Assembly (NCBI RefSeq): GCF_017726655.1
Contig: NZ_CP072308.1
Coordinates: 310,001-374,000 of the forward strand
From: Agrobacterium tumefaciens
Lineage (GTDB): Bacteria; Pseudomonadota; Alphaproteobacteria; Rhizobiales; Rhizobiaceae
Length of the DNA: 64,000 nucleotides
Direction: 5' to 3'
Part shown: piece by piece, positions 1 to 64,000 of the stretch
Layout: every line of letters begins with the position of its first letter
Numbering within the stretch: the stretch's first letter is position 1
Translations under genes and position numbers: made by a program
The notes under the pieces: generated by a model
Databases searched by the model: none
The model's input: only the letters and a program-made list of their open reading frames with translations
What the model was told of the DNA's origin: nothing

Positions 1-54
1 CGTGCAATGCCAAGAAGGGTAATACTCCACCTGAGCAGGTGAGCTTGTTCGCTT

Positions 55-366
55 ATGGCTAGCAAACGGAGAGAGAGTGCGGCTTGGCAGCGATTGTACA
101 AGACGTCTCGTTGGCTGCGCTTGAGAGAGGCGCAGCTATCAACCGAGCCTCTCTGCCGTTTTTGCTTGGCAGTCGAAGAGGTTACCGAGGCAACAGTTTG
201 CGATCACGTGGTTCCTCACAAAGGATCGATTGAGTTATTCCACGATCCAGCGAACCTACAATCGCTGTGCACCCAATGCCACGACAGACTAAAGGCTCGC
301 ATCGAGGCCGGCAAAGAGGCTGTCATAGTCGGCGTTGATGGATACCTCGTTGAAGTAGGTGGGTAG
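55..366 (+). CDS. Phage HNH endonuclease
   Basis: This 103-residue protein is a small HNH nuclease of the type that sits next to terminase genes in cos-type phages and helps cut DNA at packaging. It shows a zinc-binding CxxC pair (C34, C37) and a second pair (C72, C75). The HNH residues are D50-H51, N67 and H76, in the segments CDHVVPHKG and NLQSLCTQCHDRLK. Length and position, just upstream of both terminase subunits, match the family. The ATG follows a weak purine-rich stretch (caggtgag). Role in packaging is inferred from family knowledge. Confidence 0.9.
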   Translation: MASKRRESAAWQRLYKTSRWLRLREAQLSTEPLCRFCLAVEEVTEATVCDHVVPHKGSIELFHDPANLQSLCTQCHDRLKARIEAGKEAVIVGVDGYLVEVGG

Positions 367-484
367 GGGTGCATCGAGAGTCTGACGACCTCGCGCTTAG
401 GAGCGCCGGGGTAACGCAACGCATATGCAAACACAGATTTTTGCCTAGCGCGTGCGCAAGCGCGCGTGCGCGAAGGGATTCCGC
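367..484. other. Gap before terminase with GC-rich direct repeat; possible cos region
   Basis: This short gap between the HNH and terminase genes holds the 10-base direct repeat gcgcgtgcgc at 448-457 and 462-471, which can also fold on itself. In phages with an HNH gene beside the terminase, the cohesive-end site often lies here. The cos assignment is only inference from position. Confidence 0.3.
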
Positions 485-940
485 ATGTCTGAGAAGAAAA
501 GCCGTGTCGACAGCGTAGATGAGGCCATAAGGATTGCCTCGGCGGCCTCTGAGGAGATCCAGTTTCCCGAAAACGTGCCGCTCGACGACGGCGATGTCCC
601 ATTTTTCAAGAACGTCATTGCCGAATACGCCCGCGCCGATTGGTCGGCGCACCAGCTTGAGATTGCCGCGATGCTTGCCCGCACGATGGCCGACCTTGTG
701 AGGGAGCAAGACCTGCTTCGCACCGAGGGTTCGGTCGCCGTTACCGAAAAAGGCACGCCGGTCGCTAATCCACGCAAGTCGGTCGTCCAGATGCACGCGT
801 CCTCGATCCTTTCGTTCCGCCGGTCGCTGGCGCTGCATGCACGCGCCGTACAGGGCGAGGCGAGGGATGCAGCCAAGAGGCGCGACCAGGCCAAGGAGAT
901 TGAGGCGGGTGCGAGCGTGGACGACGAACTCCTAGCCTGA
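485..940 (+). CDS. Terminase small subunit
   Basis: The 151-residue product is predicted to recognise the packaging site and recruit the large terminase. It is rich in helix and has the pattern of the P27-type small terminase family, with a middle segment that names two alternative states of the DNA-binding helix region (TEGSVAVTEKGTPVANP) followed by a helical tail. The ATG at 485 is chosen because an aaggg motif lies about ten bases upstream; an in-frame ATG at 452 would add an arginine-rich 11-residue extension without a good ribosome site. It is immediately upstream of the large subunit. Family assignment is by pattern and position. Confidence 0.8.
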   Translation: MSEKKSRVDSVDEAIRIASAASEEIQFPENVPLDDGDVPFFKNVIAEYARADWSAHQLEIAAMLARTMADLVREQDLLRTEGSVAVTEKGTPVANPRKSVVQMHASSILSFRRSLALHARAVQGEARDAAKRRDQAKEIEAGASVDDELLA

Positions 941-952
941 TTGAGGTTGTGA

Positions 953-2596
953 ATGCTTTCTGAGGCCGTGGTCGGCGCCATCAAGTGCGGCCCGATCCCG
1001 GTTCTGCGCGACTGGCGCGGACTACCGACGTCGGAGCTCACCCGCGGCGAGAAGATGTGCCGATTCATTGAGGAATACTTGGTCGTGCCAGAGGGCGCGC
1101 TCGTCGGGCAGCCGATCAGGCTGCTGGACTTCCAGGTGTCCTTCATTCTGTCGGTCTATGACAACCCGAACGGCACGTCGCGAGCGTATTTGTCGATCGC
1201 ACGTAAGAACTCCAAGACGGCCACCATCGCCTGTCTGCTGCTCGGCCATGTTATTGGCCCTGAGGCGTTTCCGAACAGCCGCATCATGTCTGGCGCGCGT
1301 TCGCGCGACCAGGCGGCGGAAGTCTTCAACTACGCCAGCAAGATGCTAATGATGTCGCCGCGCCTGAAAGGGCTGTATCGCATCGTCCCGTCCGGCAAGA
1401 TGATTGTCGGCCTGCGCAAGAACGTCGTTTATCGCGCCAGCTCGGCGGAAGCCAAGAGTGCGCACGGTGGTTCGCCACTGGTCGCCATCCTCGATGAGGT
1501 CGGCCAGATCAAAGGCCCGCACGACGACTTCGTCGAAGCGATCGTGACGTCGCAGGGCGCGTACGGCGACAAGGCGATGATCTTCGCCATCTCGACGCAG
1601 GCAGCGACTGACGGCGATCTTTTTTCGCGATGGCTGGACGATGCCGAGACATCAAAAGCACCACGAACGGTTTCGCACCTCTATACAGCTCCGGCTGATT
1701 GCGACGTCCTCGACGAGGAAGCGTGGAAGGCGGCAAACCCTGCGCTTGGCAAGTTCAAGTCCGTTTCATCGGTTCGCGACGACGCGCAGCGCGCGGCACG
1801 TATGCCGACCGAAGAGGCCAGTTTTCGCTGGCTCCATCTCAACCAAAGGATCGATGCCAATGCTCCGTTTGTGTCGCCGGCTATTTGGCGAGCGTGCAAC
1901 GCTCGAGTTGTGGACTTTGATGGTCTCCCTGTCTTTGGCGGGCTCGACCTTTCTGAGGTAAGCGACTTAACTGCTCTGGTGCTGATGGCGCCGAAAGAGC
2001 AGGGCGGAAAGACCACCTGGCAAGTGAAGCCGACGTTCTGGCTGCCCGGCGACGGGATACGGGCGAAGGCAAAGGCCGACCGTGTGCCTTACGATGTCTG
2101 GCACAAGGATGGCCATGTCGAAGCCGCCCCAGGTAGAACCGTCGACTACGAGTTCGTTGCGCATTACCTGCGCGACCGGTTCGAAGAGATGGATATCCGC
2201 AAGATCGCGTTCGACCGGTGGAATTTCAGGCACCTGAAGCCATGGCTGCAGAAGGCAGGCTTCACTGACGATCAGCTAGAAGGTGACGACGCTGTTTTCC
2301 AGCCATTCGGGCAGGGCTTCCAGTCGATGTCTCCCGCTCTCCGTGAGCTAGAAAGCATCATCCTGAACGGCAATCTCGCCCACGGCGACCACCCGGTTCT
2401 GACGATGTGCATGATGAATGCAACCGTCAAGGCGGATCCCGCCGGCAATAGAAAGCTCGTCAAACATAACCGCGAACGCCGCATCGACGGCGCAGTCGCC
2501 TTGGCAATGGCAACGGCGATGGCTGGAACCTACGAGGGCGGCGATAGCGGCAACCTTGACGACTTCGTCAACAATATCATTTCTGTCACCTGGTGA
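953..2596 (+). CDS. Terminase large subunit
   Basis: This 547-residue protein is the ATP-driven DNA packaging motor with a headful or cos nuclease. The ATPase half has a variant Walker A (SIARKNSKT, residues 81-89) and a Walker B with catalytic glutamate (VAILDEVG, D181-E182), then a coupling motif (ISTQ, about 213). The nuclease half begins near residue 325 with an acidic strand (GGLDLSEVSDLTAL, D332), and another acidic segment follows near residues 415-425 (IRKIAFDRWN). Length fits the phage terminase (YmfN/HK97-like) family. GAGG at 942-945 supports the ATG at 953. It works with the small subunit upstream and the portal downstream. Confidence 0.95.
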   Translation: MLSEAVVGAIKCGPIPVLRDWRGLPTSELTRGEKMCRFIEEYLVVPEGALVGQPIRLLDFQVSFILSVYDNPNGTSRAYLSIARKNSKTATIACLLLGHVIGPEAFPNSRIMSGARSRDQAAEVFNYASKMLMMSPRLKGLYRIVPSGKMIVGLRKNVVYRASSAEAKSAHGGSPLVAILDEVGQIKGPHDDFVEAIVTSQGAYGDKAMIFAISTQAATDGDLFSRWLDDAETSKAPRTVSHLYTAPADCDVLDEEAWKAANPALGKFKSVSSVRDDAQRAARMPTEEASFRWLHLNQRIDANAPFVSPAIWRACNARVVDFDGLPVFGGLDLSEVSDLTALVLMAPKEQGGKTTWQVKPTFWLPGDGIRAKAKADRVPYDVWHKDGHVEAAPGRTVDYEFVAHYLRDRFEEMDIRKIAFDRWNFRHLKPWLQKAGFTDDQLEGDDAVFQPFGQGFQSMSPALRELESIILNGNLAHGDHPVLTMCMMNATVKADPAGNRKLVKHNRERRIDGAVALAMATAMAGTYEGGDSGNLDDFVNNIISVTW

Positions 2597-2620
2597 CGGG
2601 CAACCTAGTGGTGAGGCCTG

Positions 2621-3850
2621 ATGGGCTTTTTTGAGAGATGGGTCGGAAGGCCTATCAAGCTCACCGACGGCGAGTTTTGGCGAGGCTTCTTTGGCCTCGG
2701 CACCACGTCCGGGGAGACGGTCACAATTGAGAGTGCCCTGTCGCTTGATGCGGTTTGGGCATGCGTCAACCTCGTGCAGAACGCGGCCGGCACGCTTCCT
2801 TGCATCGTTTACGGCGAGGACGGCGTGACGGTCGATAAGAACGCTCCGCTTTACGAGCTTCTGCACGACATGCCGAACATGGACGACACGGCGCCAGAGT
2901 TCTGGTCGATGGCAGCGATGTGCCTGCTACTCGACGGCAACTTCTTCGCGGAAAAGAAGATGAACGGCGAGCGCCTCGTTGCGCTCAATCCTCTTCACCC
3001 TCTGAGCGTCGATGTGTGCCGGTCGAAAGACGGTCGGAATACGCGCTACTACGAGGTGACGGAAGACGGCAAAAAGCGCCGAGTCTCCGAAGGCAAGATG
3101 TTTCACGTCCGCGGCGTCCGGCTGCCTGGCTGTGACCGAGGCATGTCGCCAATCGGTGTTGTGCGCAATACCGTCGGTAGTGCATTGGCAGGCGAGAAAG
3201 TCGCTGGCCGGATGTTCAAGAACGGCCTGCTTTCTTCGCTCATTGTCAGCTCGGATCAGATCCTGAAGCCTGAGCAGCGCAAGCAGATCGCCGACACACT
3301 GACGCAGTTCGCCGGCGCCGAGAAGGCTGGCGGGGTGACGGTATTGGAAGCCGGCTTCAAGCCGTATCCAATGTCCATCAACCCCAAGGATGCTCAATTC
3401 CTTGAGGCGCGACAATACAGTGTCGAGCAGATCTGCCGCATCTTCGGTGTGCCCCCCGTTATGATCGGGCACGCCGCTAACGGAACCACGACTTGGGGCA
3501 GCGGCATAGAGCAGCTGATCCTCCAATTCACCAAGACCTGCATGCGGCCAATGCTCAAGCGCATCGAAGCGGCAATCTACCGTGACCTGCTGGACGCAAA
3601 GACCAGGAAAACCACGAAGGTGAAGTTCAACATGGAAGAGCTCTTGCGCGGCGACAGCACGGCGCGAGCAGAATTCCTGTCGAAGATGGTCACGAACGGC
3701 ATCTACCTCGTCGATGAGGCTCGCTCTTACGAAGACAAGGCGCCCGTGGACGGCGGCAGCAAGGCCATCGTGAATGGCACGATGACGCGTCTCGATACGC
3801 TCGGCAAGACCGAAACTCCGGCGCCAACGCCAGCAGCGCGCGCTGCATAA
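2621..3850 (+). CDS. Phage portal protein (HK97 family)
   Basis: The 409-residue product forms the dodecameric ring at one capsid vertex through which DNA enters and leaves. Family hallmarks seen here are an opening region with the SALSLDAVWACVNLV segment, the central FHVRGV element, and QICRIFGVPPVMIGH around residue 275-290, which is highly typical of HK97-type portals. The C-terminal 20 residues are alanine- and proline-rich and probably disordered. A gtgagg motif precedes the ATG. It lies between terminase and protease as expected. Confidence 0.95.
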   Translation: MGFFERWVGRPIKLTDGEFWRGFFGLGTTSGETVTIESALSLDAVWACVNLVQNAAGTLPCIVYGEDGVTVDKNAPLYELLHDMPNMDDTAPEFWSMAAMCLLLDGNFFAEKKMNGERLVALNPLHPLSVDVCRSKDGRNTRYYEVTEDGKKRRVSEGKMFHVRGVRLPGCDRGMSPIGVVRNTVGSALAGEKVAGRMFKNGLLSSLIVSSDQILKPEQRKQIADTLTQFAGAEKAGGVTVLEAGFKPYPMSINPKDAQFLEARQYSVEQICRIFGVPPVMIGHAANGTTTWGSGIEQLILQFTKTCMRPMLKRIEAAIYRDLLDAKTRKTTKVKFNMEELLRGDSTARAEFLSKMVTNGIYLVDEARSYEDKAPVDGGSKAIVNGTMTRLDTLGKTETPAPTPAARAA

Positions 3851-3859
3851 GGGAAAATC

Positions 3860-4978
3860 ATGAAGTTTGAACACCTGATTTCGGCCTTTTTGGCCGAACC
3901 TTGGGCTATTCAGCGCGAAAAACTGGGCGTTTTGGCTGATGTTTTGGTGGCGCGGGCCGAAGGTGAGAAACTGTTTTCGTCCGAATTCGCGTCATCGATC
4001 GACGATGCCCGCGCCAAGGAAATCGCGGAAACCAGCGGCAGCGTCGCCGTAATCCCGGTTTATGGGGTTCTGGCCGATAAAATGGACCTGTTTTCCGCGA
4101 TGAGCGGCGGCACTTCCTATGCCGGTATCAAGAAAGCACTGCACAAGGCGCTTTCGAACGAAGATATCAAGGCTGTCCTGCTCGACATCGACAGCCCTGG
4201 CGGCACGGTGCCAGGCACAGACGAGCTTGCGACCGAAATTCGCAAGCTGCGCGGCGGCGAAAAGCCGATCATCGCGCAGGTCAACAGCCTTGCGGCAAGC
4301 GCTGCTTACTGGATCGCGGCTTCGACTGACGAAATTGTCGTCACGCCTTCCGGTCGCGCCGGTTCGATCGGCGTTTACACGGCGCACGATGACATGTCTG
4401 CTGCCCTTGAAAAGCGCGGCATCAAACGCACGTACATTTCGGCTGGAAAGCACAAGGTTGAGGGCAACGAGACCGAACCCATGAGTAAGGACACGCTAGC
4501 CCATGTCCAGGATGGCGTGAACCGGTCCTACAATCGCTTCGTCGCGTCCGTTGCCGAGGGGCGCGGCGTGACCGTCAGCAAGGTTGAGGACAACTACGGT
4601 CAGGGCCGCGTGTTCTACGCAGAAGCTCTAATGGACCGCGGCATGGTCGACCGCATTGCGACGCTAGACGAGACCTTGGCCCGCTACGGCGCCGACGTTG
4701 AGCCTGCGCCGGTGAGGCGCATTAAAGCTGCCAACACCGCAAAGGCTGATGCCGCACAAACGCTGGTCGAGAAGATGTCCGCCGGCGAACAAATCACAAA
4801 ACGCGAGTTCGAAAACGGCATCAGGGGACTGATGGGGTTGTCGGGCTCTGAGGCAGAGCGGGCCGCTCGGCTCTACCTCAAGGATGGTCAGGGGGCTCCT
4901 GACGTCGAGACGGATGCTGCTGCTTTGGCAGCCATTGACCGGCTTATCGCCGAAGCAAAATCACCACTCATTCGATAG
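3860..4978 (+). CDS. S49-family capsid maturation protease
   Basis: This 372-residue protein belongs to the SppA/ClpP-fold S49 peptidases that process phage procapsids. The fold signature LLDIDSPGGTVPGTDELA lies at 107-124. The likely nucleophile is S147 in NSLAASAAYW, and a candidate general-base lysine sits in SAGKHK (residues 194-199). The last 80 or so residues are a charged tail that could act as a scaffold or delta domain. It directly precedes the capsid gene and probably trims it. No separate scaffold gene is seen between protease and capsid. Confidence 0.92.
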   Translation: MKFEHLISAFLAEPWAIQREKLGVLADVLVARAEGEKLFSSEFASSIDDARAKEIAETSGSVAVIPVYGVLADKMDLFSAMSGGTSYAGIKKALHKALSNEDIKAVLLDIDSPGGTVPGTDELATEIRKLRGGEKPIIAQVNSLAASAAYWIAASTDEIVVTPSGRAGSIGVYTAHDDMSAALEKRGIKRTYISAGKHKVEGNETEPMSKDTLAHVQDGVNRSYNRFVASVAEGRGVTVSKVEDNYGQGRVFYAEALMDRGMVDRIATLDETLARYGADVEPAPVRRIKAANTAKADAAQTLVEKMSAGEQITKREFENGIRGLMGLSGSEAERAARLYLKDGQGAPDVETDAAALAAIDRLIAEAKSPLIR

Positions 4979-4987
4979 GAGCCTTTC

Positions 4988-6190
4988 ATGGCCGAACTAG
5001 CAGAAAAAATTGGCGAACTTGGCGCCTCCCTCGCATCCATCAAGGAGCAGGTCGGCAACCTCGCTACCGACTTCACTTCGAAGCTTGCCGCCAACGGCGA
5101 AGTATCCGCAGAGCTGAAGGAAAAGACCGACAAGGCGCTTTCTGAACTCGGCGACGTCACGACCCGCCTTTCCGATATGGAGAAGCGTGCAGCTCGAGAG
5201 AAAGAAAGCGGCGAGAACGAACTGAAGTCTCTTGGCGACATGGTCATCGACTCAGCCGACTACAAGGCTGGCATGCTGACTGGAGCTTCTCGTGGTTCTA
5301 TCCGCGTTAAGGCTGACCGCGCCGCGATCACCTCCGCCAATACCACTGTCGGCGCTGGTCGTTCACAGGGTACTTCCCTGGTTCCAGGCGCCCGCGTTCC
5401 CGGTATCTTTGGTCTCCCTGAGCGCACGCTCACTATTCGCGACCTCGTTCTTCCTGGCACGACCACTTCCAGCTCAGTGGAGTACGTCAAGGAAACAGGC
5501 TTCACGAATAATGCTGCACCAGTCGCTGAAGGGACTCAGAAGCCTTACTCGGATCTGACGTTTGACATGACTTCAGCGCCTGTTCGTACCATTCCGCACC
5601 TCTTCAAGGCCTCCCGCCAGATCCTGGACGACGCGCCTGCGCTTCGTTCCTACATCGACGGCCGCGCTCGTTACGGTCTTCGCTTCGCCGAGGAAAACCA
5701 GCTTCTGAACGGCTCCGGCACTGGCCAAAATCTCCATGGACTTGTTCCGCAGGCTACTGCGTTCAACCCTGCATTCTCTGTCGCCGATGAAACTGGAATT
5801 GACCGTCTGCGACTGGCCATTCTGCAGGTCGTTCTTGCCGAATACCCTGCAACTGCATTCGTTCTGAACCCGATCGACTGGACCAAGATTGAACTGACCA
5901 AGGATGCCGGCGGAAACTATATCATCGGCAATCCACAGGGTTCACTCACTCCAACGCTCTGGAATCTGCCGGTCGTTTCGACGCAGGCCATGGCTGCAGG
6001 CGAGTTCCTCACTGGCGCATTCAGCTTCGCGGCTCAGATCTACGACCGCATGGAAATCGAAGTGCTGCTTTCCAGCGAGAACGTCGACGACTTCGAGAAG
6101 AACATGTTCACGATCCGCGCTGAAGAGCGCCTGGCGTTCGCAGTCTATCGCCCTGAGTCCTTTGTGACTGGCGATGTCGAAGGCGCCTGA
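4988..6190 (+). CDS. Major capsid protein (HK97 fold)
   Basis: The 400-residue product has the HK97-type layout: a charged coiled-coil delta domain of about 75-80 residues, then the shell domain. Recognisable shell segments include VPGIFGLPERTLTIRDLV, SVEYVKETGF (N-arm and E-loop) and the YGLRFAEENQLLNGSGTG helix region near 225-245, with the late RAEERLAFAVYRPESFV strand close to the C terminus. The delta domain would be removed by the S49 protease upstream. A taggag motif sits just before the ATG. A short stable hairpin follows the stop. Confidence 0.95.
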   Translation: MAELAEKIGELGASLASIKEQVGNLATDFTSKLAANGEVSAELKEKTDKALSELGDVTTRLSDMEKRAAREKESGENELKSLGDMVIDSADYKAGMLTGASRGSIRVKADRAAITSANTTVGAGRSQGTSLVPGARVPGIFGLPERTLTIRDLVLPGTTTSSSVEYVKETGFTNNAAPVAEGTQKPYSDLTFDMTSAPVRTIPHLFKASRQILDDAPALRSYIDGRARYGLRFAEENQLLNGSGTGQNLHGLVPQATAFNPAFSVADETGIDRLRLAILQVVLAEYPATAFVLNPIDWTKIELTKDAGGNYIIGNPQGSLTPTLWNLPVVSTQAMAAGEFLTGAFSFAAQIYDRMEIEVLLSSENVDDFEKNMFTIRAEERLAFAVYRPESFVTGDVEGA

Positions 6191-6199
6191 TTGAACTAC

Positions 6200-6223
6200 G
6201 GGGAGCTTCGGCTCCCCTTTCCT
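6200..6223 (+). terminator. UUCG-loop hairpin after the capsid gene
   Basis: Seven perfect base pairs (ggggagc with gctcccc) close a ttcg tetraloop at 6200-6217, followed by tttcctt. It looks like a partial intrinsic terminator or an mRNA-stabilising hairpin that would leave capsid mRNA more abundant than downstream connector mRNA. Confidence 0.6.
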
Positions 6224-6235
6224 TAGGGAGACAAC

Positions 6236-6496
6236 ATGACCGATTTTCTGGAAGTGAAGGCCAAGCGCACGTTCGCGGTTGGCAAGGAACTGAAGACCAA
6301 AAAGAGTGATCCATTCAAGGTCGAGGCAGGCGAGGCGAAGCAGCTTGAGGCGCAGGGGCTTGTCGACATCGTGGGCGAGGCAAAGGCAGCCGTTGAAGAC
6401 GACGCCGCGGATGAGGCCGATGACAAGCCGGTGATCTCCTCTGCTCGCTCGACGAAGAAGAAGGACAAACCCGATGCTGTCAACGAAGGTTCGTAA
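6236..6496 (+). CDS. Small acidic phage head protein, unknown function
   Basis: This 86-residue protein is strongly charged, with an N-terminal stretch typical of small head-associated proteins (FLEVKAKRTFAVGKEL) and an acidic then lysine-rich tail. It sits directly after the capsid gene with a good agggaga ribosome site. Position suggests a head decoration or head-completion role, but no family could be named with confidence. Its end overlaps the next gene by 23 bases. Confidence 0.7.
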   Translation: MTDFLEVKAKRTFAVGKELKTKKSDPFKVEAGEAKQLEAQGLVDIVGEAKAAVEDDAADEADDKPVISSARSTKKKDKPDAVNEGS

Positions 6497-6815
6497 GCGC
6501 AGGGTCGCGTCCTATATCGGCGCCGGTATCGTCAACGGTATCGGCTCGCCGGTGAAGTCTGTTGCACCTGCCATCACGGGCACGGCGCAGGTCGGCCAGA
6601 CGCTAACGGCGACAACCGGCACGTGGTCCGGCTCGCCGACTTACGCCCGCCAGTGGTTTGCTGCTGGCGTCGCGATTTCTGGCGCTACGGCCGCGACTTA
6701 CGTTCCCGTTGTGGGTGACGTTGGTAAGGCCATCACCGTCCGCGTCACGGCCACGAATGACAAGGGCAGCGTGTCAGTCACAAGCGCACCGACTGCCGCA
6801 GTTGTGGCGGCCTGA
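6474..6815 (+). CDS. Ig-like domain protein, probable capsid decoration
   Basis: The 113-residue product carries one bacterial Ig-like domain (about residues 25-113). Its pattern of alternating strands includes ITGTAQVGQTLTATTGTWSG, then ARQWFAAGVAISGATAATY and ITVRVTATNDKGS, which is the common form used on phage surfaces. Such domains often decorate heads or tails and may bind cell surfaces weakly. The ATG lies inside the previous gene with an aagga motif upstream. Decoration is inference from its place beside the capsid. Confidence 0.75.
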   Translation: MLSTKVRKRRVASYIGAGIVNGIGSPVKSVAPAITGTAQVGQTLTATTGTWSGSPTYARQWFAAGVAISGATAATYVPVVGDVGKAITVRVTATNDKGSVSVTSAPTAAVVAA

Positions 6816-6816
6816 T

Positions 6817-7164
6817 ATGGCGATCGTCGATCTGGAAACCGTAAAGAAGCATCTCCGTGTCTTTCATGAAGATGAAGATACGGAGATCGGCTTTTATCGC
6901 GACGCAGCCGAAAGCATTGTTATGCAGCATCTTGATCGTGAAGTAGTAGCTGCCGGCGAAACGCCTACGGCTGCCGACGGCATTGCGGCGACGCCCGCTA
7001 TCGTTTCGGCGATCCTTCTCGTGACCGGTGACCTCTACGAGGTGCGCGAGCCGGACCAGAAGACAACTGGCGATGCAGTGCTTCCGCGCGCAGTGCGGAT
7101 GCTTTTGGCACCGTGGCGTGTCTGGCGAACAGTGGCAGACGACTATGTGGCTCCGCTTCCTTAA
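6817..7164 (+). CDS. Head-tail connector protein (gp6-like)
   Basis: This 115-residue protein matches the phage gp6/YqbG-like connector family that adds a ring below the portal. The hallmark N-terminal helix pair is MAIVDLETVKKHLRV with the DEDTEIGFYRDAAESIV helix, and the C-terminal part has PRAVRMLLAPWRVWR. The start at 6817 is chosen because it begins right after the previous stop and gives the usual family start; a longer in-frame version from 6658 overlaps the Ig-domain gene. Confidence 0.85.
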   Translation: MAIVDLETVKKHLRVFHEDEDTEIGFYRDAAESIVMQHLDREVVAAGETPTAADGIAATPAIVSAILLVTGDLYEVREPDQKTTGDAVLPRAVRMLLAPWRVWRTVADDYVAPLP

Positions 7165-7330
7165 ACCCTTCGACTGGCGACAGCCGGGTTTCACTATCGC
7201 TTACAAGCCCGGCCTCTACAACGTCACCAGGCAATGCGCCGCGGCTGCGATAGCTGCCAAGGCTGCTGAACCCACCAAGGATCGACCGAATGCCAAAACG
7301 CAAGAGAGCGGGCGCAGGCTCGCTGAGTGA
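7145..7330 (+). CDS. Small phage protein, unknown
   Basis: This 61-residue ORF starts 20 bases before the end of the connector gene and overlaps the next gene. Its first half is aromatic and basic (MWLRFLKPFDWRQPGF) and the second half is alanine- and lysine-rich. Rhizobial phages often have a small gene here, but no function is known to me. Alternative: a non-coding overlap. Confidence 0.5.
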   Translation: MWLRFLKPFDWRQPGFTIAYKPGLYNVTRQCAAAAIAAKAAEPTKDRPNAKTQESGRRLAE

Positions 7331-7646
7331 GCGCATCGGCTTTGAAGCCGAGGTCGAAGGTGATGATGGGTATGGTGGCGTGGTGGTTGGCTTTCAGGAG
7401 CAATTCATAGAGCCAGCCCGCCTTGAACCGCGCGTCGGTTCGGAAACGGTCATAGCCAGTCGCCTTCAGGGCACCCAACCATACACCATGACTGTTCGCA
7501 GCAACGAGCGCACGCGCACCCTCACGCCAGCGTGGCGGGCGCGGAACAAGCGCACCGGCGTGGTCTACGCGATCAAGGCTGCGGTCAACATCGACGAGCG
7601 AAACCAGTGGATCGAACTGCTTGTGGTGCAGGGGGAGGCGGGGTGA
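7290..7646 (+). CDS. Head-tail adaptor (head-closure protein)
   Basis: The 118-residue protein fits the SPP1 gp16-like head closure family that seals the DNA exit below the connector. Typical features are an N-terminal SLSERIGFE segment, the RVGSETVIASRLQGTQPYTMTVR strands and the late WIELLVV strand. It overlaps the small gene before it and its stop codon overlaps the GTG start of the next gene, showing tight translational coupling. Confidence 0.85.
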   Translation: MPKRKRAGAGSLSERIGFEAEVEGDDGYGGVVVGFQEQFIEPARLEPRVGSETVIASRLQGTQPYTMTVRSNERTRTLTPAWRARNKRTGVVYAIKAAVNIDERNQWIELLVVQGEAG

Positions 7647-8137
7647 TCAAGGCAAAAGTCCTAGGGCGCGAAGCGCTGACGAAGAAGCTCAACCAGGTCG
7701 CACCGCTCGCCAACAAGTACGCCGCCGAAGCGAAGCTACAGATCGCTACCGAAGCCGCCGATAAAATTTCTGACCGAGCGCCGATAAGCAACAGCGCAAC
7801 TGCTGGCGACTACGCTGCCTCGATACAGGGCGGCAAGATTTCTGACCGGCCGCGCGCGAAGGCGCTAGTCGGTACAACGGCCAGCAAAGATCCGGATGCG
7901 ACAGGCGTTTTCGCCGCGTGGATCTGGCACTTTTTGGAGTTCGGAACTCGGCCGCATAACGTTGCGAAGGGTGGCGGTACGGTTGCCGGCAAGAAACAGG
8001 CGGCAGGCGCAAAGATGCACCCTGGCACGCGGGCGCAACCGCATATTTTCCCGACATGGCGCGCGTTCAGGGCTAAGGCGAAAAAGCGGATCAACGACGC
8101 TGTCTGGCGAGGCGTGAGGGAGGCCATGAAGAAATAA
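7643..8137 (+). CDS. HK97 gp10-like tail completion protein
   Basis: This 164-residue protein matches the HK97-gp10 family, which acts at the head-tail joint. Supporting segments are the N-terminal IKAKVLGREALTKKLNQV helix, DRAPISNSATAGDY, and the family-typical WHFLEFGTRP followed by HIFPTWRAFRAK. The start is a GTG at 7643 that overlaps the previous stop (GTGA). The longer reading from 7532 is an out-of-frame shadow of the upstream gene. Confidence 0.85.
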   Translation: MIKAKVLGREALTKKLNQVAPLANKYAAEAKLQIATEAADKISDRAPISNSATAGDYAASIQGGKISDRPRAKALVGTTASKDPDATGVFAAWIWHFLEFGTRPHNVAKGGGTVAGKKQAAGAKMHPGTRAQPHIFPTWRAFRAKAKKRINDAVWRGVREAMKK

Positions 8138-8547
8138 TGGCAAGCCCAGATCTAGAATTGCAAGGCGCCATCGTTGCCAGGCTGAAGGCGCGAACCGGTC
8201 TAACCGCTTTGGTCGCCCAGCGGATCTATGACCGACCACCGACCAACGCACCGTTTCCATACGTCGAATACGGCGAAAGCCAAGTCATCAGAGATGATGT
8301 CGACTGTCTGAAATCGAACCTCATCTATGTGAAGATCCACGTTTGGTCGCAATACTCCGGAGGCTTCAAGGAGCTGAAGGAAATCATTCACGAGGTCGTC
8401 GAGGCTCTGGATGAGGCTCCCTTAGTGCTGCCCTCGCATCGATTGATATCGATCACGCGGCAGGACACCCGTCATTTCAAAGACCCGGACGAAGTCACGA
8501 CACACGGTGTCGTCGAATTTGTCGCGCGCGTCGAAACATCGGCCTGA
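8137..8547 (+). CDS. DUF3168 tail terminator-like protein
   Basis: The 136-residue product fits DUF3168, a family linked to tail termination or completion (lambda U-like). Typical segments are the N-terminal LQGAIVARLKA helix, the FPYVEYGE strand, and VKIHVWSQYSGGFKELKEI, with a closing VVEFVARVE strand. Its ATG overlaps the stop codon of the gene before it (TAATG). Confidence 0.85.
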   Translation: MASPDLELQGAIVARLKARTGLTALVAQRIYDRPPTNAPFPYVEYGESQVIRDDVDCLKSNLIYVKIHVWSQYSGGFKELKEIIHEVVEALDEAPLVLPSHRLISITRQDTRHFKDPDEVTTHGVVEFVARVETSA

Positions 8548-8580
8548 CGGCCACCAACCCCTATTTTTTGAGGTTTACAA

Positions 8581-9012
8581 ATGGCCGACGGTCAACAGAT
8601 TGGTCGTACGCTGCTCATCCAAATTGGTGACGGCGAAACTCCTGAAGTCTTTTCGAATCTGTGCGGTCTGACGACCCGCAGTTTCAATATGTCCGCCAAT
8701 GAGGTCGACACGACCATCACGGACTGCGTGAACCCGGAGAACACGCCGCAGAAAACGGCAGAACCGGGCATCAAGAACCGCACGTTCTCCGGTTCCGGTA
8801 AGTTCGTTAAGAGCGCTTCCAACACCGCATTCATGACGCACGTCAACGATGCTACCAAGTTCAACGCCAAGGTGATCGTGCCTGGCCTCGGTACTTACAC
8901 CGGCCCGTGGTTCGTTTCCGAATTCGAGTTCAGCGGCGAAATGGAAGGCAACATGGAATTCACCGCCACGTTCGTTGCTGCCGGCGTTCTGACATTCGTT
9001 GCGGAGGTGTAA
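8581..9012 (+). CDS. Major tail tube protein
   Basis: This 143-residue protein matches the TP901-1/GTA-type major tail protein family that polymerises into the tail tube. Family features are the N-terminal GRTLLIQIGDGE, the segment beginning CGLTTRSFNMSANEVDTT, and the late EFEFSGEMEGNMEFTATF region. It sits in its standard place before the tail-assembly chaperones. Its spaced-out start, with gtttaca before the ATG, suggests separate high-level translation, although the ribosome site is weak. Confidence 0.9.
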   Translation: MADGQQIGRTLLIQIGDGETPEVFSNLCGLTTRSFNMSANEVDTTITDCVNPENTPQKTAEPGIKNRTFSGSGKFVKSASNTAFMTHVNDATKFNAKVIVPGLGTYTGPWFVSEFEFSGEMEGNMEFTATFVAAGVLTFVAEV

Positions 9013-9013
9013 T

Positions 9014-9373
9014 TTGGCTGACGCTGAAAAACCTTTTCCGTTGGAAGTGAACGGAGCTCGCGGGGAGGTCGGCTTGTGGGTCGGCAAGGAACCGCTGGTT
9101 ATCGTTGCTGAGATGGGTGGACTTGCTGCCGTGTCCACCCGCTTGTCGTGCAAGAGCATGTCTGATTTGTTTCTTCGCCTTTCTGGCGTTGAGCCGGCCG
9201 CCACAGTGGCCGCGCTCGATCTGCTTGCGGTGCGGGGGGACAAGGTGAAGGCTATCGGGGCGTTGAAACTGAAGCACTTCGGCGCTGTTGCTAAAGCAAT
9301 TTCTGAGGCCTTATCCCATCATTTTGATGAGGAAGACGAGGGAAACGGGGAAGCCGCTCAAAAGGCGGCGTAG
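9014..9373 (+). CDS. Tail assembly chaperone, short form (gpG-like)
   Basis: The 119-residue product is the zero-frame tail assembly chaperone, similar to GTA gp10-type proteins, which coat the tape measure during tail assembly. The start is a TTG at 9014, supported by GGAGG at 9003-9007 with six bases between. The segment FPLEVNGARGEVGLWVGKEP and the helical FLRLSGVEPAATVAALDLL are family-like. Close to its end lies a perfect slippery heptamer (9340-9346), giving a longer product. The acidic end (DEEDEGNGEAAQKAA) is used only by the short form after the slip point. Confidence 0.88.
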   Translation: MADAEKPFPLEVNGARGEVGLWVGKEPLVIVAEMGGLAAVSTRLSCKSMSDLFLRLSGVEPAATVAALDLLAVRGDKVKAIGALKLKHFGAVAKAISEALSHHFDEEDEGNGEAAQKAA

Positions 9374-9573
9374 AAGAACCTTTCCCTTGGCGCGACTGGC
9401 AAAAAATTGCATTCGGCGGCCTTAACTGGACGCCGGCAGTATTCTGGTCGTCTAGCTTGACCGAGTTCACCCTCGCGGTGAAAGGCAAGGCCGAGGCAAA
9501 CGGAGCCAAGAAGTCTGTCGCTCCACCATCTGACGAAGAGATGGATGAGTTGATCAAGAGGTATGGTGGTTAG
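9014..9573 (+). CDS. Tail assembly chaperone, long -1 frameshift form (gpGT-like)
   Basis: A -1 slip at 9340-9346 joins the chaperone to an overlapping frame that stops at 9571-9573, giving about 186 residues. The added 75 residues contain EEPFPWRDWQKIAFGGLNW and a TPAVFWSSSLTEFTLAV segment, a strong match in style to GTA gp10.1-type tail chaperones (PFPW, then AFWxxTxxE). This frame has no usable start codon near its beginning, so it needs the frameshift. The arrangement copies lambda gpG/gpGT. The ratio of the two forms would control tail assembly. Confidence 0.82.
9340..9346 (+). promoter_or_regulatory. Programmed -1 frameshift slippery site GGGAAAC
   Basis: In the chaperone frame the codons read gag gga aac, so the bases form G GGA AAC, a textbook X XXY YYZ heptamer that re-pairs as GGG AAA after a one-base backward slip. 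Lambda uses GGGAAAG at the same place in its G gene. The zero frame stops 24 bases downstream at 9371-9373. Confidence 0.85.
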
Positions 9574-10022
9574 GCTGGCTTCAGCTTGACCGCTGTACCC
9601 GTGGCGGCGACGAAAAGAATGCCACCGGTGCCGCCGGTAGCCAGTTGATTGTAATCCAAGTCGACTGAAATCACAGCGTCGGCACCGACCGCGTGAGCTT
9701 CTGACCTAAGGCCATCCAAACACGCGAGACGAGCCTCCTTTAGGGAGGCTTGCGATGCGTTGGCCCGGCCGCCCACGAAGTCCCGCCAGTTGTTGGCCAC
9801 GTCCTTGAAAATGTTCATGCCAAGGGCAGCTTCGGACGCGACGATCGATATGACGCTATCTACTTCACGGTTGGGCACGTCAATCGAAGTCGTCATGATG
9901 ATCGACTGCTTTTTGGCGTCGCCGTCGCTTTTCGCGACCGCTTCTTCACAGTCAACGCAGTGGCCGTCCTTCCCGCCCAGATAATAGTCCGAACCGCATC
10001 GTTTGCACTTGGGCATATCCAT
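9570..10022 (-). CDS. YbjQ/UPF0145-like protein with zinc-ribbon start (cargo gene)
   Basis: This 150-residue protein lies against the direction of the tail operon. Residues 5-25 form a zinc ribbon (CKRC, then CVDC), and residues 40-150 match the YbjQ/UPF0145 heavy-metal-binding family (MTTSIDVPNREVDSVISIV, GLRSEAHAVGADAVISVDLDY). Its function is unknown. The second ATG (10016) has better spacing to an aaaagg motif than the first. The stop codon overlaps the stop of the tail chaperone. It is probably a cargo (moron) gene inserted into the tail module. Confidence 0.8.
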   Translation of the reverse strand: MDMPKCKRCGSDYYLGGKDGHCVDCEEAVAKSDGDAKKQSIIMTTSIDVPNREVDSVISIVASEAALGMNIFKDVANNWRDFVGGRANASQASLKEARLACLDGLRSEAHAVGADAVISVDLDYNQLATGGTGGILFVAATGTAVKLKPA

Positions 10023-10030
10023 CCTTTTCG

Positions 10031-10053
10031 GCTCGCCAATGGCGGGCTTTTTT
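10031..10053 (+). terminator. Intrinsic terminator upstream of tape measure
   Basis: A seven-pair stem (gctcgcc with ggcgggc, one G-U pair) closes an aat loop and is followed by six Ts. On the + strand this is a good intrinsic terminator between the chaperone and the tape measure. On the - strand it lies just upstream of the YbjQ-like gene's ribosome site. Confidence 0.7.
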
Positions 10054-10070
10054 CACGTTAGGACACCGAC

Positions 10071-12416
10071 TTGGCCGGTAACAACAGTGATGATCTGATT
10101 ATCTCAATCAGCACCGACCTTGCAACCGTAAAGCGTGCGCTAAATCGGCTGGTGTCGGACGTGGGCGCGGCATCCAACGGCATCGAGAAACGTTTTGCCG
10201 CAACCGGAAAGTCGATCAACAATTCGCTCACCACCTCGATGCAGGATCGCATCAACAGTATGGTGGGCATCGGTACGACGGCAGCAAAAGAATGGAACGG
10301 GGTTCTCGCGGATCAGCAGAAAGAGCTTGATCGCCTCCGCGCCAAATACAGCCCGTTGTTCGCAACAATTTCGAATTATAAGAACGCGGTCGCCGAAATT
10401 CGGCAGGCCCATGCCGCCGGCGCAATTTCCGCCAACGAGATGGCGTCTGCGATTCAGAGGGAGCGACAGGCGGCACTTGCGTCGACCGCGGCCATTAAGG
10501 GTCGCAACGCCGCGCTGAAGGCTACGGTCACGACGAGTAGCGGCAACAGCTTCAATACCGCAAACATTGCCGCTCAGTTCCAGGACATCGGCGTGACCGC
10601 AGCGATGGGGATGTCTCCCATCCAGATCGCCCTGCAGCAGGGCACCCAGCTTTCGGCCGTCCTGCAGCAGATAAAGGATAGCGGGCAGGGTGTCGGCCAA
10701 GGTCTTGCGGCTGCTTTCGCGTCGGTGATTTCTCCGTTGTCGCTGGTAACGATTGGCGTCATCGCCGCAGGCACAGCAGCATTTCAGTACTTTTCGACGA
10801 TTATGAGCGAAGGCGATAAGTCCGCCGAAGTGCTCAAAGAGCAGGCTGCGCTGATTGCTGCGGTCGCCGAACGTTGGGGCGATGCAGTTCCTGCTTTGCG
10901 TGACTACGCCGACCAGCTCAAGCGCGCGCAAGACAATGCCGACCTCACTAAGGGCGCCGACATTGTCAACACCAACACGCTTGCTGACGTCCGCAAGGAG
11001 GTCGAAAGCACGCGCGCCACCATTGCTGACCTGGTTTCGCAACTTCAGTCCGCAGGCGAAGAAGCTGACGTTATCAAGAACCTCCAGTCCGCATTCAATG
11101 ACTTTGCGAAAGCGGCTGAAGAAGGCAAAGCGCAGACAGAAGATGTCGACCGTGTGCAGGCCGCTCTAAGTGCGGCGATCAACAGCACTGGCATTCCGGC
11201 ACTCGCTGAGTTCGCTAAATACTTCTCCACGCTGTCGGCGGCAGCGCTGACTGCCGCGGATAGCGTCCAAAAGGTCAATGAGGTCACCTCCGTTGCGACC
11301 TCTAGGATCAATGATCCAAGGACGTGGCGCGGAGCAGGCCAGCAAGATTCCCAATTCGGCGCCGACGCCACAATCCAAGGAACGCAGTTTCCACTACCGG
11401 ATAACGGGCCCACGCCAGAACGGCGCCCGTCCGATCTGGACACGGACAAAAACAGAGGGTTCGGCACACCGAAGCGGGCAAGGGCTCCGCAAAAGACTGC
11501 ATCCGACCGCTTCGCCGAAGATCTTCAGGCTGTTCGAGACAGGACTGAGGCGCTGCGCCAGGAGATGAACCTTATTGGGCTGTCCAATGAGGCTCAAGTT
11601 AAGCGCCGTACAGCGCTAGACCTGGAGCAAAAGGCGCTGTCTGATCTTCGCGAAGAGGCGCGCAAGAAGGGCGAAAAAGACCTGGAAAGCATCAAGCTTT
11701 CGCCCGATAAGATTGCCGCAATCGAGCAGGAGTCTGCTGCATATGCGCGGCAATCTGAGGCGCTTAGAAAAGCGCAAGAGGAACAGCAGAAGCTGAATGA
11801 GTGGAACAACGTCGCGAGAGACGCAACGCGCGGATTCATCGACGATTTGATCCATGGCGAGAGTGCCGCGGATGCATTTGCTGGTGCGCTCAGCCGGATT
11901 GCAGATGCCCTGCTGGACGATGTGCTCAATAGCATCTTCAAGGTCAACAGCGCGGCTGGCGGCAGTGGCGGGCTTCTAGGCGGACTGCTCGGTCTTTTCG
12001 GCGGTGGGGCTTCTCGGTACGCAGGGCTGTCAGGTGGCCTCTTCTCAGAAGGCGGATTCACTGGTCCGGGTGGCAAATACCAGCCAGCCGGCATCGTACA
12101 CAAAGGCGAGGTCGTGTGGTCGCAAGCCGACGTGGCGCGGGCCGGGGGAGTAGGAGCAGTTGAAGCACTTCGCAAAGGCTACGCCAACGGCGGCCCGGTC
12201 GGGATCTCGGTTCCGAGTGTACCGAGCTTGCGGTCAATGTCCGCGCAATCTGCCGGCGTCGTCGTCAACTTCAACCCAGTCGTCGACAACCGCGGCGCAT
12301 CTGTTGAAGCCGTCGCTCGACAGGAAAAGGCGCTAGCCAAAATGCAGGGCGAATTACAAAGCCGCGTTGAGGCCGCCGTTCGGTCGGCTCAGAAACGAAA
12401 TGTGAAGTTGGGGTGA
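10071..12416 (+). CDS. Tail tape measure protein
   Basis: The 781-residue product sets tail length and is ejected with the DNA. It is alanine-rich and largely helical, with a hydrophobic stretch near residues 220-245 (SPLSLVTIGVIAAGTAAFQYF) and long charged coiled-coil regions around 490-600. The glycine-rich region near residues 625-660 and the segment GGLFSEGGFTGPGGKYQPAG then VHKGEVVWS are hallmarks of lambda H-like tape measures. It starts with TTG at 10071, with agga seven bases upstream. It is the longest tail gene apart from the tip protein. Confidence 0.93.
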   Translation: MAGNNSDDLIISISTDLATVKRALNRLVSDVGAASNGIEKRFAATGKSINNSLTTSMQDRINSMVGIGTTAAKEWNGVLADQQKELDRLRAKYSPLFATISNYKNAVAEIRQAHAAGAISANEMASAIQRERQAALASTAAIKGRNAALKATVTTSSGNSFNTANIAAQFQDIGVTAAMGMSPIQIALQQGTQLSAVLQQIKDSGQGVGQGLAAAFASVISPLSLVTIGVIAAGTAAFQYFSTIMSEGDKSAEVLKEQAALIAAVAERWGDAVPALRDYADQLKRAQDNADLTKGADIVNTNTLADVRKEVESTRATIADLVSQLQSAGEEADVIKNLQSAFNDFAKAAEEGKAQTEDVDRVQAALSAAINSTGIPALAEFAKYFSTLSAAALTAADSVQKVNEVTSVATSRINDPRTWRGAGQQDSQFGADATIQGTQFPLPDNGPTPERRPSDLDTDKNRGFGTPKRARAPQKTASDRFAEDLQAVRDRTEALRQEMNLIGLSNEAQVKRRTALDLEQKALSDLREEARKKGEKDLESIKLSPDKIAAIEQESAAYARQSEALRKAQEEQQKLNEWNNVARDATRGFIDDLIHGESAADAFAGALSRIADALLDDVLNSIFKVNSAAGGSGGLLGGLLGLFGGGASRYAGLSGGLFSEGGFTGPGGKYQPAGIVHKGEVVWSQADVARAGGVGAVEALRKGYANGGPVGISVPSVPSLRSMSAQSAGVVVNFNPVVDNRGASVEAVARQEKALAKMQGELQSRVEAAVRSAQKRNVKLG

Positions 12417-12419
12417 GTA

Positions 12420-13064
12420 ATGACAATCACATATCCGCTCCCAACTTCGTTTTTCGACGAGTTCCCAGGCTGGTCGACTGAGTTCAATCTGCTTTGGCGG
12501 CAAGAGCAATCGCGCACTGCTGGCGGCCGGACTGTCGTCAAGGACATGGGCTCGCCGCTCTGGCAGATGACTTCGCAGTCACGCTCGATGAAGCCGAACG
12601 AACTGGACTATTGGCGTGCGCGGCTCACGAGCTTGGAAAACGGGCTCAAGACGTTCCGCGCATTCCCGAAGTCGCGCTGTTTCCCGGTGGCTTATCCGAA
12701 CGGTAGTTGGCCAACCGGTAGCGCGTTTAGTGGCGTAGGGCAGGTGGCTACGATTGCGAGTAACCGCAAGGCAATCTCGCTGTCAGGCCTTCCCGCTGGC
12801 TACAAAGTCACAGTGGGCGATTACATCCAGATTGGCGACAAAGACCTTCACATGGTTATGGAGCCCATGACGGCCAGTGGCGGCGGCGTGACAACGCAGG
12901 TTGAGGTCCGCCCCCATCTGTGGGCGGGGGTGGTGGCACCTGTCTCCGCTACGCTGGTAAAGCCTTCCTGCATCATGGCGATCGTGCCTGGTTCGATCTC
13001 GACGACAGCCGACATGGCAACGGGGCGCGGCACGGTCACGTTCCAGGCGATTGAAGCCCGGTAG
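12420..13064 (+). CDS. Distal tail protein, unknown family
   Basis: This 214-residue protein follows the tape measure by three bases. It has features seen in distal tail or tail-tip attachment proteins of rhizobial siphophages: an N-terminal domain with FPGWSTEFNLLWRQEQSRT and a beta-rich C-terminal half ending in GRGTVTFQAIEAR. No named family is assigned; position after the tape measure is the main reason for the call. Confidence 0.7.
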   Translation: MTITYPLPTSFFDEFPGWSTEFNLLWRQEQSRTAGGRTVVKDMGSPLWQMTSQSRSMKPNELDYWRARLTSLENGLKTFRAFPKSRCFPVAYPNGSWPTGSAFSGVGQVATIASNRKAISLSGLPAGYKVTVGDYIQIGDKDLHMVMEPMTASGGGVTTQVEVRPHLWAGVVAPVSATLVKPSCIMAIVPGSISTTADMATGRGTVTFQAIEAR

Positions 13065-13298
13065 TCACTGGAGCTTTACACCAAAATGTGCGGCGATCAT
13101 TTTCGACTCACGCGTGCCCTTCGCAACTTCACGATCAAAGCACTTCGCGTACTGATCGGTGCCCTTCTTGTCACGGCAATACCTCTCGGCGTTCCTACTG
13201 ACTGCTTTCCTCCAGTCAAACGGCTCTGACTTCACGATCGGTCCTTGCTGGCATGCGGTCAGGTACGCAGCCGATAGCGCTACTATTAAGTACTTCAT
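13065..13298 (-). CDS. Small cargo lipoprotein
   Basis: The 77-residue product is encoded against the tail operon. It begins with a lipoprotein signal (MKYLIVALSAAYLTACQQ), giving a mature protein of about 60 residues with a lipid-linked cysteine at position 16. The mature part is charged and has CRDKKGTDQYAKCFDRE, with two cysteines that could bond. Phage-borne lipoproteins often block superinfection or coat the cell, but nothing proves that here. An in-frame start 33 bases upstream is less likely because the signal would be shifted inward. Confidence 0.65.
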   Translation of the reverse strand: MKYLIVALSAAYLTACQQGPIVKSEPFDWRKAVSRNAERYCRDKKGTDQYAKCFDREVAKGTRESKMIAAHFGVKLQ

Positions 13299-13394
13299 GA
13301 AATCCCCCAGTGACGGCGGGATTATGCTCAACTTTAAGTCTGTGTCTAGGCCGCTTCAGTGGCTTCGCTGCCGCTAAGTTCCCATGGGAAATCA

Positions 13395-14063
13395 ATGAGA
13401 AACATCTCAGCAGAAAACCTTGCTGCGCTTGAGGCGCGGCAACTGGTGGCGCGTGACTTCCTCTGGTTCGTTGCGCGCGATAGAGCGACTGGTGCGCCGG
13501 TTACGGATGGCATGTGGTCGGACGTCGGAAACGTCACCGCTGCCATTATTCACCCAGATACAGGCTTGCCCGTCACTCGTGACTGGTACGGCTCCGGCAC
13601 GCTGGTACAGATTGATGACATTCCGCTCGTCGCCAACCTCTCGGTGCAGAACGTCAACATCCGCCTGTCTCAGGTCAGCGAGCACGTCCAGACGCTGGTG
13701 AGGCAGTATGATTGCCGTCAGGCTCGCGTCGAGATTTACCGAGGCCTGTTTGATCCGGACAGCCGCCAGATGGTGGCGCCTGCCGAATGCCGCTTCGTTG
13801 GCTTCGTGGATACCATCACGATCAACACGCCTTCCGAGAATGAGGAAGGCAGCGTGACGATGGTGTGCGCTAGCCACACGCAGGAAATGACACGGTCTAA
13901 CCCGTCGACGCGTAGTCATGCCACGCAGGTGCTGCGACAGGCCGGGGATGCATTCTACACAGATGCTGACACCTCGTCGGAGTGGGAGTTCTTCTGGGGC
14001 TCTGAGAAAGGCAAGGTCGCGACCGAGCCGAAGAAGCGGAAAAAGTTTTTAGGTTTGTTCTGA
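13395..14063 (+). CDS. Tail hub / baseplate protein (DUF2163-like)
   Basis: This 222-residue protein has the pattern of tail-tip hub proteins: MRNISAENLAAL at the start, then ARDFLWFVARDRATG, strand pairs such as LVQIDDIPLVANLSVQNVNI, and VEIYRGLFDP followed by FVGFVDTITI. These fit the DUF2163/lambda L-like hub group. The ATG at 13395 follows a gggaaa site; the longer start at 13359 is less well supported. The final KKRKKFLGLF is a family-like basic end. Confidence 0.7.
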   Translation: MRNISAENLAALEARQLVARDFLWFVARDRATGAPVTDGMWSDVGNVTAAIIHPDTGLPVTRDWYGSGTLVQIDDIPLVANLSVQNVNIRLSQVSEHVQTLVRQYDCRQARVEIYRGLFDPDSRQMVAPAECRFVGFVDTITINTPSENEEGSVTMVCASHTQEMTRSNPSTRSHATQVLRQAGDAFYTDADTSSEWEFFWGSEKGKVATEPKKRKKFLGLF

Positions 14064-14491
14064 TGGACGTCCGCTTCGCTACTGCCGAGGATCGCGACCG
14101 TGTTGTGGGGCTCCTGCGCGAAAGCCATGACGCCGCAGGCTTCACCTTTCCATTCCAGGCGGCATATGCCGATCGGCTGTTTCAACATCATCTGGTGTCA
14201 GACAAGGCTTGTGTCCTCGTTGTCGGCAATCCGGCGCAGGGCGTCCTTATGGCCTGTGCATTTGAGCACCCGTTCGGCGCTGGTCGCATTGCTAAGGAAA
14301 CAGTCTGGTACGTCACTCTATCGGCACGCGGTCGGGGCGCGATGAGGATGCTCGATGCCTATGAGGCGTGGGCCCGGTCTGTCGGTTGCGTCTCTGCTGG
14401 CATGGCGTCGCTGGCAACAAATGACATCTCAAGTCTTTACGAACGGCGCGGTTACAGCGCTGTCGAAACACACTTCATGAAGCCGCTCTAG
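14063..14491 (+). CDS. GNAT-family acetyltransferase in the tail module
   Basis: The 142-residue protein has the GNAT layout: a first strand and helix (VRFATAEDRDRVVGLLRES), the central strands ETVWYVTLSARGRG with a degenerate acetyl-CoA loop (RGRGAMRML), and a last strand and helix ending in LYERRGYSAVETHFMKP. Substrate is unknown. It shares one base with the hub gene before it and precedes the tip protein, a location where GNAT genes are seen in related phages. It may modify a phage or host surface component. Confidence 0.8.
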   Translation: MDVRFATAEDRDRVVGLLRESHDAAGFTFPFQAAYADRLFQHHLVSDKACVLVVGNPAQGVLMACAFEHPFGAGRIAKETVWYVTLSARGRGAMRMLDAYEAWARSVGCVSAGMASLATNDISSLYERRGYSAVETHFMKPL

Positions 14492-14525
14492 CGGCCGCGC
14501 GTATCGCGCATCCCAAGGAAAATCG

Positions 14526-17015
14526 ATGGCTATTTTCACGGCGATTGCTTCTGTTTTTACGGCCGTGTCTGGATTTATCGGCGGACTTGGCGCTGTCGGC
14601 GCATTCCTGCTGAAGACCGCCGTCGGCGTCGGCCTCAGCCTTCTGGCGCAATCGCTCGCTGGCAAGCCAAAAGATCCGACGTTCTCCATCAACGGCACGC
14701 TACAGGGCGGCGGCGATGTTCCGCGCTCCTTCATTCTGGGGCGCACCGCGACCGCTGGCTCGCTCGTGTTCGTCAACACCTGGGGTAATGACGGCGACAC
14801 GCCGAACGCCTATCTGACGCAGGTCATCGCGCTGTCGGATTTGCCTGTGCGTGGCCTTGCCGAGGTCTGGGTCAACGGTGAGCGCGCCACTCTCGGCGGT
14901 CTGACGGATCGCGGTTACGCGGTCAACGAATATGCGGACAGCCTCTGGATCAAGTTCTACGACGGCACGCAGACGACGGCCGACAGTTTCCTGTTCACAT
15001 CCGTATCGAACGGAAACAGATGGTGGAACCCGGATCGCATCGGGCGCGGCGTTGCTTATGCCATCGTGACGGCTCGCGTCTCGAAGAACATGTTTTCAGG
15101 CGTGCCGTCCTTCAAGTTCGTGCTCGAAGGACTGCGGCTCTACGATATCTCGCGCGACAGCACGCAAGGCGGCGTTGGTCCGCAGCGCTTTGCCGATCCG
15201 GCGACTTGGGGCGGCGACGGTGATTTCCTGCCTGCCGTCCAGATCTACAACCTGCTGCGTGGCATCAACTATAACGGCCAATGGTTCTATGGTCTGCAGA
15301 ACATGGCCGCCGCTCGGCTGCCTGCCGCAGCGTGGATTGCGCAGATCGAGAAGCATCGCGCCGGTATTCAGGAATCAACCGGTTGGGTGAACACCTACCG
15401 CAGCGGCGGCGAGATACAGGTTGACGCACCGCTGACCTCCGCCGTCGAGGCATTGCTGACGGCGTGCCAAGGCCGGATTTCGGAAGTCGGCGGCGTCTAC
15501 TATCTTCATTCAGGTGCGCCAGGTGCTCCGGTCATCAACTTCACCGACGATGATATCCTGTCGACGGAGGAGCAGGAATTTACCCCGTTCCTCGGTCTGG
15601 CTGACACCATCAACGGCATTTCCGCCAACTACCCTTCGCCGGCCGACGGTTGGGTCGCCAAGACAGCACCACCGCTTTACCGGCCGGACTTTGAGGCAAG
15701 CGACGGTAATCGCCGCCTGATGGCCGACGTCGATCTGAACTTCGTTCCTTACCCAGAGCAGGTTCAGCGGCTGATGAAATCGGCGCTTGAGGAGGCTCGC
15801 CGCTTCCGCAGGCACACGATTGTGCTGCCGCCGAAGTTCTGGGCCTATGCAACGCCGGGAACGGTGTTCTCGTGGACGTCCGACCGCAATGGCTACGATG
15901 CAAAGCTGATGCGGATCGATGGTGTTGCTGACCGCGCCAACCTTGATGTGATGATCGATATCACTGAGGTTGATCCTGCCGATTACGACTGGAGCAGCGA
16001 TACCGAGTTCAAGCCGCCGGTTGACGGACAGCTAGGCGTCATTCGTCCAACGCCGCAGCCGATCATCGAATGGTATGCCGAACCGGCGACGGTTAAGGAC
16101 AGCACTGGTCAGGACCGACGGCCAGCAATCCGCATCACGTGGGATAACAGCGACGGACGTCTCGATGATGTCATTGGCATCGAATACGAGGTGCGACTAC
16201 AGGCAACGCTTGAGCGCGTCACTGAAGGCCGGACAGATCAGCCGCAGGTCGGCTCGATGCTCATCTCGCAAAGCCTGTTGCCGAATGAGAGCTACGTTGT
16301 CCGTGGGCGTTACATCCCCGGCGGTGACAGGCCGGTGCTTTGGTCTGGCTTCATTCCGGTCATCACTCCGAACGTGCTGCTGTCGGATGCTGACGTTTAT
16401 GTCGACATCGACCTGACCGGCGTCGAGGACATGCTGGGCTGGCTGCGCGACAGCACCAGAACGGCTCAGGATGCCATTGAAGGGCTGATCGCTTCTCAGA
16501 TGGAGCTGGCAGCGGTTGCCTACAAAGACACCCGCAATCTTGCGAGAGAGTTGTCTGTCGAGCTCGGCGCAGCGCGCGCCGAGTATCGCGAGGACATCCA
16601 GCTTGCCGTTAACCAGACCATGGCCGTCGCCGGCAAGGTGGAAACACTGACGGCGGCGCTGGGCGGCAATACCGCGTCGATCAACATCGCATGGGCTGCT
16701 GTCGCTGCTCCATCGGGGTATGCGGCGCGTTACGGGATTATTGCTGCCGTCAATGACGAGCAGTACCGCTCTGCATCGTTCCTCATGGACGTGCCTGCAA
16801 ATCCGGCGCTGCCGACGCGTGTCCTGATCAGGGCCGGACAGTTTCTGGTGTTCAGCGACGATCTCGCGAGTACGAGGCAGCCGCTCGTCTTCCAGAACGG
16901 CGAGCTGACGTTGAACGTCGCCAACATCGGGACCGTCAACAGCGGCATCATCAACAGCCTTAACGGCAAGATGACCATCAACCTCAACAACGGCACAATG
17001 GTGATACGTTCGTGA
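14526..17015 (+). CDS. Tail tip / host specificity protein (J-like)
   Basis: This 829-residue protein is predicted to be the tail tip protein that contacts the host. It opens with a hydrophobic, glycine-rich stretch (residues about 1-45), then a TipJ-like hub region (GGGDVPRSFILGRTATAGSL; DLPVRGLAEVWVNGERATL). A fibronectin-like region follows around 510-615. The C terminus matches the J/DUF1983-type tail with YGIIAAVNDEQYRSASFLMDV and the repetitive NVANIGTVNSGIINSLNGK end that links to fibre proteins. It overlaps the next gene by four bases (GTGA-type). Confidence 0.9.
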   Translation: MAIFTAIASVFTAVSGFIGGLGAVGAFLLKTAVGVGLSLLAQSLAGKPKDPTFSINGTLQGGGDVPRSFILGRTATAGSLVFVNTWGNDGDTPNAYLTQVIALSDLPVRGLAEVWVNGERATLGGLTDRGYAVNEYADSLWIKFYDGTQTTADSFLFTSVSNGNRWWNPDRIGRGVAYAIVTARVSKNMFSGVPSFKFVLEGLRLYDISRDSTQGGVGPQRFADPATWGGDGDFLPAVQIYNLLRGINYNGQWFYGLQNMAAARLPAAAWIAQIEKHRAGIQESTGWVNTYRSGGEIQVDAPLTSAVEALLTACQGRISEVGGVYYLHSGAPGAPVINFTDDDILSTEEQEFTPFLGLADTINGISANYPSPADGWVAKTAPPLYRPDFEASDGNRRLMADVDLNFVPYPEQVQRLMKSALEEARRFRRHTIVLPPKFWAYATPGTVFSWTSDRNGYDAKLMRIDGVADRANLDVMIDITEVDPADYDWSSDTEFKPPVDGQLGVIRPTPQPIIEWYAEPATVKDSTGQDRRPAIRITWDNSDGRLDDVIGIEYEVRLQATLERVTEGRTDQPQVGSMLISQSLLPNESYVVRGRYIPGGDRPVLWSGFIPVITPNVLLSDADVYVDIDLTGVEDMLGWLRDSTRTAQDAIEGLIASQMELAAVAYKDTRNLARELSVELGAARAEYREDIQLAVNQTMAVAGKVETLTAALGGNTASINIAWAAVAAPSGYAARYGIIAAVNDEQYRSASFLMDVPANPALPTRVLIRAGQFLVFSDDLASTRQPLVFQNGELTLNVANIGTVNSGIINSLNGKMTINLNNGTMVIRS

Positions 17016-18556
17016 CGCAGACACTGATTGGCATCGATAGTACGGGTACAGGGTGCCTGAAGATAACCAAGGGCAACCTGGACCCGATTACCACGCCCGA
17101 TTCAGATGCCGGCGCCTTCCTCTATAACTCAAAGTTCTCAGTCAACCCCACGATCAACAGCTACACGCGTGAGCCCTTTCGCGGTGGCGAATATAACTAT
17201 CCTCCTGGCTCTTCGCCGCAGACGGCGACGTTTCGATCGTGGCAGAGAAACACGTCGTTCGCGGTGAATGACGTCTTTTACACACGGTTCAATTTCCCGT
17301 CTCTGAACTACGATTTCCCGCTGTTTTCGGTGCTTCAGCGAAACGTAGCAGACGGATATTATGACTTTGGCGGCGTCATCACCACGACGAACGGTTATCA
17401 GAACACAGGCATACGAACGGCAACAAAGCCGTACCGTGTGAATGGAGTCTTCGGCTGGAAGCAGAACGCGCAACTGAACTCGATTTATCAGGCCGATCTC
17501 ACCTATTCGAATGTTCTGGACTTCGTGAATACATACGATGCCTCGGAAGGCTCGTCGTCGATCTACAGCTACCTGACGAATGATCTGCTCATCTGGAACC
17601 TGCCGGGGGATGGGGCAGGTATTATTGATGCGCCGGCGCTGTCGCCCGTCCCAGGCATGAAAGCGATTTCGCTGACGTCGGCAGGGCTCAGGGTTGCCAA
17701 GCCGGGATATGATGTTGACACCGCGATCGGCACGCAGCTGGCATTCGATAGCAGCCGGTCAACCTCGAAGATTGTCGCTGCCGGCGATATCGATATCCCG
17801 TCTGGGTTTTCGACCTATACGCTTCCGACATTCGTGCCAGACACGACCATCTGCGAGATCAACTTCTATCAGGGCGGTCAGGTCTTCTACCCCACCAACC
17901 CCAGAGAAACGCCGATCGGCGCGAGGTGGAAGGTTCAGGGCAACCAGATCCTGTTCTCCAACGCCAACGAGGCATGCCGCGCGAGGTTCATGATCATTGC
18001 CTTTGACGACACGCCGCCGACGTCGGGAAACAACAACGTCCTCAGGCAATTTACGGAGAATGGCCAGAACGTCGTTCAGTTCTTGAGGCCGGGGGCAGGG
18101 GATAATCCGAGCTTTGCTGACATCGTCATCGATAGCCGATATCCGGCGATCAGGCTGCTGAGCCAAGGCTACATTGGCGTAGGTGACGGGGCGCAGGTGC
18201 ATACGGTCGGGATAGACACGACCAGCTTCTACCCCATCGTTCGATATATGACCGTGCATAGCGGCTACGGTGGCGTCGCCGGCGGGACGAACAGCTTCTC
18301 CAAAAGAGTTTGCCCGCCGATCACTGCCAAAATCCGACGCGCTGCGGCGTCCGGCGGTACGGGCTGGTTCGATGCCGGCGACAGCACTTACTCGGTTATC
18401 AACAGTAATTCGGTCCAGTTCTACACGTTCAGGGGAAACCCCGTCAGAACCTACTATGCGACCTCCAACGATTATCAGAGCGGGAAAGTCACCGACGAGC
18501 CAATTCAAGGGCAGATCGAGGGCATCCGCTACTACATCTTCGGCATCCCGAAATAG
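17012..18556 (+). CDS. Large tail-tip-associated protein, unknown
   Basis: The 514-residue product is rich in Gly, Ser, Asn, Tyr and Phe and likely all-beta, as expected for a tail-tip or fibre accessory. It has no clear signal or membrane segment. It starts with GTG overlapping the J-like gene. I do not recognise a family; a role in receptor contact is inferred from position between tip protein and fibre. Confidence 0.7.
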   Translation: MTQTLIGIDSTGTGCLKITKGNLDPITTPDSDAGAFLYNSKFSVNPTINSYTREPFRGGEYNYPPGSSPQTATFRSWQRNTSFAVNDVFYTRFNFPSLNYDFPLFSVLQRNVADGYYDFGGVITTTNGYQNTGIRTATKPYRVNGVFGWKQNAQLNSIYQADLTYSNVLDFVNTYDASEGSSSIYSYLTNDLLIWNLPGDGAGIIDAPALSPVPGMKAISLTSAGLRVAKPGYDVDTAIGTQLAFDSSRSTSKIVAAGDIDIPSGFSTYTLPTFVPDTTICEINFYQGGQVFYPTNPRETPIGARWKVQGNQILFSNANEACRARFMIIAFDDTPPTSGNNNVLRQFTENGQNVVQFLRPGAGDNPSFADIVIDSRYPAIRLLSQGYIGVGDGAQVHTVGIDTTSFYPIVRYMTVHSGYGGVAGGTNSFSKRVCPPITAKIRRAAASGGTGWFDAGDSTYSVINSNSVQFYTFRGNPVRTYYATSNDYQSGKVTDEPIQGQIEGIRYYIFGIPK

Positions 18557-18565
18557 GATCAATCA

Positions 18566-18775
18566 ATGTCAGCAAATAACCAGATGCAGGTTAGCGTCCT
18601 CGTCGCCCTGCAGGAAGTGGAAGTGCGCGAAGAATTCCTCAAGCAGCGCACGCTCCTGCTCGCCCAGCATGTCGCGATGCTGAAAGAGGAACAGAAATCC
18701 CTGCTCGACAAGATCAGCGGCCTTGAGGCCGATCTGCGCGTTGCGCGTGGGGAAATCGATGGAGCATCCGAATAA
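18566..18775 (+). CDS. Small coiled-coil protein in tail-fibre region
   Basis: The 69-residue product is almost entirely helical, with a run of Glu, Lys and Leu heptads (VREEFLKQRTLLLAQHVAML) typical of coiled coils. It could be a fibre trimerisation or assembly chaperone. Its last base is the first base of the next ATG (TAATG). Function not known. Confidence 0.65.
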   Translation: MSANNQMQVSVLVALQEVEVREEFLKQRTLLLAQHVAMLKEEQKSLLDKISGLEADLRVARGEIDGASE

Positions 18776-20859
18776 TGGCTACGGTCACATGGTATGGCGA
18801 CGGCACGGCAACCGTCGCAGTTGGCTCTCGGACCGTGACCGGCACGAACACAGGCTGGCTGACGGAAGTTGCCGGCCTGACGCCAATCAAGGCTGGTGAC
18901 AAGTTCGGTATTCACGTCGGCCGCCCTATCGTCATCGAGAAGATCATCAGCAACACAGAACTTCTGCTTGCCGATGATTGGCCTGGGCCAGCCCAGACGG
19001 ACGCACCCTACAAGGTCGAGCTGACCTCTCCCACGATTGCCGCGGTTGAGGCTATGCGTCGGCTGCTGGCGTCGTTGTCCAATGGCAATCTCGAAAGCCT
19101 GTCAGAAATTTCTGTCGGTACTGACGATATTCCGATCGGTATCGGGCCGGGTGTGTTCGGAGTCGTGAACAAGTACACCTTGAAGGATGGCGTTCAGTTC
19201 AACGTGGCAGTTCCGAACATTGCTGGCCGCGCGGCATACAACGGCTCTGCTGCTGGCTTTCGTGTGCTTGTCGCAGATATTGGTGATGGGCGCACAGCGC
19301 TCTACATCAAGAACTCGGCGACGTCAGGCGACTGGAGCGTCCCTTACTACATCACTGGCCCTGTCGGGCCTGCCGGCATCAACCAGCGCGGTAATTATAG
19401 CGCAGGCACGGCTTACGCGATCCGAGATATCGTCCAGTATGGCGGTTCAACTTGGATTGCCAAGGTTGCTACGAGCGGCAACGCGCCTCCCACGCTCCCG
19501 ACGACCGAGAACACGCAGTGGCTCTTGTTCGCTCGCTCTGGCACGGCTGGTGTTGTCGATCGTGGCGCCTATAGCGGTGCAACGGCCTACGCCGCGAACG
19601 ACATTGTCCTCGACAATGGCTCGACGTGGATTGCGCTTCAGCCGACCACGGGCAATGTGCCACCAGTCCTGCCAGCCGAAAGCAACGCATATTGGCGGCT
19701 GTTGGCCCGCAAGGGAACGGACGGGACCGGGACGGGCGATGTTGTTGGGCCTGCTGGCGCAGCGGACCTTAGGGTGGCTGTCTTCGATGGCGCCACCGGC
19801 AAGATCATCAAGGATAGCGGCGTAACCGTTCAGGATTTGCGCGGTGTGAACCTGTGCTACAATCCTGGTTGCCAAGTCTGGCAGGCGAGGACATCAGTGC
19901 CGGCAATGCCCCATCGCACACCGCTTGCGGTTGGGTTTCTCTACGGCAAGAGCGGAACTGCCGTCGCGGTGACGGGTGAGCGATCAACTGATGTTCCTGA
20001 TCCGAGTGTGCCGTACTCGATGAAACTGACAGTGACGGCTGGGGCAACCTCACTTGCGGCCGACACTGAGAACCACATCAGATGGGCGATTTACGGTCGG
20101 AAGCTTAAGCCGTATGCGTCGACCAACATGAAGGTCAAATTCTGGGTCAAGTCTTCGGTGGTCGGAACGTATTGCGTTACCGCGATCAACGAGACGCGGG
20201 ACACGCATTTCGTCCGCGAATATGCGATAAACGCCGCGAACACATGGGAGGAGAAGGAACTAACATTTCCTCTCGGCTCAAAATCCGGCACATGGAACCT
20301 TGACGACGGCTACGGTGTAGGCTTCAGATTCTGTCTCGTTTCCGCATCTGGGATGCAATCAACAAAGGACGCATGGAACGCTGGCAACAAATCCGGGACA
20401 TCATCCCAAGTTAACTGGATTGCCACGGTCGGTAACACATTCTTTTTGACAAAGCTGCAGATATCGCCAGAGGTTACTGGGCAATTCGTACTCCCAGACA
20501 TCGAGGCGGTGATGAGTGAGTGTGACCGAGAATACATTGTCATTAAGCAAGAAAGCGGAGGCGTAAACGTTTCGTTTGGATCTTCGCCAGGGACAACTTC
20601 GGTTAACTTCGACATTCTCCTTCAAAGGCAGATGTACAATCCTCCACTCATCAGCTTCGTAGGATCGCTAAACAGTGATGTGTTAGTTCAATCAACCAAC
20701 GGAGGGGCGAGCGTGACAGTCGCCAATTTGCAATCATTTCAGAGAAGCAAGCAGGTGGCTAAATTCTCTCTTGATGGCGCGTTTTCAGCGGGGGCGATGT
20801 ATAACCTTCGCTTGCAAACTGCGACTGCGGCGCTTGTAGTAGACGGTCATCTGCCGTAG
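18775..20859 (+). CDS. Tail fibre protein with two sugar-binding-like repeats
   Basis: This 694-residue protein is the likely receptor-binding fibre. Residues about 1-100 resemble phage fibre attachment domains (WYGDGTATVAVGSRTVTGTN). Two repeats at about 205-256 and 261-312 share the pattern RGxYSxxTAYAxxDIV followed by GSTWIA, which resembles type 5/12 carbohydrate-binding modules. A tip domain of about 330 residues starts at NLCYNPGCQVWQ and ends in a beta-rich region. The collagen-like GPVGPAGI hinge lies just before the first repeat. It is the last gene of the tail operon. Confidence 0.88.
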   Translation: MATVTWYGDGTATVAVGSRTVTGTNTGWLTEVAGLTPIKAGDKFGIHVGRPIVIEKIISNTELLLADDWPGPAQTDAPYKVELTSPTIAAVEAMRRLLASLSNGNLESLSEISVGTDDIPIGIGPGVFGVVNKYTLKDGVQFNVAVPNIAGRAAYNGSAAGFRVLVADIGDGRTALYIKNSATSGDWSVPYYITGPVGPAGINQRGNYSAGTAYAIRDIVQYGGSTWIAKVATSGNAPPTLPTTENTQWLLFARSGTAGVVDRGAYSGATAYAANDIVLDNGSTWIALQPTTGNVPPVLPAESNAYWRLLARKGTDGTGTGDVVGPAGAADLRVAVFDGATGKIIKDSGVTVQDLRGVNLCYNPGCQVWQARTSVPAMPHRTPLAVGFLYGKSGTAVAVTGERSTDVPDPSVPYSMKLTVTAGATSLAADTENHIRWAIYGRKLKPYASTNMKVKFWVKSSVVGTYCVTAINETRDTHFVREYAINAANTWEEKELTFPLGSKSGTWNLDDGYGVGFRFCLVSASGMQSTKDAWNAGNKSGTSSQVNWIATVGNTFFLTKLQISPEVTGQFVLPDIEAVMSECDREYIVIKQESGGVNVSFGSSPGTTSVNFDILLQRQMYNPPLISFVGSLNSDVLVQSTNGGASVTVANLQSFQRSKQVAKFSLDGAFSAGAMYNLRLQTATAALVVDGHLP

Positions 20860-20864
20860 TCCTT

Positions 20865-20903
20865 ACGACCAGGGCGGTGGATGCCTCGTCCTGGTCGTTT
20901 CAT
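20865..20903. terminator. Hairpin between fibre and cargo gene
   Basis: Nine perfect pairs (acgaccagg with cctggtcgt, 20865-20873 and 20890-20898) followed by ttcat form a terminator-like hairpin between two convergent genes. It can act for both strands, though the T run is short. Confidence 0.55.
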
Positions 20904-20922
20904 ATCCGATTGTTACGGTCTC

Positions 20923-22164
20923 TTATTCGGGTTCCGCAGCTTTGACTCTGCTGAAAATCAACAATTTTCGCCCTGCAATTGGTGATGCGTGGGTGACGTG
21001 GGTGAATTCGCCGAGATCGCCAACAAGCCGGCTCAGCGCCGCTTCTGTGAAGACGAATGTTTGATCGACCCTATGCGAGCTGACGCCAACTATCGGCAAA
21101 TGTTCGAAGTCACCTTCGAACGGCTGCAAGCTTTGAAACAGATTGTCGGCCAGAGTGGGGTACTCGATGATCAGTCGATCGGCGGTGGCTTCAACGGCTT
21201 TCGCAAGGAAGGACTTATAGTCAGCGACGTGGTGCAGCACGTTGAGAACCAGCACGTCGTCATATTTCTGCGTAATGGGTGCGCTCAGGAAGTTTTCCAT
21301 CCTGATGTCCGCTCGGCTATGCAAAAGCTTTGAAACCGCAACCGCCGCGCTCCATCGGGTATGGTTTAGTTCCACGCCCATGAGCGTATCGGCTCCATAC
21401 CTCTCGTAACGGAATAGAAAGTCCCCCGTCGCGCACCCGATATCAAGGACGCTTCTACCAGCAAACGATCGGTCACGAAGGAGGTTGAACGTCTTCACAC
21501 GCCCATCGGAGACGTGCCCATAGTTTCGGTTTGTTGACGTAACGCCCCGCGGCATGACGAGCTTTTGATAGTCGATGCCAGGCATCTCATTCACTTGGTT
21601 CACGTCGTCTTCGAGCGGTGTCGAGATAAACGATCCACGAAGGTTGTGGTGAACCATCGTCCTGTCGCTTGGAAGGAACGTCCTAGCATCGCCACCAAGT
21701 TCCCGGGAGGAATAGAGAACCTCGTAGGGGATGCCACGCTGTTCGAGCATGTCAAACGTTCGCTCATAGAGAGCAAAGAAGTCAACTGAGGCAATGATTT
21801 TTGACCATAGCACCTGATCGTAGCCGTTCTTCTGGCCGGCGGAAATCTCGATATGCTCTCGCGTATTTGCCCGGTCAAGCAACTCCTTGGTCGGCGCGAC
21901 GATGACGACTGCCTTCGTTACGCGTTCAGAGGTGATGATATCTCCGAGGATCCGCTCACTCAGTAAATCCCATTCTCGCATCTCATCGTTTGCAGCGTCG
22001 GTAACCAGACGATGATGCAGCAGATTGTAATGGATATAGCCGTTCGCTGGGACGTCGCGTTTACTCGAAATCTGCGATCCAAAAATCGCCTTCTCGCCTT
22101 TGGCTTGCGAGGAAATGAATGTTGACTTGCCCGCGTTCGACGGACCCAGAACTAAAACTGCCAT
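20923..22164 (-). CDS. P-loop NTPase fused to SAM methyltransferase (cargo gene)
   Basis: This 413-residue protein runs against the late operon. Residues 1-160 are a P-loop kinase-like domain with Walker A GPSNAGKST at 7-15. Residues about 225-400 are a class I methyltransferase with SAM motif I VLDIGCATGDF, an acidic motif (MGVELN) and the DVLVLNVLHHVADY motif typical of small-molecule or RNA methyltransferases. The two domains are joined by about 60 residues. I know no phage family with this exact pair. Terminator-like hairpins lie on both sides, which fits an independent cargo unit. Substrate unknown: nucleic acid end, sugar-nucleotide or surface polymer are all possible. Confidence 0.8.
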   Translation of the reverse strand: MAVLVLGPSNAGKSTFISSQAKGEKAIFGSQISSKRDVPANGYIHYNLLHHRLVTDAANDEMREWDLLSERILGDIITSERVTKAVVIVAPTKELLDRANTREHIEISAGQKNGYDQVLWSKIIASVDFFALYERTFDMLEQRGIPYEVLYSSRELGGDARTFLPSDRTMVHHNLRGSFISTPLEDDVNQVNEMPGIDYQKLVMPRGVTSTNRNYGHVSDGRVKTFNLLRDRSFAGRSVLDIGCATGDFLFRYERYGADTLMGVELNHTRWSAAVAVSKLLHSRADIRMENFLSAPITQKYDDVLVLNVLHHVADYKSFLAKAVEATADRLIIEYPTLADNLFQSLQPFEGDFEHLPIVGVSSHRVDQTFVFTEAALSRLVGDLGEFTHVTHASPIAGRKLLIFSRVKAAEPE

Positions 22165-22303
22165 ATCGTACCCTCTTCGATGGACGAGGAGTCATACATG
22201 TGCGTCTAGAATCAGACAACCTGCCGGGAAACGAATCTTTCACTCTCTAACGTCTGTTGCGCGCGGACGCCGTATTGGCGGGCCGGCGAACTGACTCATG
22301 GTG

Positions 22304-22346
22304 CAAAACAAAAGAGGCCCGTCGCTCCGCCAAGCGCCAGGGCCTC
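22304..22346 (-). terminator. Reverse-strand hairpin upstream of cargo gene
   Basis: gaggccc (22314-22320) pairs with gggcctc (22340-22346); read on the - strand the stem is followed by ttttgtttt, giving a plausible intrinsic terminator that would stop read-through into the cargo gene. Confidence 0.55.
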
Positions 22347-22421
22347 AATACCGCAGCCTGTTTCAGGGGACATGCGGCTCTTTAGCTATATCGGCCAGCC
22401 ACCACGCTATCAATAGAATCA

Positions 22422-22462
22422 AAAGACCCGCGCAACTGGGGGACGGGTTTGCGCGGGTCTTT
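22422..22462. terminator. Strong bidirectional terminator hairpin
   Basis: aaagacccgcgcaa pairs almost perfectly with tttgcgcgggtcttt across a 12-base loop. The A run and T run at its ends let it act as an intrinsic terminator on both strands. It separates the cargo gene from the lysis cassette. Confidence 0.75.
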
Positions 22463-22544
22463 AAACCATGAACTGGGGACATGGTGGCTGAGTAACGCGC
22501 CTCCTGTCCGAATGTTCCAGCCTCATCCCAACTAGGACAACCAA

Positions 22545-23471
22545 ATGCCAATCACCAAAATCTCCACACAGGGGAGGGCTTTCGTGCGTCTGCATGAGGG
22601 CAATCCACTAACCGCCTATCTCGATCCCGTCGGGGTGCCGACTATCGGGACCGGTTTCACGATGCGAAGCGATTCCGTGCGCCGCGAGCTGGCCAAGATT
22701 GGCATCACTAAGCTTGTGCCAGGCAAGACCAAGATCACGGCGGCCCAGAGCGACGCTATCCTCGATGCCGTGCTTGCCGCGGAGTACGTGCCTGCCGTTG
22801 TTGCCAGCTCGCCTGGCGATCGCAAGCAGCACGAACTCGACGCGGCCGCTTCTGTCACGTTCAATCTGGGCGTCGGCGCCATGAATTGGACGTGGGCAGA
22901 TTATTGGCGCAAAGGCCAGATCAAGAAGGCCGCCGCGCATCTCGCCGCCAACTACAACACGGCGAAAGGCAAGAAGCTGCCGGGCCTCGTGCGCCGCCGC
23001 AAGGAAGAGGCTCTGCTTTTCGAAAAGGGCATCTACACCGGAGTAGCTAGCGCGACGAGGGAGGCGACCGCCGAGCCGCCTGCGCAGCCTGATCCGGTTG
23101 TTAAGGAAGCGCAGGAGCTGCTGACCGCGGCGGGTCTCAATCCCGGCGCCATCGACGGCTGGATGGGCGAGAAGACAAAGGCAGCGGTGATTGCCTACCA
23201 GAAGGCGCACCCGCATTTGATCGCCGATGGCATCATCGGTCCTGCTACACTCGCGCAGCTGCGGCGCGACGCCGCGGCCGCAAGGGAAGCTGTAACGAAA
23301 GGTGTCGGCTCAGCTGCAAGCTCAGGCTTGCTGGCTTTCGTGGCTGGCCTCCCTTGGGGCTGGATCGTCGCCGGTGTTGCCGTGGCTGCTGTTGCCTATG
23401 TCGCCTATCGCAATCGCGATGTCATCTCTCGCCGGTGGAATAGCTGGCGCGGCAAGGAGGTGGTGGTTTGA
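22545..23471 (+). CDS. Endolysin: GH24 lysozyme + peptidoglycan-binding domain + C-terminal membrane anchor
   Basis: The 308-residue enzyme cuts peptidoglycan glycan strands. Its N domain has the T4-lysozyme catalytic triad at matching spacing (E18, D27, T33 in LHEGNPLTAYLDPVGVPTIG). Residues about 185-235 are a type 1 peptidoglycan-binding domain (AGLNPGAIDGWMGEKTKAAV). A C-terminal membrane span (residues 258-290) is followed by a basic tail, which is unusual: most endolysins are soluble or have an N-terminal anchor. The segment could tether the enzyme until lysis. It starts the lysis cassette. Confidence 0.92.
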   Translation: MPITKISTQGRAFVRLHEGNPLTAYLDPVGVPTIGTGFTMRSDSVRRELAKIGITKLVPGKTKITAAQSDAILDAVLAAEYVPAVVASSPGDRKQHELDAAASVTFNLGVGAMNWTWADYWRKGQIKKAAAHLAANYNTAKGKKLPGLVRRRKEEALLFEKGIYTGVASATREATAEPPAQPDPVVKEAQELLTAAGLNPGAIDGWMGEKTKAAVIAYQKAHPHLIADGIIGPATLAQLRRDAAAAREAVTKGVGSAASSGLLAFVAGLPWGWIVAGVAVAAVAYVAYRNRDVISRRWNSWRGKEVVV

Positions 23472-23707
23472 TCCTCTTGTGGGCAAAATTCAAAGGCTAT
23501 CTAGCCGCAATCGGTACGGCGCTCGCGATCATCGCGGGCGTCTTTTTGTATGGCCAGAGGGCAGGGCGCTCCGCGGCAAAAGACGAACAGGCCGCAGCGA
23601 ATGCCAAGGCCATCAAGAAGGCCGGGGATGTTGAAAATGAAATCAGGAATCTGGATGACGCTGGCGTTAATGACGCTCTTGGCAAGTGGATGCGCGACAA
23701 GCGGTAG
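23468..23707 (+). CDS. Inner-membrane spanin (Rz-like)
   Basis: The 79-residue protein has one N-terminal membrane span (YLAAIGTALAIIAGVFLYG), then a charged periplasmic helix (AAKDEQAAANAKAIKKAGDV), the layout of i-spanins that join the inner and outer membrane during lysis. Its start overlaps the endolysin stop by four bases, and the outer-membrane partner gene is nested in its second half in another frame. The name rests on this architecture. Confidence 0.8.
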   Translation: MILLWAKFKGYLAAIGTALAIIAGVFLYGQRAGRSAAKDEQAAANAKAIKKAGDVENEIRNLDDAGVNDALGKWMRDKR

Positions 23708-23828
23708 CTACTGCGATATCGCTCGCCCGGTGCGTCCTTCTGTCGATGACCAGATGACGCCGGAAACGAAGCGGCAAATCCTCACCGAAAACGAGAAGCT
23801 GCAGAAGCTGTGCGGGGTGAAGCCGTGA
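23637..23828 (+). CDS. Outer-membrane spanin lipoprotein (Rz1-like), nested
   Basis: This 63-residue lipoprotein begins inside the i-spanin gene in a different frame, as in lambda Rz/Rz1. It has a lipobox (LLASGC) with the lipid-linked cysteine at residue 18, and a short mature domain containing PVRPSVDDQMTPETKRQIL. The ATG at 23637 has ggggga eight bases upstream and is preferred over 23628. The overlap with the i-spanin is 71 bases. Together with the i-spanin it would fuse the two membranes. Confidence 0.82.
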   Translation: MKSGIWMTLALMTLLASGCATSGSYCDIARPVRPSVDDQMTPETKRQILTENEKLQKLCGVKP

Positions 23829-24169
23829 CTGGCCCCGAGATCATGGCTGTGGGCGGATTCTTCGTTCTGCTGTTTGGCTTCTTCTTCGGCCTGTGGAAGT
23901 ACGTTGACGCGAAGATCGGCGCAGCAAAGACGGAGGCGGCGGGTGCAGCAGCTGCCGCCCAGGCGCTGGCATCGCTAGCAAGGGAAGAGCTGGCTCAGCA
24001 CCGCCTCCATGTGGCCGAAACGTACGTTTCCAAGTCCGGCCTTCGCGAGCAGACTGAGCAGATCATGGGCGCTATCGGCGCAGTGAAGGACGCCGTCGAC
24101 AAGATGACCATGCGCGTTGACAGGATCGTTGAAAATCAGTCGAAGCCGCGCGCGACGAGGGCGGGGTAG
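23825..24169 (+). CDS. Small membrane protein of lysis cassette (holin or antiholin candidate)
   Basis: The 114-residue product has one membrane span near the N terminus (GGFFVLLFGFFFGLWKYV) followed by an alanine-rich coiled coil (residues 35-105). Its GTG start overlaps the o-spanin stop (GTGA). Position after endolysin and spanins suggests a holin, antiholin or other membrane lysis factor; single-span holins with a cytoplasmic coiled coil are known, but no family is clear. It ends the + strand late genes. Confidence 0.6.
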   Translation: MTGPEIMAVGGFFVLLFGFFFGLWKYVDAKIGAAKTEAAGAAAAAQALASLAREELAQHRLHVAETYVSKSGLREQTEQIMGAIGAVKDAVDKMTMRVDRIVENQSKPRATRAG

Positions 24170-24234
24170 ACAGCTTGTTCATGCATCGACCCGACGTTTG
24201 CGTTCAAGGATGTTTCTGAGCGAGGACCACAAAT

Positions 24235-24795
24235 CTAGCTCAATACTGATGGGGGAACGATACGAGTCGGCCACGTCATTGGATCGACAGGAATTGAGCC
24301 ACCGATATCCTCACTATCAACGTGGAGGAGTGTCGTGTGGATTTTCTTCTGCAATTGAATACGGAAGGCTTTTCGAGCGTCTTTGACGTGACGGCTAAGG
24401 ATTTTTGTGTCAGCGGGACCGGAGTTTTCGGATAGGTACCTTGCAACGTAACAGCATCGCACGACCTCATCTAGAAGCTTAGGGCGAAACCCTTTGTGCA
24501 AAGCCGTAGGATGAACGTTAGGAAAGAACATGCGACCCTGCTCCACCAGAGCGCTCGCTTTCCATGCGACGCGTCGGGATGCTGCTTTCACAGCATTGTC
24601 CTGTCCCTCGATTGAGCAAAGAGAATACAGCTCCGCCATCATCTCCATCACCTCGAATCCCCAGCTGGTCAGGTTGATATCACGCTTGCGGCTTTCGCCG
24701 CGGACGGTGAGATACCACTGTAATATTCCCCATAAAAAGACCGATAGAGCGATGCTGATATTTGCAAGCTCTAACAGGTTTTCTGCGATATTCAC
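24235..24795 (-). CDS. Membrane-anchored cytoplasmic protein, unknown (cargo)
   Basis: This 186-residue protein has a membrane span at residues 12-31 (IALSVFLWGILQWYLTVRG) then a basic stop-transfer and a helical cytoplasmic domain with WKASALVEQGRMFFPNVHP around residue 78-96. Its GTG start has aagga eight bases upstream. It is the last gene of the reverse operon, but a 116-base gap separates it from the lipoprotein gene upstream. The fold is not recognised. Superinfection exclusion is possible because of the membrane anchor and cargo location, but this is inference. Confidence 0.65.
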   Translation of the reverse strand: MNIAENLLELANISIALSVFLWGILQWYLTVRGESRKRDINLTSWGFEVMEMMAELYSLCSIEGQDNAVKAASRRVAWKASALVEQGRMFFPNVHPTALHKGFRPKLLDEVVRCCYVARYLSENSGPADTKILSRHVKDARKAFRIQLQKKIHTTLLHVDSEDIGGSIPVDPMTWPTRIVPPSVLS

Positions 24796-24911
24796 GTGCT
24801 ACGTCCTTATTATCTCAGTGTCTTTTTGCCTGGAATCGGCTGTTCACGACATAAGTGTTTCCGCTGCGGGTTTTGCCGCGTCGGCAGATTTACTAGGTCG
24901 CCGTTACCATT

Positions 24912-25334
24912 TCACCAGCCGCCAGGCCGCGACATCGCGCTTCGATGGCCACACAGGCTGCCGTCGGCGGCACGGTCGTAATAGGAGTAACAATTTCCGG
25001 GGTAGTTTCTTGTCGGGTAGCCGCCCCCGCAATTGTTGTTCGCGCATACGGCGACTGCGGTCCCGACCAGAGCGACAGCAACCAAAGCCGCCGCCGCCGC
25101 ATCTTGATTCCTCACCATTTCTGGACATTGATAAAACTGCACGCCTCGCCGGTTCAGTTCCTTTGCCAGGTCCTGCTGAAAGACGGGATCTTGGCTCTGA
25201 AGATATGTCCGACAGAGCGTCGGCTTATCGACCGACTTAGGATTCGCGTTAAATGCTTCACGCGAAGTGGTGCATGCACCCAGGGCGCACGAAATGAGCA
25301 GGGCGACAAGCACCCTCAAATAATTGATTGTCAA
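24912..25334 (-). CDS. Cargo lipoprotein with glycine/cysteine-rich tail
   Basis: The product (about 140 residues) has a lipoprotein signal (VLVALLISCALGAC) and a mature domain with CRTYLQSQDPVFQQDLAKEL followed by a hydrophobic AAAALVAVALVGTAVAVC stretch and a Gly/Asn/Tyr-rich end. The start is uncertain: a TTG at 25334 has a run of G six bases upstream, and another TTG lies at 25346. The mature hydrophobic stretch may be a second membrane contact. It could alter the cell surface of lysogens. Family not recognised. Confidence 0.65.
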   Translation of the reverse strand: MTINYLRVLVALLISCALGACTTSREAFNANPKSVDKPTLCRTYLQSQDPVFQQDLAKELNRRGVQFYQCPEMVRNQDAAAAALVAVALVGTAVAVCANNNCGGGYPTRNYPGNCYSYYDRAADGSLCGHRSAMSRPGGW

Positions 25335-25426
25335 GAAAGCCCCCAATAAAGTCCCCGCGAATACAAAAACACGCAGTGAGATTGGAGTCGAGTCTACTCA
25401 ACTAGAATTTTTATTAGGAAGGCCGA

Positions 25427-25576
25427 TTACGCCACTGAAAACGTCACCAGCCCAACGAGAAACAATATAACAAGAGGGACCATCACCCTGCGTACTTTCC
25501 GCTCCGTCTCATTCTTCGGTTTGTTGGCGCCGCCAAACAAGCTCCCCAAGAGGGACTCAAGAAAGCATCCGAACAT
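25427..25576 (-). CDS. Very small membrane protein (49 residues)
   Basis: The ORF reads MFGCFLESLLGSLFGG at its start, followed by a charged stretch (NKPKNETERKVRR) and a C-terminal membrane span (VMVPLVILFLVGLVTFSV). An aaaagg ribosome site lies six bases before the ATG. It is 11 bases downstream of another small membrane protein gene, so it likely belongs to the same operon. The function is unknown. Confidence 0.6.
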   Translation of the reverse strand: MFGCFLESLLGSLFGGANKPKNETERKVRRVMVPLVILFLVGLVTFSVA

Positions 25577-25587
25577 AGCAAACCTTT

Positions 25588-25890
25588 TCAACGCGTTTCA
25601 TTCTGCTCTTTTTCCGCTTTCTGTTTCATCGACTCCCTAATGCTCACACATGCGTGGAACAGTAGCGATACGAAAAATCCTACGAAGGCCAGCGACGAGT
25701 AGCCTAACATCCGATTGGAAACGTTGTACCAGCCTGCAAGCAAGGCGCCGGCGTGAAGCAGCATCAGAACCAAGAAGGCTATTTGAAAGCACACCGCTGC
25801 TTTCCAGAATCCCGATGTACCAGCGATGTAACGTACCAACCAAGATGACCCGCTTTTCGGGCCGTCAGTTTCCCCTGTCGGCTCGGACAT
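25588..25890 (-). CDS. Two-span membrane protein, unknown
   Basis: The 100-residue product has two probable membrane spans (AVCFQIAFLVLMLLHAGALL and LAFVGFFVSLLFHACVSI) between a charged N-terminal and a lysine/glutamate-rich C-terminal tail. It is part of the reverse prophage operon. I do not recognise it. Small paired membrane proteins in prophages are often exclusion or stress factors, but there is no direct evidence for either. Confidence 0.65.
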   Translation of the reverse strand: MSEPTGETDGPKSGSSWLVRYIAGTSGFWKAAVCFQIAFLVLMLLHAGALLAGWYNVSNRMLGYSSLAFVGFFVSLLFHACVSIRESMKQKAEKEQNETR

Positions 25891-25934
25891 TGGCTGCTGC
25901 TCCCATTTCTCACATCGGGGTCGGTCCAGAATAG

Positions 25935-26153
25935 TCAGTCTCCCACCACCTTCAAATCCGGCGGCGCGCCTTCTGCCCTAAACGTCCGGATATCGAACTG
26001 CTTCATATCTCCGCGTGACGTCAGCATCGTCAGCTCCAAGATTTCCACATCGAGGCCACTCTTGTGAAGATCCCTCACGGCGTCGTTCAACTGGCGCAGG
26101 GCCATGGACAGGCGCTGCTTTGCGTCTTTCTGTCGAGTGATACGAGTGATCAT
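25935..26153 (-). CDS. Small prophage protein, unknown
   Basis: This 72-residue soluble protein begins MITRITRQKDAKQRLSMALR and ends with FRAEGAPPDLKVVGD. The ATG at 26153 has aaggag eight bases upstream and overlaps the stop of the gene before it (ATGA). A longer in-frame start at 26189 lies inside that gene and is less likely. Helical, basic N-terminal half; no family assigned. Confidence 0.65.
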   Translation of the reverse strand: MITRITRQKDAKQRLSMALRQLNDAVRDLHKSGLDVEILELTMLTSRGDMKQFDIRTFRAEGAPPDLKVVGD

Positions 26154-26314
26154 CTGGGTGGCTCCTTGTGCGGATAATGCTCCCAGCAATGCCAGGATGA
26201 CTTTTCGACCTTGTTTCGGCTAAAGCCGAAGCCTCCCCATTTACGACAGCCCGGATGCTCGCACCAGTGATTCTCGTGGATGCCGTCGCCGGCCTTTTTG
26301 GTCTGGTCGCTCAT
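26150..26314 (-). CDS. Small His/Cys protein (54 residues)
   Basis: The product reads MSDQTKKAGDGIHENHWCEH at its start and has a pattern of possible metal ligands (HxNHWCEHPGCxKWG and then WHCWEHYPH). This spacing suggests a small zinc-binding domain. It overlaps both neighbours by four bases (ATGA at each end), which shows translational coupling with the SRAP gene upstream. The coupling suggests a shared job, for example in handling damaged DNA, but this is inference. Confidence 0.65.
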   Translation of the reverse strand: MSDQTKKAGDGIHENHWCEHPGCRKWGGFGFSRNKVEKSSWHCWEHYPHKEPPR

Positions 26315-26970
26315 AGAAGGGAACCTTGCTCGTTCTGCTCCTCGACAGGCAGCAGCACAAGCCCGTCGTCAGGCAATGGACGCTGAAGCACCTTGGCTTC
26401 CTCCCATGGCGCGGTTAGCCACGTTTCTACTTCATCTTTGCTAGTCAGTATGACCGGCATCGCCTTCGGGTGGATCGGCTTCACAATACCATTCGGATCG
26501 GTTGTGAGGAAAGCAAACAGCTGATGGTCTCCCTCGCGCGGGTTCTTCATCGATCCGCGCACGCCGTGCCAGTCGGTCCAAATGCCAGCAAAGAAGGCGA
26601 GGGGCGTTTCCTCGTTCAGCGCAAACCAACGCTTTGTTTTCCGCGGCTTGGTATCCTCCCACTCGCAGAACGTTGTCCACGGGACCACGCAACGATTTTC
26701 CGGCCGAAGCCATCGGCGCCAGTGCGGCGATGTCACGTTGCGGATGTTGGTCACGCCTGTATCTGGCTTTCCCTGCGTAACGAACTGAGGCGACGGCATG
26801 CCCCATGTTAGTCCGACGAGCTCCCGGCCGGTTTCGCCATTGCGCACCACTGGCGCCGGTCGATCAGGGTAGACTTCGACATCCGGCTCCAGATTGAGCC
26901 GCTCCTGCATGGCGCCCACGATATCGCGGATCGATTCCTGATTGGTCTTCACGCGGTATAGGTTACACAT
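26311..26970 (-). CDS. SRAP domain protein (YedK/HMCES-like)
   Basis: This 219-residue protein belongs to the SOS response-associated peptidase family, whose members cross-link through Cys2 to abasic sites in single-stranded DNA. It starts MCNLYRVKTN with Cys2 exposed after Met removal. Conserved active-site regions are CVVPWTTFCEW (Glu in the WCEWE-like stretch), FAGIWTDW and HPKAMPVIL with the histidine. The ATG at 26970 has gaggtgagg upstream and lies just after the previous stop; a GTG at 26976 would bury Cys2. It belongs to the operon with the LexA-type box. Confidence 0.93.
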   Translation of the reverse strand: MCNLYRVKTNQESIRDIVGAMQERLNLEPDVEVYPDRPAPVVRNGETGRELVGLTWGMPSPQFVTQGKPDTGVTNIRNVTSPHWRRWLRPENRCVVPWTTFCEWEDTKPRKTKRWFALNEETPLAFFAGIWTDWHGVRGSMKNPREGDHQLFAFLTTDPNGIVKPIHPKAMPVILTSKDEVETWLTAPWEEAKVLQRPLPDDGLVLLPVEEQNEQGSLL

Positions 26971-26972
26971 CC

Positions 26973-27449
26973 TCACCTCGGCATCTTGGCTATGGTGATC
27001 TTCACATCACCCTTGACGTTGCACCGTTTGCATTTCAGTCGCTTGGCTATCTCGTCTACCGTGGTGTCGGTTTTGGCTGCACGGTTCAGTTGCCAGTGCG
27101 GGATATTTGAAACGTGGCCACAGTAGTTGCACTTGGCAACGACAATCTCCCAGTTTCGAATTTCCTTCACTCTAACGGCCGGCAGCGTCGCTTGTTTCAA
27201 TGCATCGATCTGACTGCCGGCGCGCGCGTGGTAATGAAGCATGCAGCGGCCTGAAAAGCCCTCCATCGGCCTAGCGCATTTGATCACTTCTTGGGAAATG
27301 CGCCGCAGCATCGTCGGCATCGACAGATCGCCAAATTCGACCATTAGCTCGGCCGAACTAATGAATTTCAGCAGCTCGCATTCCTCACATATGACGCCGA
27401 CAGGCTCGCCGCCGTAGTCCGAAAGCAGATAAGCTCCTTCACCTGGCAT
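26973..27449 (-). CDS. Zinc-ribbon-type protein, unknown
   Basis: The 158-residue product has two CxxC pairs late in the chain (CNYCGH and CKRCNVK) that form a likely zinc ribbon, and an earlier CEEC pair. Its N-terminal half (ERPMPGEGAYLLSDYGGEP type) is unfamiliar. The start MPGEGAYLLSDYG at 27449 overlaps the upstream gene by 11 bases. Its stop overlaps the ribosome site of the SRAP gene. The zinc ribbon and SRAP context suggest nucleic acid binding, but this is not shown. Confidence 0.65.
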   Translation of the reverse strand: MPGEGAYLLSDYGGEPVGVICEECELLKFISSAELMVEFGDLSMPTMLRRISQEVIKCARPMEGFSGRCMLHYHARAGSQIDALKQATLPAVRVKEIRNWEIVVAKCNYCGHVSNIPHWQLNRAAKTDTTVDEIAKRLKCKRCNVKGDVKITIAKMPR

Positions 27450-27639
27450 TTCTGTCGGCGTCCGGCTTCCATCCTCTCGTGAAGCCGGTTCCCATCGCTG
27501 CGGTCGCCAGCGCAAGCTGCAGCCGCAAGTGCTGGATGTCTTCCATCAGCGTCTCAATCGCGGCGCGGCTATCGCCGTCATGCCATGCAATGATGTGGTC
27601 AACCGGATCAGCTTGCGGTTCTCTTGAATTTGGGCGCAC
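27439..27639 (-). CDS. Small helical protein, unknown
   Basis: The 66-residue product (MRPNSREPQADPVDHIIAWH, then a helix IETLMEDIQHLRLQLALA) looks like a genuine small phage protein with a central amphipathic helix. It overlaps the next gene by 11 bases and follows the first gene by four bases. Function unknown. Confidence 0.6.
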   Translation of the reverse strand: MRPNSREPQADPVDHIIAWHDGDSRAAIETLMEDIQHLRLQLALATAAMGTGFTRGWKPDADRNAR

Positions 27640-27643
27640 AGGA

Positions 27644-27847
27644 CTATCCTCTGGTGGTGTCTGCTAGTCGCTCAAGCTTCCAGCCGCATGCAGGCGGACT
27701 AGCAAAAAGCTTTGCTGCCCGCTGATCCAGCTTTGCTGCAGCGGCGATTTTAGCGTGGGCAAAGGTCGGCGCGCGTACTGTTACGATCCAGCGCCCAGCC
27801 TGAAATCTGTACTGTTTCATTGCTTGTGTTCGCATCTTGTGAGACAT
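27644..27847 (-). CDS. First gene of SOS-type operon; small protein, unknown
   Basis: This product has up to 67 residues (MSHKMRTQAMKQYRFQAGRW at its start). Three in-frame ATGs (27847, 27835, 27820) compete. The promoter lies so close that a transcript starting about seven bases after the -10 would be leaderless or nearly so for the first. The second half has the alternating ARAPTFAHAKIAAAAK pattern of a small alpha-beta protein. No family is recognised. Confidence 0.55.
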   Translation of the reverse strand: MSHKMRTQAMKQYRFQAGRWIVTVRAPTFAHAKIAAAAKLDQRAAKLFASPPACGWKLERLADTTRG

Positions 27848-27850
27848 GAT

Positions 27851-27884
27851 GTTCTTATTATGTTCTCATACTCCAAAGAGTCAA
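27851..27884 (-). promoter_or_regulatory. Sigma70-type promoter with LexA-type (SOS) box
   Basis: Read on the - strand: TTGACT (27884-27879), 16 bases, CATAAT (27862-27857). The -10 element sits inside GAAC-N7-GAAC (27865-27851), the alphaproteobacterial LexA box. The box ends three bases before the first ATG of the reverse operon, which includes the SRAP gene. The sequence fit is direct; LexA control is inference. Confidence 0.75.
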
Positions 27885-27910
27885 TCGGGATTCTGAGTCG
27901 GTCGCAAATC

Positions 27911-27937
27911 TTGACAAATTTGTAAAAACAGTATAGC
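27911..27937 (+). promoter_or_regulatory. Sigma70-type promoter for right-arm genes
   Basis: TTGACA at 27911-27916 and TATAGC at 27932-27937 with 15 bases between form a likely + strand promoter for the protease gene and those behind it. The palindrome acaaatttgt (27914-27923) lies on the -35 side and could be an operator. Confidence 0.6.
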
Positions 27938-28019
27938 TTGATTGTCGGCCTCACCAGCCGCTCGGCAACCGACCGAGACCACCACATTGGCGCACGGTCG
28001 CCAGAAAGAGGGGATAATC

Positions 28020-28682
28020 ATGCTTAGACGATTCCTGCGGCGTATTTTGTCGCCACGCGCATTCCTCGTTGCTTTATTCCTCGTCATCGCCGCGACCTCT
28101 GCGGCCGCCTATGCGCTCCTGCCTCCACCAACACCCGCAGCAACCGAAACGGCCACCGTTAAGATCGTCGTCAACGACGGCCACGGTTCCGGCGTCCATA
28201 TCGGCGACGGCTTTATAGTCACTGCTGCGCACGTCGTCGGCGACGCGAAAGAAGTCCAGCTAAAGGCGAAAGGTGGCCCTCTTCGCAAGGCCGATGTCCT
28301 TTGGATCAACAAAGCCAATGACATTGCACTGCTGCGCACGTCGTCGGACGGCCTCGGCGTCGCAAAACTGGCCTGCCACGCTGTGAATGTTGGCGATCCT
28401 ATCGTTGCTTACGGCAATCCTCTGAAAATCGAATTCGTTGCCGCATACGGAAAGATCGCTGGCGAGTCCCGCGAAACAGGTCCTTGGAAATCGGTCTATG
28501 TGACAGACATCACAACTGTGATGGGCCAGTCAGGCGGACCCGTCTACGCAGACAACGGCGACCTGATCGGCATCACTGTTGGCGTCATGGCTGCGCCTAT
28601 TGGCTTCTCAGGCTCGCTGGTTGGCTATGGCTATGTCGTGCCTTCGACTGCGGTTTGTGAGTTGCTGGGGAGGGTGGGGTGA
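28020..28682 (+). CDS. Trypsin-like serine protease, membrane-anchored
   Basis: The 220-residue protein has an N-terminal basic region and membrane span (FLVALFLVIAATSAAAYALL, residues 15-34), then a trypsin-fold domain with the catalytic triad H71 (TAAHVVG), D101 (NDIALL) and S171 (GQSGGPV). There is no PDZ domain. It likely acts in the periplasm or is released after cleavage. The ATG at 28020 follows a gagggg site; a longer in-frame start at 27942 lacks one. Related proteases occur in other rhizobial prophages, but the target is unknown. Confidence 0.88.
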   Translation: MLRRFLRRILSPRAFLVALFLVIAATSAAAYALLPPPTPAATETATVKIVVNDGHGSGVHIGDGFIVTAAHVVGDAKEVQLKAKGGPLRKADVLWINKANDIALLRTSSDGLGVAKLACHAVNVGDPIVAYGNPLKIEFVAAYGKIAGESRETGPWKSVYVTDITTVMGQSGGPVYADNGDLIGITVGVMAAPIGFSGSLVGYGYVVPSTAVCELLGRVG

Positions 28683-28864
28683 AGCGGAGAGAAGTCGAGC
28701 AGCAGCTGCGCCTGATGGAGCATTGCAGACACCTGTCTTACGAGGCAGAGACGAAGCGAGAGGAGGCTCGCCTCATAAGGCAATACAACATGATGTGGCG
28801 CGCGATAAAGCCGTACGTCGAAGGAAAGAAGCCATACAGCGACGAAGCGCCAACTCTCCTTTAA
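28679..28864 (+). CDS. Small charged helical protein, unknown
   Basis: The 61-residue product is basic and helical (KRREVEQQLRLMEHCRHLSY). Its GTG start overlaps the protease stop (GTGA), so the pair is coupled. Function unknown. Confidence 0.6.
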   Translation: MKRREVEQQLRLMEHCRHLSYEAETKREEARLIRQYNMMWRAIKPYVEGKKPYSDEAPTLL

Positions 28865-28917
28865 CTTTTCCACGGCCGCCCACCAAGCGGCCTTCACCAC
28901 CACATCGAGGAGACTGC

Positions 28918-30153
28918 ATGCCTCTACCCATAGAAGAACTACGCCGAAGAGCCGACGCCTACAAAGAGCACGGCACGCTGAAGAAGGCCGCCGCTGCACT
29001 AGGCATCAAGAAGTCTGCGCTCTCTGAAAGCATACGCCGAGCCGCTGAGGTTGGCCTTCTCGGCACGGAGCCTGTCCTGCCTGGCTTCCGCATCAGCAAG
29101 ATCAGCAACACGCCGAGCGGCACGTTCATTCAGCAGACGCAAGAGCGAGGCGAGCGCTTTGAAGTGCCTGCCGGCCACGTCGTCAAAGGCGTGTCTGCGC
29201 TCGTCGATGCTGAAGGGCGCGTTATCCAGCAGTGGCAGAAGACGGCGGTGGAGCAATCGCCGGTCGATGTTGCCGCCATACTCAAAGAGGCATTTCATGA
29301 CGTTCAACCCGCCGAGCCTGTCGCCGTTCCGGCACAGGTTTACGATGATCTGTTGACGCTGACGCCACTTGCAGACTGGCATATCGGTCTTTTCTCATGG
29401 CATCGCGAGACAGACACGAATTGGGATTTGAAGATCGCGGAAAGCGTCATCGGCTCTGCGATTGAAGACCTAATCGCGCGAACGCCCCCATCCGCCAACG
29501 CTATCGTCTTAGGTGGCGGAGACCTGCTCCACTCGGACAACAACGAGAACAAGACAGCGCGGTCTGGCAACGTTCTTCAGGTCGATGGGCGTTACCAGAA
29601 GGTGCTGATGACAGCATGCCGCCTAGTCGTTCGCTCGATCGATGCCAGCCTCAAGCGCCACGGCCACGTCACCGTCCGCATCCTGCCCGGCAACCATGAT
29701 GAGCATGCCTCGGTAGCTGTCGCGTACTTTCTCCTCGCTTGGTATCGCAATGAGCCGAGAGTGACAGTTGACGTAGACCCGTCGCTGTTCTTCTGGTTCC
29801 GTTTCGGCAAGGTGATGATTGGCGCCACCCATGGTCACACGGTCAAGCTCAAAGACATGGCGAGCATCATGGCACACCGCCGTGCCGAAGACTGGGGCGC
29901 AACTCGCCACCGCTTCGTCCACGGCTTCCACATCCACCACTCGAGTAAGTTTGCGTCCGAGGGCGGCGGGGTGATTTCGGAATCGCACCAGACGCCGACG
30001 CCGCAGGATGCGTGGCACTTTGGCTCGGGCTTCCTGTCTGGCCGGTCGATGCAGTCGATCAGCTACCACAAGGAGTACGGCGAAGTTTCGCGCGTCCGCG
30101 TGGCGATGATGGATGCCGCGAATGATAATGAGCAGGTGAGGGCGGCGTCTTAA
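28918..30153 (+). CDS. HTH domain + metallophosphoesterase
   Basis: This 411-residue protein joins an N-terminal helix-turn-helix (residues 8-42, HGTLKKAAAALGIKKSALSE) to a calcineurin-like phosphoesterase. Metal-ligand motifs appear in order: LADWHIG, GGGDLLHSDNNEN, LPGNHDEHA, GATHGHT and HGFHIHHSS. This layout is seen in rhizobial phages. It may act on nucleic acid or nucleotides with the HTH guiding it. The C terminus (DAANDNEQVRAAS) resembles the alphaproteobacterial ssrA tag. The ATG at 28918 has gaggaga upstream; longer starts overlap the preceding small gene. Confidence 0.88.
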   Translation: MPLPIEELRRRADAYKEHGTLKKAAAALGIKKSALSESIRRAAEVGLLGTEPVLPGFRISKISNTPSGTFIQQTQERGERFEVPAGHVVKGVSALVDAEGRVIQQWQKTAVEQSPVDVAAILKEAFHDVQPAEPVAVPAQVYDDLLTLTPLADWHIGLFSWHRETDTNWDLKIAESVIGSAIEDLIARTPPSANAIVLGGGDLLHSDNNENKTARSGNVLQVDGRYQKVLMTACRLVVRSIDASLKRHGHVTVRILPGNHDEHASVAVAYFLLAWYRNEPRVTVDVDPSLFFWFRFGKVMIGATHGHTVKLKDMASIMAHRRAEDWGATRHRFVHGFHIHHSSKFASEGGGVISESHQTPTPQDAWHFGSGFLSGRSMQSISYHKEYGEVSRVRVAMMDAANDNEQVRAAS

Positions 30154-30157
30154 ATAT

Positions 30158-30247
30158 TGGCGGGGGGAGCGGGATTCGAACCCGCGCTACCCTTACGGGC
30201 AGGATCGATTTTCAATCGACTGCCTTCAACCACTCGGCCACCCCCGT
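30158..30247 (-). tRNA. Class II tRNA-like gene: serine-type body, GAA (Phe) anticodon
   Basis: The reverse strand folds as a tRNA with encoded CCA. The D arm reads GGCCGAGTGGTTGAAGGC as in tRNA-Ser, the variable arm is long (TGCCC-GTAA-GGGTA), the T arm is GCGGG-TTCGAAT-CCCGC and the discriminator is G, all serine features. The anticodon stem is GTCGA/TCGAT with the seven-base loop TTGAAAA, so the anticodon is GAA (Phe). The top two acceptor pairs (A1-C72, C2-C71) do not match. It could be a phage tRNA, a missense-type tRNA or a decayed copy. Confidence 0.7.
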
Positions 30248-30364
30248 CGTCCGAAATATCTGGGTCGTTGCTGCGGAGGTTTCAAGTCAGACTTTCGGTA
30301 AAAATGTCCACCTACCGCCAGCGACCAACTGGCGGTGAACCACCACACCACTGAGGAGATGAGA

Positions 30365-31258
30365 ATGGGTTCAGTTACCAGAGAATTAGCGCGACGCAGG
30401 ATCGATAAGCTCCTGAACGAGACGAGGGCCGAGGTCGGCGTCGCCACCACCACCACCACCTTTGGCCCGCTCGACAAGTACGTGGCCGCGAATGACAACG
30501 TGCCGCAGCCCAACGACAAGCTGCGGCGGCTCTTAAAAAGCCAGCTGACCGACGACGAGAAAGTCGAACTCGACGAAGCGATGTTTGCGGCGCCCATTAA
30601 AACCGCGATTGCAAAAGAATGGAATGGCGATGGACCGAAGGAGTGGGTGGAAGGGCATTTGATTCCCGACTGCAACGACCCTGCATCGCGCGGCGTGTTT
30701 GTGCCCGCCGAACCACCCCGCGCCGGCGACTTCATGCAGACCTTCACCGGTCGCAAATACTGGCCGATGTCTCCGAGACCGCACGAAGTCTACATCGAAG
30801 ACATCGCCCATTCGCTCGGCCTGCAATGCCGCTACGCAGGGCACTGCATCAAGTTCTACAGCGTCGCCGAACATTCAGTTCTGATTGCCCGTCACCTTGC
30901 AGCCAAGCACGCGCCGGAGGTGGCTTTGGCTGGCCTTCTGCACGATGCGCCCGAAGCATACTGCGTGGACATTCCACGCCCTCTCAAGCCGTACCTGACG
31001 AACTATCGTGCGATCGAGCAAGACAACTGGCTGGCTGTTGCTGCTCGGTTTGGTTTGCCGAAAGAGTTGCCGCGCGAGGTGCATGACGCCGACAACCGCA
31101 TCATCGCCGATGAGCTGGTGAATCTGCGCGAGATGCCGTGGCACGCGCGCTACGCCGGCAAAGAACTTGGCGTGAAACTGCGGTATTGGTCGGCGGAGGA
31201 GGCGGAGCTTGAGTTCCTGGCGACGTTTGATGCGTTGATGGCGGGGAGGGCGGCTTGA
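30365..31258 (+). CDS. HD-domain phosphohydrolase (YfbR-like)
   Basis: The 297-residue protein has a C-terminal HD domain with metal-binding histidines and aspartates in RYAGHCIKFYSVAEHSVLIA, LAGLLHDAPEAY and VHDADNRIIADE. This matches phage HD proteins related to 5'-deoxynucleotidases. The first 100 or so residues are unfamiliar and include AANDN. The ATG at 30365 has gaggagatg upstream. With the dNMP kinase downstream it suggests nucleotide pool control during phage replication. Confidence 0.85.
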   Translation: MGSVTRELARRRIDKLLNETRAEVGVATTTTTFGPLDKYVAANDNVPQPNDKLRRLLKSQLTDDEKVELDEAMFAAPIKTAIAKEWNGDGPKEWVEGHLIPDCNDPASRGVFVPAEPPRAGDFMQTFTGRKYWPMSPRPHEVYIEDIAHSLGLQCRYAGHCIKFYSVAEHSVLIARHLAAKHAPEVALAGLLHDAPEAYCVDIPRPLKPYLTNYRAIEQDNWLAVAARFGLPKELPREVHDADNRIIADELVNLREMPWHARYAGKELGVKLRYWSAEEAELEFLATFDALMAGRAA

Positions 31259-31341
31259 TGTTCAGAGACGATGAAATCATCGTCTGCTCTCTGGCCATAA
31301 TTGTTTTTGTGATCGCGCCGTTCTTGCGGGGGTGCGCATGA
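31258..31341 (+). CDS. Very small membrane peptide (27 residues)
   Basis: The ORF MFRDDEIIVCSLAIIVFVIA continues to PFLRGCA and encodes one membrane span. Its ATG overlaps the HD gene stop (TGATG) and its stop overlaps the next ATG (ATGA), so it sits in a fully coupled gene string. This tight packing supports it as a gene despite its size. Confidence 0.5.
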   Translation: MFRDDEIIVCSLAIIVFVIAPFLRGCA

Positions 31342-31595
31342 AACTATCAGTCACCGAAAAACTAACGCTCAACGCTTGGGCTAACTGCGAAGTCGGCTTT
31401 GGCTTTGGATTTAAGGTTGCGGCCGAGCGCTCTGGGGTTCCCAGCCATCAGATCCGTAGGGCTGTGCGGGCGTTGGCGAGGAAGGGTGCCCTAGAGTTCC
31501 AGAGAACCCTCTTCGATGAATACGACGGGGCTATGGTTGGGGCAGGGTATGTTCTCACGGAGTCCGGCCTGAAGAGCTTGGAGCAATCAACATGA
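31338..31595 (+). CDS. Small winged-helix-like protein
   Basis: The 85-residue product has a likely helix-turn-helix (AAERSGVPSHQIRRAVRALA) followed by a beta-wing-like GALEFQRTLFDEY, so it could bind DNA as a phage regulator. ATG at 31338 is chosen over the GTG at 31332 because it forms the ATGA overlap. It overlaps the next gene by four bases. Confidence 0.65.
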   Translation: MKLSVTEKLTLNAWANCEVGFGFGFKVAAERSGVPSHQIRRAVRALARKGALEFQRTLFDEYDGAMVGAGYVLTESGLKSLEQST

Positions 31596-31870
31596 CCATC
31601 AAACCCGGCGACGAAGTCGTCTGCATCGACGACACCACCCTTCCAGAGCAATACCTCGGCATTCGTGCCGGGGAGACTTATGTTGCAACGTGGGTGGGCA
31701 TGTGCCGCACGTATCTCGGCGGCGACTACGCTGGCATCAGGCTGGCTGGCGTAAACCGCGGCGTGTGCCCGCAATTCGGCGAAGAGGATCCACCGTTCGC
31801 GCTGCGCCGGTTCAGGCCGGTGGTGAAGCCGAAGGTCAAGGAAGAGAAGAAGGTTGAGGAGACGGTATGA
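31592..31870 (+). CDS. Small phage protein, unknown
   Basis: The 92-residue product starts MTIKPGDEVVCIDDTTLPEQ and has a beta-rich middle (GETYVATWVGMCRTYLGG) and a lysine/glutamate tail, in the style of small beta-barrel phage early proteins. It overlaps genes on both sides by four bases. Function unknown. Confidence 0.65.
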   Translation: MTIKPGDEVVCIDDTTLPEQYLGIRAGETYVATWVGMCRTYLGGDYAGIRLAGVNRGVCPQFGEEDPPFALRRFRPVVKPKVKEEKKVEETV

Positions 31871-32178
31871 GCGAGATGATTGAAAGGGTGGCGCGGGCGA
31901 TTTTTGCAGACTACCACCGGCAAGGCATCAACCACGATGATTTCGATGTGTTGCTGCCGTCAATTCAAGACAGCCTCAAATCTGTAGCCCGCGCAGCCAT
32001 CGAAGCCATGCGCGAACCCACCGAGGCGCAGCTTGAAGCCGCCGAAGACATCGTCGTCGGTTTTGATGACTTCGCATGTGGCGACGGCAACATTTATCTC
32101 GGCATTCCAGGTTATCCGCAGAAGGCACGCGACGTTTGGACTGCCCTTATCGATGCAGCACTGAAGGAGAAGGCATGA
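31867..32178 (+). CDS. Small phage protein, unknown
   Basis: The 103-residue product (MSEMIERVARAIFADYHRQG at the start, AAIEAMREPTEAQLEAAEDI in the middle) has a helical pattern common among phage early proteins of Rhizobiaceae. It overlaps the next gene by four bases. No function known. Confidence 0.65.
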   Translation: MSEMIERVARAIFADYHRQGINHDDFDVLLPSIQDSLKSVARAAIEAMREPTEAQLEAAEDIVVGFDDFACGDGNIYLGIPGYPQKARDVWTALIDAALKEKA

Positions 32179-32827
32179 CCATCACATCCAAAGACACAGG
32201 CTGCCTCACAGCCGTACCGGCGAATGATAACGTGCCTGCCGAGTTGCTTGCGCTCGGCGCAGCGATCGGCAAGGCCAGCACAACTATTCTACCACCCGTC
32301 ATCGCTCTCACTGGCCTAGCTGGCAGCGGCAAGAGCACGGCCAGCAAATACCTGGTCGAGACGCACGGCTACCAACTGGTGAAGTTCGCAGGGCCGCTGA
32401 AAGATATGCTGCGGGCGATCGGGCTTGGTGAAGGTCACATCGAGGGAGCGCACAAAGAGACCGACCTTGCGATGTTGTCGGGACACACGCCAAGGCACGC
32501 GATGCAGACGCTCGGCACAGAATGGGGCCGTAAGTGCATGGGTGATGACTTCTGGGTCAATCTCTGGCGATCGCGCGCGGATGGCGTGCTGGCATTCGGC
32601 GGCCGCGTCGTCGTCGATGACTGCCGATTCCAGAATGAAGCCGACGAGGTGCGCAAGCTTGGGGGGTTGTTTGGCAGCTTGTCGGTCGTGGCGGGATTGC
32701 TGGCATCCATGAGAGCGAGGCGGGGTGTGGCCGTCCGGATATCGAGATCCACAATACCGGGGAAATCGTGGATTTGCATCGCCAGCTTGATGCTTTCCTG
32801 CATTGGCACTTGGAAGATGCGGCTTGA
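32175..32827 (+). pseudogene. dNMP kinase, frameshifted in a G run
   Basis: The frame encodes a T4 gp1-like deoxynucleoside monophosphate kinase: Walker A GLAGSGKST at 47-55, the LVKFAGPLKDMLR substrate region, and DDCRFQNEAD at 148-157. At 32661-32666 a run of six Gs breaks the frame. The intact frame loses the family-like end, while a one-base change gives VVWQLVGRGGIAGIHESEAG and stops at 32825-32827, about 218 residues in total. Without the fix a shorter out-of-frame tail runs to 32867. A -1 slip at the G run could also restore it. A sequencing error is possible. Confidence 0.75.
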
Positions 32828-32834
32828 AAGAAAA

Positions 32835-32865
32835 AAGGCCCAGCCTAGCGCTGGGCCTTCTTCTT
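32835..32865 (+). terminator. Terminator at end of right arm
   Basis: aaggcccagc pairs with gctgggcctt (10 pairs, five-base loop), followed by cttctt. It would end the + strand early transcript just after the dNMP kinase. The A run upstream also lets it work on the - strand. Confidence 0.8.
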
Positions 32866-32977
32866 AGAAAAGCCTGCCGAAGATCGTCAGGATAGCAGCC
32901 AGGTTGACACTTAGGTCAACTGCTACCCGGATGTCTCCGGTAGACTTGCTGGCTTCGAGTGAGAACTTAGCCTTCAT
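32864..32977 (-). CDS. Very small protein (37 residues)
   Basis: The ORF reads MKAKFSLEASKSTGDIRVAV and ends AAILTIFGRLF, with a good aggaga site eight bases before the ATG. Its stop abuts the terminator of the + strand transcript. The hydrophobic end could insert in a membrane. It may be a phage or junction-region peptide. Support is the ribosome site and clean frame only. Confidence 0.5.
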   Translation of the reverse strand: MKAKFSLEASKSTGDIRVAVDLSVNLAAILTIFGRLF

Positions 32978-33276
32978 AGGCTTCTCCTACTCGGGTGTGG
33001 CAGACTGCTACTTAACCGCTTTCCACACCAAACCCAGCCATGCTTGGGGGGATTATTTTACGCCATCGGCTCCCCCTCGGGCACGCGGCTCTTTCCTTGT
33101 TGATGTGAATCTAACAGTTCGGCTGCGCGTTTGCCAGTCCCCTATCTAGTAACCACCGGACATTATGCCGTCGCATAAGTTGCACCACCAGAACGCCCGC
33201 AGAACGAATTCTGCAAACTGCGCCAGAAAACTGCAAACTGGTGATTCAGGAAATGCCGCTAAGTGTTTGAAATAAT
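32978..33276. other. Prophage-host junction region
   Basis: About 300 bases without a clear gene between the last prophage gene and tRNA-Arg. It holds the repeat ctgcaaactg twice (near 33211 and 33230) and an A/T-rich stretch before the tRNA. The attachment core is expected at or next to the tRNA 3' end. I see no other signal. Confidence 0.5.
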
Positions 33277-33353
33277 TGGCGACCCCTGCAGGACTCGAAC
33301 CTGCGACCTACTGCTTAGAAGGCAGTTGCTCTATCCAGTTGAGCTAAGGGGCC
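33277..33353 (-). tRNA. tRNA-Arg (UCU), probable prophage attachment site
   Basis: A complete 77-base tRNA with encoded CCA. Acceptor GGCCCCT pairs with AGGGGTC (one G-U), the anticodon loop is CTTCTAA (anticodon TCT) and the T arm is GCAGG-TTCGAGT-CCTGC. Its 3' end faces the prophage, the usual orientation for integration at a tRNA 3' end. Confidence 0.95.
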
Positions 33354-33395
33354 GTCCTGCCGGGCAGCGGTGCTGCCGGCGAAAACTGCGGTGTT

Positions 33396-33701
33396 TCAGT
33401 GCGTCCAGGGCTGGGTGCGGTTGAAACGGAAATTATCGGTGTAGGAAACCACCTGGCGCGCTGCTTCCTTCGGCTGGATCACGCGGTATTCGATGCCCTT
33501 GCGCTGGGCATAGGCTTCGGCCTGTTCCTGCGTGTCGAATGTCAGCTTCACCTGCTGCTTCATGTCGGAACTGGAGGTATAGCCCATGATCGGATCGATC
33601 TTGCGCGGAACCTCGGCGTCGAATTCCAGAACCCAGACATTGGTCTTCGCCTTGCCGGATTGCATGGCGGTTTTTGCAGGGCGGTAAATCTTCGCAGACA
33701 T
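33396..33701 (-). CDS. NADH dehydrogenase accessory subunit (NDUFS4-like)
   Basis: The 101-residue protein matches the ETC complex I 18 kDa subunit family, which stabilises the peripheral arm of respiratory complex I. Features include the start MSAKIYRPAKTAMQSGKAKT, the central DPIMGYTSSSDMKQQVKLTF, and the end ARQVVSYTDNFRFNRTQPWT. This family is found in alphaproteobacteria and mitochondria, helping place the host. It stands alone between two tRNA genes. Confidence 0.95.
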   Translation of the reverse strand: MSAKIYRPAKTAMQSGKAKTNVWVLEFDAEVPRKIDPIMGYTSSSDMKQQVKLTFDTQEQAEAYAQRKGIEYRVIQPKEAARQVVSYTDNFRFNRTQPWTH

Positions 33702-33968
33702 GTCGAAACTGCTCCGGTTGACGAATGGGGCATATGACCCCGAAATTATCCATCACGTACCTGAATAGAATAACCAAATCGTGTCAGGAACGTTGAATTT
33801 GAAATGGACTGACTTCAGTTGAGAGTCAAGACGATTATCCCCTTGGAGCCGGATCGCGCGGGCTCGCTTACCCGTTCACTTTCGACCGAGGGCATCTTGT
33901 CCCAATAAAGATGAAATTCCCTGTTGCGGACTGCGGGTGAACCGTGTATTCCCCAGCCATCGCCTCGG

Positions 33969-34045
<77 letters not shown>

Positions 34046-34095
34046 TTTTAAAGCTGAATATCAGCTTTCCGGCGTAAGCCTTCCCAACATAATGA

Positions 34096-35238
34096 TTATT
34101 CGGCGTGCGGTCCTGCAAGCGTGCTTTCCGCCGTGCCTATCGTCATGACGTTGCCGCGCCACGCGACGGCGGTACCGATCCAGCTTCTCGCCCAGACGAC
34201 GGGCATGAGCATGTCCCGCGCAATCATGGCGGGGAGCGTGTGGAACGAGATAGGCCAGCGGTTGAGGGCGGCAAGCGCGAGTTCCGGTACATACATCAGC
34301 GCGAGAACCGCAAAGGCGGTTGCGACGAGGCTCATCTCCATCATGGCGGCGGCTGCCACGGCGAAGAGAAGCGGGGGCAACGAACCGGTGAGGATTTCGG
34401 GGGCGAAGTAGTGGGGAAAAGTCACGCGGCGCAGCCGCGCCCAGCGCGCCTGGCGGGACCAGATTTCGCCCGCGTGGCGGCGGCCAAGTGGCTGTTCGAA
34501 CGGCGCGGAAACCAGATGCACCTTAAGACCGGCGCTTCGCACGAGCTTCGTCGACGCTGCATCCTCGGCAATTTCCGCCGCCAGTGCGCGAATTCCGCCA
34601 TGGTCTTCGAGGAACGGTTTGTTCCACAACATCGACTTGCCCTGTGCGAAGCCAATTCCGATTGCTTCCGCCGCATATTGCCAGCGACCCTGGGAACCGT
34701 TGAGGAAGGCGCATTCGACATGCGCCCAAAAGCCGATCGGGCGTGATCCGAGCGGCGGCGAGCAGACGAGCCCGCTAGCCGGTTGCCAGGCTGACATCAT
34801 GGTTTTGATATAGGATGTCGGCATCAGCACGTTGGAATCGGCGAGAATGACCCAGTCATGTCGCGCTGCCCGCCAGCCCTTGACGCAATTGTTCAGTTTT
34901 GGATTGGCGCTGATGCGATCATCACCCGTCAGCAATTGCGTTGGGATCATCGGATGGGCCGCTTCAGCCCTGCGAACTTCCTCGATGACCGGATCGTCTT
35001 GGTCGGCCACGCAGAACAGGAGTTCATAATCTGGCCAGTCCAACTCGAAGGCGCGTGCAAGCGTGAGCGGCGTGAAGGTTTCCACCCCTCGCAGCGGGAC
35101 CACGACCGAGACAGGCGGACGTTGCCTGACAAGGTCATTATCCGCCTCTCGCCGCATCAGCCGCCAGCCAGCGAGAACGATTCCGAGAAGATTGAAGCCG
35201 ATGAGCAGCGTTGCGCAAAGAGCGAAGACGGTTTCCAT
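34096..35238 (-). CDS. Ceramide glucosyltransferase-like glycosyltransferase (GT21)
   Basis: The 380-residue membrane enzyme likely adds a sugar from a nucleotide sugar to ceramide or another lipid. It has an N-terminal span (VFALCATLLIGFNLLGIVLA), a GT-A domain with VSVVVPLRG, DWVILADSNVLM and EIWSRQARWARL (a QxxRW-type motif), and two or three C-terminal spans. These features fit GT21 and the related HpnI group. The ATG at 35238 is chosen because upstream in-frame codons lack a ribosome site and would precede the membrane start. Agrobacterium is known to have such a lipid glycosyltransferase; substrate here is inference. Confidence 0.8.
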   Translation of the reverse strand: METVFALCATLLIGFNLLGIVLAGWRLMRREADNDLVRQRPPVSVVVPLRGVETFTPLTLARAFELDWPDYELLFCVADQDDPVIEEVRRAEAAHPMIPTQLLTGDDRISANPKLNNCVKGWRAARHDWVILADSNVLMPTSYIKTMMSAWQPASGLVCSPPLGSRPIGFWAHVECAFLNGSQGRWQYAAEAIGIGFAQGKSMLWNKPFLEDHGGIRALAAEIAEDAASTKLVRSAGLKVHLVSAPFEQPLGRRHAGEIWSRQARWARLRRVTFPHYFAPEILTGSLPPLLFAVAAAAMMEMSLVATAFAVLALMYVPELALAALNRWPISFHTLPAMIARDMLMPVVWARSWIGTAVAWRGNVMTIGTAESTLAGPHAE

Positions 35239-35367
35239 GCGGGCCAGTTCCACTTCCGATGTTGGGGCGGTCCAGCCGCCGATTCCATGGAATTCGTCTC
35301 TGCCGATTATAACGTTTGCGTGACAGTTACATGTCATCATGACGGGGCGGGCCATCGGGTTCCGCGC

Positions 35368-35395
35368 AAAAGAAAAGCCCTCCGTATCGAAGGGC
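35368..35395 (-). terminator. Terminator after DUF982 gene
   Basis: On the - strand, gccct and agggc form a five-pair stem with a nine-base loop, followed by ttttctttt. It ends the reverse DUF982 gene. Confidence 0.6.
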
Positions 35396-35420
35396 CCAGT
35401 CTTTATGATGGTTGTCAGTT

Positions 35421-35690
35421 TCAGTGCACGTTCAGGATATGCGCATGGCTGCTCGCAACGAGAAATGATTCTCTCGCCTTTTCGATATCGCAACGTCCGG
35501 CGATGGCATCGAGGCAGTTCCTGCGCGCCTCCTCATATTCAGGCCCGTGTTCTTCGGGCCAGCGGTACATCAGCATGTCGAGCGCCACCAATGGGCTATA
35601 GATTTCCACCGCCGCCGAAAGCGGAAGATGGATCGCCACAGGCTTCATCCACGAGGCGTGGTGACATGGCTCCGTTTTATGAATCAGCAT
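35421..35690 (-). CDS. DUF982 protein
   Basis: The 89-residue protein fits DUF982, a family almost confined to Rhizobiales, with WPEEHGPEYEEARRNCLDAIAG as the core helix region and FLVASSHAHILN at the end. Function is unknown. The ATG at 35690 has ggaggag six bases upstream, so the longer start is preferred over the one at 35648. Confidence 0.85.
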   Translation of the reverse strand: MLIHKTEPCHHASWMKPVAIHLPLSAAVEIYSPLVALDMLMYRWPEEHGPEYEEARRNCLDAIAGRCDIEKARESFLVASSHAHILNVH

Positions 35691-35770
35691 GCCATTCTCC
35701 TCCCTGTTCTGCCTGCTCTGCAGGCCTTCCCAACTCCCATGCGCGTAATGCCGGCCTCACGGAATTGTTC

Positions 35771-35793
35771 CCGATCACCTAAAATGTGATCGG
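35771..35793. repeat. Inverted repeat upstream of BON gene
   Basis: ccgatcac and gtgatcgg form a perfect eight-base inverted repeat around ctaaaat. It lies between the divergent DUF982 and BON genes and could be an operator or weak hairpin. Confidence 0.4.
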
Positions 35794-35814
35794 CAGGGGG
35801 GTTCCATTTTTTCA

Positions 35815-35856
35815 AGATGAATGGAAGATGAACGAATAGATGAACCGGAGATGAAC
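35815..35856. promoter_or_regulatory. Four helically phased AGATGAA repeats
   Basis: AGATGAA occurs at 35815, 35826, 35838 and 35849, that is at 11-, 12- and 11-base steps, about one helical turn. The last two copies also form GAAC-N7-GAAC (35842-35856), the LexA-type pattern. The row lies 48 bases before the BON gene start. It may be a binding site for an OmpR/PhoB-type regulator or LexA. Confidence 0.5.
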
Positions 35857-35903
35857 AAAACTGGCGCTCAAGCGTTGGTATGTCCATAAGAAGGAGAACG
35901 CAC

Positions 35904-36152
35904 ATGTTCAATATGTCAGGCATTCAGGAAAGCTTCTTCGGCGACCGCATGGCAGGCGTATGCCAGGCGATCACCTCGGCACTGGCCTTCGAATCAGGTC
36001 TTGAAAAGTCGCGTATTTCCGCAAGCGTCGAGAACGACACGATTTATCTCGAAGGCACGGCTGACTCCGTTGAGGCGATCGATATCGCCATCAACCTTGC
36101 CGCTTCCATTTCGAATTGCCGGATTTTGAGCCATATCGAGCCGGTTTACTGA
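35904..36152 (+). CDS. BON-domain protein
   Basis: The 82-residue product is a single BON-like domain with the core ITSALAFESGLEKSRISASV and LEGTADSVEAIDIAINLA, which in other proteins binds membranes or phospholipids. It has no signal peptide, which is less usual. The ATG at 35904 has aaggagaa upstream. Phased repeats lie in its promoter region. Confidence 0.75.
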   Translation: MFNMSGIQESFFGDRMAGVCQAITSALAFESGLEKSRISASVENDTIYLEGTADSVEAIDIAINLAASISNCRILSHIEPVY

Positions 36153-36212
36153 TTATTGCGAGAGCCGGGCGACATTTCGTCCGGCGCATTCAAACGCAAT
36201 AACGCGGCAGCA

Positions 36213-36695
36213 TCACTTCCGGTTGCCAATTTGCGCGCTACGAACCATATCGCCCGGCTTGATGCCATAGCGTTGCGCGGCGCCGCCATTCAACTCCAGC
36301 ACAAATTTGACCGGTCCACGGGAACTGATGATCGCTTCGGAATGCGGAACCGCATTTTCGTGGATATGGGTGATTCGGCCATCGCTGCCGATGAACAGCA
36401 TGTCGAGTGGGATCAGCGTATTGCGCATCCACATGGCGACGGCGCGTGGTTCATCGAAATCGAACAACATGCCGTGGTCAGGCGGCATTGACTTGCGGAA
36501 CATCAGCCCCTGTTCCCGCTGGGCATCGTTCAATGCCAGTTCGGCGGTGAAATCGTATGTTTTTCCTTCCGCTGTCTCAATCGCCAGCGGCTCGGAGGTG
36601 AAGGTCACGCGTTCCTGCGCCTGTGCGGCGCTGGCAAATGCGAAAAAAAGAAGCGCCGCGACGGCGCTCTTCAGCAATTGTGGCAGGGCGGACAT
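36213..36695 (-). CDS. DUF192 secreted protein
   Basis: The 160-residue protein starts with a signal peptide (LLKSAVAALLFFAFASAAQA) and then a DUF192 domain (LALNDAQREQGLMFRKSMPP; NTLIPLDMLFIGSDGRI), with a predicted periplasmic location. Function of DUF192 is unknown. The ATG at 36695 shares its base with the stop codon of the cold-shock gene upstream (TAATG), so the two are coupled. Confidence 0.9.
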   Translation of the reverse strand: MSALPQLLKSAVAALLFFAFASAAQAQERVTFTSEPLAIETAEGKTYDFTAELALNDAQREQGLMFRKSMPPDHGMLFDFDEPRAVAMWMRNTLIPLDMLFIGSDGRITHIHENAVPHSEAIISSRGPVKFVLELNGGAAQRYGIKPGDMVRSAQIGNRK

Positions 36696-37273
36696 TAGTG
36701 CGACATCCCCATCGAAACCGGGTTGTCGGGGTGTATTTCCGCCGCCATGAGGCCCTTGTCGCCGTCGCCATACCGCACCAGCACGACCTGGCCGGGGCGG
36801 AGCTCCGTCAGGCCAAAACGGCGCAGCGTTTCCATATGCACGAAGATATCTTCCGTGCCTTCGCCGCGCGTCAGGAAGCCGAAACCCTTGGTGCGGTTGA
36901 ACCACTTGACGATGGCGCGTTCCAGCCCGCTGGACGGCGTCACCTGGACATGGGTGCGCACCGGCGGCAGCTGCGAGGGGTGAACGGCGGTCGACTGGTC
37001 CATGGAGAGAATGCGGAACGCCTGAAAGCCGCGGTCGCGCCGCTGGATGAGGGCGACAATGCGCGTGCCTTCAAGGATTGTCTGGTAACCGTCGCGACGC
37101 AGGCAGGAGACGTGCAGGAGCACATCCTGTGTGCCATTATCGGGCACGATGAAGCCAAAACCCTTGGCGACATCGAACCACTTTACAACACCGGTGATTT
37201 CGGTCAGGTCCACGGCATCGCCCGAAAGGTCCTCGACATCGACTATCGTTTTCGATGACATCCTATCAGCCAT
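36695..37273 (-). CDS. Double cold-shock-domain protein
   Basis: The 192-residue protein has two cold-shock domains, residues about 25-90 and 118-185. Each shows an RNP1-like KGFGFI or KGFGFL core: VKWFDVAKGFGFIVPDNGTQ and VKWFNRTKGFGFLTRGEGTE. Such two-domain proteins are common in Rhizobiales and bind single-stranded RNA or DNA. The stop overlaps the DUF192 start. The start may be 37273 or the ATG at 37261. Confidence 0.93.
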   Translation of the reverse strand: MADRMSSKTIVDVEDLSGDAVDLTEITGVVKWFDVAKGFGFIVPDNGTQDVLLHVSCLRRDGYQTILEGTRIVALIQRRDRGFQAFRILSMDQSTAVHPSQLPPVRTHVQVTPSSGLERAIVKWFNRTKGFGFLTRGEGTEDIFVHMETLRRFGLTELRPGQVVLVRYGDGDKGLMAAEIHPDNPVSMGMSH

Positions 37274-37464
37274 ATCCTGCCAACCCCTCGATTACGCGCC
37301 ACACACCGGTCAACTGATTCCCAGGCGCCAGATTAACATCTTGGTAACGGTTTCACGCAAGCCCTAGTTTTTGATTTACGCAGCTGCTTTTATGTCGCCG
37401 TCCTTGTCCGGGGCTTGCCATCAGGCGTTTATCGGTTCCGGACCTTGTAATGGAGAGAGCTAAA

Positions 37465-37904
37465 ATGCGGTATCTGCACACGATGGTTCGCGTCAAAGAC
37501 CTTGGCGAATCACTGAAATTCTATGTCGACCTGCTTGGCATGACGGAAATACGCCGGATCGAGAACGAAAAGGGCAAGTTTACGCTGGTGTTTCTTGCCG
37601 CGCGTGATGACATTGCTGCGGCGAAGGAGAACAAGGCTCCCTGCCTCGAGCTCACTTATAATTGGGATACCGAAGACTATACGGGCGGTCGCAACTTCGG
37701 CCATCTGGCCTATGAAGTCGACAATATCTACGACTTCTGCGCGCACCTGCAGGAGAACGGCGTCGTCATCAACCGCCCCCGCGGGACGGCCACATGGCCT
37801 TCGTGCGCTCACCGGACGGCATTTCATTCGAAATTTTGCAGAAAGGCGAAAGCCTCGCACCAGCCGAGCCGTGGATATCTATGCAGAACACCGGTTCCTG
37901 GTAG
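37465..37904 (+). pseudogene. gloA: Lactoylglutathione lyase (glyoxalase I), frameshifted
   Basis: The reading frame encodes a GloA-type enzyme that isomerises the methylglyoxal-glutathione adduct: MRYLHTMVRVKDLGESLKFY and APCLELTYNW, with metal ligands H5, E62 and H80. At 37776-37780 a run of five Cs shifts the frame. The corrected frame reads [20 protein letters not shown], brings back the last metal ligand (E123) and stops at 37902-37904, giving 146 residues, the normal length. As written, the protein ends in unrelated sequence near 37923 and lacks the last ligand. A sequencing error or a real mutation is possible. Confidence 0.85.
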
Positions 37905-38061
37905 GGATTATCCGGTGAGGTAGCGGCGTTTTCGGGTGCTCTTGCCTTGTCCCGAAAGGATGAGGCATAGTCCTCGAATCAAAAACGGCCTGTTCCGTTT
38001 TGGAAAAGCAGACGATTCCGTTCCCGTGCTGCTGTTGTAAATGCAAGATACGGAGGCACCC

Positions 38062-39300
38062 ATGAAATCTGTCGAAAGCGCGAAAGGACGCGTTGTCTGT
38101 CAGCGTTTTCTCGCCGCTGTTTCGCTGCTTGGGCTTTCCGGATGCGTTTCGGCAGTGACCGACGACGAGATGGCGGCCGCCGCCAAAAAGCCCGAAATTG
38201 CCGCGCCGCAAAAGCCCCAGGCGCCAGCGTCTGCCGCCGCCACCCAGCCCGGCCATTATGTGGATCCCGCCGTGGCGTCCGCTGCCGGTGCGGCGGCAGC
38301 ACCTGTCCATCCCCAGGCTCCTGGCACCCCGGCTCAGGCCTATGGCGCCGCCGCTGATATCGGCGGCCTGGCGACCCAGCCAACGGCGATTTCTGCTGGA
38401 ACGACAAGCATCTATTCCAGTGCCGCACCCGCCGTTGTAACAGGCGCACCTGGAGCCGCTTCAAACAGGATTGTCCCCGCAGTCAGCAGCGTTTATTCCG
38501 CGCCCGTGCCAGCGGCGCAACCGCAACCGGTCTCAGCACCGGTCGTGCCCCCGGCGGCTCAGCTGCCAGCGGAACAGCACACGGAAAATCGCCAGCCGGT
38601 TCCGGTTGCCGTGCCGGTCCCGCAGCCGGCCTCCGGGCAGGTGGCAGCGGTTGCCGGGCAACCGGCTTCGGATGCGGCAGGTGAGGCGCCGGAAAGTGAT
38701 GGCAAGGGCGTGACGCTGGCGGCATTTTTCGCAGGGGCTGCCAAGAAGCGCCTGCCCAAGATGATCGAGAGCGGGTCGGCTGATACTACGCAGGTGGCGG
38801 CCTTGCCGGCAGGGCAGGGGGGAACAATGGGCATTGCGCTTTACGGTCGCTCGGTGATGTCCGATGAGTTTGATGATGCGCATCTCGATGAAGAAGACGA
38901 CCAGCCGACCGGCCTGATGAAGCTTGCCTCTCTTTCAGGCCTCACGCGTGTCTCCCCGAACGGGTTGTTTCTCCAGACCGATCACGTCGAGGTCGGCTGT
39001 TTCAAGCCGGAACTGGTGCGCATGATCAAGGATGTCGAGCGGCACTATAATAGCCCGGCGATCGTCACCTCGGGTTATCGCCCGCCGAAAGGCATCAGGC
39101 AGGGCTCCAAACATTATACGTGTGATGCCGCGGACATTCAGATCAAGGGTGTTTCCAAGTGGGAGCTTGCCACCTATCTGCGGTCCCTGCCGGATCGCGG
39201 TGGGGTGGGCACCTATTGCCACACGGAGTCCGTTCATATGGATACGGGCGAGCCAAGAGACTGGAACTGGCGCTGCCGCCGCACCGCCGCGCGTCGCTGA
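38062..39300 (+). CDS. Lipoprotein with peptidase M15-like C-terminal domain
   Basis: This 412-residue protein has a lipobox (LGLSGC) near residue 33, a long Ala/Pro-rich low-complexity linker (about 45-260), then an M15-type domain. The latter shows IVTSGYRPP, SKHYTCDAADI and ESVHMD, with the zinc-binding His and Asp expected of the YcbK/VanY-like family. It probably trims peptidoglycan or anchors near the wall. The ATG at 38062 is chosen since the upstream start at 38041 would put the signal deeper. Confidence 0.85.
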   Translation: MKSVESAKGRVVCQRFLAAVSLLGLSGCVSAVTDDEMAAAAKKPEIAAPQKPQAPASAAATQPGHYVDPAVASAAGAAAAPVHPQAPGTPAQAYGAAADIGGLATQPTAISAGTTSIYSSAAPAVVTGAPGAASNRIVPAVSSVYSAPVPAAQPQPVSAPVVPPAAQLPAEQHTENRQPVPVAVPVPQPASGQVAAVAGQPASDAAGEAPESDGKGVTLAAFFAGAAKKRLPKMIESGSADTTQVAALPAGQGGTMGIALYGRSVMSDEFDDAHLDEEDDQPTGLMKLASLSGLTRVSPNGLFLQTDHVEVGCFKPELVRMIKDVERHYNSPAIVTSGYRPPKGIRQGSKHYTCDAADIQIKGVSKWELATYLRSLPDRGGVGTYCHTESVHMDTGEPRDWNWRCRRTAARR

Positions 39301-39427
39301 TTCCCAACTGATCAGATTGTAAGCCAACGCACGGGCGTGTTAGCCCGCGAGCGCCGCAACCGTGGACGCCAGGCTTTCTTTGCTGTAGGACGCGGCCATC
39401 CGATTTTCCGCTTATGGTGCCCGCGAA

Positions 39428-40171
39428 ATGCAGCCGATCTCCACCTTTCCTGTCTATATTATTTCAATTGCCCGTGCGCGGGCGCGGCTGGAGAAAATGC
39501 TGGAGGGGGCCTCTGGCCTCGATCTTGATCTGCGGCCGGTCGACGGTGTCGATGGTAAAACCATTGCCCCTGAGAATTGGCGCGATTTCGACCGAAGCGG
39601 TTTTGAATTGCGCAATGGCCGCCATGCGCTGCCGGGCGAATATGGTTGTTATGCCAGCCACATCAAGGCGCTGGAACTCTTCCTGTCGACCGATGCGCCC
39701 GTCGCCGTCGTCGTCGAAGATGACGTCGCTTTCACGCCTGATTTTTCGGAGCGGGTAAAGGCGATCGTTGCGATCATGCCGGACGATGCGATCGTGAAAC
39801 TGACAAACCACCGCCGCAAAGGTTTCAAGGGCCGCGGAACCAGCGCGCTTGGCGACAGTTTCGGCCGCTGCATTTACGGCCCGCAAGGGTCTTCCGCATG
39901 CTACATCATCTCGCGCCGCGCCGCGCAACGCTTCCTAAACGCCGCGCGCGTCATGACGCTGCCTTTCGACCGCGCTCTGGAATGCGGCTGGGGTTACGGC
40001 ACAAAGGTCTACGTGACAGACAAGGATTTCCTGCCCTTCGGCGACCCGAATACGCTGGTCGCGACACGAGCGGAATATAAGAAGAGCAAATTCGCGCGCA
40101 TAAAGCGCGTGCCAGCCTACCTTTCCAGCTTCTACGACAATATAGCGCGCTACATCTACGCTTATCGCTGA
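39428..40171 (+). CDS. GT25-family glycosyltransferase
   Basis: The 247-residue enzyme fits family 25, used in lipopolysaccharide core or O-antigen synthesis. It starts PVYIISIARARARLEKM, has LPGEYGCYASHIKALELF and the DxD-like VVVEDDVAF, then YIISRRAAQRFL and LPFDRALECGWG. It is cytoplasmic or membrane associated. It is a single gene between the M15 lipoprotein and tRNA-Lys, with no other sugar genes nearby. Confidence 0.88.
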   Translation: MQPISTFPVYIISIARARARLEKMLEGASGLDLDLRPVDGVDGKTIAPENWRDFDRSGFELRNGRHALPGEYGCYASHIKALELFLSTDAPVAVVVEDDVAFTPDFSERVKAIVAIMPDDAIVKLTNHRRKGFKGRGTSALGDSFGRCIYGPQGSSACYIISRRAAQRFLNAARVMTLPFDRALECGWGYGTKVYVTDKDFLPFGDPNTLVATRAEYKKSKFARIKRVPAYLSSFYDNIARYIYAYR

Positions 40172-40336
40172 CCTGCACAGCTTGAGCTAGATCAACGTCG
40201 GGCTCGGCGCGTGGGCGGCGGGAGCCGGCCACGTGGTTTCAATCCACCCAATATCAAGCTTTTGACGCATTGCGGCTGACGGACAGGCGCGGAGCGCTTA
40301 AGTCTTTCATGAGGAAACGGAAAAGATATTTTGAGG

Positions 40337-40412
40337 TGGTGAGAGCGCAGGGATTCGAACCCTGGACCTACTGATTAAAAGTCAGTTGCTCTACCGGCTG
40401 AGCTACGCTCTC
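40337..40412 (-). tRNA. tRNA-Lys (UUU)
   Basis: A complete 76-base tRNA with encoded CCA: acceptor GAGAGCG/CGCTCTC, anticodon loop CTTTTAA (anticodon TTT) and T arm CAGGG-TTCGAAT-CCCTG. Confidence 0.95.
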
Positions 40413-40692
40413 CCGCGGCGGGCTTGGTTGCCCTTCGGAAGTGCGCGGAACATAGGTAGAGCGATCCGTTCGGTCAACCCAAAAAAAGCGGTTTCAACAC
40501 TCAATACGGTTTTTTTTGTCGCACCCCCAAAAAGGTGATTGGAGAGAGGCGGCGGCTGGGGCTAAAACCGGCCTCAGGCATGTCGGGCCGATGGGTGAAA
40601 TCCTTTTGCAGCAATGACATGCACGAAATGAATGTGTAAAGCGGCGGCGAATCGAAGGAATCGCATCGGCTTTGCGGGATGCGGAGTTTTTC

Positions 40693-41439
40693 TTGTCGAT
40701 CGCCGATATTTCCCTTTTCAGCGCCCTTCTGGCTGGTGCGCTTTCGTTCCTGTCGCCCTGCGTCCTGCCGCTGGTGCCGCCGTACCTCTGTTATATGGCC
40801 GGCGTTTCGGTGGAGCAGTTCAGGGCGGAAGATGCGGCGCCGCGGCCGGAGATTCGCCGGGCGGTGTTGCTTTCGGCCTTTTTCTTCACGCTGGGTTTTG
40901 CGACCGTGTTTGTGGCGCTTGGGGCAGGCGCCTCGACGATCGGCACCTTGCTGCGCCAGAATCTCGACATTCTCGCCAAGATCGGCGGTTTCATCATCAT
41001 CCTGATGGGCCTGAACTTCCTCGGTGTTTTCCGCATCGGCCTCTTTGCCCGCGAAGCGCGGTTTCAAAGTGGGGGCAAGCCGGCGACAGTGTCAGGCGCT
41101 TATGTGATGGGGCTTGCCTTCGCCTTCGGCTGGACACCCTGCATAGGTCCAGTACTGGGGGCGATCCTGGGTGTCGCCGCCGCGCGTGATACCGTGGGCG
41201 ACGGCGCGATGCTGCTTGCAGTCTATTCGCTTGGCCTTGCGGTGCCGTTCTGGATCGCGGCGGCGTTTTCCGGGTCCTTCATGCGTTTCCTTGTCCGCTT
41301 CCGCCGCCATCTCGGCTTGGTTGAAAAGCTGCTGGGCGTGTTACTGGTGCTCACCGGCCTCGCTTTCATGTCCGGTTTCATCACCAATGTGGCGATCTGG
41401 TTCCAGGAGACCTTTCCGATCCTGATGAAAATCGGCTAA
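40693..41439 (+). CDS. ccdA: Cytochrome c biogenesis protein CcdA
   Basis: The 248-residue inner-membrane protein has six probable spans and the two reactive cysteines of the CcdA/DsbD family, in LSPCVLPL and GWTPCIGP. It moves electrons from cytoplasmic thioredoxin to the periplasm for haem c attachment. The TTG at 40693 is chosen because ggag lies six bases before it; a TTG at 40672 is in frame but has no site. It likely forms a short transcript with the next gene, 28 bases downstream. Confidence 0.88.
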   Translation: MSIADISLFSALLAGALSFLSPCVLPLVPPYLCYMAGVSVEQFRAEDAAPRPEIRRAVLLSAFFFTLGFATVFVALGAGASTIGTLLRQNLDILAKIGGFIIILMGLNFLGVFRIGLFAREARFQSGGKPATVSGAYVMGLAFAFGWTPCIGPVLGAILGVAAARDTVGDGAMLLAVYSLGLAVPFWIAAAFSGSFMRFLVRFRRHLGLVEKLLGVLLVLTGLAFMSGFITNVAIWFQETFPILMKIG

Positions 41440-41467
41440 GCCTCCGCTGACATATTAGGCGAGGGGA

Positions 41468-42412
41468 ATGATCGTGGCCGATATCGTGGGATTGCTGTTG
41501 CCATTTTTCGGCCTGATCTTCATCGGTTACGTGGCGGCGCGTATCACGAAGCAGCCGGTCGAGGCGATGGGCTGGCTGAATACCTTCATCATCTACGCGG
41601 CGCTGCCGGCCCTGTTTTTCAAGCTCGTCTCCAAGACGCCGGTGGAAGAGCTGGGGCGGATGGATTTTGTCGCGGCAAGCCTTGCCTGCACCTACGGCGT
41701 TTTCCTCTTGGTGTTTCTGATCAGCCGCTTCGTGCGGAAAAACAGTCTTTCCGAAACCACGATCCAGAGCTTTGCGGCGAGCTACGGCAACATCGGTTAT
41801 ATGGGGCCGGGCATCGCGCTTCTGGCGCTAGGGGAAAAAGCGGCGGTGCCGGTGGCACTGATCGTCTGTCTTGAAAATGCTGCCCACTTCATCGTGGCGC
41901 CAGCGATGATGGCGGTTGCGGGTGGCGACAAGCGCTCGGCGGCAAGGCTTGCCCTGGATGTCGCGCGCAAGGTCATCACCCATCCCTTCATCGTGTCTGT
42001 CGTCGCCGGTTTTCTGGCCGCTTCGTTCTCCTGGCAGCCACCGGAGGCAGTGCAGCGGCTGGTGGATTATCTGGCGCAGTCGGCCGCCCCGTGTGCGCTC
42101 TTCGCCATGGGGGTGACGCTGGCACTGCGGCCGATGAAACGGGTTCCGGTGGAAATCAGCTATATCGTGCCGGCCAAGCTGATCCTGCATCCGCTTGCGG
42201 CTTATCTCGTTCTCTCGTCGCTCGGGCGATTCGAGCCGGTGTGGATTTATTCCGCAGTGCTGCTGGCCGCGCTGCCGACAGCGACGAATGTCTTCGTCAT
42301 CGGTCAGCAATATCACGTCTGGCAGGAGAGGGCGTCGGCCACGATCCTGATCTCGACGGTGCTTTCAGTCTTCACGCTGACGGGCGTGGTTTATTTCATC
42401 CAGCCTTTTTGA
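41468..42412 (+). CDS. AEC-family (auxin efflux carrier-like) transporter
   Basis: The 314-residue membrane protein shows about ten spans and AEC features: an N-terminal IVGLLLPFFGLIFIGYVAAR, the mid region SYGNIGYMGPGIALLALG and the end NVFVIGQQYHVWQERASATI. Substrates of bacterial AEC carriers are mostly organic acids or unknown. The 3' end overlaps the convergent hydroxylase gene by 17 bases. Confidence 0.92.
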   Translation: MIVADIVGLLLPFFGLIFIGYVAARITKQPVEAMGWLNTFIIYAALPALFFKLVSKTPVEELGRMDFVAASLACTYGVFLLVFLISRFVRKNSLSETTIQSFAASYGNIGYMGPGIALLALGEKAAVPVALIVCLENAAHFIVAPAMMAVAGGDKRSAARLALDVARKVITHPFIVSVVAGFLAASFSWQPPEAVQRLVDYLAQSAAPCALFAMGVTLALRPMKRVPVEISYIVPAKLILHPLAAYLVLSSLGRFEPVWIYSAVLLAALPTATNVFVIGQQYHVWQERASATILISTVLSVFTLTGVVYFIQPF

Positions 42413-43604
42413 AGCTGCCGAACAGGAGCGAGGGCAGGGCCTTCAGTCCGCGACCGGGCTCGATGCCCTCGCGCATGACGATGCTCCTGAGTGTGCCGAT
42501 GCCGGAGAGGACATGCAGGCCCGCCGCCCGAGCCATCTGCACCGGCAGAAAATCCGATAGCAGGGATCGGTTGAGAAGATCGACGCTCAGCGTGCGGCTA
42601 TAGACGTCCGCGCGCCGCCTGCGGTCGAAACTGCTGCCGGCGTCTGCGGCAATCAGGCGGTCGGAGACGGCGCCCAGCAGTTCGGTCAGGGCAATAATGT
42701 CGCGAAGGCTGAGGTTCAGCCCCTGCGCGCCGATAGGCGGGAAGCCGTGCGCAGCCTCGCCGATCAGGGCGACACGACCCTTGCCGAAGCGATGCGCGGT
42801 CATGGAGGAGAGCGGCCATGCCTGCACGCTGTCATCGACGGTCACGGTGCCGAGCATCGACTGCATGCGTTCTTCAACCTTAAGGCTCAGCGCATCGAGC
42901 GGTAAGGCGGTCAGTTCTTTCGCCTGCTCCGGCGTGACGACCCAGACGAGGCTGGAGCGATCTCCCGGCAGCGGGACCTGTGTGAAAGGCCCGGTCGGCG
43001 TGTGGAATTCCGTCGAGACATTGCCGTGCGGGCGGGTGTGGCTGAGGTTCAGAACCACGGCAGTCTGCGGATAGGTCCACGACTTGACGCCGATGCCTGC
43101 CGCTTCCCGCACCATCGATTTCCTGCCATCGGCCCCTATCAGAAAATCGGCCGAAACGACCTCATTGTCCCCAAGCGTTACGGAGACGCGGTCATTGCCG
43201 ATATCAATCGTCTCCGCTGTCGTTTCCAGCCGCGTGATATTGTTCTCCTGTTCAACCGCTTCGCTGAGAACGCCGAGCAGCGCTTCATTGGGAATGTTCC
43301 AGCCGAAAGCATCAAGGCCGATTTCGGACGAGCGGAACTGGACCGTCGGCGCACGCAGCAGCCGGTCCGTGCCGTCAATGATCTGCATGGTGGAAAGGCG
43401 AGCCGCCGAAGGGGCGATGCGCTGCCACAGGCCGAGACGATCCATGAATCGGATGGACTGATCCATCAGCGCCGTGGTGCGCTGGTCCCTGCGGCCGCTG
43501 GAGGGAGCGATGAGAACCACATGCCGGCCGGCGCGCGCCAAAGCGATGGCCGCTATCTGGCCCGCAAGGCCCGCACCGGTAATAGCAATATCAAAGTGTC
43601 TCAT
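42396..43604 (-). CDS. UbiH/UbiF-family FAD monooxygenase
   Basis: The 402-residue flavoprotein likely hydroxylates the ubiquinone ring. It has the FAD motif GAGLAGQIAAIALARAG at 10-26 and the motif DFLIGADGRKSMVRE. The second FAD motif is VALIGEAAHGFPPIGAQG: the usual GDxxH aspartate is glutamate here. GQxxN is represented by GAQGLNLSL. The lack of a neighbouring ubi gene leaves the exact ring position open. It converges with the AEC gene. Confidence 0.88.
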   Translation of the reverse strand: MRHFDIAITGAGLAGQIAAIALARAGRHVVLIAPSSGRRDQRTTALMDQSIRFMDRLGLWQRIAPSAARLSTMQIIDGTDRLLRAPTVQFRSSEIGLDAFGWNIPNEALLGVLSEAVEQENNITRLETTAETIDIGNDRVSVTLGDNEVVSADFLIGADGRKSMVREAAGIGVKSWTYPQTAVVLNLSHTRPHGNVSTEFHTPTGPFTQVPLPGDRSSLVWVVTPEQAKELTALPLDALSLKVEERMQSMLGTVTVDDSVQAWPLSSMTAHRFGKGRVALIGEAAHGFPPIGAQGLNLSLRDIIALTELLGAVSDRLIAADAGSSFDRRRRADVYSRTLSVDLLNRSLLSDFLPVQMARAAGLHVLSGIGTLRSIVMREGIEPGRGLKALPSLLFGSFKKAG

Positions 43605-43815
43605 GGTCCTGATCCATTGTTATTTCCGCACCAACATAGTGCCTTTGCCGGGGCAAATCCACATGGGTACGGGAACATGCCATCAAGACGATTCGTTGAT
43701 GGCCGGGCTATATTAGTCTTAGGATAAGCGAAATCAGCCGGTTGCAAAGCGTGGTGAATGGCCGCATACCGGAAGGAACAGGGCGGATGAAAAAAACGGG
43801 GCGCAGACGCTGACC

Positions 43816-44541
43816 ATGAAAATTTTCAACTACAAGCGTGTTCCCTATGCGGAAATCCGCGCCTTTTCCGTTCATATTCTGACGGCATCCGGCTCATTTC
43901 TGGCCTTCCTCGGCGTCGTCGCGGCTTCCGAACACCGCTTCGTGGACATGTTCTGGTGGCTGGGGCTGGCGCTGCTCGTTGATGGCATCGACGGACCCAT
44001 CGCACGCAAGGTGCGGGTCAAGGAAGTACTGCCAAACTGGTCCGGCGATACGCTGGACAATATCATCGACTATGTCACCTATGTGCTCCTGCCCGCCTTT
44101 GCGCTTTACCAGAGTGGCATGATCGGCGAACCCTGGTCGTTTGTGGCGGCCGGCATGATCGTGGTATCGAGCGCCATCTATTATGCCGATATGGGCATGA
44201 AGACCGATGAGTATTTCTTCTCGGGCTTTCCCGTCGTATGGAACATGGTGATCTTTACCCTGTTCGTGATGGATGCCAGCGCGACCACCGCGATGACTGT
44301 CGTGACAGTCTCCGTGTTCCTGACATTCCTGCCGATCAACTTCCTGCACCCGGTGCGGGTGAAGCGGCTGCGGCCGCTTAATCTGTTGGTCGTCGCCATC
44401 TGGTGCGCGCTTGGCGGGTATGCCCTGCTCATGCACTTCCAGACGCCCACCTGGGCGGTCATCGGTTTTGTGGCGAGCGGCATCTACCTCTATTGCATTG
44501 GCGGAATCCTGCAGTTTTTCCCGTCGCTCGGGGCAGAATGA
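43816..44541 (+). CDS. pcs: Phosphatidylcholine synthase
   Basis: The 241-residue membrane enzyme joins CDP-diacylglycerol and choline to make phosphatidylcholine, a route typical of Rhizobiaceae. It has the CDP-alcohol phosphotransferase motif DGIDGPIARKV with the later GDTLDNIIDY aspartates, and about seven spans. An eight-codon ORF with a good ribosome site (MKKTGRRR, 43787-43813) ends two bases before the ATG and may couple translation. It is the most telling host marker in the window. Confidence 0.95.
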   Translation: MKIFNYKRVPYAEIRAFSVHILTASGSFLAFLGVVAASEHRFVDMFWWLGLALLVDGIDGPIARKVRVKEVLPNWSGDTLDNIIDYVTYVLLPAFALYQSGMIGEPWSFVAAGMIVVSSAIYYADMGMKTDEYFFSGFPVVWNMVIFTLFVMDASATTAMTVVTVSVFLTFLPINFLHPVRVKRLRPLNLLVVAIWCALGGYALLMHFQTPTWAVIGFVASGIYLYCIGGILQFFPSLGAE

Positions 44542-44740
44542 TGAAAAGATAAAGCTGTTTATTGTTTGCGCAAATTGCATTTAAGCACCGTCTTTTTCAG
44601 TTGTGCGCAGCAGCAAAACAGTTATCAATACATCATGATGGCGCAGCATTGCATACGACTTGCCGCGCGATTGGGAACAATGACCACGGCCGTTGAAACG
44701 CCTCGCAGAAGGCATGGATGGCTGGTGAGAGAGGGAACTC

Positions 44741-46312
44741 GTGACTGGAACTATGGCGCCAGAGGCCGTGCCTCTCCTGTCGGTTCGCAAGCTGACCAAA
44801 CTTTTCGGCAATTTTGCCGCCTGCAATGGCATTGACCTCGATATCGCGCCGGGTGAAATCCACGCGCTTCTGGGTGAAAACGGCGCCGGCAAATCCACGC
44901 TTGTGAAGATGTTGTTCGGCGTTCTCGCGCCAAGCGAAGGCGAGATCGTGTGGCAGGGCCAGCCGGTATCCGTCGGCTCGCCAAGCGAAGCGCGCCGGCT
45001 CGGCATCGGCATGGTGTTCCAGCACTTCTCACTGTTCGAAGCGCTGACGGTTGCTGAAAATATCGCCCTGTCGCTTGACCCAAAAATTTCATTGAAGGAA
45101 ATCGCCAAGGAAGCCGAGACGTTGTCGCGCGCCTATGGCCTGCCGCTTGATCCATACGCGCATGTGGCCGATCTTTCGGTCGGAGAACGTCAGCGGATCG
45201 AGATCGTCCGCGCCCTGTTGCAGAACCCGCGCCTCATCATCCTCGACGAGCCGACCTCGGTGCTGACGCCGCAGGAAGCCGACAAGCTGTTTCAGACGCT
45301 GGCAAAACTGAAGTCGGAAGGCCGTTCGGTGCTTTATATCAGCCACCGGCTGGAAGAGGTACAGCGCATTTGCGACCGCGCCACGGTCCTGCGCCACGGC
45401 AAGGTGACGGGAGCTTGCGATCCGCGCAAGGAGACGCCGGCGTCGCTGGCGCGTATGATGGTCGGCAGCGATGTCGCCAGCGTCTCGCGGGCGACGGGCG
45501 AAGCGCTCGGCGCGCCGCAGATCGAGGTGATGGGGCTGTCAGTTGCACCGCGCACGCCATTCGCGGTGGCGCTTAAATCGATCTCGATGAATGTTCGCGC
45601 AGGCGAGGTGCTGGCGATTGCCGGTGTGGCCGGCAACGGGCAGGGCGAGCTGTTCGATGCGCTCTCCGGCGAGTATCCTGTCTACAATAATGATGCCATT
45701 CATCTGCGCGGTAAGCCGGTGGGTCGAATCGGCATCAATGGCCGCCGGCTGATGGGCGCGGGCTTCGTGCCGGAGGAACGCCACGGTCACGCTGCCGTTC
45801 CCGGCATGAGCCTTTCCGACAATCTGTTGCTTGCGCGCGCGCGGTCCGACCGCAAGGCATTTCTCGCCGGCGGGTTCCTGCGGGTCATCAGGGGCTCGGT
45901 GATCAAGGCGGCGGCGCGCCGTATTTGCGAAAACATGGATGTGCGCAAGAGCGGCGCTGATCCGCTGGCCGGATCGCTTTCGGGCGGCAATCTGCAGAAA
46001 TTCATCGTCGGGCGCGAGCTCGATCGGCAGCCTTCCGTGCTCGTCGTCAACCAGCCGACCTGGGGTGTGGATGCGGGTGCGGCGAGCCGCATCCGTCAGG
46101 CGCTTGTCGATCTCGCCAAGGCCGGCTCGGCCGTTATCGTCATCAGCCAGGATCTCGATGAAATCTTCGAGGTCGCCACCAATATCGCAGTCATTTCCGA
46201 CGGCAAGCTTTCCGATGTTCATCCGGTGGAGGAGATGACGCTTGAAAAGATCGGCCTATTGATGGGCGGCATTCACACGTCACATTCGGGAGCCGCCCAG
46301 CATGCGCATTGA
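44741..46312 (+). CDS. Nucleoside-type ABC transporter ATP-binding protein
   Basis: The 523-residue protein has two ABC ATPase domains. The first has LLGENGAGKSTLVKMLFG and LSVGERQRIEIVRALLQNP; the second has a degenerate P-loop (GVAGNGQGELFDALSG) but a good LSGGNLQKFIVGREL signature. This pattern matches sugar- or nucleoside-type importers of the BMP group (RbsA/NupA-like). It starts with GTG and overlaps the first permease gene by 11 bases. It is first in a four-gene operon with two permeases and a BMP binding protein. Confidence 0.93.
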   Translation: MTGTMAPEAVPLLSVRKLTKLFGNFAACNGIDLDIAPGEIHALLGENGAGKSTLVKMLFGVLAPSEGEIVWQGQPVSVGSPSEARRLGIGMVFQHFSLFEALTVAENIALSLDPKISLKEIAKEAETLSRAYGLPLDPYAHVADLSVGERQRIEIVRALLQNPRLIILDEPTSVLTPQEADKLFQTLAKLKSEGRSVLYISHRLEEVQRICDRATVLRHGKVTGACDPRKETPASLARMMVGSDVASVSRATGEALGAPQIEVMGLSVAPRTPFAVALKSISMNVRAGEVLAIAGVAGNGQGELFDALSGEYPVYNNDAIHLRGKPVGRIGINGRRLMGAGFVPEERHGHAAVPGMSLSDNLLLARARSDRKAFLAGGFLRVIRGSVIKAAARRICENMDVRKSGADPLAGSLSGGNLQKFIVGRELDRQPSVLVVNQPTWGVDAGAASRIRQALVDLAKAGSAVIVISQDLDEIFEVATNIAVISDGKLSDVHPVEEMTLEKIGLLMGGIHTSHSGAAQHAH

Positions 46313-47393
46313 ACTTGAAAAACGCGCAGGGGTCTCGAAACTTTTCACCCTGCTTTCGCCGCTTCTGGCGCTGGTGCTGACGCTGCTGGTCGGCGCCATC
46401 ATGTTCGCCATGCTTGGCAAAAATCCGGCCCATGCGCTTTATGCCTTTTTCGTCGAGCCGCTGCTGGAAGTGTGGTCGCTGCATGAGCTGGCGATCAAGG
46501 CCGCGCCGCTGATCCTGATCGGCGTTGGTCTTTCCATCTGTTATCGCTCCAACAACTGGAACATCGGCGCGGAAGGGCAATTCACCATCGGCGCGATTAC
46601 CGGCTCCATACTGCCAGTGCTTTATCCCGACTGGCATTCCCCGCTCATCCTGCCGCTGATGATGGTGATGGGCGCTGTCGGGGGCGCGCTTTATGCGGGT
46701 ATTCCGGCGCTGTTGAAGACCAAGTTCAACACCAATGAAATTCTCGTCAGCCTGATGCTGGTCTATGTCGCGCAGTTGTTTCTCGACTGGTTGACGCGCG
46801 GCATCTGGCGCGATCCGGCGGGCTATAATTTTCCGCAGACGAAACCCTTCAACGAAAGCGCCGTGCTGCCGGAAATGCTGGCGTCCGGCCGGGCGCATTG
46901 GGGCTTCGTCTTCGCCATCGTTGCGGCCATCGCGCTGTGGTTCATGATGCGCTACATGCTGAAGGGCTTCGAAGTCACCGTGCTTGGCCAGTCGGCCCGG
47001 GCAGGGCGATTTGCCGGTTTCTCCTCCAGCCGCATGGTGTGGTTTTCACTGCTGCTTTCCGGCGCGCTGGCCGGGCTTGCCGGCATTTCGGAGGCGTCCG
47101 GCTCCATCGGCCACCTCCAGCCCAGCATTTCGCCGGGCTATGGATTTACCGCCATCATCGTCGCCTTTCTTGGCCGCCTCAATCCGCTCGGCATTATCCT
47201 CTCCGGCCTGGTTCTGGCGCTGACCTATCTCGGCGGCGAGGCAGCCCAGCTTTCGATCGGTGTTTCGGACAAGGTCACGCGCGTGTTTCAGGGGCTGATG
47301 CTGTTCTTCGTGCTCTCCTGCGACACGCTGATCTTCTATCGCATCCGTGTCGTTTTTTCCGGCAGGGCGCATCGCAGAGAAGGAGCGGCATGA
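46302..47393 (+). CDS. ABC transporter permease (nucleoside type), first
   Basis: The 363-residue permease has about eight to ten spans and the branched-chain/nucleoside permease pattern: LILIGVGLSICYRSNNWNIG, then GAVGGALYAGIPALLKTKFN and YGFTAIIVAFLGRLNPLGII. It pairs with the second permease to form the channel. It overlaps its neighbours by 11 and four bases. Confidence 0.93.
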   Translation: MRIELEKRAGVSKLFTLLSPLLALVLTLLVGAIMFAMLGKNPAHALYAFFVEPLLEVWSLHELAIKAAPLILIGVGLSICYRSNNWNIGAEGQFTIGAITGSILPVLYPDWHSPLILPLMMVMGAVGGALYAGIPALLKTKFNTNEILVSLMLVYVAQLFLDWLTRGIWRDPAGYNFPQTKPFNESAVLPEMLASGRAHWGFVFAIVAAIALWFMMRYMLKGFEVTVLGQSARAGRFAGFSSSRMVWFSLLLSGALAGLAGISEASGSIGHLQPSISPGYGFTAIIVAFLGRLNPLGIILSGLVLALTYLGGEAAQLSIGVSDKVTRVFQGLMLFFVLSCDTLIFYRIRVVFSGRAHRREGAA

Positions 47394-48313
47394 TGGATAT
47401 GCTTCAGGCCATTCTCCTCACCGTCATCACCGCGGCGACGCCGCTCGTCATAGCCGCCTCCGGCGAGCTGGTGGTGGAGCGCTCGGGCGTGCTCAATCTC
47501 GGCGTCGAGGGCATGATGATCATGGGGGCGGTCTGCGCTTTCGCGACCGCGCATATGACGGGTTCGCCCTATCTCGGCATTCTTGCCGGCATTGCCTCGG
47601 GCGCGGTGTTTTCGCTGCTGTTCGGCTTCCTGACGCTGACGCTGGTGACGAACCAGGTGGCGACGGGCCTTGCGCTGACCATTCTCGGCCTCGGTGTATC
47701 GGGCATGCTGGGCGAAAGCTTCGTTGGCCTGCCCGGCATCAAGCTGCAGCCGATCGTGTTTCCTGTCTTGTCGGAAATACCCTTCATCGGGCCGCTGCTC
47801 TTTCGGCAGGATCTGATCTTCTACCTCTCGATAGCGCTTGTCGCCGGCATAGGCTGGTTCCTGTTCAAGAGCCGTACGGGCCTGAAAATCCGCGCTATCG
47901 GCGACAGCCATGCTTCGGCCCATGCGCTCGGCATCAACGTTATCCGGACCCGCTATCTAACCGTCATGTTCGGCGGTGCGTGTGCCGGTCTTGCTGGCGC
48001 GCAGCTGTCACTCGTCTACACGCCGCAATGGGTGGAAAACATGTCCGCCGGGCGCGGGTGGATCGCACTGGCGCTCGTCGTCTTCGCGTCCTGGCGTCCG
48101 TGGCGTCTGCTGGCTGGCGGTTATCTGTTCGGGGCGGTCACCATCGGACAGCTGCACGCGCAGGCCTTCGGCATCGGCGTGCCGTCGCAGTTGCTTTCGG
48201 CGCTACCTTACCTTGCAACCATTGTCGTGCTGGTCATCATCTCGCATAATCGCCGCACGACGTTGATCAACACACCGGCATCGCTCGGCAAATCCTTCGT
48301 GCCGGACAGGTAA
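47390..48313 (+). CDS. ABC transporter permease (nucleoside type), second
   Basis: The 307-residue permease has the matching half pattern: [20 protein letters not shown] then [16 protein letters not shown], and [20 protein letters not shown]. The ATG at 47390 or 47393 overlaps the previous stop, with aggag upstream. Long in-frame upstream codons are shadows of the first permease. Confidence 0.93.
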
Positions 48314-48347
48314 AAACTATCCAGTCTCCAAACCAACAGGGGTAAAA

Positions 48348-49421
48348 ATGAAAAAACTGGTCATCGCACTTGCCGCTTCCATCGCGGCACTTGGAGGCGT
48401 TGTTTCCTCCGCTGAAGCCGCCGACGCCAAGAAGGTCTGCTTCATCTATGTCGGCAGCCGCACGGATGGCGGCTGGACGCAGGCACATGATATCGGCCGC
48501 GAAGAGTTGCAGAAGCACTTCGGCGACAAGATCGAAACGCCGTTCCTCGAAAGCGTTCCGGAAGGCCCGGATGCCGAACGCGCTATCGAGCGTATGGCCC
48601 GTTCCGGCTGTGAGCTGGTGTTCACCACCTCCTTCGGCTTCATGGACGCCACCGTGAAGGTTGCCCAGAAATTCCCGAAGGTGAAGTTCGAGCATGCCAC
48701 CGGCTTCAAGACGGCTGAGAACGTTGCGACCTACAATTCGCGCTTCTATGAAGGCCGTTACATTCAGGGCCAGATCGCCGCGAAAATGTCGAAAAAGGGC
48801 GTTGCCGGTTACATCGCATCCTTCCCGATCCCGGAAGTGGTGATGGGCATTGACGCCTTCGTTCTCGGCGCACAGTCCGTCAATCCTGAGTTCAAGGTCA
48901 AGGTCGTCTGGGCCAACACATGGTTTGACCCCGGCAAGGAAGCCGATGCCGCCAAGGCGCTGATCGACCAGGGCGTCGACATCCTGACGCAGCACACCGA
49001 CACGACGGCGCCGATGCAGGTTGCAGCCGAGCGCGGCATCAAGGCTTTCGGTCAGGCTTCCGACATGATCAAGGCCGGGCCCGAGACGCAGCTGACGGCG
49101 ATCAAGGATACCTGGGGCGCTTATTACATCAAGCGCACGCAGGCGCTTCTTGACGGCACCTGGAAGTCCGAATCGGTCTGGGACGGCCTGAAGGACGGCA
49201 TCCTGACCATGGCCCCCTACACCAACATGCCCGACGACGTGAAGAAGATGGCTGAGGAAACCGAAGCCAAGATCAAGTCCGGCGAACTGCACCCCTTCAC
49301 CGGCCCGGTGAAGAAGCAGGACGGTTCGGAGTGGCTGAAGGCTGGCGAAAAGGCTGAAGACAAGGTGCTGCTGGGCCTCAACTTCTACGTCGCCGGCGTG
49401 GATGACAAGCTGCCTCAGTAA
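48348..49421 (+). CDS. BMP-family substrate-binding lipoprotein-like protein
   Basis: The 357-residue periplasmic binding protein has a signal peptide (LVIALAASIAALGGVVSSAEA) and the BMP/PnrA pattern KVCFIYVGSRTDGGWTQAHD, TSFGFMDATVKVAQKFPKVK and GVDILTQHTDTTAP. The family captures nucleosides or other small molecules. Its signal lacks a clear lipobox cysteine, so it is probably soluble rather than a lipoprotein. It closes the operon, before a terminator. Confidence 0.93.
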   Translation: MKKLVIALAASIAALGGVVSSAEAADAKKVCFIYVGSRTDGGWTQAHDIGREELQKHFGDKIETPFLESVPEGPDAERAIERMARSGCELVFTTSFGFMDATVKVAQKFPKVKFEHATGFKTAENVATYNSRFYEGRYIQGQIAAKMSKKGVAGYIASFPIPEVVMGIDAFVLGAQSVNPEFKVKVVWANTWFDPGKEADAAKALIDQGVDILTQHTDTTAPMQVAAERGIKAFGQASDMIKAGPETQLTAIKDTWGAYYIKRTQALLDGTWKSESVWDGLKDGILTMAPYTNMPDDVKKMAEETEAKIKSGELHPFTGPVKKQDGSEWLKAGEKAEDKVLLGLNFYVAGVDDKLPQ

Positions 49422-49453
49422 TGACGCGCGTCGCATAGGCCGCATCCGCACGC

Positions 49454-49567
49454 CGTCATCCCGGCTTTCAGCCGGGATCCAGCGCGATCAAGTCCTCATC
49501 GCAATGAGTCTTCTGACGGCGCAGACACGCCGTGGCTGGATGCCGGATCAGGTCTGGCATGACGGGA
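49454..49567. repeat. Palindromic intergenic repeat element
   Basis: The gap after the binding protein gene opens with cgtcatcccggctttcagcc and closes with ggtctggcatgacggg, and these ends pair in inverted orientation. Inside are ggatccagcg-like and ggctggatgccgg segments that also mirror each other. This is the layout of short mosaic repeats found in Rhizobiaceae genomes. A genome copy count would prove it. Confidence 0.6.
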
Positions 49568-49591
49568 GAGAGTAGCGACCACTTCATCAAC

Positions 49592-49630
49592 AAAGGCCGT
49601 GCATGAATTCATGCGCGGCCTTTGTTATTT
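49592..49630 (+). terminator. Terminator of the nucleoside transporter operon
   Basis: aaaggccgtgcatgaatt folds back on catgcgcggccttt, a long GC-rich stem with a small mismatch, followed by gttatttt. It closes the four-gene operon and lies before the GntR gene. Confidence 0.8.
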
Positions 49631-49766
49631 TCACCGGTTTTATTGCTTGAACGAAGTTTGCCTTTGCTTTTCACGCAACTTGATGTTTTTCACTATAATC
49701 TGACTTGAGATATACGCGTCTGGCGCGATTTTTTGAGATCACCAGCCGAACGGAAGGACATGACAT

Positions 49767-50516
49767 TTGCAGCGCGGAATGCTCGATGCAGCGATCGGTT
49801 TTCGAAAGCTGCGGACCAATCATGCACAGGTCGTTCACAAACTCGGTCTGGATATTGTCTCCGGCACCTTCAAAACTGGCGACATTCTTCCCGGTGATGC
49901 CGAGTTGATGGAGCGGCTGAAAGTCTCCCGCACCGTGCTGCGCGAGGCGATGAAGACGCTGACCGCCAAAGGAATGATTTCGCCGAAGGCGCGGATCGGA
50001 ACGCGGGTAACGGAGCGTGACAGCTGGAACATGTTCGACAGCGAAGTGCTGCTCTGGCATTTCGAAGCCGGGGTCAGTGACGAGTTTCTGCTGCATCTCT
50101 ACGATATCCGCCACGCTTTCGAACCCTATGGTGCCGCGCTCGCCGCCGTCAGGGCGAAGGATGCAGACATCACCAGGCTCGCCGCCTATGCCAACGAGAT
50201 GGGAAATACCGCTTATTCCAAGGAGAAACGGGCGCTCGCGGATATGAATTTCCACGTGCTCATCACGGAAATGTCCGGCAACCCGTTCATGCGCACGGTG
50301 GGGTCATTGATCAAGGCGGCGCTCGTTGGCATTTTCCGGATGAGCAACCCGGATACCGATCCAAACGAGATCTCCGATGTCTCCGCCTCCCATCTGAGAC
50401 TTGTCGAGGCATTTCGTCAGCGCGACGAGGTTACGGCGCGGCGCGAGATGGAAAGGCTGATCGAAAACGGTCGCCAGCAGGTGCTGGAGTTCACCGCCCG
50501 CAACCCGCGCAAATAG
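49767..50516 (+). CDS. GntR/FadR-family transcription regulator
   Basis: The 249-residue protein has a winged helix at about 23-88 (KTGDILPGDAELMERLKVSR; LREAMKTLTAKGMIS) and an FCD ligand-binding domain with metal ligands in the pattern DIRHAFEPYGAALAAVRA, FHVLITEMSGNP and VSASHLRLVEAF. It likely controls a sugar or organic acid pathway, maybe the transporter upstream. The start is uncertain: TTG at 49767 or ATG at 49779. Confidence 0.88.
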   Translation: MQRGMLDAAIGFRKLRTNHAQVVHKLGLDIVSGTFKTGDILPGDAELMERLKVSRTVLREAMKTLTAKGMISPKARIGTRVTERDSWNMFDSEVLLWHFEAGVSDEFLLHLYDIRHAFEPYGAALAAVRAKDADITRLAAYANEMGNTAYSKEKRALADMNFHVLITEMSGNPFMRTVGSLIKAALVGIFRMSNPDTDPNEISDVSASHLRLVEAFRQRDEVTARREMERLIENGRQQVLEFTARNPRK

Positions 50517-50721
50517 ATGATTTCGCTCTGGCGTTGATCACGATTGATGAAAATCGGTGCGGAAATTTGGTGCATATTTGCATGGTTTCTTAAGCGGGCC
50601 GCCGCTATAGCAATTCCGGAATGAAATTATCGATGCGTCCGCCTGTCCGCCGGGCGGCGCGAAGTCAAACATATGCCGTCGTCGCGGCTTCCTGCGGTCG
50701 TGACAAGGTGTCGGAGGTCTT

Positions 50722-52083
50722 ATGGAGCGCAGCTCTCTAGCCGTAATTCTCGCAGCGGGCGACAGCACGCGCATGAAATCGTCGAAATCCAAGGTGCTGC
50801 ATCCGGTCGCCGGGCGTCCGATGATTGCGCATGTGGTCGGCGCTGTGGCTGGATCGGGTGTGGGAACGGTTGCCCTCGTGGTTGGACGGGATGCCGAAAA
50901 CGTCACGGCGGCAGCGAGCCTGCCGGGTGTTGAGGTCGAAGCTTTCCTGCAGACAGAGCGGAAGGGCACGGGCCACGCCGTTCTTGCCGCCCGCGCCGCC
51001 ATCGCTCGCGGCTTCGATGATGTCATCGTGGCCTATGGCGATGTGCCGCTGATCACGTCCGCAACGCTCGACCGGGCGAGGGATGCCATCGCGGCCGGCG
51101 CCGATGTCGCGGTAATCGGATTTCATACCGAGCGTCCAACGGGTTATGGCCGGTTGCTCGTCAAGGATGGCGAGCTGGTGGCAATCCGTGAGGAAAAAGA
51201 CGCAACCGATGCGGAGCGCAAGGTCACATGGTGCAATAGTGGCTTGATGGCGATCAATGGCCGCAATGCGCTTGATCTACTCGACCGCATCGGCAACAGC
51301 AATGCAAAGGGCGAATATTACCTGACCGACGTGGTGGAAATCGCCCGCTCTCTCGGCCGCCGCGCTGTCGCCATCGATGCGCCGGAGGCCGAACTGGTTG
51401 GCTGCAACAACCGCGCGGAACTGGCCTTCATCGAAAGGCTCTGGCAGGAGCGCCGGCGTCATGAATTGATGGTGGATGGCGTTTCCATGATCGCGCCCGA
51501 GACCGTGTTCCTCGCCTTCGATACGGTGATCGGACAGGATACACTGATTGAACCCAATGTTTTCTTCGGACCCGGGGTGACGATCGAGTCCGGCGTCGTT
51601 ATCCATGCCTTCTCGCATCTGGAAGGCGCGCATGTTGCACAAGGCGCCGAGATCGGTCCCTATGCGCGGCTGCGCCCGGGGGCAAACCTGCACGCTAATT
51701 CCAAGGTCGGCAATTTTTGCGAGGTTAAAAAGGCCGAGATAGGCGAGGGCGCCAAGGTCAATCACCTGACCTATATCGGCGATGCCTTTATTGGCGCTGG
51801 CAGCAACATCGGTGCCGGTACGATCACCTGCAATTACGATGGCTACAACAAGGCTGAAACGCGGATCGGCGCCAACAGCTTCGTCGGCTCGAACTCGTCG
51901 CTGGTCGCACCCGTGACGATTGGCGAAGGGGCTTATATCGCTTGCGGCAGCGTCATTACCGATGATGTGCCCGCCGATGCGCTGGCTTTTGGGCGCGCGC
52001 GCCAGGAAGTGAAGCCGGGTCGGGCAACGGTGGTCCGCGAGCGGGCAAAGGCGCTGAAGGAAGCAAAGAAGAAGTCGTCTTGA
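50722..52083 (+). CDS. glmU: GlmU: N-acetylglucosamine-1-phosphate uridyltransferase / glucosamine-1-phosphate acetyltransferase
   Basis: The 453-residue bifunctional enzyme makes UDP-GlcNAc for peptidoglycan and LPS. The N-terminal pyrophosphorylase has [20 protein letters not shown], a rhizobial form of the usual GxGTRM signature with the glycine-rich loop changed. The C-terminal part is a left-handed beta helix with repeated hexapeptide rungs ([40 protein letters not shown]). Length matches the family. GlmS follows 102 bases later, so the two steps of the pathway lie together. Confidence 0.97.
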
Positions 52084-52185
52084 AGGACGTTACCAAACGA
52101 TATTGAACCCGACCGTCGGCATCATTGCTGATTGTGCGGGAAAGATGAGTAGTTTTGGCGAAGAGATCGTCGTCTGGAGATATAT

Positions 52186-54012
52186 ATGTGCGGAATTGTC
52201 GGAATTGTCGGAACTGAGCCCGTTGCTGAACGGCTTGTCGATGCGCTGAAGCGCCTCGAATATCGTGGTTACGATTCAGCCGGCGTTGCCACCATCGACA
52301 ATGGCGCGATGGATCGCCGCCGTGCCGAGGGCAAGCTGTTCAATCTCGAAAAGCTGGTGTCCGAACAGCCGCTGCCGGGCGTGGTCGGCATCGCGCACAC
52401 CCGCTGGGCGACCCATGGTGTGCCAAACGAAACCAACGCGCACCCACATTTCGTCGATGGCGTAGCCGTCGTCCATAACGGTATCATCGAGAACTTCGCC
52501 GAACTGCGCGAAGAACTGATCGCCGAGGGTGCCACCTTCACCACCCAGACCGACACGGAAGTGGTTGCCCAGCTTCTGGCCAAATACACCCGCGATGGTC
52601 TTGGCCATCGTGAGGCGATGCTGAAGATGCTCAACCGCGTCACGGGCGCCTATGCGCTGGTGGTGATGTTCAAGGACGATCCCGGCACGCTGCTTTCGGC
52701 GCGCTCCGGCCCGCCGCTTGCCGTCGGTTATGGCCGCGGAGAAATGTTCCTGGGGTCGGATGCCATCGCGCTCTCGCCCTTCACCAACGAAATCACCTAT
52801 CTGGTCGATGGCGACTGTGCCATCGTGACCCGTCAGGGTGCTGAGATCATCGATTTCTCCGGCAGACCGGTGAAGCGCGAGCGGCAGATTTCGCAGGCGA
52901 CGGCCTATGTGGTCGACAAGGGCAACCACCGTCACTTCATGGAAAAGGAAATCTACGAGCAGCCGGAAGTCATTTCTCACGCGCTTAGCCATTATGTGGA
53001 TTTCGCCTCCAAGACAGTGAAGGAAGCCGATAAAGCCATCGATTTCGCCAAGCTTTCCGGCCTCGCGATTTCCGCCTGCGGTACGGCTTATCTTTCCGGC
53101 CTGATCGGCAAATACTGGTTCGAGCGTTATGCGCGCCTGCCGGTGGAAATCGATGTGGCCTCCGAGTTCCGTTATCGCGAAATGCCGCTTCAGCCATCGC
53201 AGGCGGCGCTGTTCATTTCGCAATCCGGCGAGACCGCCGATACGCTGGCGTCGCTGCGTTATTGCAAGGAAAATGATCTCAAGATCGGCGCCATCGTCAA
53301 CGTACGGGAATCGACGATCGCACGCGAATCAGATGCGATTTTCCCGATCCTTGCCGGGCCGGAAATCGGTGTCGCCTCCACCAAGGCTTTTACCTGCCAG
53401 CTCGCCGTGCTCGCGTCGCTGGCGATTGCCGCCGGCAAGGCGCGCGGCACGATCACACCTCGGCAGGAAACCGAACTCGTGCAGCATCTGATCGAGATGC
53501 CACGCATCATGAGCAAGGTGCTCAACATCATCCAACCGCAGATCGAGGCGCTGTCGCGCGATCTGTCGCGTTTCAAGGACGTGCTTTATCTCGGCCGTGG
53601 CACCAGCTTTCCGCTGGCGCTGGAAGGTGCGCTGAAGCTCAAGGAAATCTCCTATATTCACGCAGAAGGTTATGCCGCTGGCGAGCTGAAGCACGGACCC
53701 ATCGCGCTCATCGACGAGAACATGCCTGTTATCGTCATCGCCCCGCATGATCGCTTCTTCGAAAAGACCGTCTCGAACATGCAGGAGGTCGCAGCCCGTG
53801 GCGGCCGGATCATCTTCATCACGGATGAGAAGGGAGCTGCTGCTTCCAAGCTCGATACCATGGCGACAATCACGCTGCCGACCGTCGATGAATTGATCGC
53901 ACCGATGGTCTTCTCGTTGCCCATCCAGTTGCTGGCCTATCACACCGCCGTTTTCATGGGGACGGATGTCGACCAGCCGCGCAACCTTGCAAAATCGGTC
54001 ACGGTGGAATGA
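52186..54012 (+). CDS. glmS: Glutamine-fructose-6-phosphate aminotransferase GlmS
   Basis: The 608-residue enzyme makes glucosamine-6-phosphate, the first step to UDP-GlcNAc. The glutaminase half starts MCGIVGIVG with nucleophile Cys2 and has EYRGYDSAGVA. Two SIS domains follow (SACGTAYLSGLIGKYWFERY; LYLGRGTSFPLALEGALKLK). The C-terminal lysine-valine-type end is AKSVTVE. Full length, with no glmS ribozyme recognised upstream. It overlaps the next gene by four bases (ATGA). Confidence 0.97.
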   Translation: MCGIVGIVGTEPVAERLVDALKRLEYRGYDSAGVATIDNGAMDRRRAEGKLFNLEKLVSEQPLPGVVGIAHTRWATHGVPNETNAHPHFVDGVAVVHNGIIENFAELREELIAEGATFTTQTDTEVVAQLLAKYTRDGLGHREAMLKMLNRVTGAYALVVMFKDDPGTLLSARSGPPLAVGYGRGEMFLGSDAIALSPFTNEITYLVDGDCAIVTRQGAEIIDFSGRPVKRERQISQATAYVVDKGNHRHFMEKEIYEQPEVISHALSHYVDFASKTVKEADKAIDFAKLSGLAISACGTAYLSGLIGKYWFERYARLPVEIDVASEFRYREMPLQPSQAALFISQSGETADTLASLRYCKENDLKIGAIVNVRESTIARESDAIFPILAGPEIGVASTKAFTCQLAVLASLAIAAGKARGTITPRQETELVQHLIEMPRIMSKVLNIIQPQIEALSRDLSRFKDVLYLGRGTSFPLALEGALKLKEISYIHAEGYAAGELKHGPIALIDENMPVIVIAPHDRFFEKTVSNMQEVAARGGRIIFITDEKGAAASKLDTMATITLPTVDELIAPMVFSLPIQLLAYHTAVFMGTDVDQPRNLAKSVTVE

Positions 54013-54512
54013 TCATCCGGCCGGAGCGCCAAGGTGACGAAGAGGCGATTGCCAGCGTTACGGAAGAAGCCTTCCGTAACGTCGACCACAGCGACAAGAC
54101 CGAACATCTGATCGTGGCGCGGCTGCGTGAGGCCGGTACGCTCACCGTTTCGCTTGTGGCCGAAGACAGCGAAGGGATCGTCGGCCATATCGGCTTTTCG
54201 CCCGTGACGCTCTCAAGCGGCGAGACGGGATGGTTTTGTCTTGCGCCGCTTTCGGTGACGCCGGAACGGCAGGGCGAGGGCATCGGCTCACGGCTGGTGC
54301 GTGAGGGGCTTGGTGCGCTCGATCGGCTGAGCGCGTCGGGATGTGTCGTTGCTGGCGATCCCGATTATTATGGACGCTTCGGTTTTTGCGCCGTCGAAGG
54401 CCTTGGCGCTCTTGGGATTCCTGACGAATATTTCACAGTTCTTCGCTTGCATGGGGGAACGCCATCCGGCATTGTCAGTTTTCATCCGGGTTTCGATAGC
54501 GACAGCGCTTAA
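54009..54512 (+). CDS. GNAT-family N-acetyltransferase
   Basis: The 167-residue protein has a GNAT fold with IIRPERQGDEEAIASVTEEA at the start, LAPLSVTPERQGEGIGSRLV as the acetyl-CoA loop (Q/RxxGxG), and DYYGRFGFCAVEGLGAL near the end. Its best relatives are YhbS-like proteins, with unknown substrates. The ATG overlaps the GlmS stop, so it is cotranslated with glmS. Confidence 0.9.
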   Translation: MIIRPERQGDEEAIASVTEEAFRNVDHSDKTEHLIVARLREAGTLTVSLVAEDSEGIVGHIGFSPVTLSSGETGWFCLAPLSVTPERQGEGIGSRLVREGLGALDRLSASGCVVAGDPDYYGRFGFCAVEGLGALGIPDEYFTVLRLHGGTPSGIVSFHPGFDSDSA

Positions 54513-54524
54513 CGCGAACGGTAA

Positions 54525-55193
54525 ATGACCGACATTCCTCCCAAAATTTCCTTTGCGACACGGTTGCGCAACAGCTTCCTTACGGGCGTTCTGATTCTCG
54601 CGCCCGTCACCATCACCATGTGGCTGGTGTGGAGCTTCCTGCAATGGGCCGACAGCTGGGTGAAGCCCTACATCCCCGCCCGTTACGATCCCGAGCAATA
54701 TTTCGATGTCGCCATTCCCGGCTTTGGCCTGCTGATCGCCGTCATCGGCATTACCCTCATCGGCTTCCTCGGAAATAATCTGATCGGCAAATGGATCGTC
54801 GGCGTCGGCGAATCCATCCTCAACCGCATGCCGCTGGTGCGGCCGATCTATAAAAGCATCAAGCAGCTGTTCGAATCCGTTCTGAAGGAGCACTCGAACT
54901 CGTTCAAGAAGGTCGGCCTCATCGAGTTCCCGTCCCCGGGCACATGGGCGATGGTCTTCGTAGCGTCCGAAGCAAAGGGCGAGCTTGCGCATCGCTTCAA
55001 CGAGATGGGTCAGCAGATGGTCGCCGTATTCCTGCCGCCGACACCGGTGCCGACGGCTGGTTTCCTGCTGTTCGTGCCCAAGGACAAGATCGTGATGCTG
55101 GACATGACCCCGGAAGACGCGGCAAAACTGCTGATCTCGGGTGGTCTCGTGGCGCCGGATTTCACGCCGCCGAAGATGATTGCGCCGGTCTAA
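54525..55193 (+). CDS. DUF502 membrane protein
   Basis: The 222-residue protein has two N-terminal spans (LTGVLILAPVTITMWLVWSF and GLLIAVIGITLIGFLGNNLI), then a conserved DUF502 domain with RMPLVRPIYKSIKQLFESVL and FPSPGTWAMVFVAS. Function unknown; DUF502 also occurs in plants as a membrane trafficking-related protein. It lies close behind the GNAT gene. Confidence 0.9.
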   Translation: MTDIPPKISFATRLRNSFLTGVLILAPVTITMWLVWSFLQWADSWVKPYIPARYDPEQYFDVAIPGFGLLIAVIGITLIGFLGNNLIGKWIVGVGESILNRMPLVRPIYKSIKQLFESVLKEHSNSFKKVGLIEFPSPGTWAMVFVASEAKGELAHRFNEMGQQMVAVFLPPTPVPTAGFLLFVPKDKIVMLDMTPEDAAKLLISGGLVAPDFTPPKMIAPV

Positions 55194-55194
55194 T

Positions 55195-55578
55195 CTAGAG
55201 AACGCCCGGGATGTCCGTCTGCGAAAAGTCGTTACCGACATAAAGCAAACGGCAACCCTCTGTTTTCGCCAGCTCGTAGGCAAAGCAGTCGCCGAAATTT
55301 AGTCCGGCAGGATGAACGCCCTTGCCCCAAATGCGATAAGCTTCCGAAATGCCATGCGCCGATTTGGGGGTGACGGGCTTGATTTCGGCGCCCAGGCCTT
55401 CGATCAGCATCTCTAGTTTCCGGCTGCGGTCGCGCCGCTGCGCCACGATCATGGCCTCCGCAAGCGTCCCCGCTGAAATGAGCAGAGGTTCATCAGTTTC
55501 GAGCGCTGAGGCGCAGGCATCCGCTTTGGGTTCATCGAGCAGGATCGTCATCAGAGCCGACGTATCGATAACGATCAT
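55195..55578 (-). CDS. vapC: VapC-type PIN-domain toxin
   Basis: The 127-residue PIN ribonuclease has acidic residues in MIVIDTSALMTILLDEP, GTLAEAMIV and LNFGDCFAYELA, with the fourth in VGNDF, as needed for metal-dependent RNA cutting. Its ATG overlaps the antitoxin stop by four bases. VapC toxins often cut initiator tRNA or rRNA; the target is not shown here. Confidence 0.93.
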   Translation of the reverse strand: MIVIDTSALMTILLDEPKADACASALETDEPLLISAGTLAEAMIVAQRRDRSRKLEMLIEGLGAEIKPVTPKSAHGISEAYRIWGKGVHPAGLNFGDCFAYELAKTEGCRLLYVGNDFSQTDIPGVL

Positions 55579-55832
55579 TTCGGAAAGCCGTGCTCGTCAT
55601 AGAGAAAATCCTGACTATGCGCGGCATCCGGGCCATTATCGCCTTTATTGGCGACAGTCGCGCGCACTTTTGCGAGCGCGGCGCTACGGGATGTTTTATC
55701 CGCCACGACGGTGACCGGAACCAGCCGCACGGCTGCGTGGCCATGACGAGTGAGAATGACCTCATCACCGGCTTCGGCGCGGCGCACCAGTTCGGTAAGC
55801 TGACTTTTTGCATCAGTCACGGATATCTGCAC
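55575..55832 (-). CDS. vapB: VapB antitoxin, Phd/YefM type
   Basis: The 85-residue antitoxin has a Phd/YefM DNA-binding domain (MQISVTDAKSQLTELVRRAE, GDEVILTRHGHAAVRLVPV) followed by a tail that would block the PIN toxin. The pair is translationally coupled, and the antitoxin would repress the pair's promoter. It is upstream of the toxin, as is typical. Confidence 0.93.
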   Translation of the reverse strand: MQISVTDAKSQLTELVRRAEAGDEVILTRHGHAAVRLVPVTVVADKTSRSAALAKVRATVANKGDNGPDAAHSQDFLYDEHGFPK

Positions 55833-55886
55833 GGCTAACCTCGGGCGTTAAAGTTAGCGTTATATTAGTCCATTCAATGGACCATA

Positions 55887-56168
55887 TCAATCCTCGTCGT
55901 CCAGATCATCCACCTCTGCTCCCGTGGTCGTGGCATGGAACACCGGCACGAAAAGCCGCATATAGACCAGCCTCACGCTCCAGCCTTCTTCCAGCGCCAG
56001 GCTCCAAGCCTTCTTGCGGCCGGGCTTTTTGAACATCTTGCCGATCGCCTTTTTCTCGCTCTTCGCAAATGTCTCGGGTTGCAGGATGTTCTGCGGCGAG
56101 CACAGCGCGTATCCCTTGCGGAAGGCGGGCGGCGGGCGGCGGGGGTCGATCATGTTCATGGCGATCAC
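55887..56168 (-). CDS. Conserved small protein, unknown
   Basis: The 93-residue product (MNMIDPRRPPPAFRKGYALC near the start, AWSLALEEGWSVRLVYMRLF, and an acidic end DDLDDED) lies directly behind recG and may be cotranscribed. The start may be GTG at 56168 or ATG at 56159. No function recognised. Confidence 0.75.
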   Translation of the reverse strand: MIAMNMIDPRRPPPAFRKGYALCSPQNILQPETFAKSEKKAIGKMFKKPGRKKAWSLALEEGWSVRLVYMRLFVPVFHATTTGAEVDDLDDED

Positions 56169-56170
56169 TT

Positions 56171-58276
56171 TCAGCCGGCGTGCGGGAAGCGGATCGCTTC
56201 GTCGCGGCGGTGCAGGTAGAGCAAGGTGCGTAGCGCCTCGCCGCGTGGACCTGTCAGCTCGGGATCACGCTCGATGACATAGGCTGCGTCCTTGCGGGCG
56301 ATTTCGAGAAGATCGGCGTGGGCTTCCAGGCTGGCGATGCGGAAGCCCGGCGTGCCTGATTGACGTGTGCCGAGCAATTCCCCTTCGCCGCGCAGCTTCA
56401 AATCTTCCTCGGCGATCAGGAACCCGTCTTCGCTGTCGCGCAGGATGGAGAGCCGTGCGCGACCGTTTTCGCTGAGCGGGCCCTTGTAAAGCAGGATGCA
56501 GGTGGAGGCCTCGTCGCCGCGTCCGACGCGGCCGCGCAGCTGGTGAAGCTGGGCAAGGCCGAAACGTTCGGCATGTTCGATGACCATGATCGTCGCGTCA
56601 GGCACGTCGACGCCCACTTCCACCACTGTCGTTGCCACCAGAAGCCGGGTTTCGCCGTTCTTGAAGGCCAACATGGCGGCGTCTTTTTCCGGGCCGCTCA
56701 TACGTCCGTGAATGAGACCGATATTAGCGCCAAGCATTTGCGAGAGAACCGCGTGTCGCTCCTCCGCCGACATCAGGTCGGACTCTTCCGTCTCCTCCAC
56801 CAGCGGGCAAATCCAATAGGCTTTCTTGCCTTCCTTCAGCGCTGCGCGCAGCCTCTCGACAATATCACCGATGCGTTCGGTGGGGATCGTCACGGTCTGG
56901 ATGGGTTTACGGCCCGCCGGTTTTTCGGTGAGCTTGGAGACATCCATGTCCCCGAAGGCAGCCAGAACCAGCGTGCGTGGAATGGGCGTGGCGGTCATCA
57001 CCAGCATATGCGGCGTGATGCCCTTGGCGGTGAGGCGCAGGCGCTGATGCACGCCGAAGCGATGCTGTTCGTCCACCACGGCCAGCACGAGGTTTTTGTA
57101 GCTCACGCTGTCCTGAAACAGCGCATGGGTGCCGATGACGATCTGCGCTTCGCCGGAAGCGACGCGCTCCTCTATCTCGCGGCGTTCCTTGCCCTTGGTA
57201 CGGCCGGTCAGCACTTCCACCGTGAGGCCCACGGCCTGCGCGAGTTTGGAGATGGTGGCATAGTGCTGGCGGGCGAGGATTTCCGTCGGCGCCATCAGCA
57301 CCGCCTGTCCGCCGGCTTCCACCGCCGTCGCCATGGCCATCAACGCTACCAGCGTCTTGCCAGCGCCGACATCGCCTTGCAGCAGCCGCAACATGCGGTC
57401 TTCGCCGGCCATGTCGGTCAGGATATCCTTCACGGCGGCGCTCTGGCTTGCCGTCAGCGAGAAGGGCAGTTGCGACAGGATCTTTGCGGCGGTATCGCCT
57501 TTGGCGCGGATCGGCTGGCCCGCGACCTTGCGCAGCCGCTGGCGCACCAGCGCCAGTGAGAGCTGCCCGGCCAGGAATTCGTCATAGGCAAGCCGTCTGC
57601 GCGCCGGGGCTTGCGGTTCGATATCGGCGCTGTCGCGCGGGTCGTGCAATTCGCGGAAGCTGGACGCCACGTCACCGAAGCCCTGCCGGGTCTTGAGCGT
57701 CTCGTCGATCCATTCCGGGAAAACCGGCAGCTTCGACAGCCCGCCTTCGATCGCCTTGCGCAGAACCTTGGCGGAAAGGCCGGCGGTCATGGGATAGACG
57801 GCTTCGACCAAAGGCAGGTTGTCCGCCTCGGATAATTTTACCATGAAATCCGGGTGCACCATGGAGGCGCGGCCGTTGAACCAGTCAACCTTGCCGCTGA
57901 CAAGAACCTCTTCATCGACGGGCAGGGCCTTGGACAGCCAGTCACCCTTGGCGCGGAAGAAGGTCAGAGCCAGTTCGCCGGTTTCGTCATGCAGGAAGAC
58001 GCGATAGGGGGCGGAGCGGTTTCCCGGCGGTGGCGGCTGGTGACGGTCAATGCGTCCCTGAATGGTGACAATGGCGCCCGGGGCTGCGAGCGCGATGCCG
58101 GGGCGGTTCCGCCGGTCGATGACATTGGAGGGCGCATGGAACAAAAGGTCAATGACGCGCGTATCGTCCGCACTCTCCCGTCCCAGAAGTTTCGCCAGGA
58201 GATCGGCAAGCTTCGGCCCCACACCGGCGAGCGTGGAGACGGAGGCAAACAGCGGATCGAGAATGGCCGGGCGCAT
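56171..58276 (-). CDS. recG: ATP-dependent DNA helicase RecG
   Basis: The 701-residue helicase remodels stalled forks and Holliday junctions. It has an N-terminal wedge domain with GVGPKLADLLAKLLGRESAD, an OB fold, and the helicase motifs LLQGDVGAGKTLVALMAMA (motif I), VVDEQHRFGVHQR (motif II), ATPIPRTLVLAAFGDMD and LHQLRGRVGRGDEASTCI (motif VI). The ATG at 58276 gives the usual rhizobial length; a start at 58327 adds 17 residues without a good site. Confidence 0.97.
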   Translation of the reverse strand: MRPAILDPLFASVSTLAGVGPKLADLLAKLLGRESADDTRVIDLLFHAPSNVIDRRNRPGIALAAPGAIVTIQGRIDRHQPPPPGNRSAPYRVFLHDETGELALTFFRAKGDWLSKALPVDEEVLVSGKVDWFNGRASMVHPDFMVKLSEADNLPLVEAVYPMTAGLSAKVLRKAIEGGLSKLPVFPEWIDETLKTRQGFGDVASSFRELHDPRDSADIEPQAPARRRLAYDEFLAGQLSLALVRQRLRKVAGQPIRAKGDTAAKILSQLPFSLTASQSAAVKDILTDMAGEDRMLRLLQGDVGAGKTLVALMAMATAVEAGGQAVLMAPTEILARQHYATISKLAQAVGLTVEVLTGRTKGKERREIEERVASGEAQIVIGTHALFQDSVSYKNLVLAVVDEQHRFGVHQRLRLTAKGITPHMLVMTATPIPRTLVLAAFGDMDVSKLTEKPAGRKPIQTVTIPTERIGDIVERLRAALKEGKKAYWICPLVEETEESDLMSAEERHAVLSQMLGANIGLIHGRMSGPEKDAAMLAFKNGETRLLVATTVVEVGVDVPDATIMVIEHAERFGLAQLHQLRGRVGRGDEASTCILLYKGPLSENGRARLSILRDSEDGFLIAEEDLKLRGEGELLGTRQSGTPGFRIASLEAHADLLEIARKDAAYVIERDPELTGPRGEALRTLLYLHRRDEAIRFPHAG

Positions 58277-58395
58277 GGCCAGCAAAATCGGGGAAGGGAA
58301 TGGCTTATGCAAGACTTCGCGGGTCACAAAGCCGGGTTATCACCGGCAGATTTTCGCGGCCGTGGCATTATTTCGATAAAAACCGGTTCCCAAGC

Positions 58396-58410
58396 GTTCG
58401 CCTCCTGTTC
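58396..58410. promoter_or_regulatory. LexA-type box candidate upstream of sdhE-mfd
   Basis: gttc-gcctcct-gttc gives a perfect GTTC-N7-GTTC match between recG and sdhE. About two such matches are expected by chance in a window this long, so it is only a candidate. Confidence 0.4.
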
Positions 58411-58464
58411 TATAGGAGGTCGCGATCAACATGCTGTTGAATGGTCAACCGAAAGGTGAATGCG

Positions 58465-58776
58465 ATGACTGGACTGGTGCGCACGAGCGCCGATCTCGAT
58501 CCGAGACGCCGGCGGATACTTTACCGCTGCTGGCACCGCGGCATCCGCGAGATGGACCTCGTTCTCGGGCAATTCGCGGAAGACAATATCGCGCTGCTTA
58601 CCGATGACCAGCTCGATGAGCTTGAAGTCATCATGTCGGAAGAAGACAATGACCTCGTCAAGATGGTGACGGGGGCGCTTGCCATTCCTGAAAAGTTCCA
58701 GACCCCTCTGTTCATGAAGATCGCATCCTATCGTCCCGATTTCGATCTCGTCACTGCAGACAATGTGAAAGCCTGA
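58465..58776 (+). CDS. sdhE: Succinate dehydrogenase assembly factor SdhE
   Basis: The 103-residue protein helps attach FAD to SdhA. It has the signature RGIREMDLVLGQF (family RGxRE) and the typical DQLDELEVIMSEEDNDL. The ATG at 58465 is chosen as it has aagg upstream; ATG at 58441 would add eight residues. mfd starts four bases after its end, so the two are probably cotranscribed. Confidence 0.93.
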   Translation: MTGLVRTSADLDPRRRRILYRCWHRGIREMDLVLGQFAEDNIALLTDDQLDELEVIMSEEDNDLVKMVTGALAIPEKFQTPLFMKIASYRPDFDLVTADNVKA

Positions 58777-58780
58777 AACC

Positions 58781-61700
58781 ATGATAGCCGGATTCGATGC
58801 AAAGCTGGTGTCGTCGGCCGATACGCCGCTGACCATCGGAAACGTTCCCGCAGGCATGGAAGCGCTGCTGCTTGCCGAGATGGCGCGCGCAGGCACGTCG
58901 GTTGCCTACGTCATGTCGGATGGCCAGCGTATCGCCGATCTCGAACAAATCCTCGGCTTCGTTGCGCCCGATATTCCGGTCATGACGCTGCCGGCCTGGG
59001 ACTGCCTTCCCTATGACCGCGTGTCACCGAGCGCCGACACGTCGGCGCGCCGTCTGGCGGCGCTTGCCGGTCTCATCAGTCACGCCAAAAAACCGCATCC
59101 CGCCATCGTTCTCGTTACCGTCAACGCCATGCTGCAGAAGATGGCGCCGCGCGACATCATCGAAAGCCTTGGCTTCTCCGCCAGACCCGGCAACCAGATC
59201 CGCATGGAGGATATCGCCGCGCGGCTGGAGCGCAACGGCTTCGACCGGGTGGCGACGGTGCGTGAAGTGGGCGAATTCGCCGTGCGCGGCGGCATTCTCG
59301 ATGTTTTCGTGCCGGGCACCGAAGAGCCTGTGCGGCTCGATTTCTTCGGGGATACGCTGGAGAGCATCCGCACCTTCGATCCCGCCAGCCAGCGCACCAT
59401 CGGCCAGGCGCGCTCGCTCGACCTGAACCCGATGAGCGAAGTGACGCTGACGCCCGATACGATCAGCCGGTTCCGCAAGAATTACCTCTCGCTTTTCGGT
59501 GCTGCGACGCGCGACGATGCGCTTTATCAGGCCGTCTCCGAAGGCCGCCGTTATGCCGGCATGGAGCACTGGCTGCCGCTGTTTTACGAGAAGCTGGAAA
59601 CCGCCTTCGATTATCTCAAGGGTTTTCGCATCGTCACGGACCATACGGCGAAAGAGGCGGCCAAGGAGCGGTCCAAGCTGGTGCTCGATTATTACGAGGC
59701 GCGGCGGGCTTCCGGCGAGACCAAGGGATCGACGCAGGGTGCGCCCTACAAGCCCGTGTCTCCCGGCCAGCTTTATCTCAACGGCAAGGATTTCGACACG
59801 GCCCTGTCTGCCGTCAATGCGGTGCGTTTGACACCCTTTAATGAGCAGGATAGCGAGCGAAGGCCCGTCGCCACGCTGGACGCGCATGTCGGCCCGCGCT
59901 GGGCGCGGCAGCCAACCGAAGGCGAAAGCGAAGAGCGGGTCAATGTCTTTGCATTGGCCGTGAAACACATAGCCGAGCGCCGCGCCAAGGGCTGGAAGGT
60001 GCTGATAACAGGCTGGTCGGAAGGTTCGCTCGACCGGCTGCTGCAGGTGCTGAACGAGCACGGGCTTGAGAAGATCAAGCCGGTTGCCTCACTGAAAGAG
60101 GTGGAGAAGCTTGGCAAGGGCGAGGCCGCCTCGGCGGTGCTGAGCCTCGAAGCGGGTTTCGAGACTGGAAACCTTGCCGTCATCGGCGAGCAGGATATTC
60201 TCGGCGACCGCATGGTGCGGCGCTCCAAGCGCCGCAAGCGCGGTGCGGATTTCATTTCGGAAGTGGCCGGGCTGGACGAGGGCTCGCTCGTCGTTCACGC
60301 GGAACACGGCATTGGCCGTTTTGTCGGTTTGCAGACCATAGAGGCGGCGGGCGCACCGCGTGCCTGTCTAGAACTGCACTATGCCGATGATGCCAAGCTG
60401 TTTCTGCCGGTTGAAAACATCGATCTTCTCTCGCGTTACGGCTCGGATGCGGCAGAGGCAACGCTCGACAAGCTCGGCGGCGGCGCATGGCAGATGCGCA
60501 AGGCCAAGCTCAAGAAGCGCCTTCTCGACATGGCCGATGAGCTTATCCGCATAGCGGCCGCGCGCCTGGTGCGCCATGCGCCGGAGCTCATTGCGCCGGA
60601 CGGGCTCTATGATGAGTTTGCAGCTCGTTTCCCCTACGACGAAACCGAGGACCAGCTGAACGCCATCGAGGCGGTGCGGGAGGATCTCGCGGCCGGCCGG
60701 CCGATGGACCGCCTTATCTGCGGCGACGTCGGCTTCGGCAAGACGGAAGTGGCCCTGCGCGCCGCTTTCCTTGCCGCCATGAATGGCGTGCAGGTGGCGG
60801 TCGTGGTGCCGACCACGCTGCTCGCCCGCCAGCATTTCCGGACTTTCTCGGAGCGTTTCCGCGGGTTGCCCATCCGCGTGCAGCAGGCGTCGCGCCTTGT
60901 TGGTTCCAAGGAACTGGCGCTGACCAAAAAGGAAGTCGCCGATGGCAAGACCGACATCGTCGTCGGCACGCACGCGCTTCTCGGCGCGGGTATCAGCTTT
61001 GCCAATCTCGGCCTGCTGATCATCGATGAAGAGCAGCATTTCGGCGTGAAGCACAAGGAGCGGCTGAAGGAGCTGAAAAGCGATGTGCATGTGCTGACGC
61101 TTTCTGCGACGCCAATTCCACGTACGCTGCAGCTGGCGATGACCGGCGTTCGCGAACTCTCGCTCATCACCACGCCGCCGGTCGACCGCATGGCGGTGCG
61201 CACCTTCATCTCGCCCTTCGATCCGCTGGTGATCCGCGAGACTCTGATGCGTGAGCATTATCGTGGCGGCCAGAGTTTCTACGTTTGCCCGCGGCTTGCC
61301 GATCTCGCCGATATCCACGCCTTCCTGCAGTCGGATGTGCCGGAGCTGAAGGTGGCGGTGGCGCATGGCCAGATGGCGGCGGGCGAGCTGGAAGACATCA
61401 TGAATGCCTTCTATGACGGCAAATACGATGTGCTGCTGTCGACCACCATCGTCGAATCCGGCCTTGACGTGCCCACCGCCAATACGCTGATCGTGCACCG
61501 CGCCGATATGTTCGGTCTCGCCCAGCTTTACCAGCTGCGCGGCCGTGTCGGCCGTTCCAAGGTGCGGGCCTTCGCGCTCTTCACCCTGCCGGTCAACAAG
61601 GTACTGACGACGACTGCCGAGCGCCGGCTGAAGGTGCTTCAATCGCTCGATACGCTCGGCGCGGGTTTCCAGCTGGCGAGCCACGACCTTGATATTCGCG

Positions 61701-62278
61701 GCGCGGGCAATCTGCTCGGCGAGGAACAATCCGGCCATATCAAGGAAGTCGGCTTCGAGCTTTACCAGCAGATGCTGGAAGAAGCTGTCGCAGAAGTGAA
61801 GGGTGACGAGCAGGTGCAGGATAGCGGCTGGTCGCCGCAAATCTCTGTGGGCACCTCGGTCATGATCCCGGAAGATTATGTTCCTGATCTGCATCTGCGC
61901 ATGGGTCTTTACCGCCGCCTTGGCGAGCTTGCGGATATCAGCGAGATCGACGGTTTCGGCGCGGAAATGATCGACCGTTTCGGCCCGTTGCCGAAAGAGG
62001 TGCAGCACCTCCTCAAGATCGTCTACATCAAGTCGCTCTGCCGCATTGCCAATGTCGAGAAACTGGATGCCGGTCCGAAGGGCGTCGTGGTGCAGTTCCG
62101 CAACAAGGAATTCCCGAACCCGGCAGCGCTGGTGGGGTATATCGGTAAGCAGGGATCGATGGCGAAGATCCGTCCCGATCACAGCCTGTTCCTCAACCGC
62201 GACCTGCCGACGCCGGAAAAGCGGCTGACGGGAGCGGCGATGATCATGACGCAACTGGCGGAGCTGGCTCGGTCCTGA
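58781..62278 (+). CDS. mfd: Transcription-repair coupling factor Mfd
   Basis: The 1165-residue enzyme removes stalled RNA polymerase at lesions and recruits UvrA. It has a UvrB-like N-terminal part (DIPVMTLPAWDCLPYDRVSP), the RNA polymerase-interaction domain around 480-560 (GSLVVHAEHGIGRFVGLQTI) and RecG-like helicase motifs LICGDVGFGKTEVALRAA, IIDEEQHFGVKHKE and LYQLRGRVGRSKVRAFALFT. The C-terminal autoinhibitory domain is present. It is coupled to sdhE. Confidence 0.97.
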   Translation: MIAGFDAKLVSSADTPLTIGNVPAGMEALLLAEMARAGTSVAYVMSDGQRIADLEQILGFVAPDIPVMTLPAWDCLPYDRVSPSADTSARRLAALAGLISHAKKPHPAIVLVTVNAMLQKMAPRDIIESLGFSARPGNQIRMEDIAARLERNGFDRVATVREVGEFAVRGGILDVFVPGTEEPVRLDFFGDTLESIRTFDPASQRTIGQARSLDLNPMSEVTLTPDTISRFRKNYLSLFGAATRDDALYQAVSEGRRYAGMEHWLPLFYEKLETAFDYLKGFRIVTDHTAKEAAKERSKLVLDYYEARRASGETKGSTQGAPYKPVSPGQLYLNGKDFDTALSAVNAVRLTPFNEQDSERRPVATLDAHVGPRWARQPTEGESEERVNVFALAVKHIAERRAKGWKVLITGWSEGSLDRLLQVLNEHGLEKIKPVASLKEVEKLGKGEAASAVLSLEAGFETGNLAVIGEQDILGDRMVRRSKRRKRGADFISEVAGLDEGSLVVHAEHGIGRFVGLQTIEAAGAPRACLELHYADDAKLFLPVENIDLLSRYGSDAAEATLDKLGGGAWQMRKAKLKKRLLDMADELIRIAAARLVRHAPELIAPDGLYDEFAARFPYDETEDQLNAIEAVREDLAAGRPMDRLICGDVGFGKTEVALRAAFLAAMNGVQVAVVVPTTLLARQHFRTFSERFRGLPIRVQQASRLVGSKELALTKKEVADGKTDIVVGTHALLGAGISFANLGLLIIDEEQHFGVKHKERLKELKSDVHVLTLSATPIPRTLQLAMTGVRELSLITTPPVDRMAVRTFISPFDPLVIRETLMREHYRGGQSFYVCPRLADLADIHAFLQSDVPELKVAVAHGQMAAGELEDIMNAFYDGKYDVLLSTTIVESGLDVPTANTLIVHRADMFGLAQLYQLRGRVGRSKVRAFALFTLPVNKVLTTTAERRLKVLQSLDTLGAGFQLASHDLDIRGAGNLLGEEQSGHIKEVGFELYQQMLEEAVAEVKGDEQVQDSGWSPQISVGTSVMIPEDYVPDLHLRMGLYRRLGELADISEIDGFGAEMIDRFGPLPKEVQHLLKIVYIKSLCRIANVEKLDAGPKGVVVQFRNKEFPNPAALVGYIGKQGSMAKIRPDHSLFLNRDLPTPEKRLTGAAMIMTQLAELARS

Positions 62279-62398
62279 CGCGGCGTTGGTGGGTGTGGCC
62301 ACTCACAGATGCCCCCCACGCGGCTCAGCGAAAATTACCCCGATGTAACGAAACGGACATGTATCGGTAGTCTTCGCGGGCGTAATCTTTTCCTCATA

Positions 62399-62434
62399 CC
62401 CGGTGCGGCGGATCAGTGATTGCCGCCGGGTTTT
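62399..62434 (+). terminator. Hairpin after mfd
   Basis: cccgg and gcggc pair with gccgc and cgggg-like segments across a 12-base loop with one bulge, followed by tttt. It could end the mfd transcript or lie in the leader of the next gene, whose ribosome site follows within 15 bases. Confidence 0.5.
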
Positions 62435-62448
62435 GAAGGAGCAGGACG

Positions 62449-62793
62449 ATGTGGACCAATATGAACAGGTTTGCCACCGCTGGTCTGGTTGCTTTGACAA
62501 TTGCGGGCACCACAATTGCCACCACCAGCCAGGCGGAAGCGCGCAATAATTTCGGCCGCGGCCTTGCCGCAGGCATTGCCGGCACGATCATTGGCGGAGC
62601 GCTGATTGCGGGGGCAAGACATCCGGGCTACGCTTACGGCCCGGCCTATTATGCGCCTGCATACGGTCCGCCTGTTTACGCTTCTCCGGCCTATGGCCCG
62701 CCTGTCGTTTACCAGCCGGTCTATCCCCGCTGCCATGTGGCCTGGAGGCAGAATGCCTGGGGCGACATGTATCGGGTCAGGGTTTGTGATTGA
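62449..62793 (+). CDS. Small secreted Gly/Pro/Tyr-rich protein
   Basis: The 114-residue product has a signal peptide (FATAGLVALTIAGTTIATTS) and then a hydrophobic glycine-zipper-like stretch (GLAAGIAGTIIGGALIAGAR), followed by a Tyr/Pro/Ala-rich repeat region (YGPAYYAPAYGPPVYASPAY). It ends with a motif common in Rhizobiales small secreted proteins (RCHVAWRQNAWGDMYRVRVC). The function is unknown. A gaagga site precedes the ATG. Confidence 0.8.
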   Translation: MWTNMNRFATAGLVALTIAGTTIATTSQAEARNNFGRGLAAGIAGTIIGGALIAGARHPGYAYGPAYYAPAYGPPVYASPAYGPPVVYQPVYPRCHVAWRQNAWGDMYRVRVCD

Positions 62794-62846
62794 TCGACAG
62801 GCAGACCGGCGGCGTGCAGAGCGTCGCCGGTTTTTGCATGTTTCAG

Positions 62847-63779
62847 CTAGCGGCTGTCTTCCGGCGTGATGCCGACGGCCACGTTCTGGTCGGTCGCGGC
62901 GATCGAGGCGGGCAGCGGTACTTTTCTCTGCTTTTCACGGATCAGCGTCAACAGGCCGGAGCCGACGATGAGGGCGATGCCGATCAGCATCCATCCGTCG
63001 ATACGATCACCGAAAATCAGATAACCGAAAAGGATGGCCCAGAGCATCTGGCTATATTGCGTCGGGCCGATGATGGCGGCGGGCGCATATTGGGCGGCAT
63101 ACATGACCAGGACGTTGCCGAGCGCGCCGAGCAGGCCATATCCCGCCAGCAGCAGCCATTGTTCGCCACCCGGCATGATGAATGTCGGCACCATGGCGAT
63201 GCCGCTGATGGTGAGACAGCCGAGCACGCCCGCCCCATAAAGCGAGACGTTCTTTTCCGATGGGCCCATGGCGCGGAAGATGACGATGCTGAGCGCGCCG
63301 CTGAAGCCGCCGATGATGGCACCGAGATGACCGATGCCAAGTTCACGGAAGCCCGGCCGCAGGATGACGAGCACGCCAAGGAAGCCGATGATGACGGCCG
63401 ACCAGCGGCGGATACCCACCTGCTCCTTCAAAAACACCACCGACATGATGGTGACGAAAGATGGAAGCAGGAAGATCAGCGCGAAGGCTTCGGCCATGGA
63501 TAGATGGGTGAAAGCGGTGACGCTGCCGACCGCGCCCGTGCCGGCGGCGAAAAAACGGATGATCCACAAAGGCCGGTTGGTCGTCTTTACCACATCCAGC
63601 CAGCTGTCATTGCGCTTGCGGATGAAGGGTAGGGCGACGAGGCCGAACAGGGCTCCGAAGAAGGCAGATTCAATCGGCGAAATCTGGCCTTCAATGAGTT
63701 TAACGCTGGCATCGCTCCAGGCATAAGCAGCGAAGGCTGCAAAGGCGAGCAGAATGCCTTTCAGGGTCTGGTCGGACAC
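62847..63779 (-). CDS. EamA-family (DMT) transporter
   Basis: The 310-residue membrane protein has ten probable spans in two EamA repeats, with LKGILLAFAAFAAYAWSDAS, FLPSFVTIMSVVFLKEQVGI and GPTQYSQMLWAILFGYLIFG as typical segments. Family members export metabolites; the substrate is unknown. Confidence 0.92.
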   Translation of the reverse strand: MSDQTLKGILLAFAAFAAYAWSDASVKLIEGQISPIESAFFGALFGLVALPFIRKRNDSWLDVVKTTNRPLWIIRFFAAGTGAVGSVTAFTHLSMAEAFALIFLLPSFVTIMSVVFLKEQVGIRRWSAVIIGFLGVLVILRPGFRELGIGHLGAIIGGFSGALSIVIFRAMGPSEKNVSLYGAGVLGCLTISGIAMVPTFIMPGGEQWLLLAGYGLLGALGNVLVMYAAQYAPAAIIGPTQYSQMLWAILFGYLIFGDRIDGWMLIGIALIVGSGLLTLIREKQRKVPLPASIAATDQNVAVGITPEDSR

Positions 63780-63829
63780 GGAAACACCGGCAAAAATCGA
63801 GTTGTTGAAAACCGCCGGTGATTTGACCG

Positions 63830-64000
63830 TCAGTTCATCGATCTATGCTCGTCCGCCTTGATTTTTGCAATATCCCGCAATGCAGCAATCAGGACATCGG
63901 GTGTTTGTGCACCGCTTATGGCATATTTCTGGTCGATGATGAAAAAGGGCACGCCGGCGACGCCCATCTGCTGGGCAGCATCGATTTCAGCGATGACCGT
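63830..64000 (-). CDS. DsbA/FrnE-family oxidoreductase, 3' end only
   Basis: Only the last 56 residues lie in the window. They contain MGVAGVPFFIIDQKYAISGA, with the cis-proline loop of the thioredoxin fold, and QTPDVLIAALRDI, as in FrnE-like DsbA-family proteins. The start and catalytic CxxC lie to the right. Confidence 0.85.
   Translation of the reverse strand, partial: TVIAEIDAAQQMGVAGVPFFIIDQKYAISGAQTPDVLIAALRDIAKIKADEHRSMN

Follow-up and report, generated by a model that had tools for sequence, protein, structure and literature searches.

A serine-type class II tRNA-like gene with a phenylalanine (GAA) anticodon, located in a prophage of Agrobacterium tumefaciens, is very probably one member of a distinct family of RNA genes that occur singly in scattered prophages. 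When viral contigs were scanned by pattern and E. coli genomes were searched, 23 distinct sequences were collected, the copy described here included (alignment A2), 17 with the anticodon GAU and six with GAA. To judge from their sequences, these RNAs probably serve a function other than ordinary translation. The region analysed, termed the window, is a stretch of 64,000 nucleotides (C1:310001-374000) of a 5.08 Mb genome that comprises two contigs.

Fold, anticodon and acceptor end of the RNA gene

ARAGORN identifies a 90-nt tRNA on the minus strand of the window at 30158-30247 and names it tRNA-Phe(GAA). The Rfam tRNA model scores this gene at 45.7 bits (E = 1.5e-6 within the window), whereas the three further tRNAs in the window reach 67.8-78.6 bits. 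The original prediction of a serine-type body that combines a GAA anticodon with an open acceptor top was upheld by the ARAGORN call and the Rfam alignment, and neither of them shifts the anticodon to UGA, an outcome against which the prediction was to be checked. The family alignment agrees with the Ser-type class II assignment, and the gene encodes its CCA end.

The anticodon (30211-30213, minus strand) is placed by ARAGORN and the family alignment in the seven-nucleotide loop UUGAAAA (30209-30215), which is closed by the stem GUCGA/UCGAU with one G.U pair. The long variable arm (30186-30203, minus strand) has its own stem in the family alignment, where this helix (helix 4) covaries. Stem, loop, stemmed variable arm and the discriminator G73 are thus all as first described. 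According to the Rfam alignment and the family pairing counts, A1 and C2 at the acceptor 5' end (30246-30247, minus strand) and their 3' partners C71 and C72 (30162-30163, minus strand) are unpaired in the canonical register: neither A1.C72 nor C2.C71 forms, and the 3' end reads G73-CCA. The RNAfold minimum adopts a shifted acceptor register (C2-G73, G3-C72 etc.; z = -2.3), and the acceptor end modelled in this way could close non-canonically. Thg1-type repair of the mismatched 5' end was considered and rejected, as the host genome contains no PF04446 match.

Of the features of a tRNA-Ser, the class II fold, the long variable arm and the Ser-type D arm are all present; a Ser anticodon (NGA, GCU or ACU) is absent, and so, in the canonical register, is a 7-bp acceptor stem in which 1-72 and 2-71 pair. 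The features of tRNA-Phe or tRNA-Ile (class I, short variable loop, A73) are not found either, given the long variable arm and G73. The tRNA-Phe(GAA) of the host is a class I molecule with A73.

Prophage setting

The location of the gene in a prophage, also part of the original prediction, was confirmed. The prophage spans 60.5 kb. Its two ends are marked by copies, at C1:282851 and C1:343277, of a 45-bp sequence from the 3' part of tRNA-Arg(TCT) in direct orientation, and among its genes are those for terminase, portal, protease, capsid, tail and lysis proteins. At the right prophage end the 45-bp att core (33277-33321 of the window, minus strand) lies inside the host tRNA-Arg(TCT) gene (33277-33353) and forms the direct repeat with C1:282851. 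Just left of the window the prophage carries an initiator-type tRNA-Met(CAT) (L071:6857-6933, equivalent to G000:C1:308857-308933) with C1 opposite A72, whose sequence differs from the four other copies in the genome, which are identical to one another. Elsewhere in the genome, a damaged tRNA-Ser(CGA) copy (L005:1452-1537, equivalent to G000:C2:14060-14145; Rfam 30.7 bits) shares its 3' part with the intact gene and is perhaps the scar of an integrated element.

The RNA gene is flanked by two phage genes on the opposite strand. At lower window coordinates lies a DNA repair exonuclease gene (28579-30153, plus strand; phrog_704, E = 2e-103; start codon uncertain), which ends 4 nt from the RNA gene, and on the other side a deoxyribonucleoside 5'-monophosphate phosphatase gene (30335-31258, plus strand; phrog_318, E = 9.7e-64). 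The space 3' of the exonuclease gene (window 30154-30334; L072-L120) is a variable insertion place with several contents, some of them common to a few relatives. Among 49 exonuclease loci (41 viral, 8 genomic), L080 and L113 (A. rosae) are the two in which ARAGORN finds the tRNA in this slot, and their copies are identical over the compared stretch; the L098 contig stops short of the slot. The closest three of the eight relatives of the exonuclease gene in named genomes are from Agrobacterium (90-94%). In the same slot, G027, a genome of the same genus whose 3,090-base locus lies entirely within Agrobacterium rosae NCPPB 1650 sequence, carries an RNA gene with equal acceptor letters (ACGGGGG / CCCCCCG-CCA), another variable arm and the anticodon GAU.

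Membership and distribution of the family

Scans of the viral contigs by acceptor end gave four loci for the 5' end and six for the 3' end. Both ends occur in L121-L124, and the remaining two 3'-end loci are ordinary Ser tRNAs at the match. Two exact patterns with the TTGAAAA loop gave no match in the viral contigs; the relatives found afterwards carry GAU, or GAA with different surrounding letters. A scan for the Ser D arm plus the loop YYGAWA returned 22 loci, comprising 17 of the family, three of one closed-acceptor GAT sequence and two that are not tRNA. The relaxed scan gave 34 loci, hence 35 rows with the window. Seven rows with a closed acceptor and/or a broken anticodon stem were dropped (L222, L223, L229, L230, L233, L234 and L235), six exact duplicates were removed, and the E. 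coli copy was then added to give the 23 sequences of A2.

CCA is encoded in five of the 23, the window and L121-L124 among them; CAA or CAT takes its place in five and something else in 13. The discriminator base is G in 10, T in eight, A in four and C in one. Four of the dropped rows (L229, L233, L234 and L235) are Ser-like RNAs in which, read in this register, the anticodon stem forms poorly when a 7-nt loop is assumed, and possibly have enlarged anticodon loops.

The search of 5426 complete E. coli genomes found the element in 11, with the annotation tRNA-Ile in each. It lies in a 191-bp cassette that is identical in the 11 genomes, with flanks that differ among the three examined. A near-mode search of E. 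coli genomes with the L142 element gave no match. The element was found in 2 of 39 genomes sampled from the genus and 1 of 397 from the order; the phylum sample gave two matches in 398 genomes, one of which (G684) has no tRNA at the match. No pattern match occurred in 295 genomes from the order of G468. Because the pattern used for the phylum and the G468 order misses the E. coli form, the prevalence is underestimated. Plasmids contained no match to the window element. Among viral contigs, matches to Enterococcus phage DNA cover 11% of L131 and matches to Serratia phage DNA 13% of L142; L136 has SraC/SdsR at its contig end and is therefore of enterobacterial origin.

A blastn search of INPHARED returned 375 records with the window element and 44 with that of L124; the five records examined all have ordinary Ser anticodons, GCT or ACT. 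The L240 element matches five records, from Rhizobium phages and annotated as tRNA-Ser, and the L144 and L231 elements match none. In Rfam, the 13 elements tested matched no family except tRNA at gathering scores. In a tree built from the tRNA bodies of the 23 family members and 44 other rows, based on few columns, the 23 do not group together. The best tree has six changes, of which at least two are forced by well-supported branches, but a single clade for the 23 is not rejected (p-AU 0.33). On these sequence comparisons, repeated origin from tRNA-Ser is possible, as is a single one.

Covariation and the open acceptor top

In A2, 92.0% of the cloverleaf cells are paired, a figure that falls to 45-47% when the partner is slid by one column. 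Compensatory cells, in which both sides have changed, number 151 compared with 43.4 in shuffled alignments, and none of 500 shuffles reached as high a count. Pairing is complete in the D and T helices (100%), nearly so in the anticodon (98.3%) and variable arm (94.9%) helices, and lowest in the acceptor (75.8%). The Ser body, that is the D arm, long variable arm, T arm and elbow, is under selection by the measure of these substitutions. Decay, which the original prediction had entertained, is contradicted: its features recur in 23 distinct sequences, with the D, anticodon, variable and T stems kept by compensatory changes.

The deficit of the acceptor is confined to its top. All 23 sequences form the four pairs 4-69 to 7-66, and 16 form pair 3-70. 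Pair 2-71 forms in five, four of them as G.U and one as a Watson-Crick pair, and pair 1-72 in nine, all G.U; the absence of any Watson-Crick pair (0/23) at 1-72 is partly a product of row selection. The letters that open the acceptor vary among members, and therefore the opening itself is conserved rather than a sequence. A shifted register (C2-G73) closes the end with six pairs in seven of the 23, the window included.

Since rows of A2 were removed partly on an acceptor feature, a scan blind to anticodon and acceptor is the fairer test. It required the Ser D arm and T arm and a base other than C at position 74, left the anticodon free, and gave 80 rows with 51 distinct sequences. The acceptor end is open in all nine distinct GAU/GAA sequences, compared with one (L170) of the 42 others (Fisher 3.3e-9). 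The only other non-Ser anticodon seen is a CTT in a single row (L210) with a broken anticodon stem.

Exceptions to the open acceptor exist. L230 has GAA, one stem mismatch, a closed acceptor and CCA, and its anticodon stem is no worse than that of L227, which was retained; it is a fair counter-example to the open-acceptor rule. L139, L141 and L145 share one sequence, a Ser-type RNA with GAT, a closed acceptor, CCA, the T loop UCCGAAU and a long variable arm. It lies outside the relaxed scan because of its T arm, and ARAGORN does not call the L139 RNA as a tRNA. Five sequences were folded singly: the E. coli copy (with an open top) and the host tRNA-Ser(GGA) fold as cloverleaves, the window copy takes the shifted acceptor described above, the D arm of L121 is altered, and L131 lacks the T arm in its fold (z = -0.7).

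Gene-like features

For 22 members, 42 flanking ORFs of 110 aa or more were scored, and 38 of them run opposite to the RNA gene (binomial 5.7e-8), compared with 21 of 78 for the 42 other Ser-type sequences from the same scans. A terminator-like hairpin with a T-rich tract occurs within 60 nt downstream in 14 of the 23 members at p <= 0.015; in 11 of the 14 it begins no more than 2 nt from the tRNA. For L123 the value is 0.045, and no such hairpin lies within 60 nt downstream of the window copy. The antisense placement and the hairpins rather suggest, from sequence, that these RNAs are transcribed on their own.

Promoter-like sites at a fixed distance reach p < 0.05 in five of 23 members, the window included, and the combined p of 0.002 comes from rows that are partly related; the family promoter signal is accordingly suggestive only. 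The candidate sigma-70-like promoter in the window (30255-30285, minus strand; p 0.010 against 300 shuffles) consists of TTGAAA (30280-30285) and GATATT (30255-30260) separated by a long spacing of 19 nt, and ends 7 nt before the tRNA start. L135, L136 and L240 have in common a perfect inverted repeat, CCTTGCTTGCAAGG, a few bases upstream of the RNA start, which could be an operator.

The 20 flanking proteins tested include terminase/portal, amidase with a tail protein, a replication initiator, a DNA methyltransferase, an integrase and PAPS reductase. As the neighbours differ among members, there is no fixed protein partner. The RNA gene resembles a moron in being an extra gene that occupies varying places and is absent from close relatives.

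Proposed function and alternatives

SerRS recognises the long variable arm of its tRNA and not the anticodon. The family keeps the body that such a protein would bind and, as a rule, lacks an encoded CCA, a constant discriminator base, the top acceptor pairs and a Ser anticodon, a combination that fits tRNA-Ser-like binding without use. We propose that temperate phages carry a stand-alone RNA gene, a moron set against the direction of the neighbouring genes, which would be transcribed on its own in lysogens. The product would be a tRNA-Ser mimic in which the Ser body is kept and both adaptor ends are altered, one by the GAU or GAA anticodon and the other by an abnormally paired acceptor top, usually with no encoded CCA. 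Such a mimic would presumably be poorly charged or used, and might occupy a tRNA-Ser-recognising protein, as decoy or competitor. Candidate targets are seryl-tRNA synthetase and a tRNA-Ser-directed nucleotidyltransferase defence toxin of the AbiEii/MenT3 type; with a toxin as target, the gene would serve in counter-defence or exclusion. MenT3, a member of the AbiEii abortive-infection family, is reported to have a preference for tRNA-Ser (PMC10435456).

A decoy mechanism for a tRNA-Ser-binding protein is the reading we favour, tentatively, at somewhat less than even probability. The decoy named among the options of the original prediction comes close to this hypothesis. Against a decoy stand the CCA retained in the window group, the six-pair shifted register open to seven of the 23, the closed-acceptor GAU/GAA sequences (L139/L141/L145 and L230), the weak promoter signal, the missing terminator of the window copy and the failure of the 23 to group in the body tree, and a simple decoy gives no reason for the strict choice of GAU or GAA or for the YYGAWAM loop. 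The wider proposal is possible but doubtful, namely a protein-free exclusion or counter-defence RNA in temperate phages, those of Alphaproteobacteria and Gammaproteobacteria and probably also of Firmicutes, in which an acceptor-disabled tRNA-Ser mimic with an Ile or Phe anticodon would block a tRNA-Ser-specific enzyme or toxin.

Several other functions were weighed against the decoy. An attenuated missense tRNA, weakly charged by SerRS, would place serine at a low level at Ile (AUU/AUC) or Phe (UUU/UUC) codons, for example as a stress signal or as a means of crippling a superinfecting phage. The retained Ser body, an anticodon that SerRS can dispense with and the CCA encoded in the window and L121-L124 agree with this, and the open acceptor could lower the level of charging. 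Missense activity, as originally suggested, is nevertheless a poor fit and unlikely: CCA is unencoded in 18 of 23 members, including the five with CAA or CAT, the discriminator varies, and the acceptor is opened with letters that vary among members, although a CCA-adding enzyme could restore the end in some of the 18. E. coli SerRS uses the top acceptor pairs, and it is these that are lost. Further missense anticodons would also be expected, but the blind scan saw GAU and GAA alone. Another candidate role is that of a base-pairing small RNA on a tRNA scaffold, with the loop YYGAWAM as the seed for a common mRNA or RNA target. G34, A35 and A37 are invariant columns of A2 while the stems covary, terminator-like hairpins accompany 14 of 23 members, and no protein partner is constant; however, it is hard to see what target of a 7-nt loop distant hosts would share, and so conserved a Ser architecture would not be needed; we consider this role quite improbable. 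An element for RNA processing or transcription punctuation, with a fold cut by RNase P/Z or blocking antisense transcription, would suit a gene that is usually the sole tRNA found in its locus, sits between operon genes and adjoins terminator-like hairpins in those same 14 members. Because the gene is mostly opposite to the operon, however, the operon transcript would carry only its complement; the constraint on the anticodon is left unexplained, and we regard such an element as very unlikely.

A decaying copy of a captured host tRNA-Ser would agree with the Rfam results, in which 13 members score 39-50 bits, compared with 52-79 bits for other host-genome tRNAs (the damaged copy aside). A pseudogene loses pairing without compensation, which the covariation of A2 contradicts with no shuffle in 500 as high, and the same anticodon and acceptor changes recur across different phages, so that this origin is highly improbable. 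Some phage tRNAs substitute for a host tRNA broken by integration, as PMC10865867 describes, and a replacement tRNA for such tRNA-dependent lysogeny, or one for codon supply, was also considered. The 45-bp core rebuilds tRNA-Arg(TCT) whole and the isotype is mismatched, and tRNA-dependent lysogeny was rejected. The host has tRNA-Phe(GAA) and tRNA-Ser with CGA, GGA, UGA and GCU, and therefore nothing is missing for the gene to supply; the probability of a replacement role is close to nil.

Relation to known systems

Allo-tRNAs are Ser-type RNAs with non-Ser anticodons and an 8/4 or 9/3 acceptor branch. The present RNAs resemble them in pairing a Ser-type body with a non-Ser anticodon; Allo-tRNAs, however, have an extended acceptor, whereas here there are a 5-bp T stem, four to five firm canonical acceptor pairs and an open top. 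With the five T-stem pairs 100% paired and acceptor pairs 4-7 present in all 23 members, assignment as an Allo-tRNA with a 12-bp acceptor branch was rejected. The C4-type RNAs of P1 and P4 are small prophage regulatory RNAs made in lysogens. The family shares with them its small size and prophage origin, and differs in its cloverleaf; we know of no tRNA cloverleaf in C4-type RNAs.

Phage-encoded tRNAs are described in two reports as resisting or replacing tRNAs cut by host anticodon nucleases (PMC10264068; PMC11555353). The likeness to the present genes lies in phage-borne tRNA genes for which counter-defence is proposed, with altered anticodon loops in PMC10264068. Those tRNAs work in translation according to the abstracts, whereas here isotype and anticodon conflict, the acceptor is abnormal and the genes are single and mostly antisense. 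Lysogeny that depends on a phage tRNA likewise involves tRNA genes of temperate phages, but there, as described in PMC10865867, a broken tRNA is replaced; here the host tRNA is intact and the isotype differs. The AbiEii/MenT toxins (PMC10435456) are proteins, unlike this RNA, and enter only as a proposed natural target.

A search of the open-licence literature on the element itself, its possible targets and counter-defence found no description of the family among the papers listed, and the available parts of reports on Pas small RNAs (PMC13192938) and on phage tRNA counts (PMC13015707) do not describe it. If a function can be demonstrated, the family has a fair chance of meriting separate classification.

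Implications

Annotation as plain tRNA-Ile or tRNA-Phe, by ARAGORN and in RefSeq E. coli genomes, hides what seems to be a distinct RNA family. If its members are decoys, they would let prophages interfere, by RNA alone, with enzymes or defences directed at tRNA, and would indicate a bacterial conflict specific to tRNA-Ser. If they are charged instead, they would be natural tRNAs for Ser-for-Ile or Ser-for-Phe mistranslation, which would be equally surprising.
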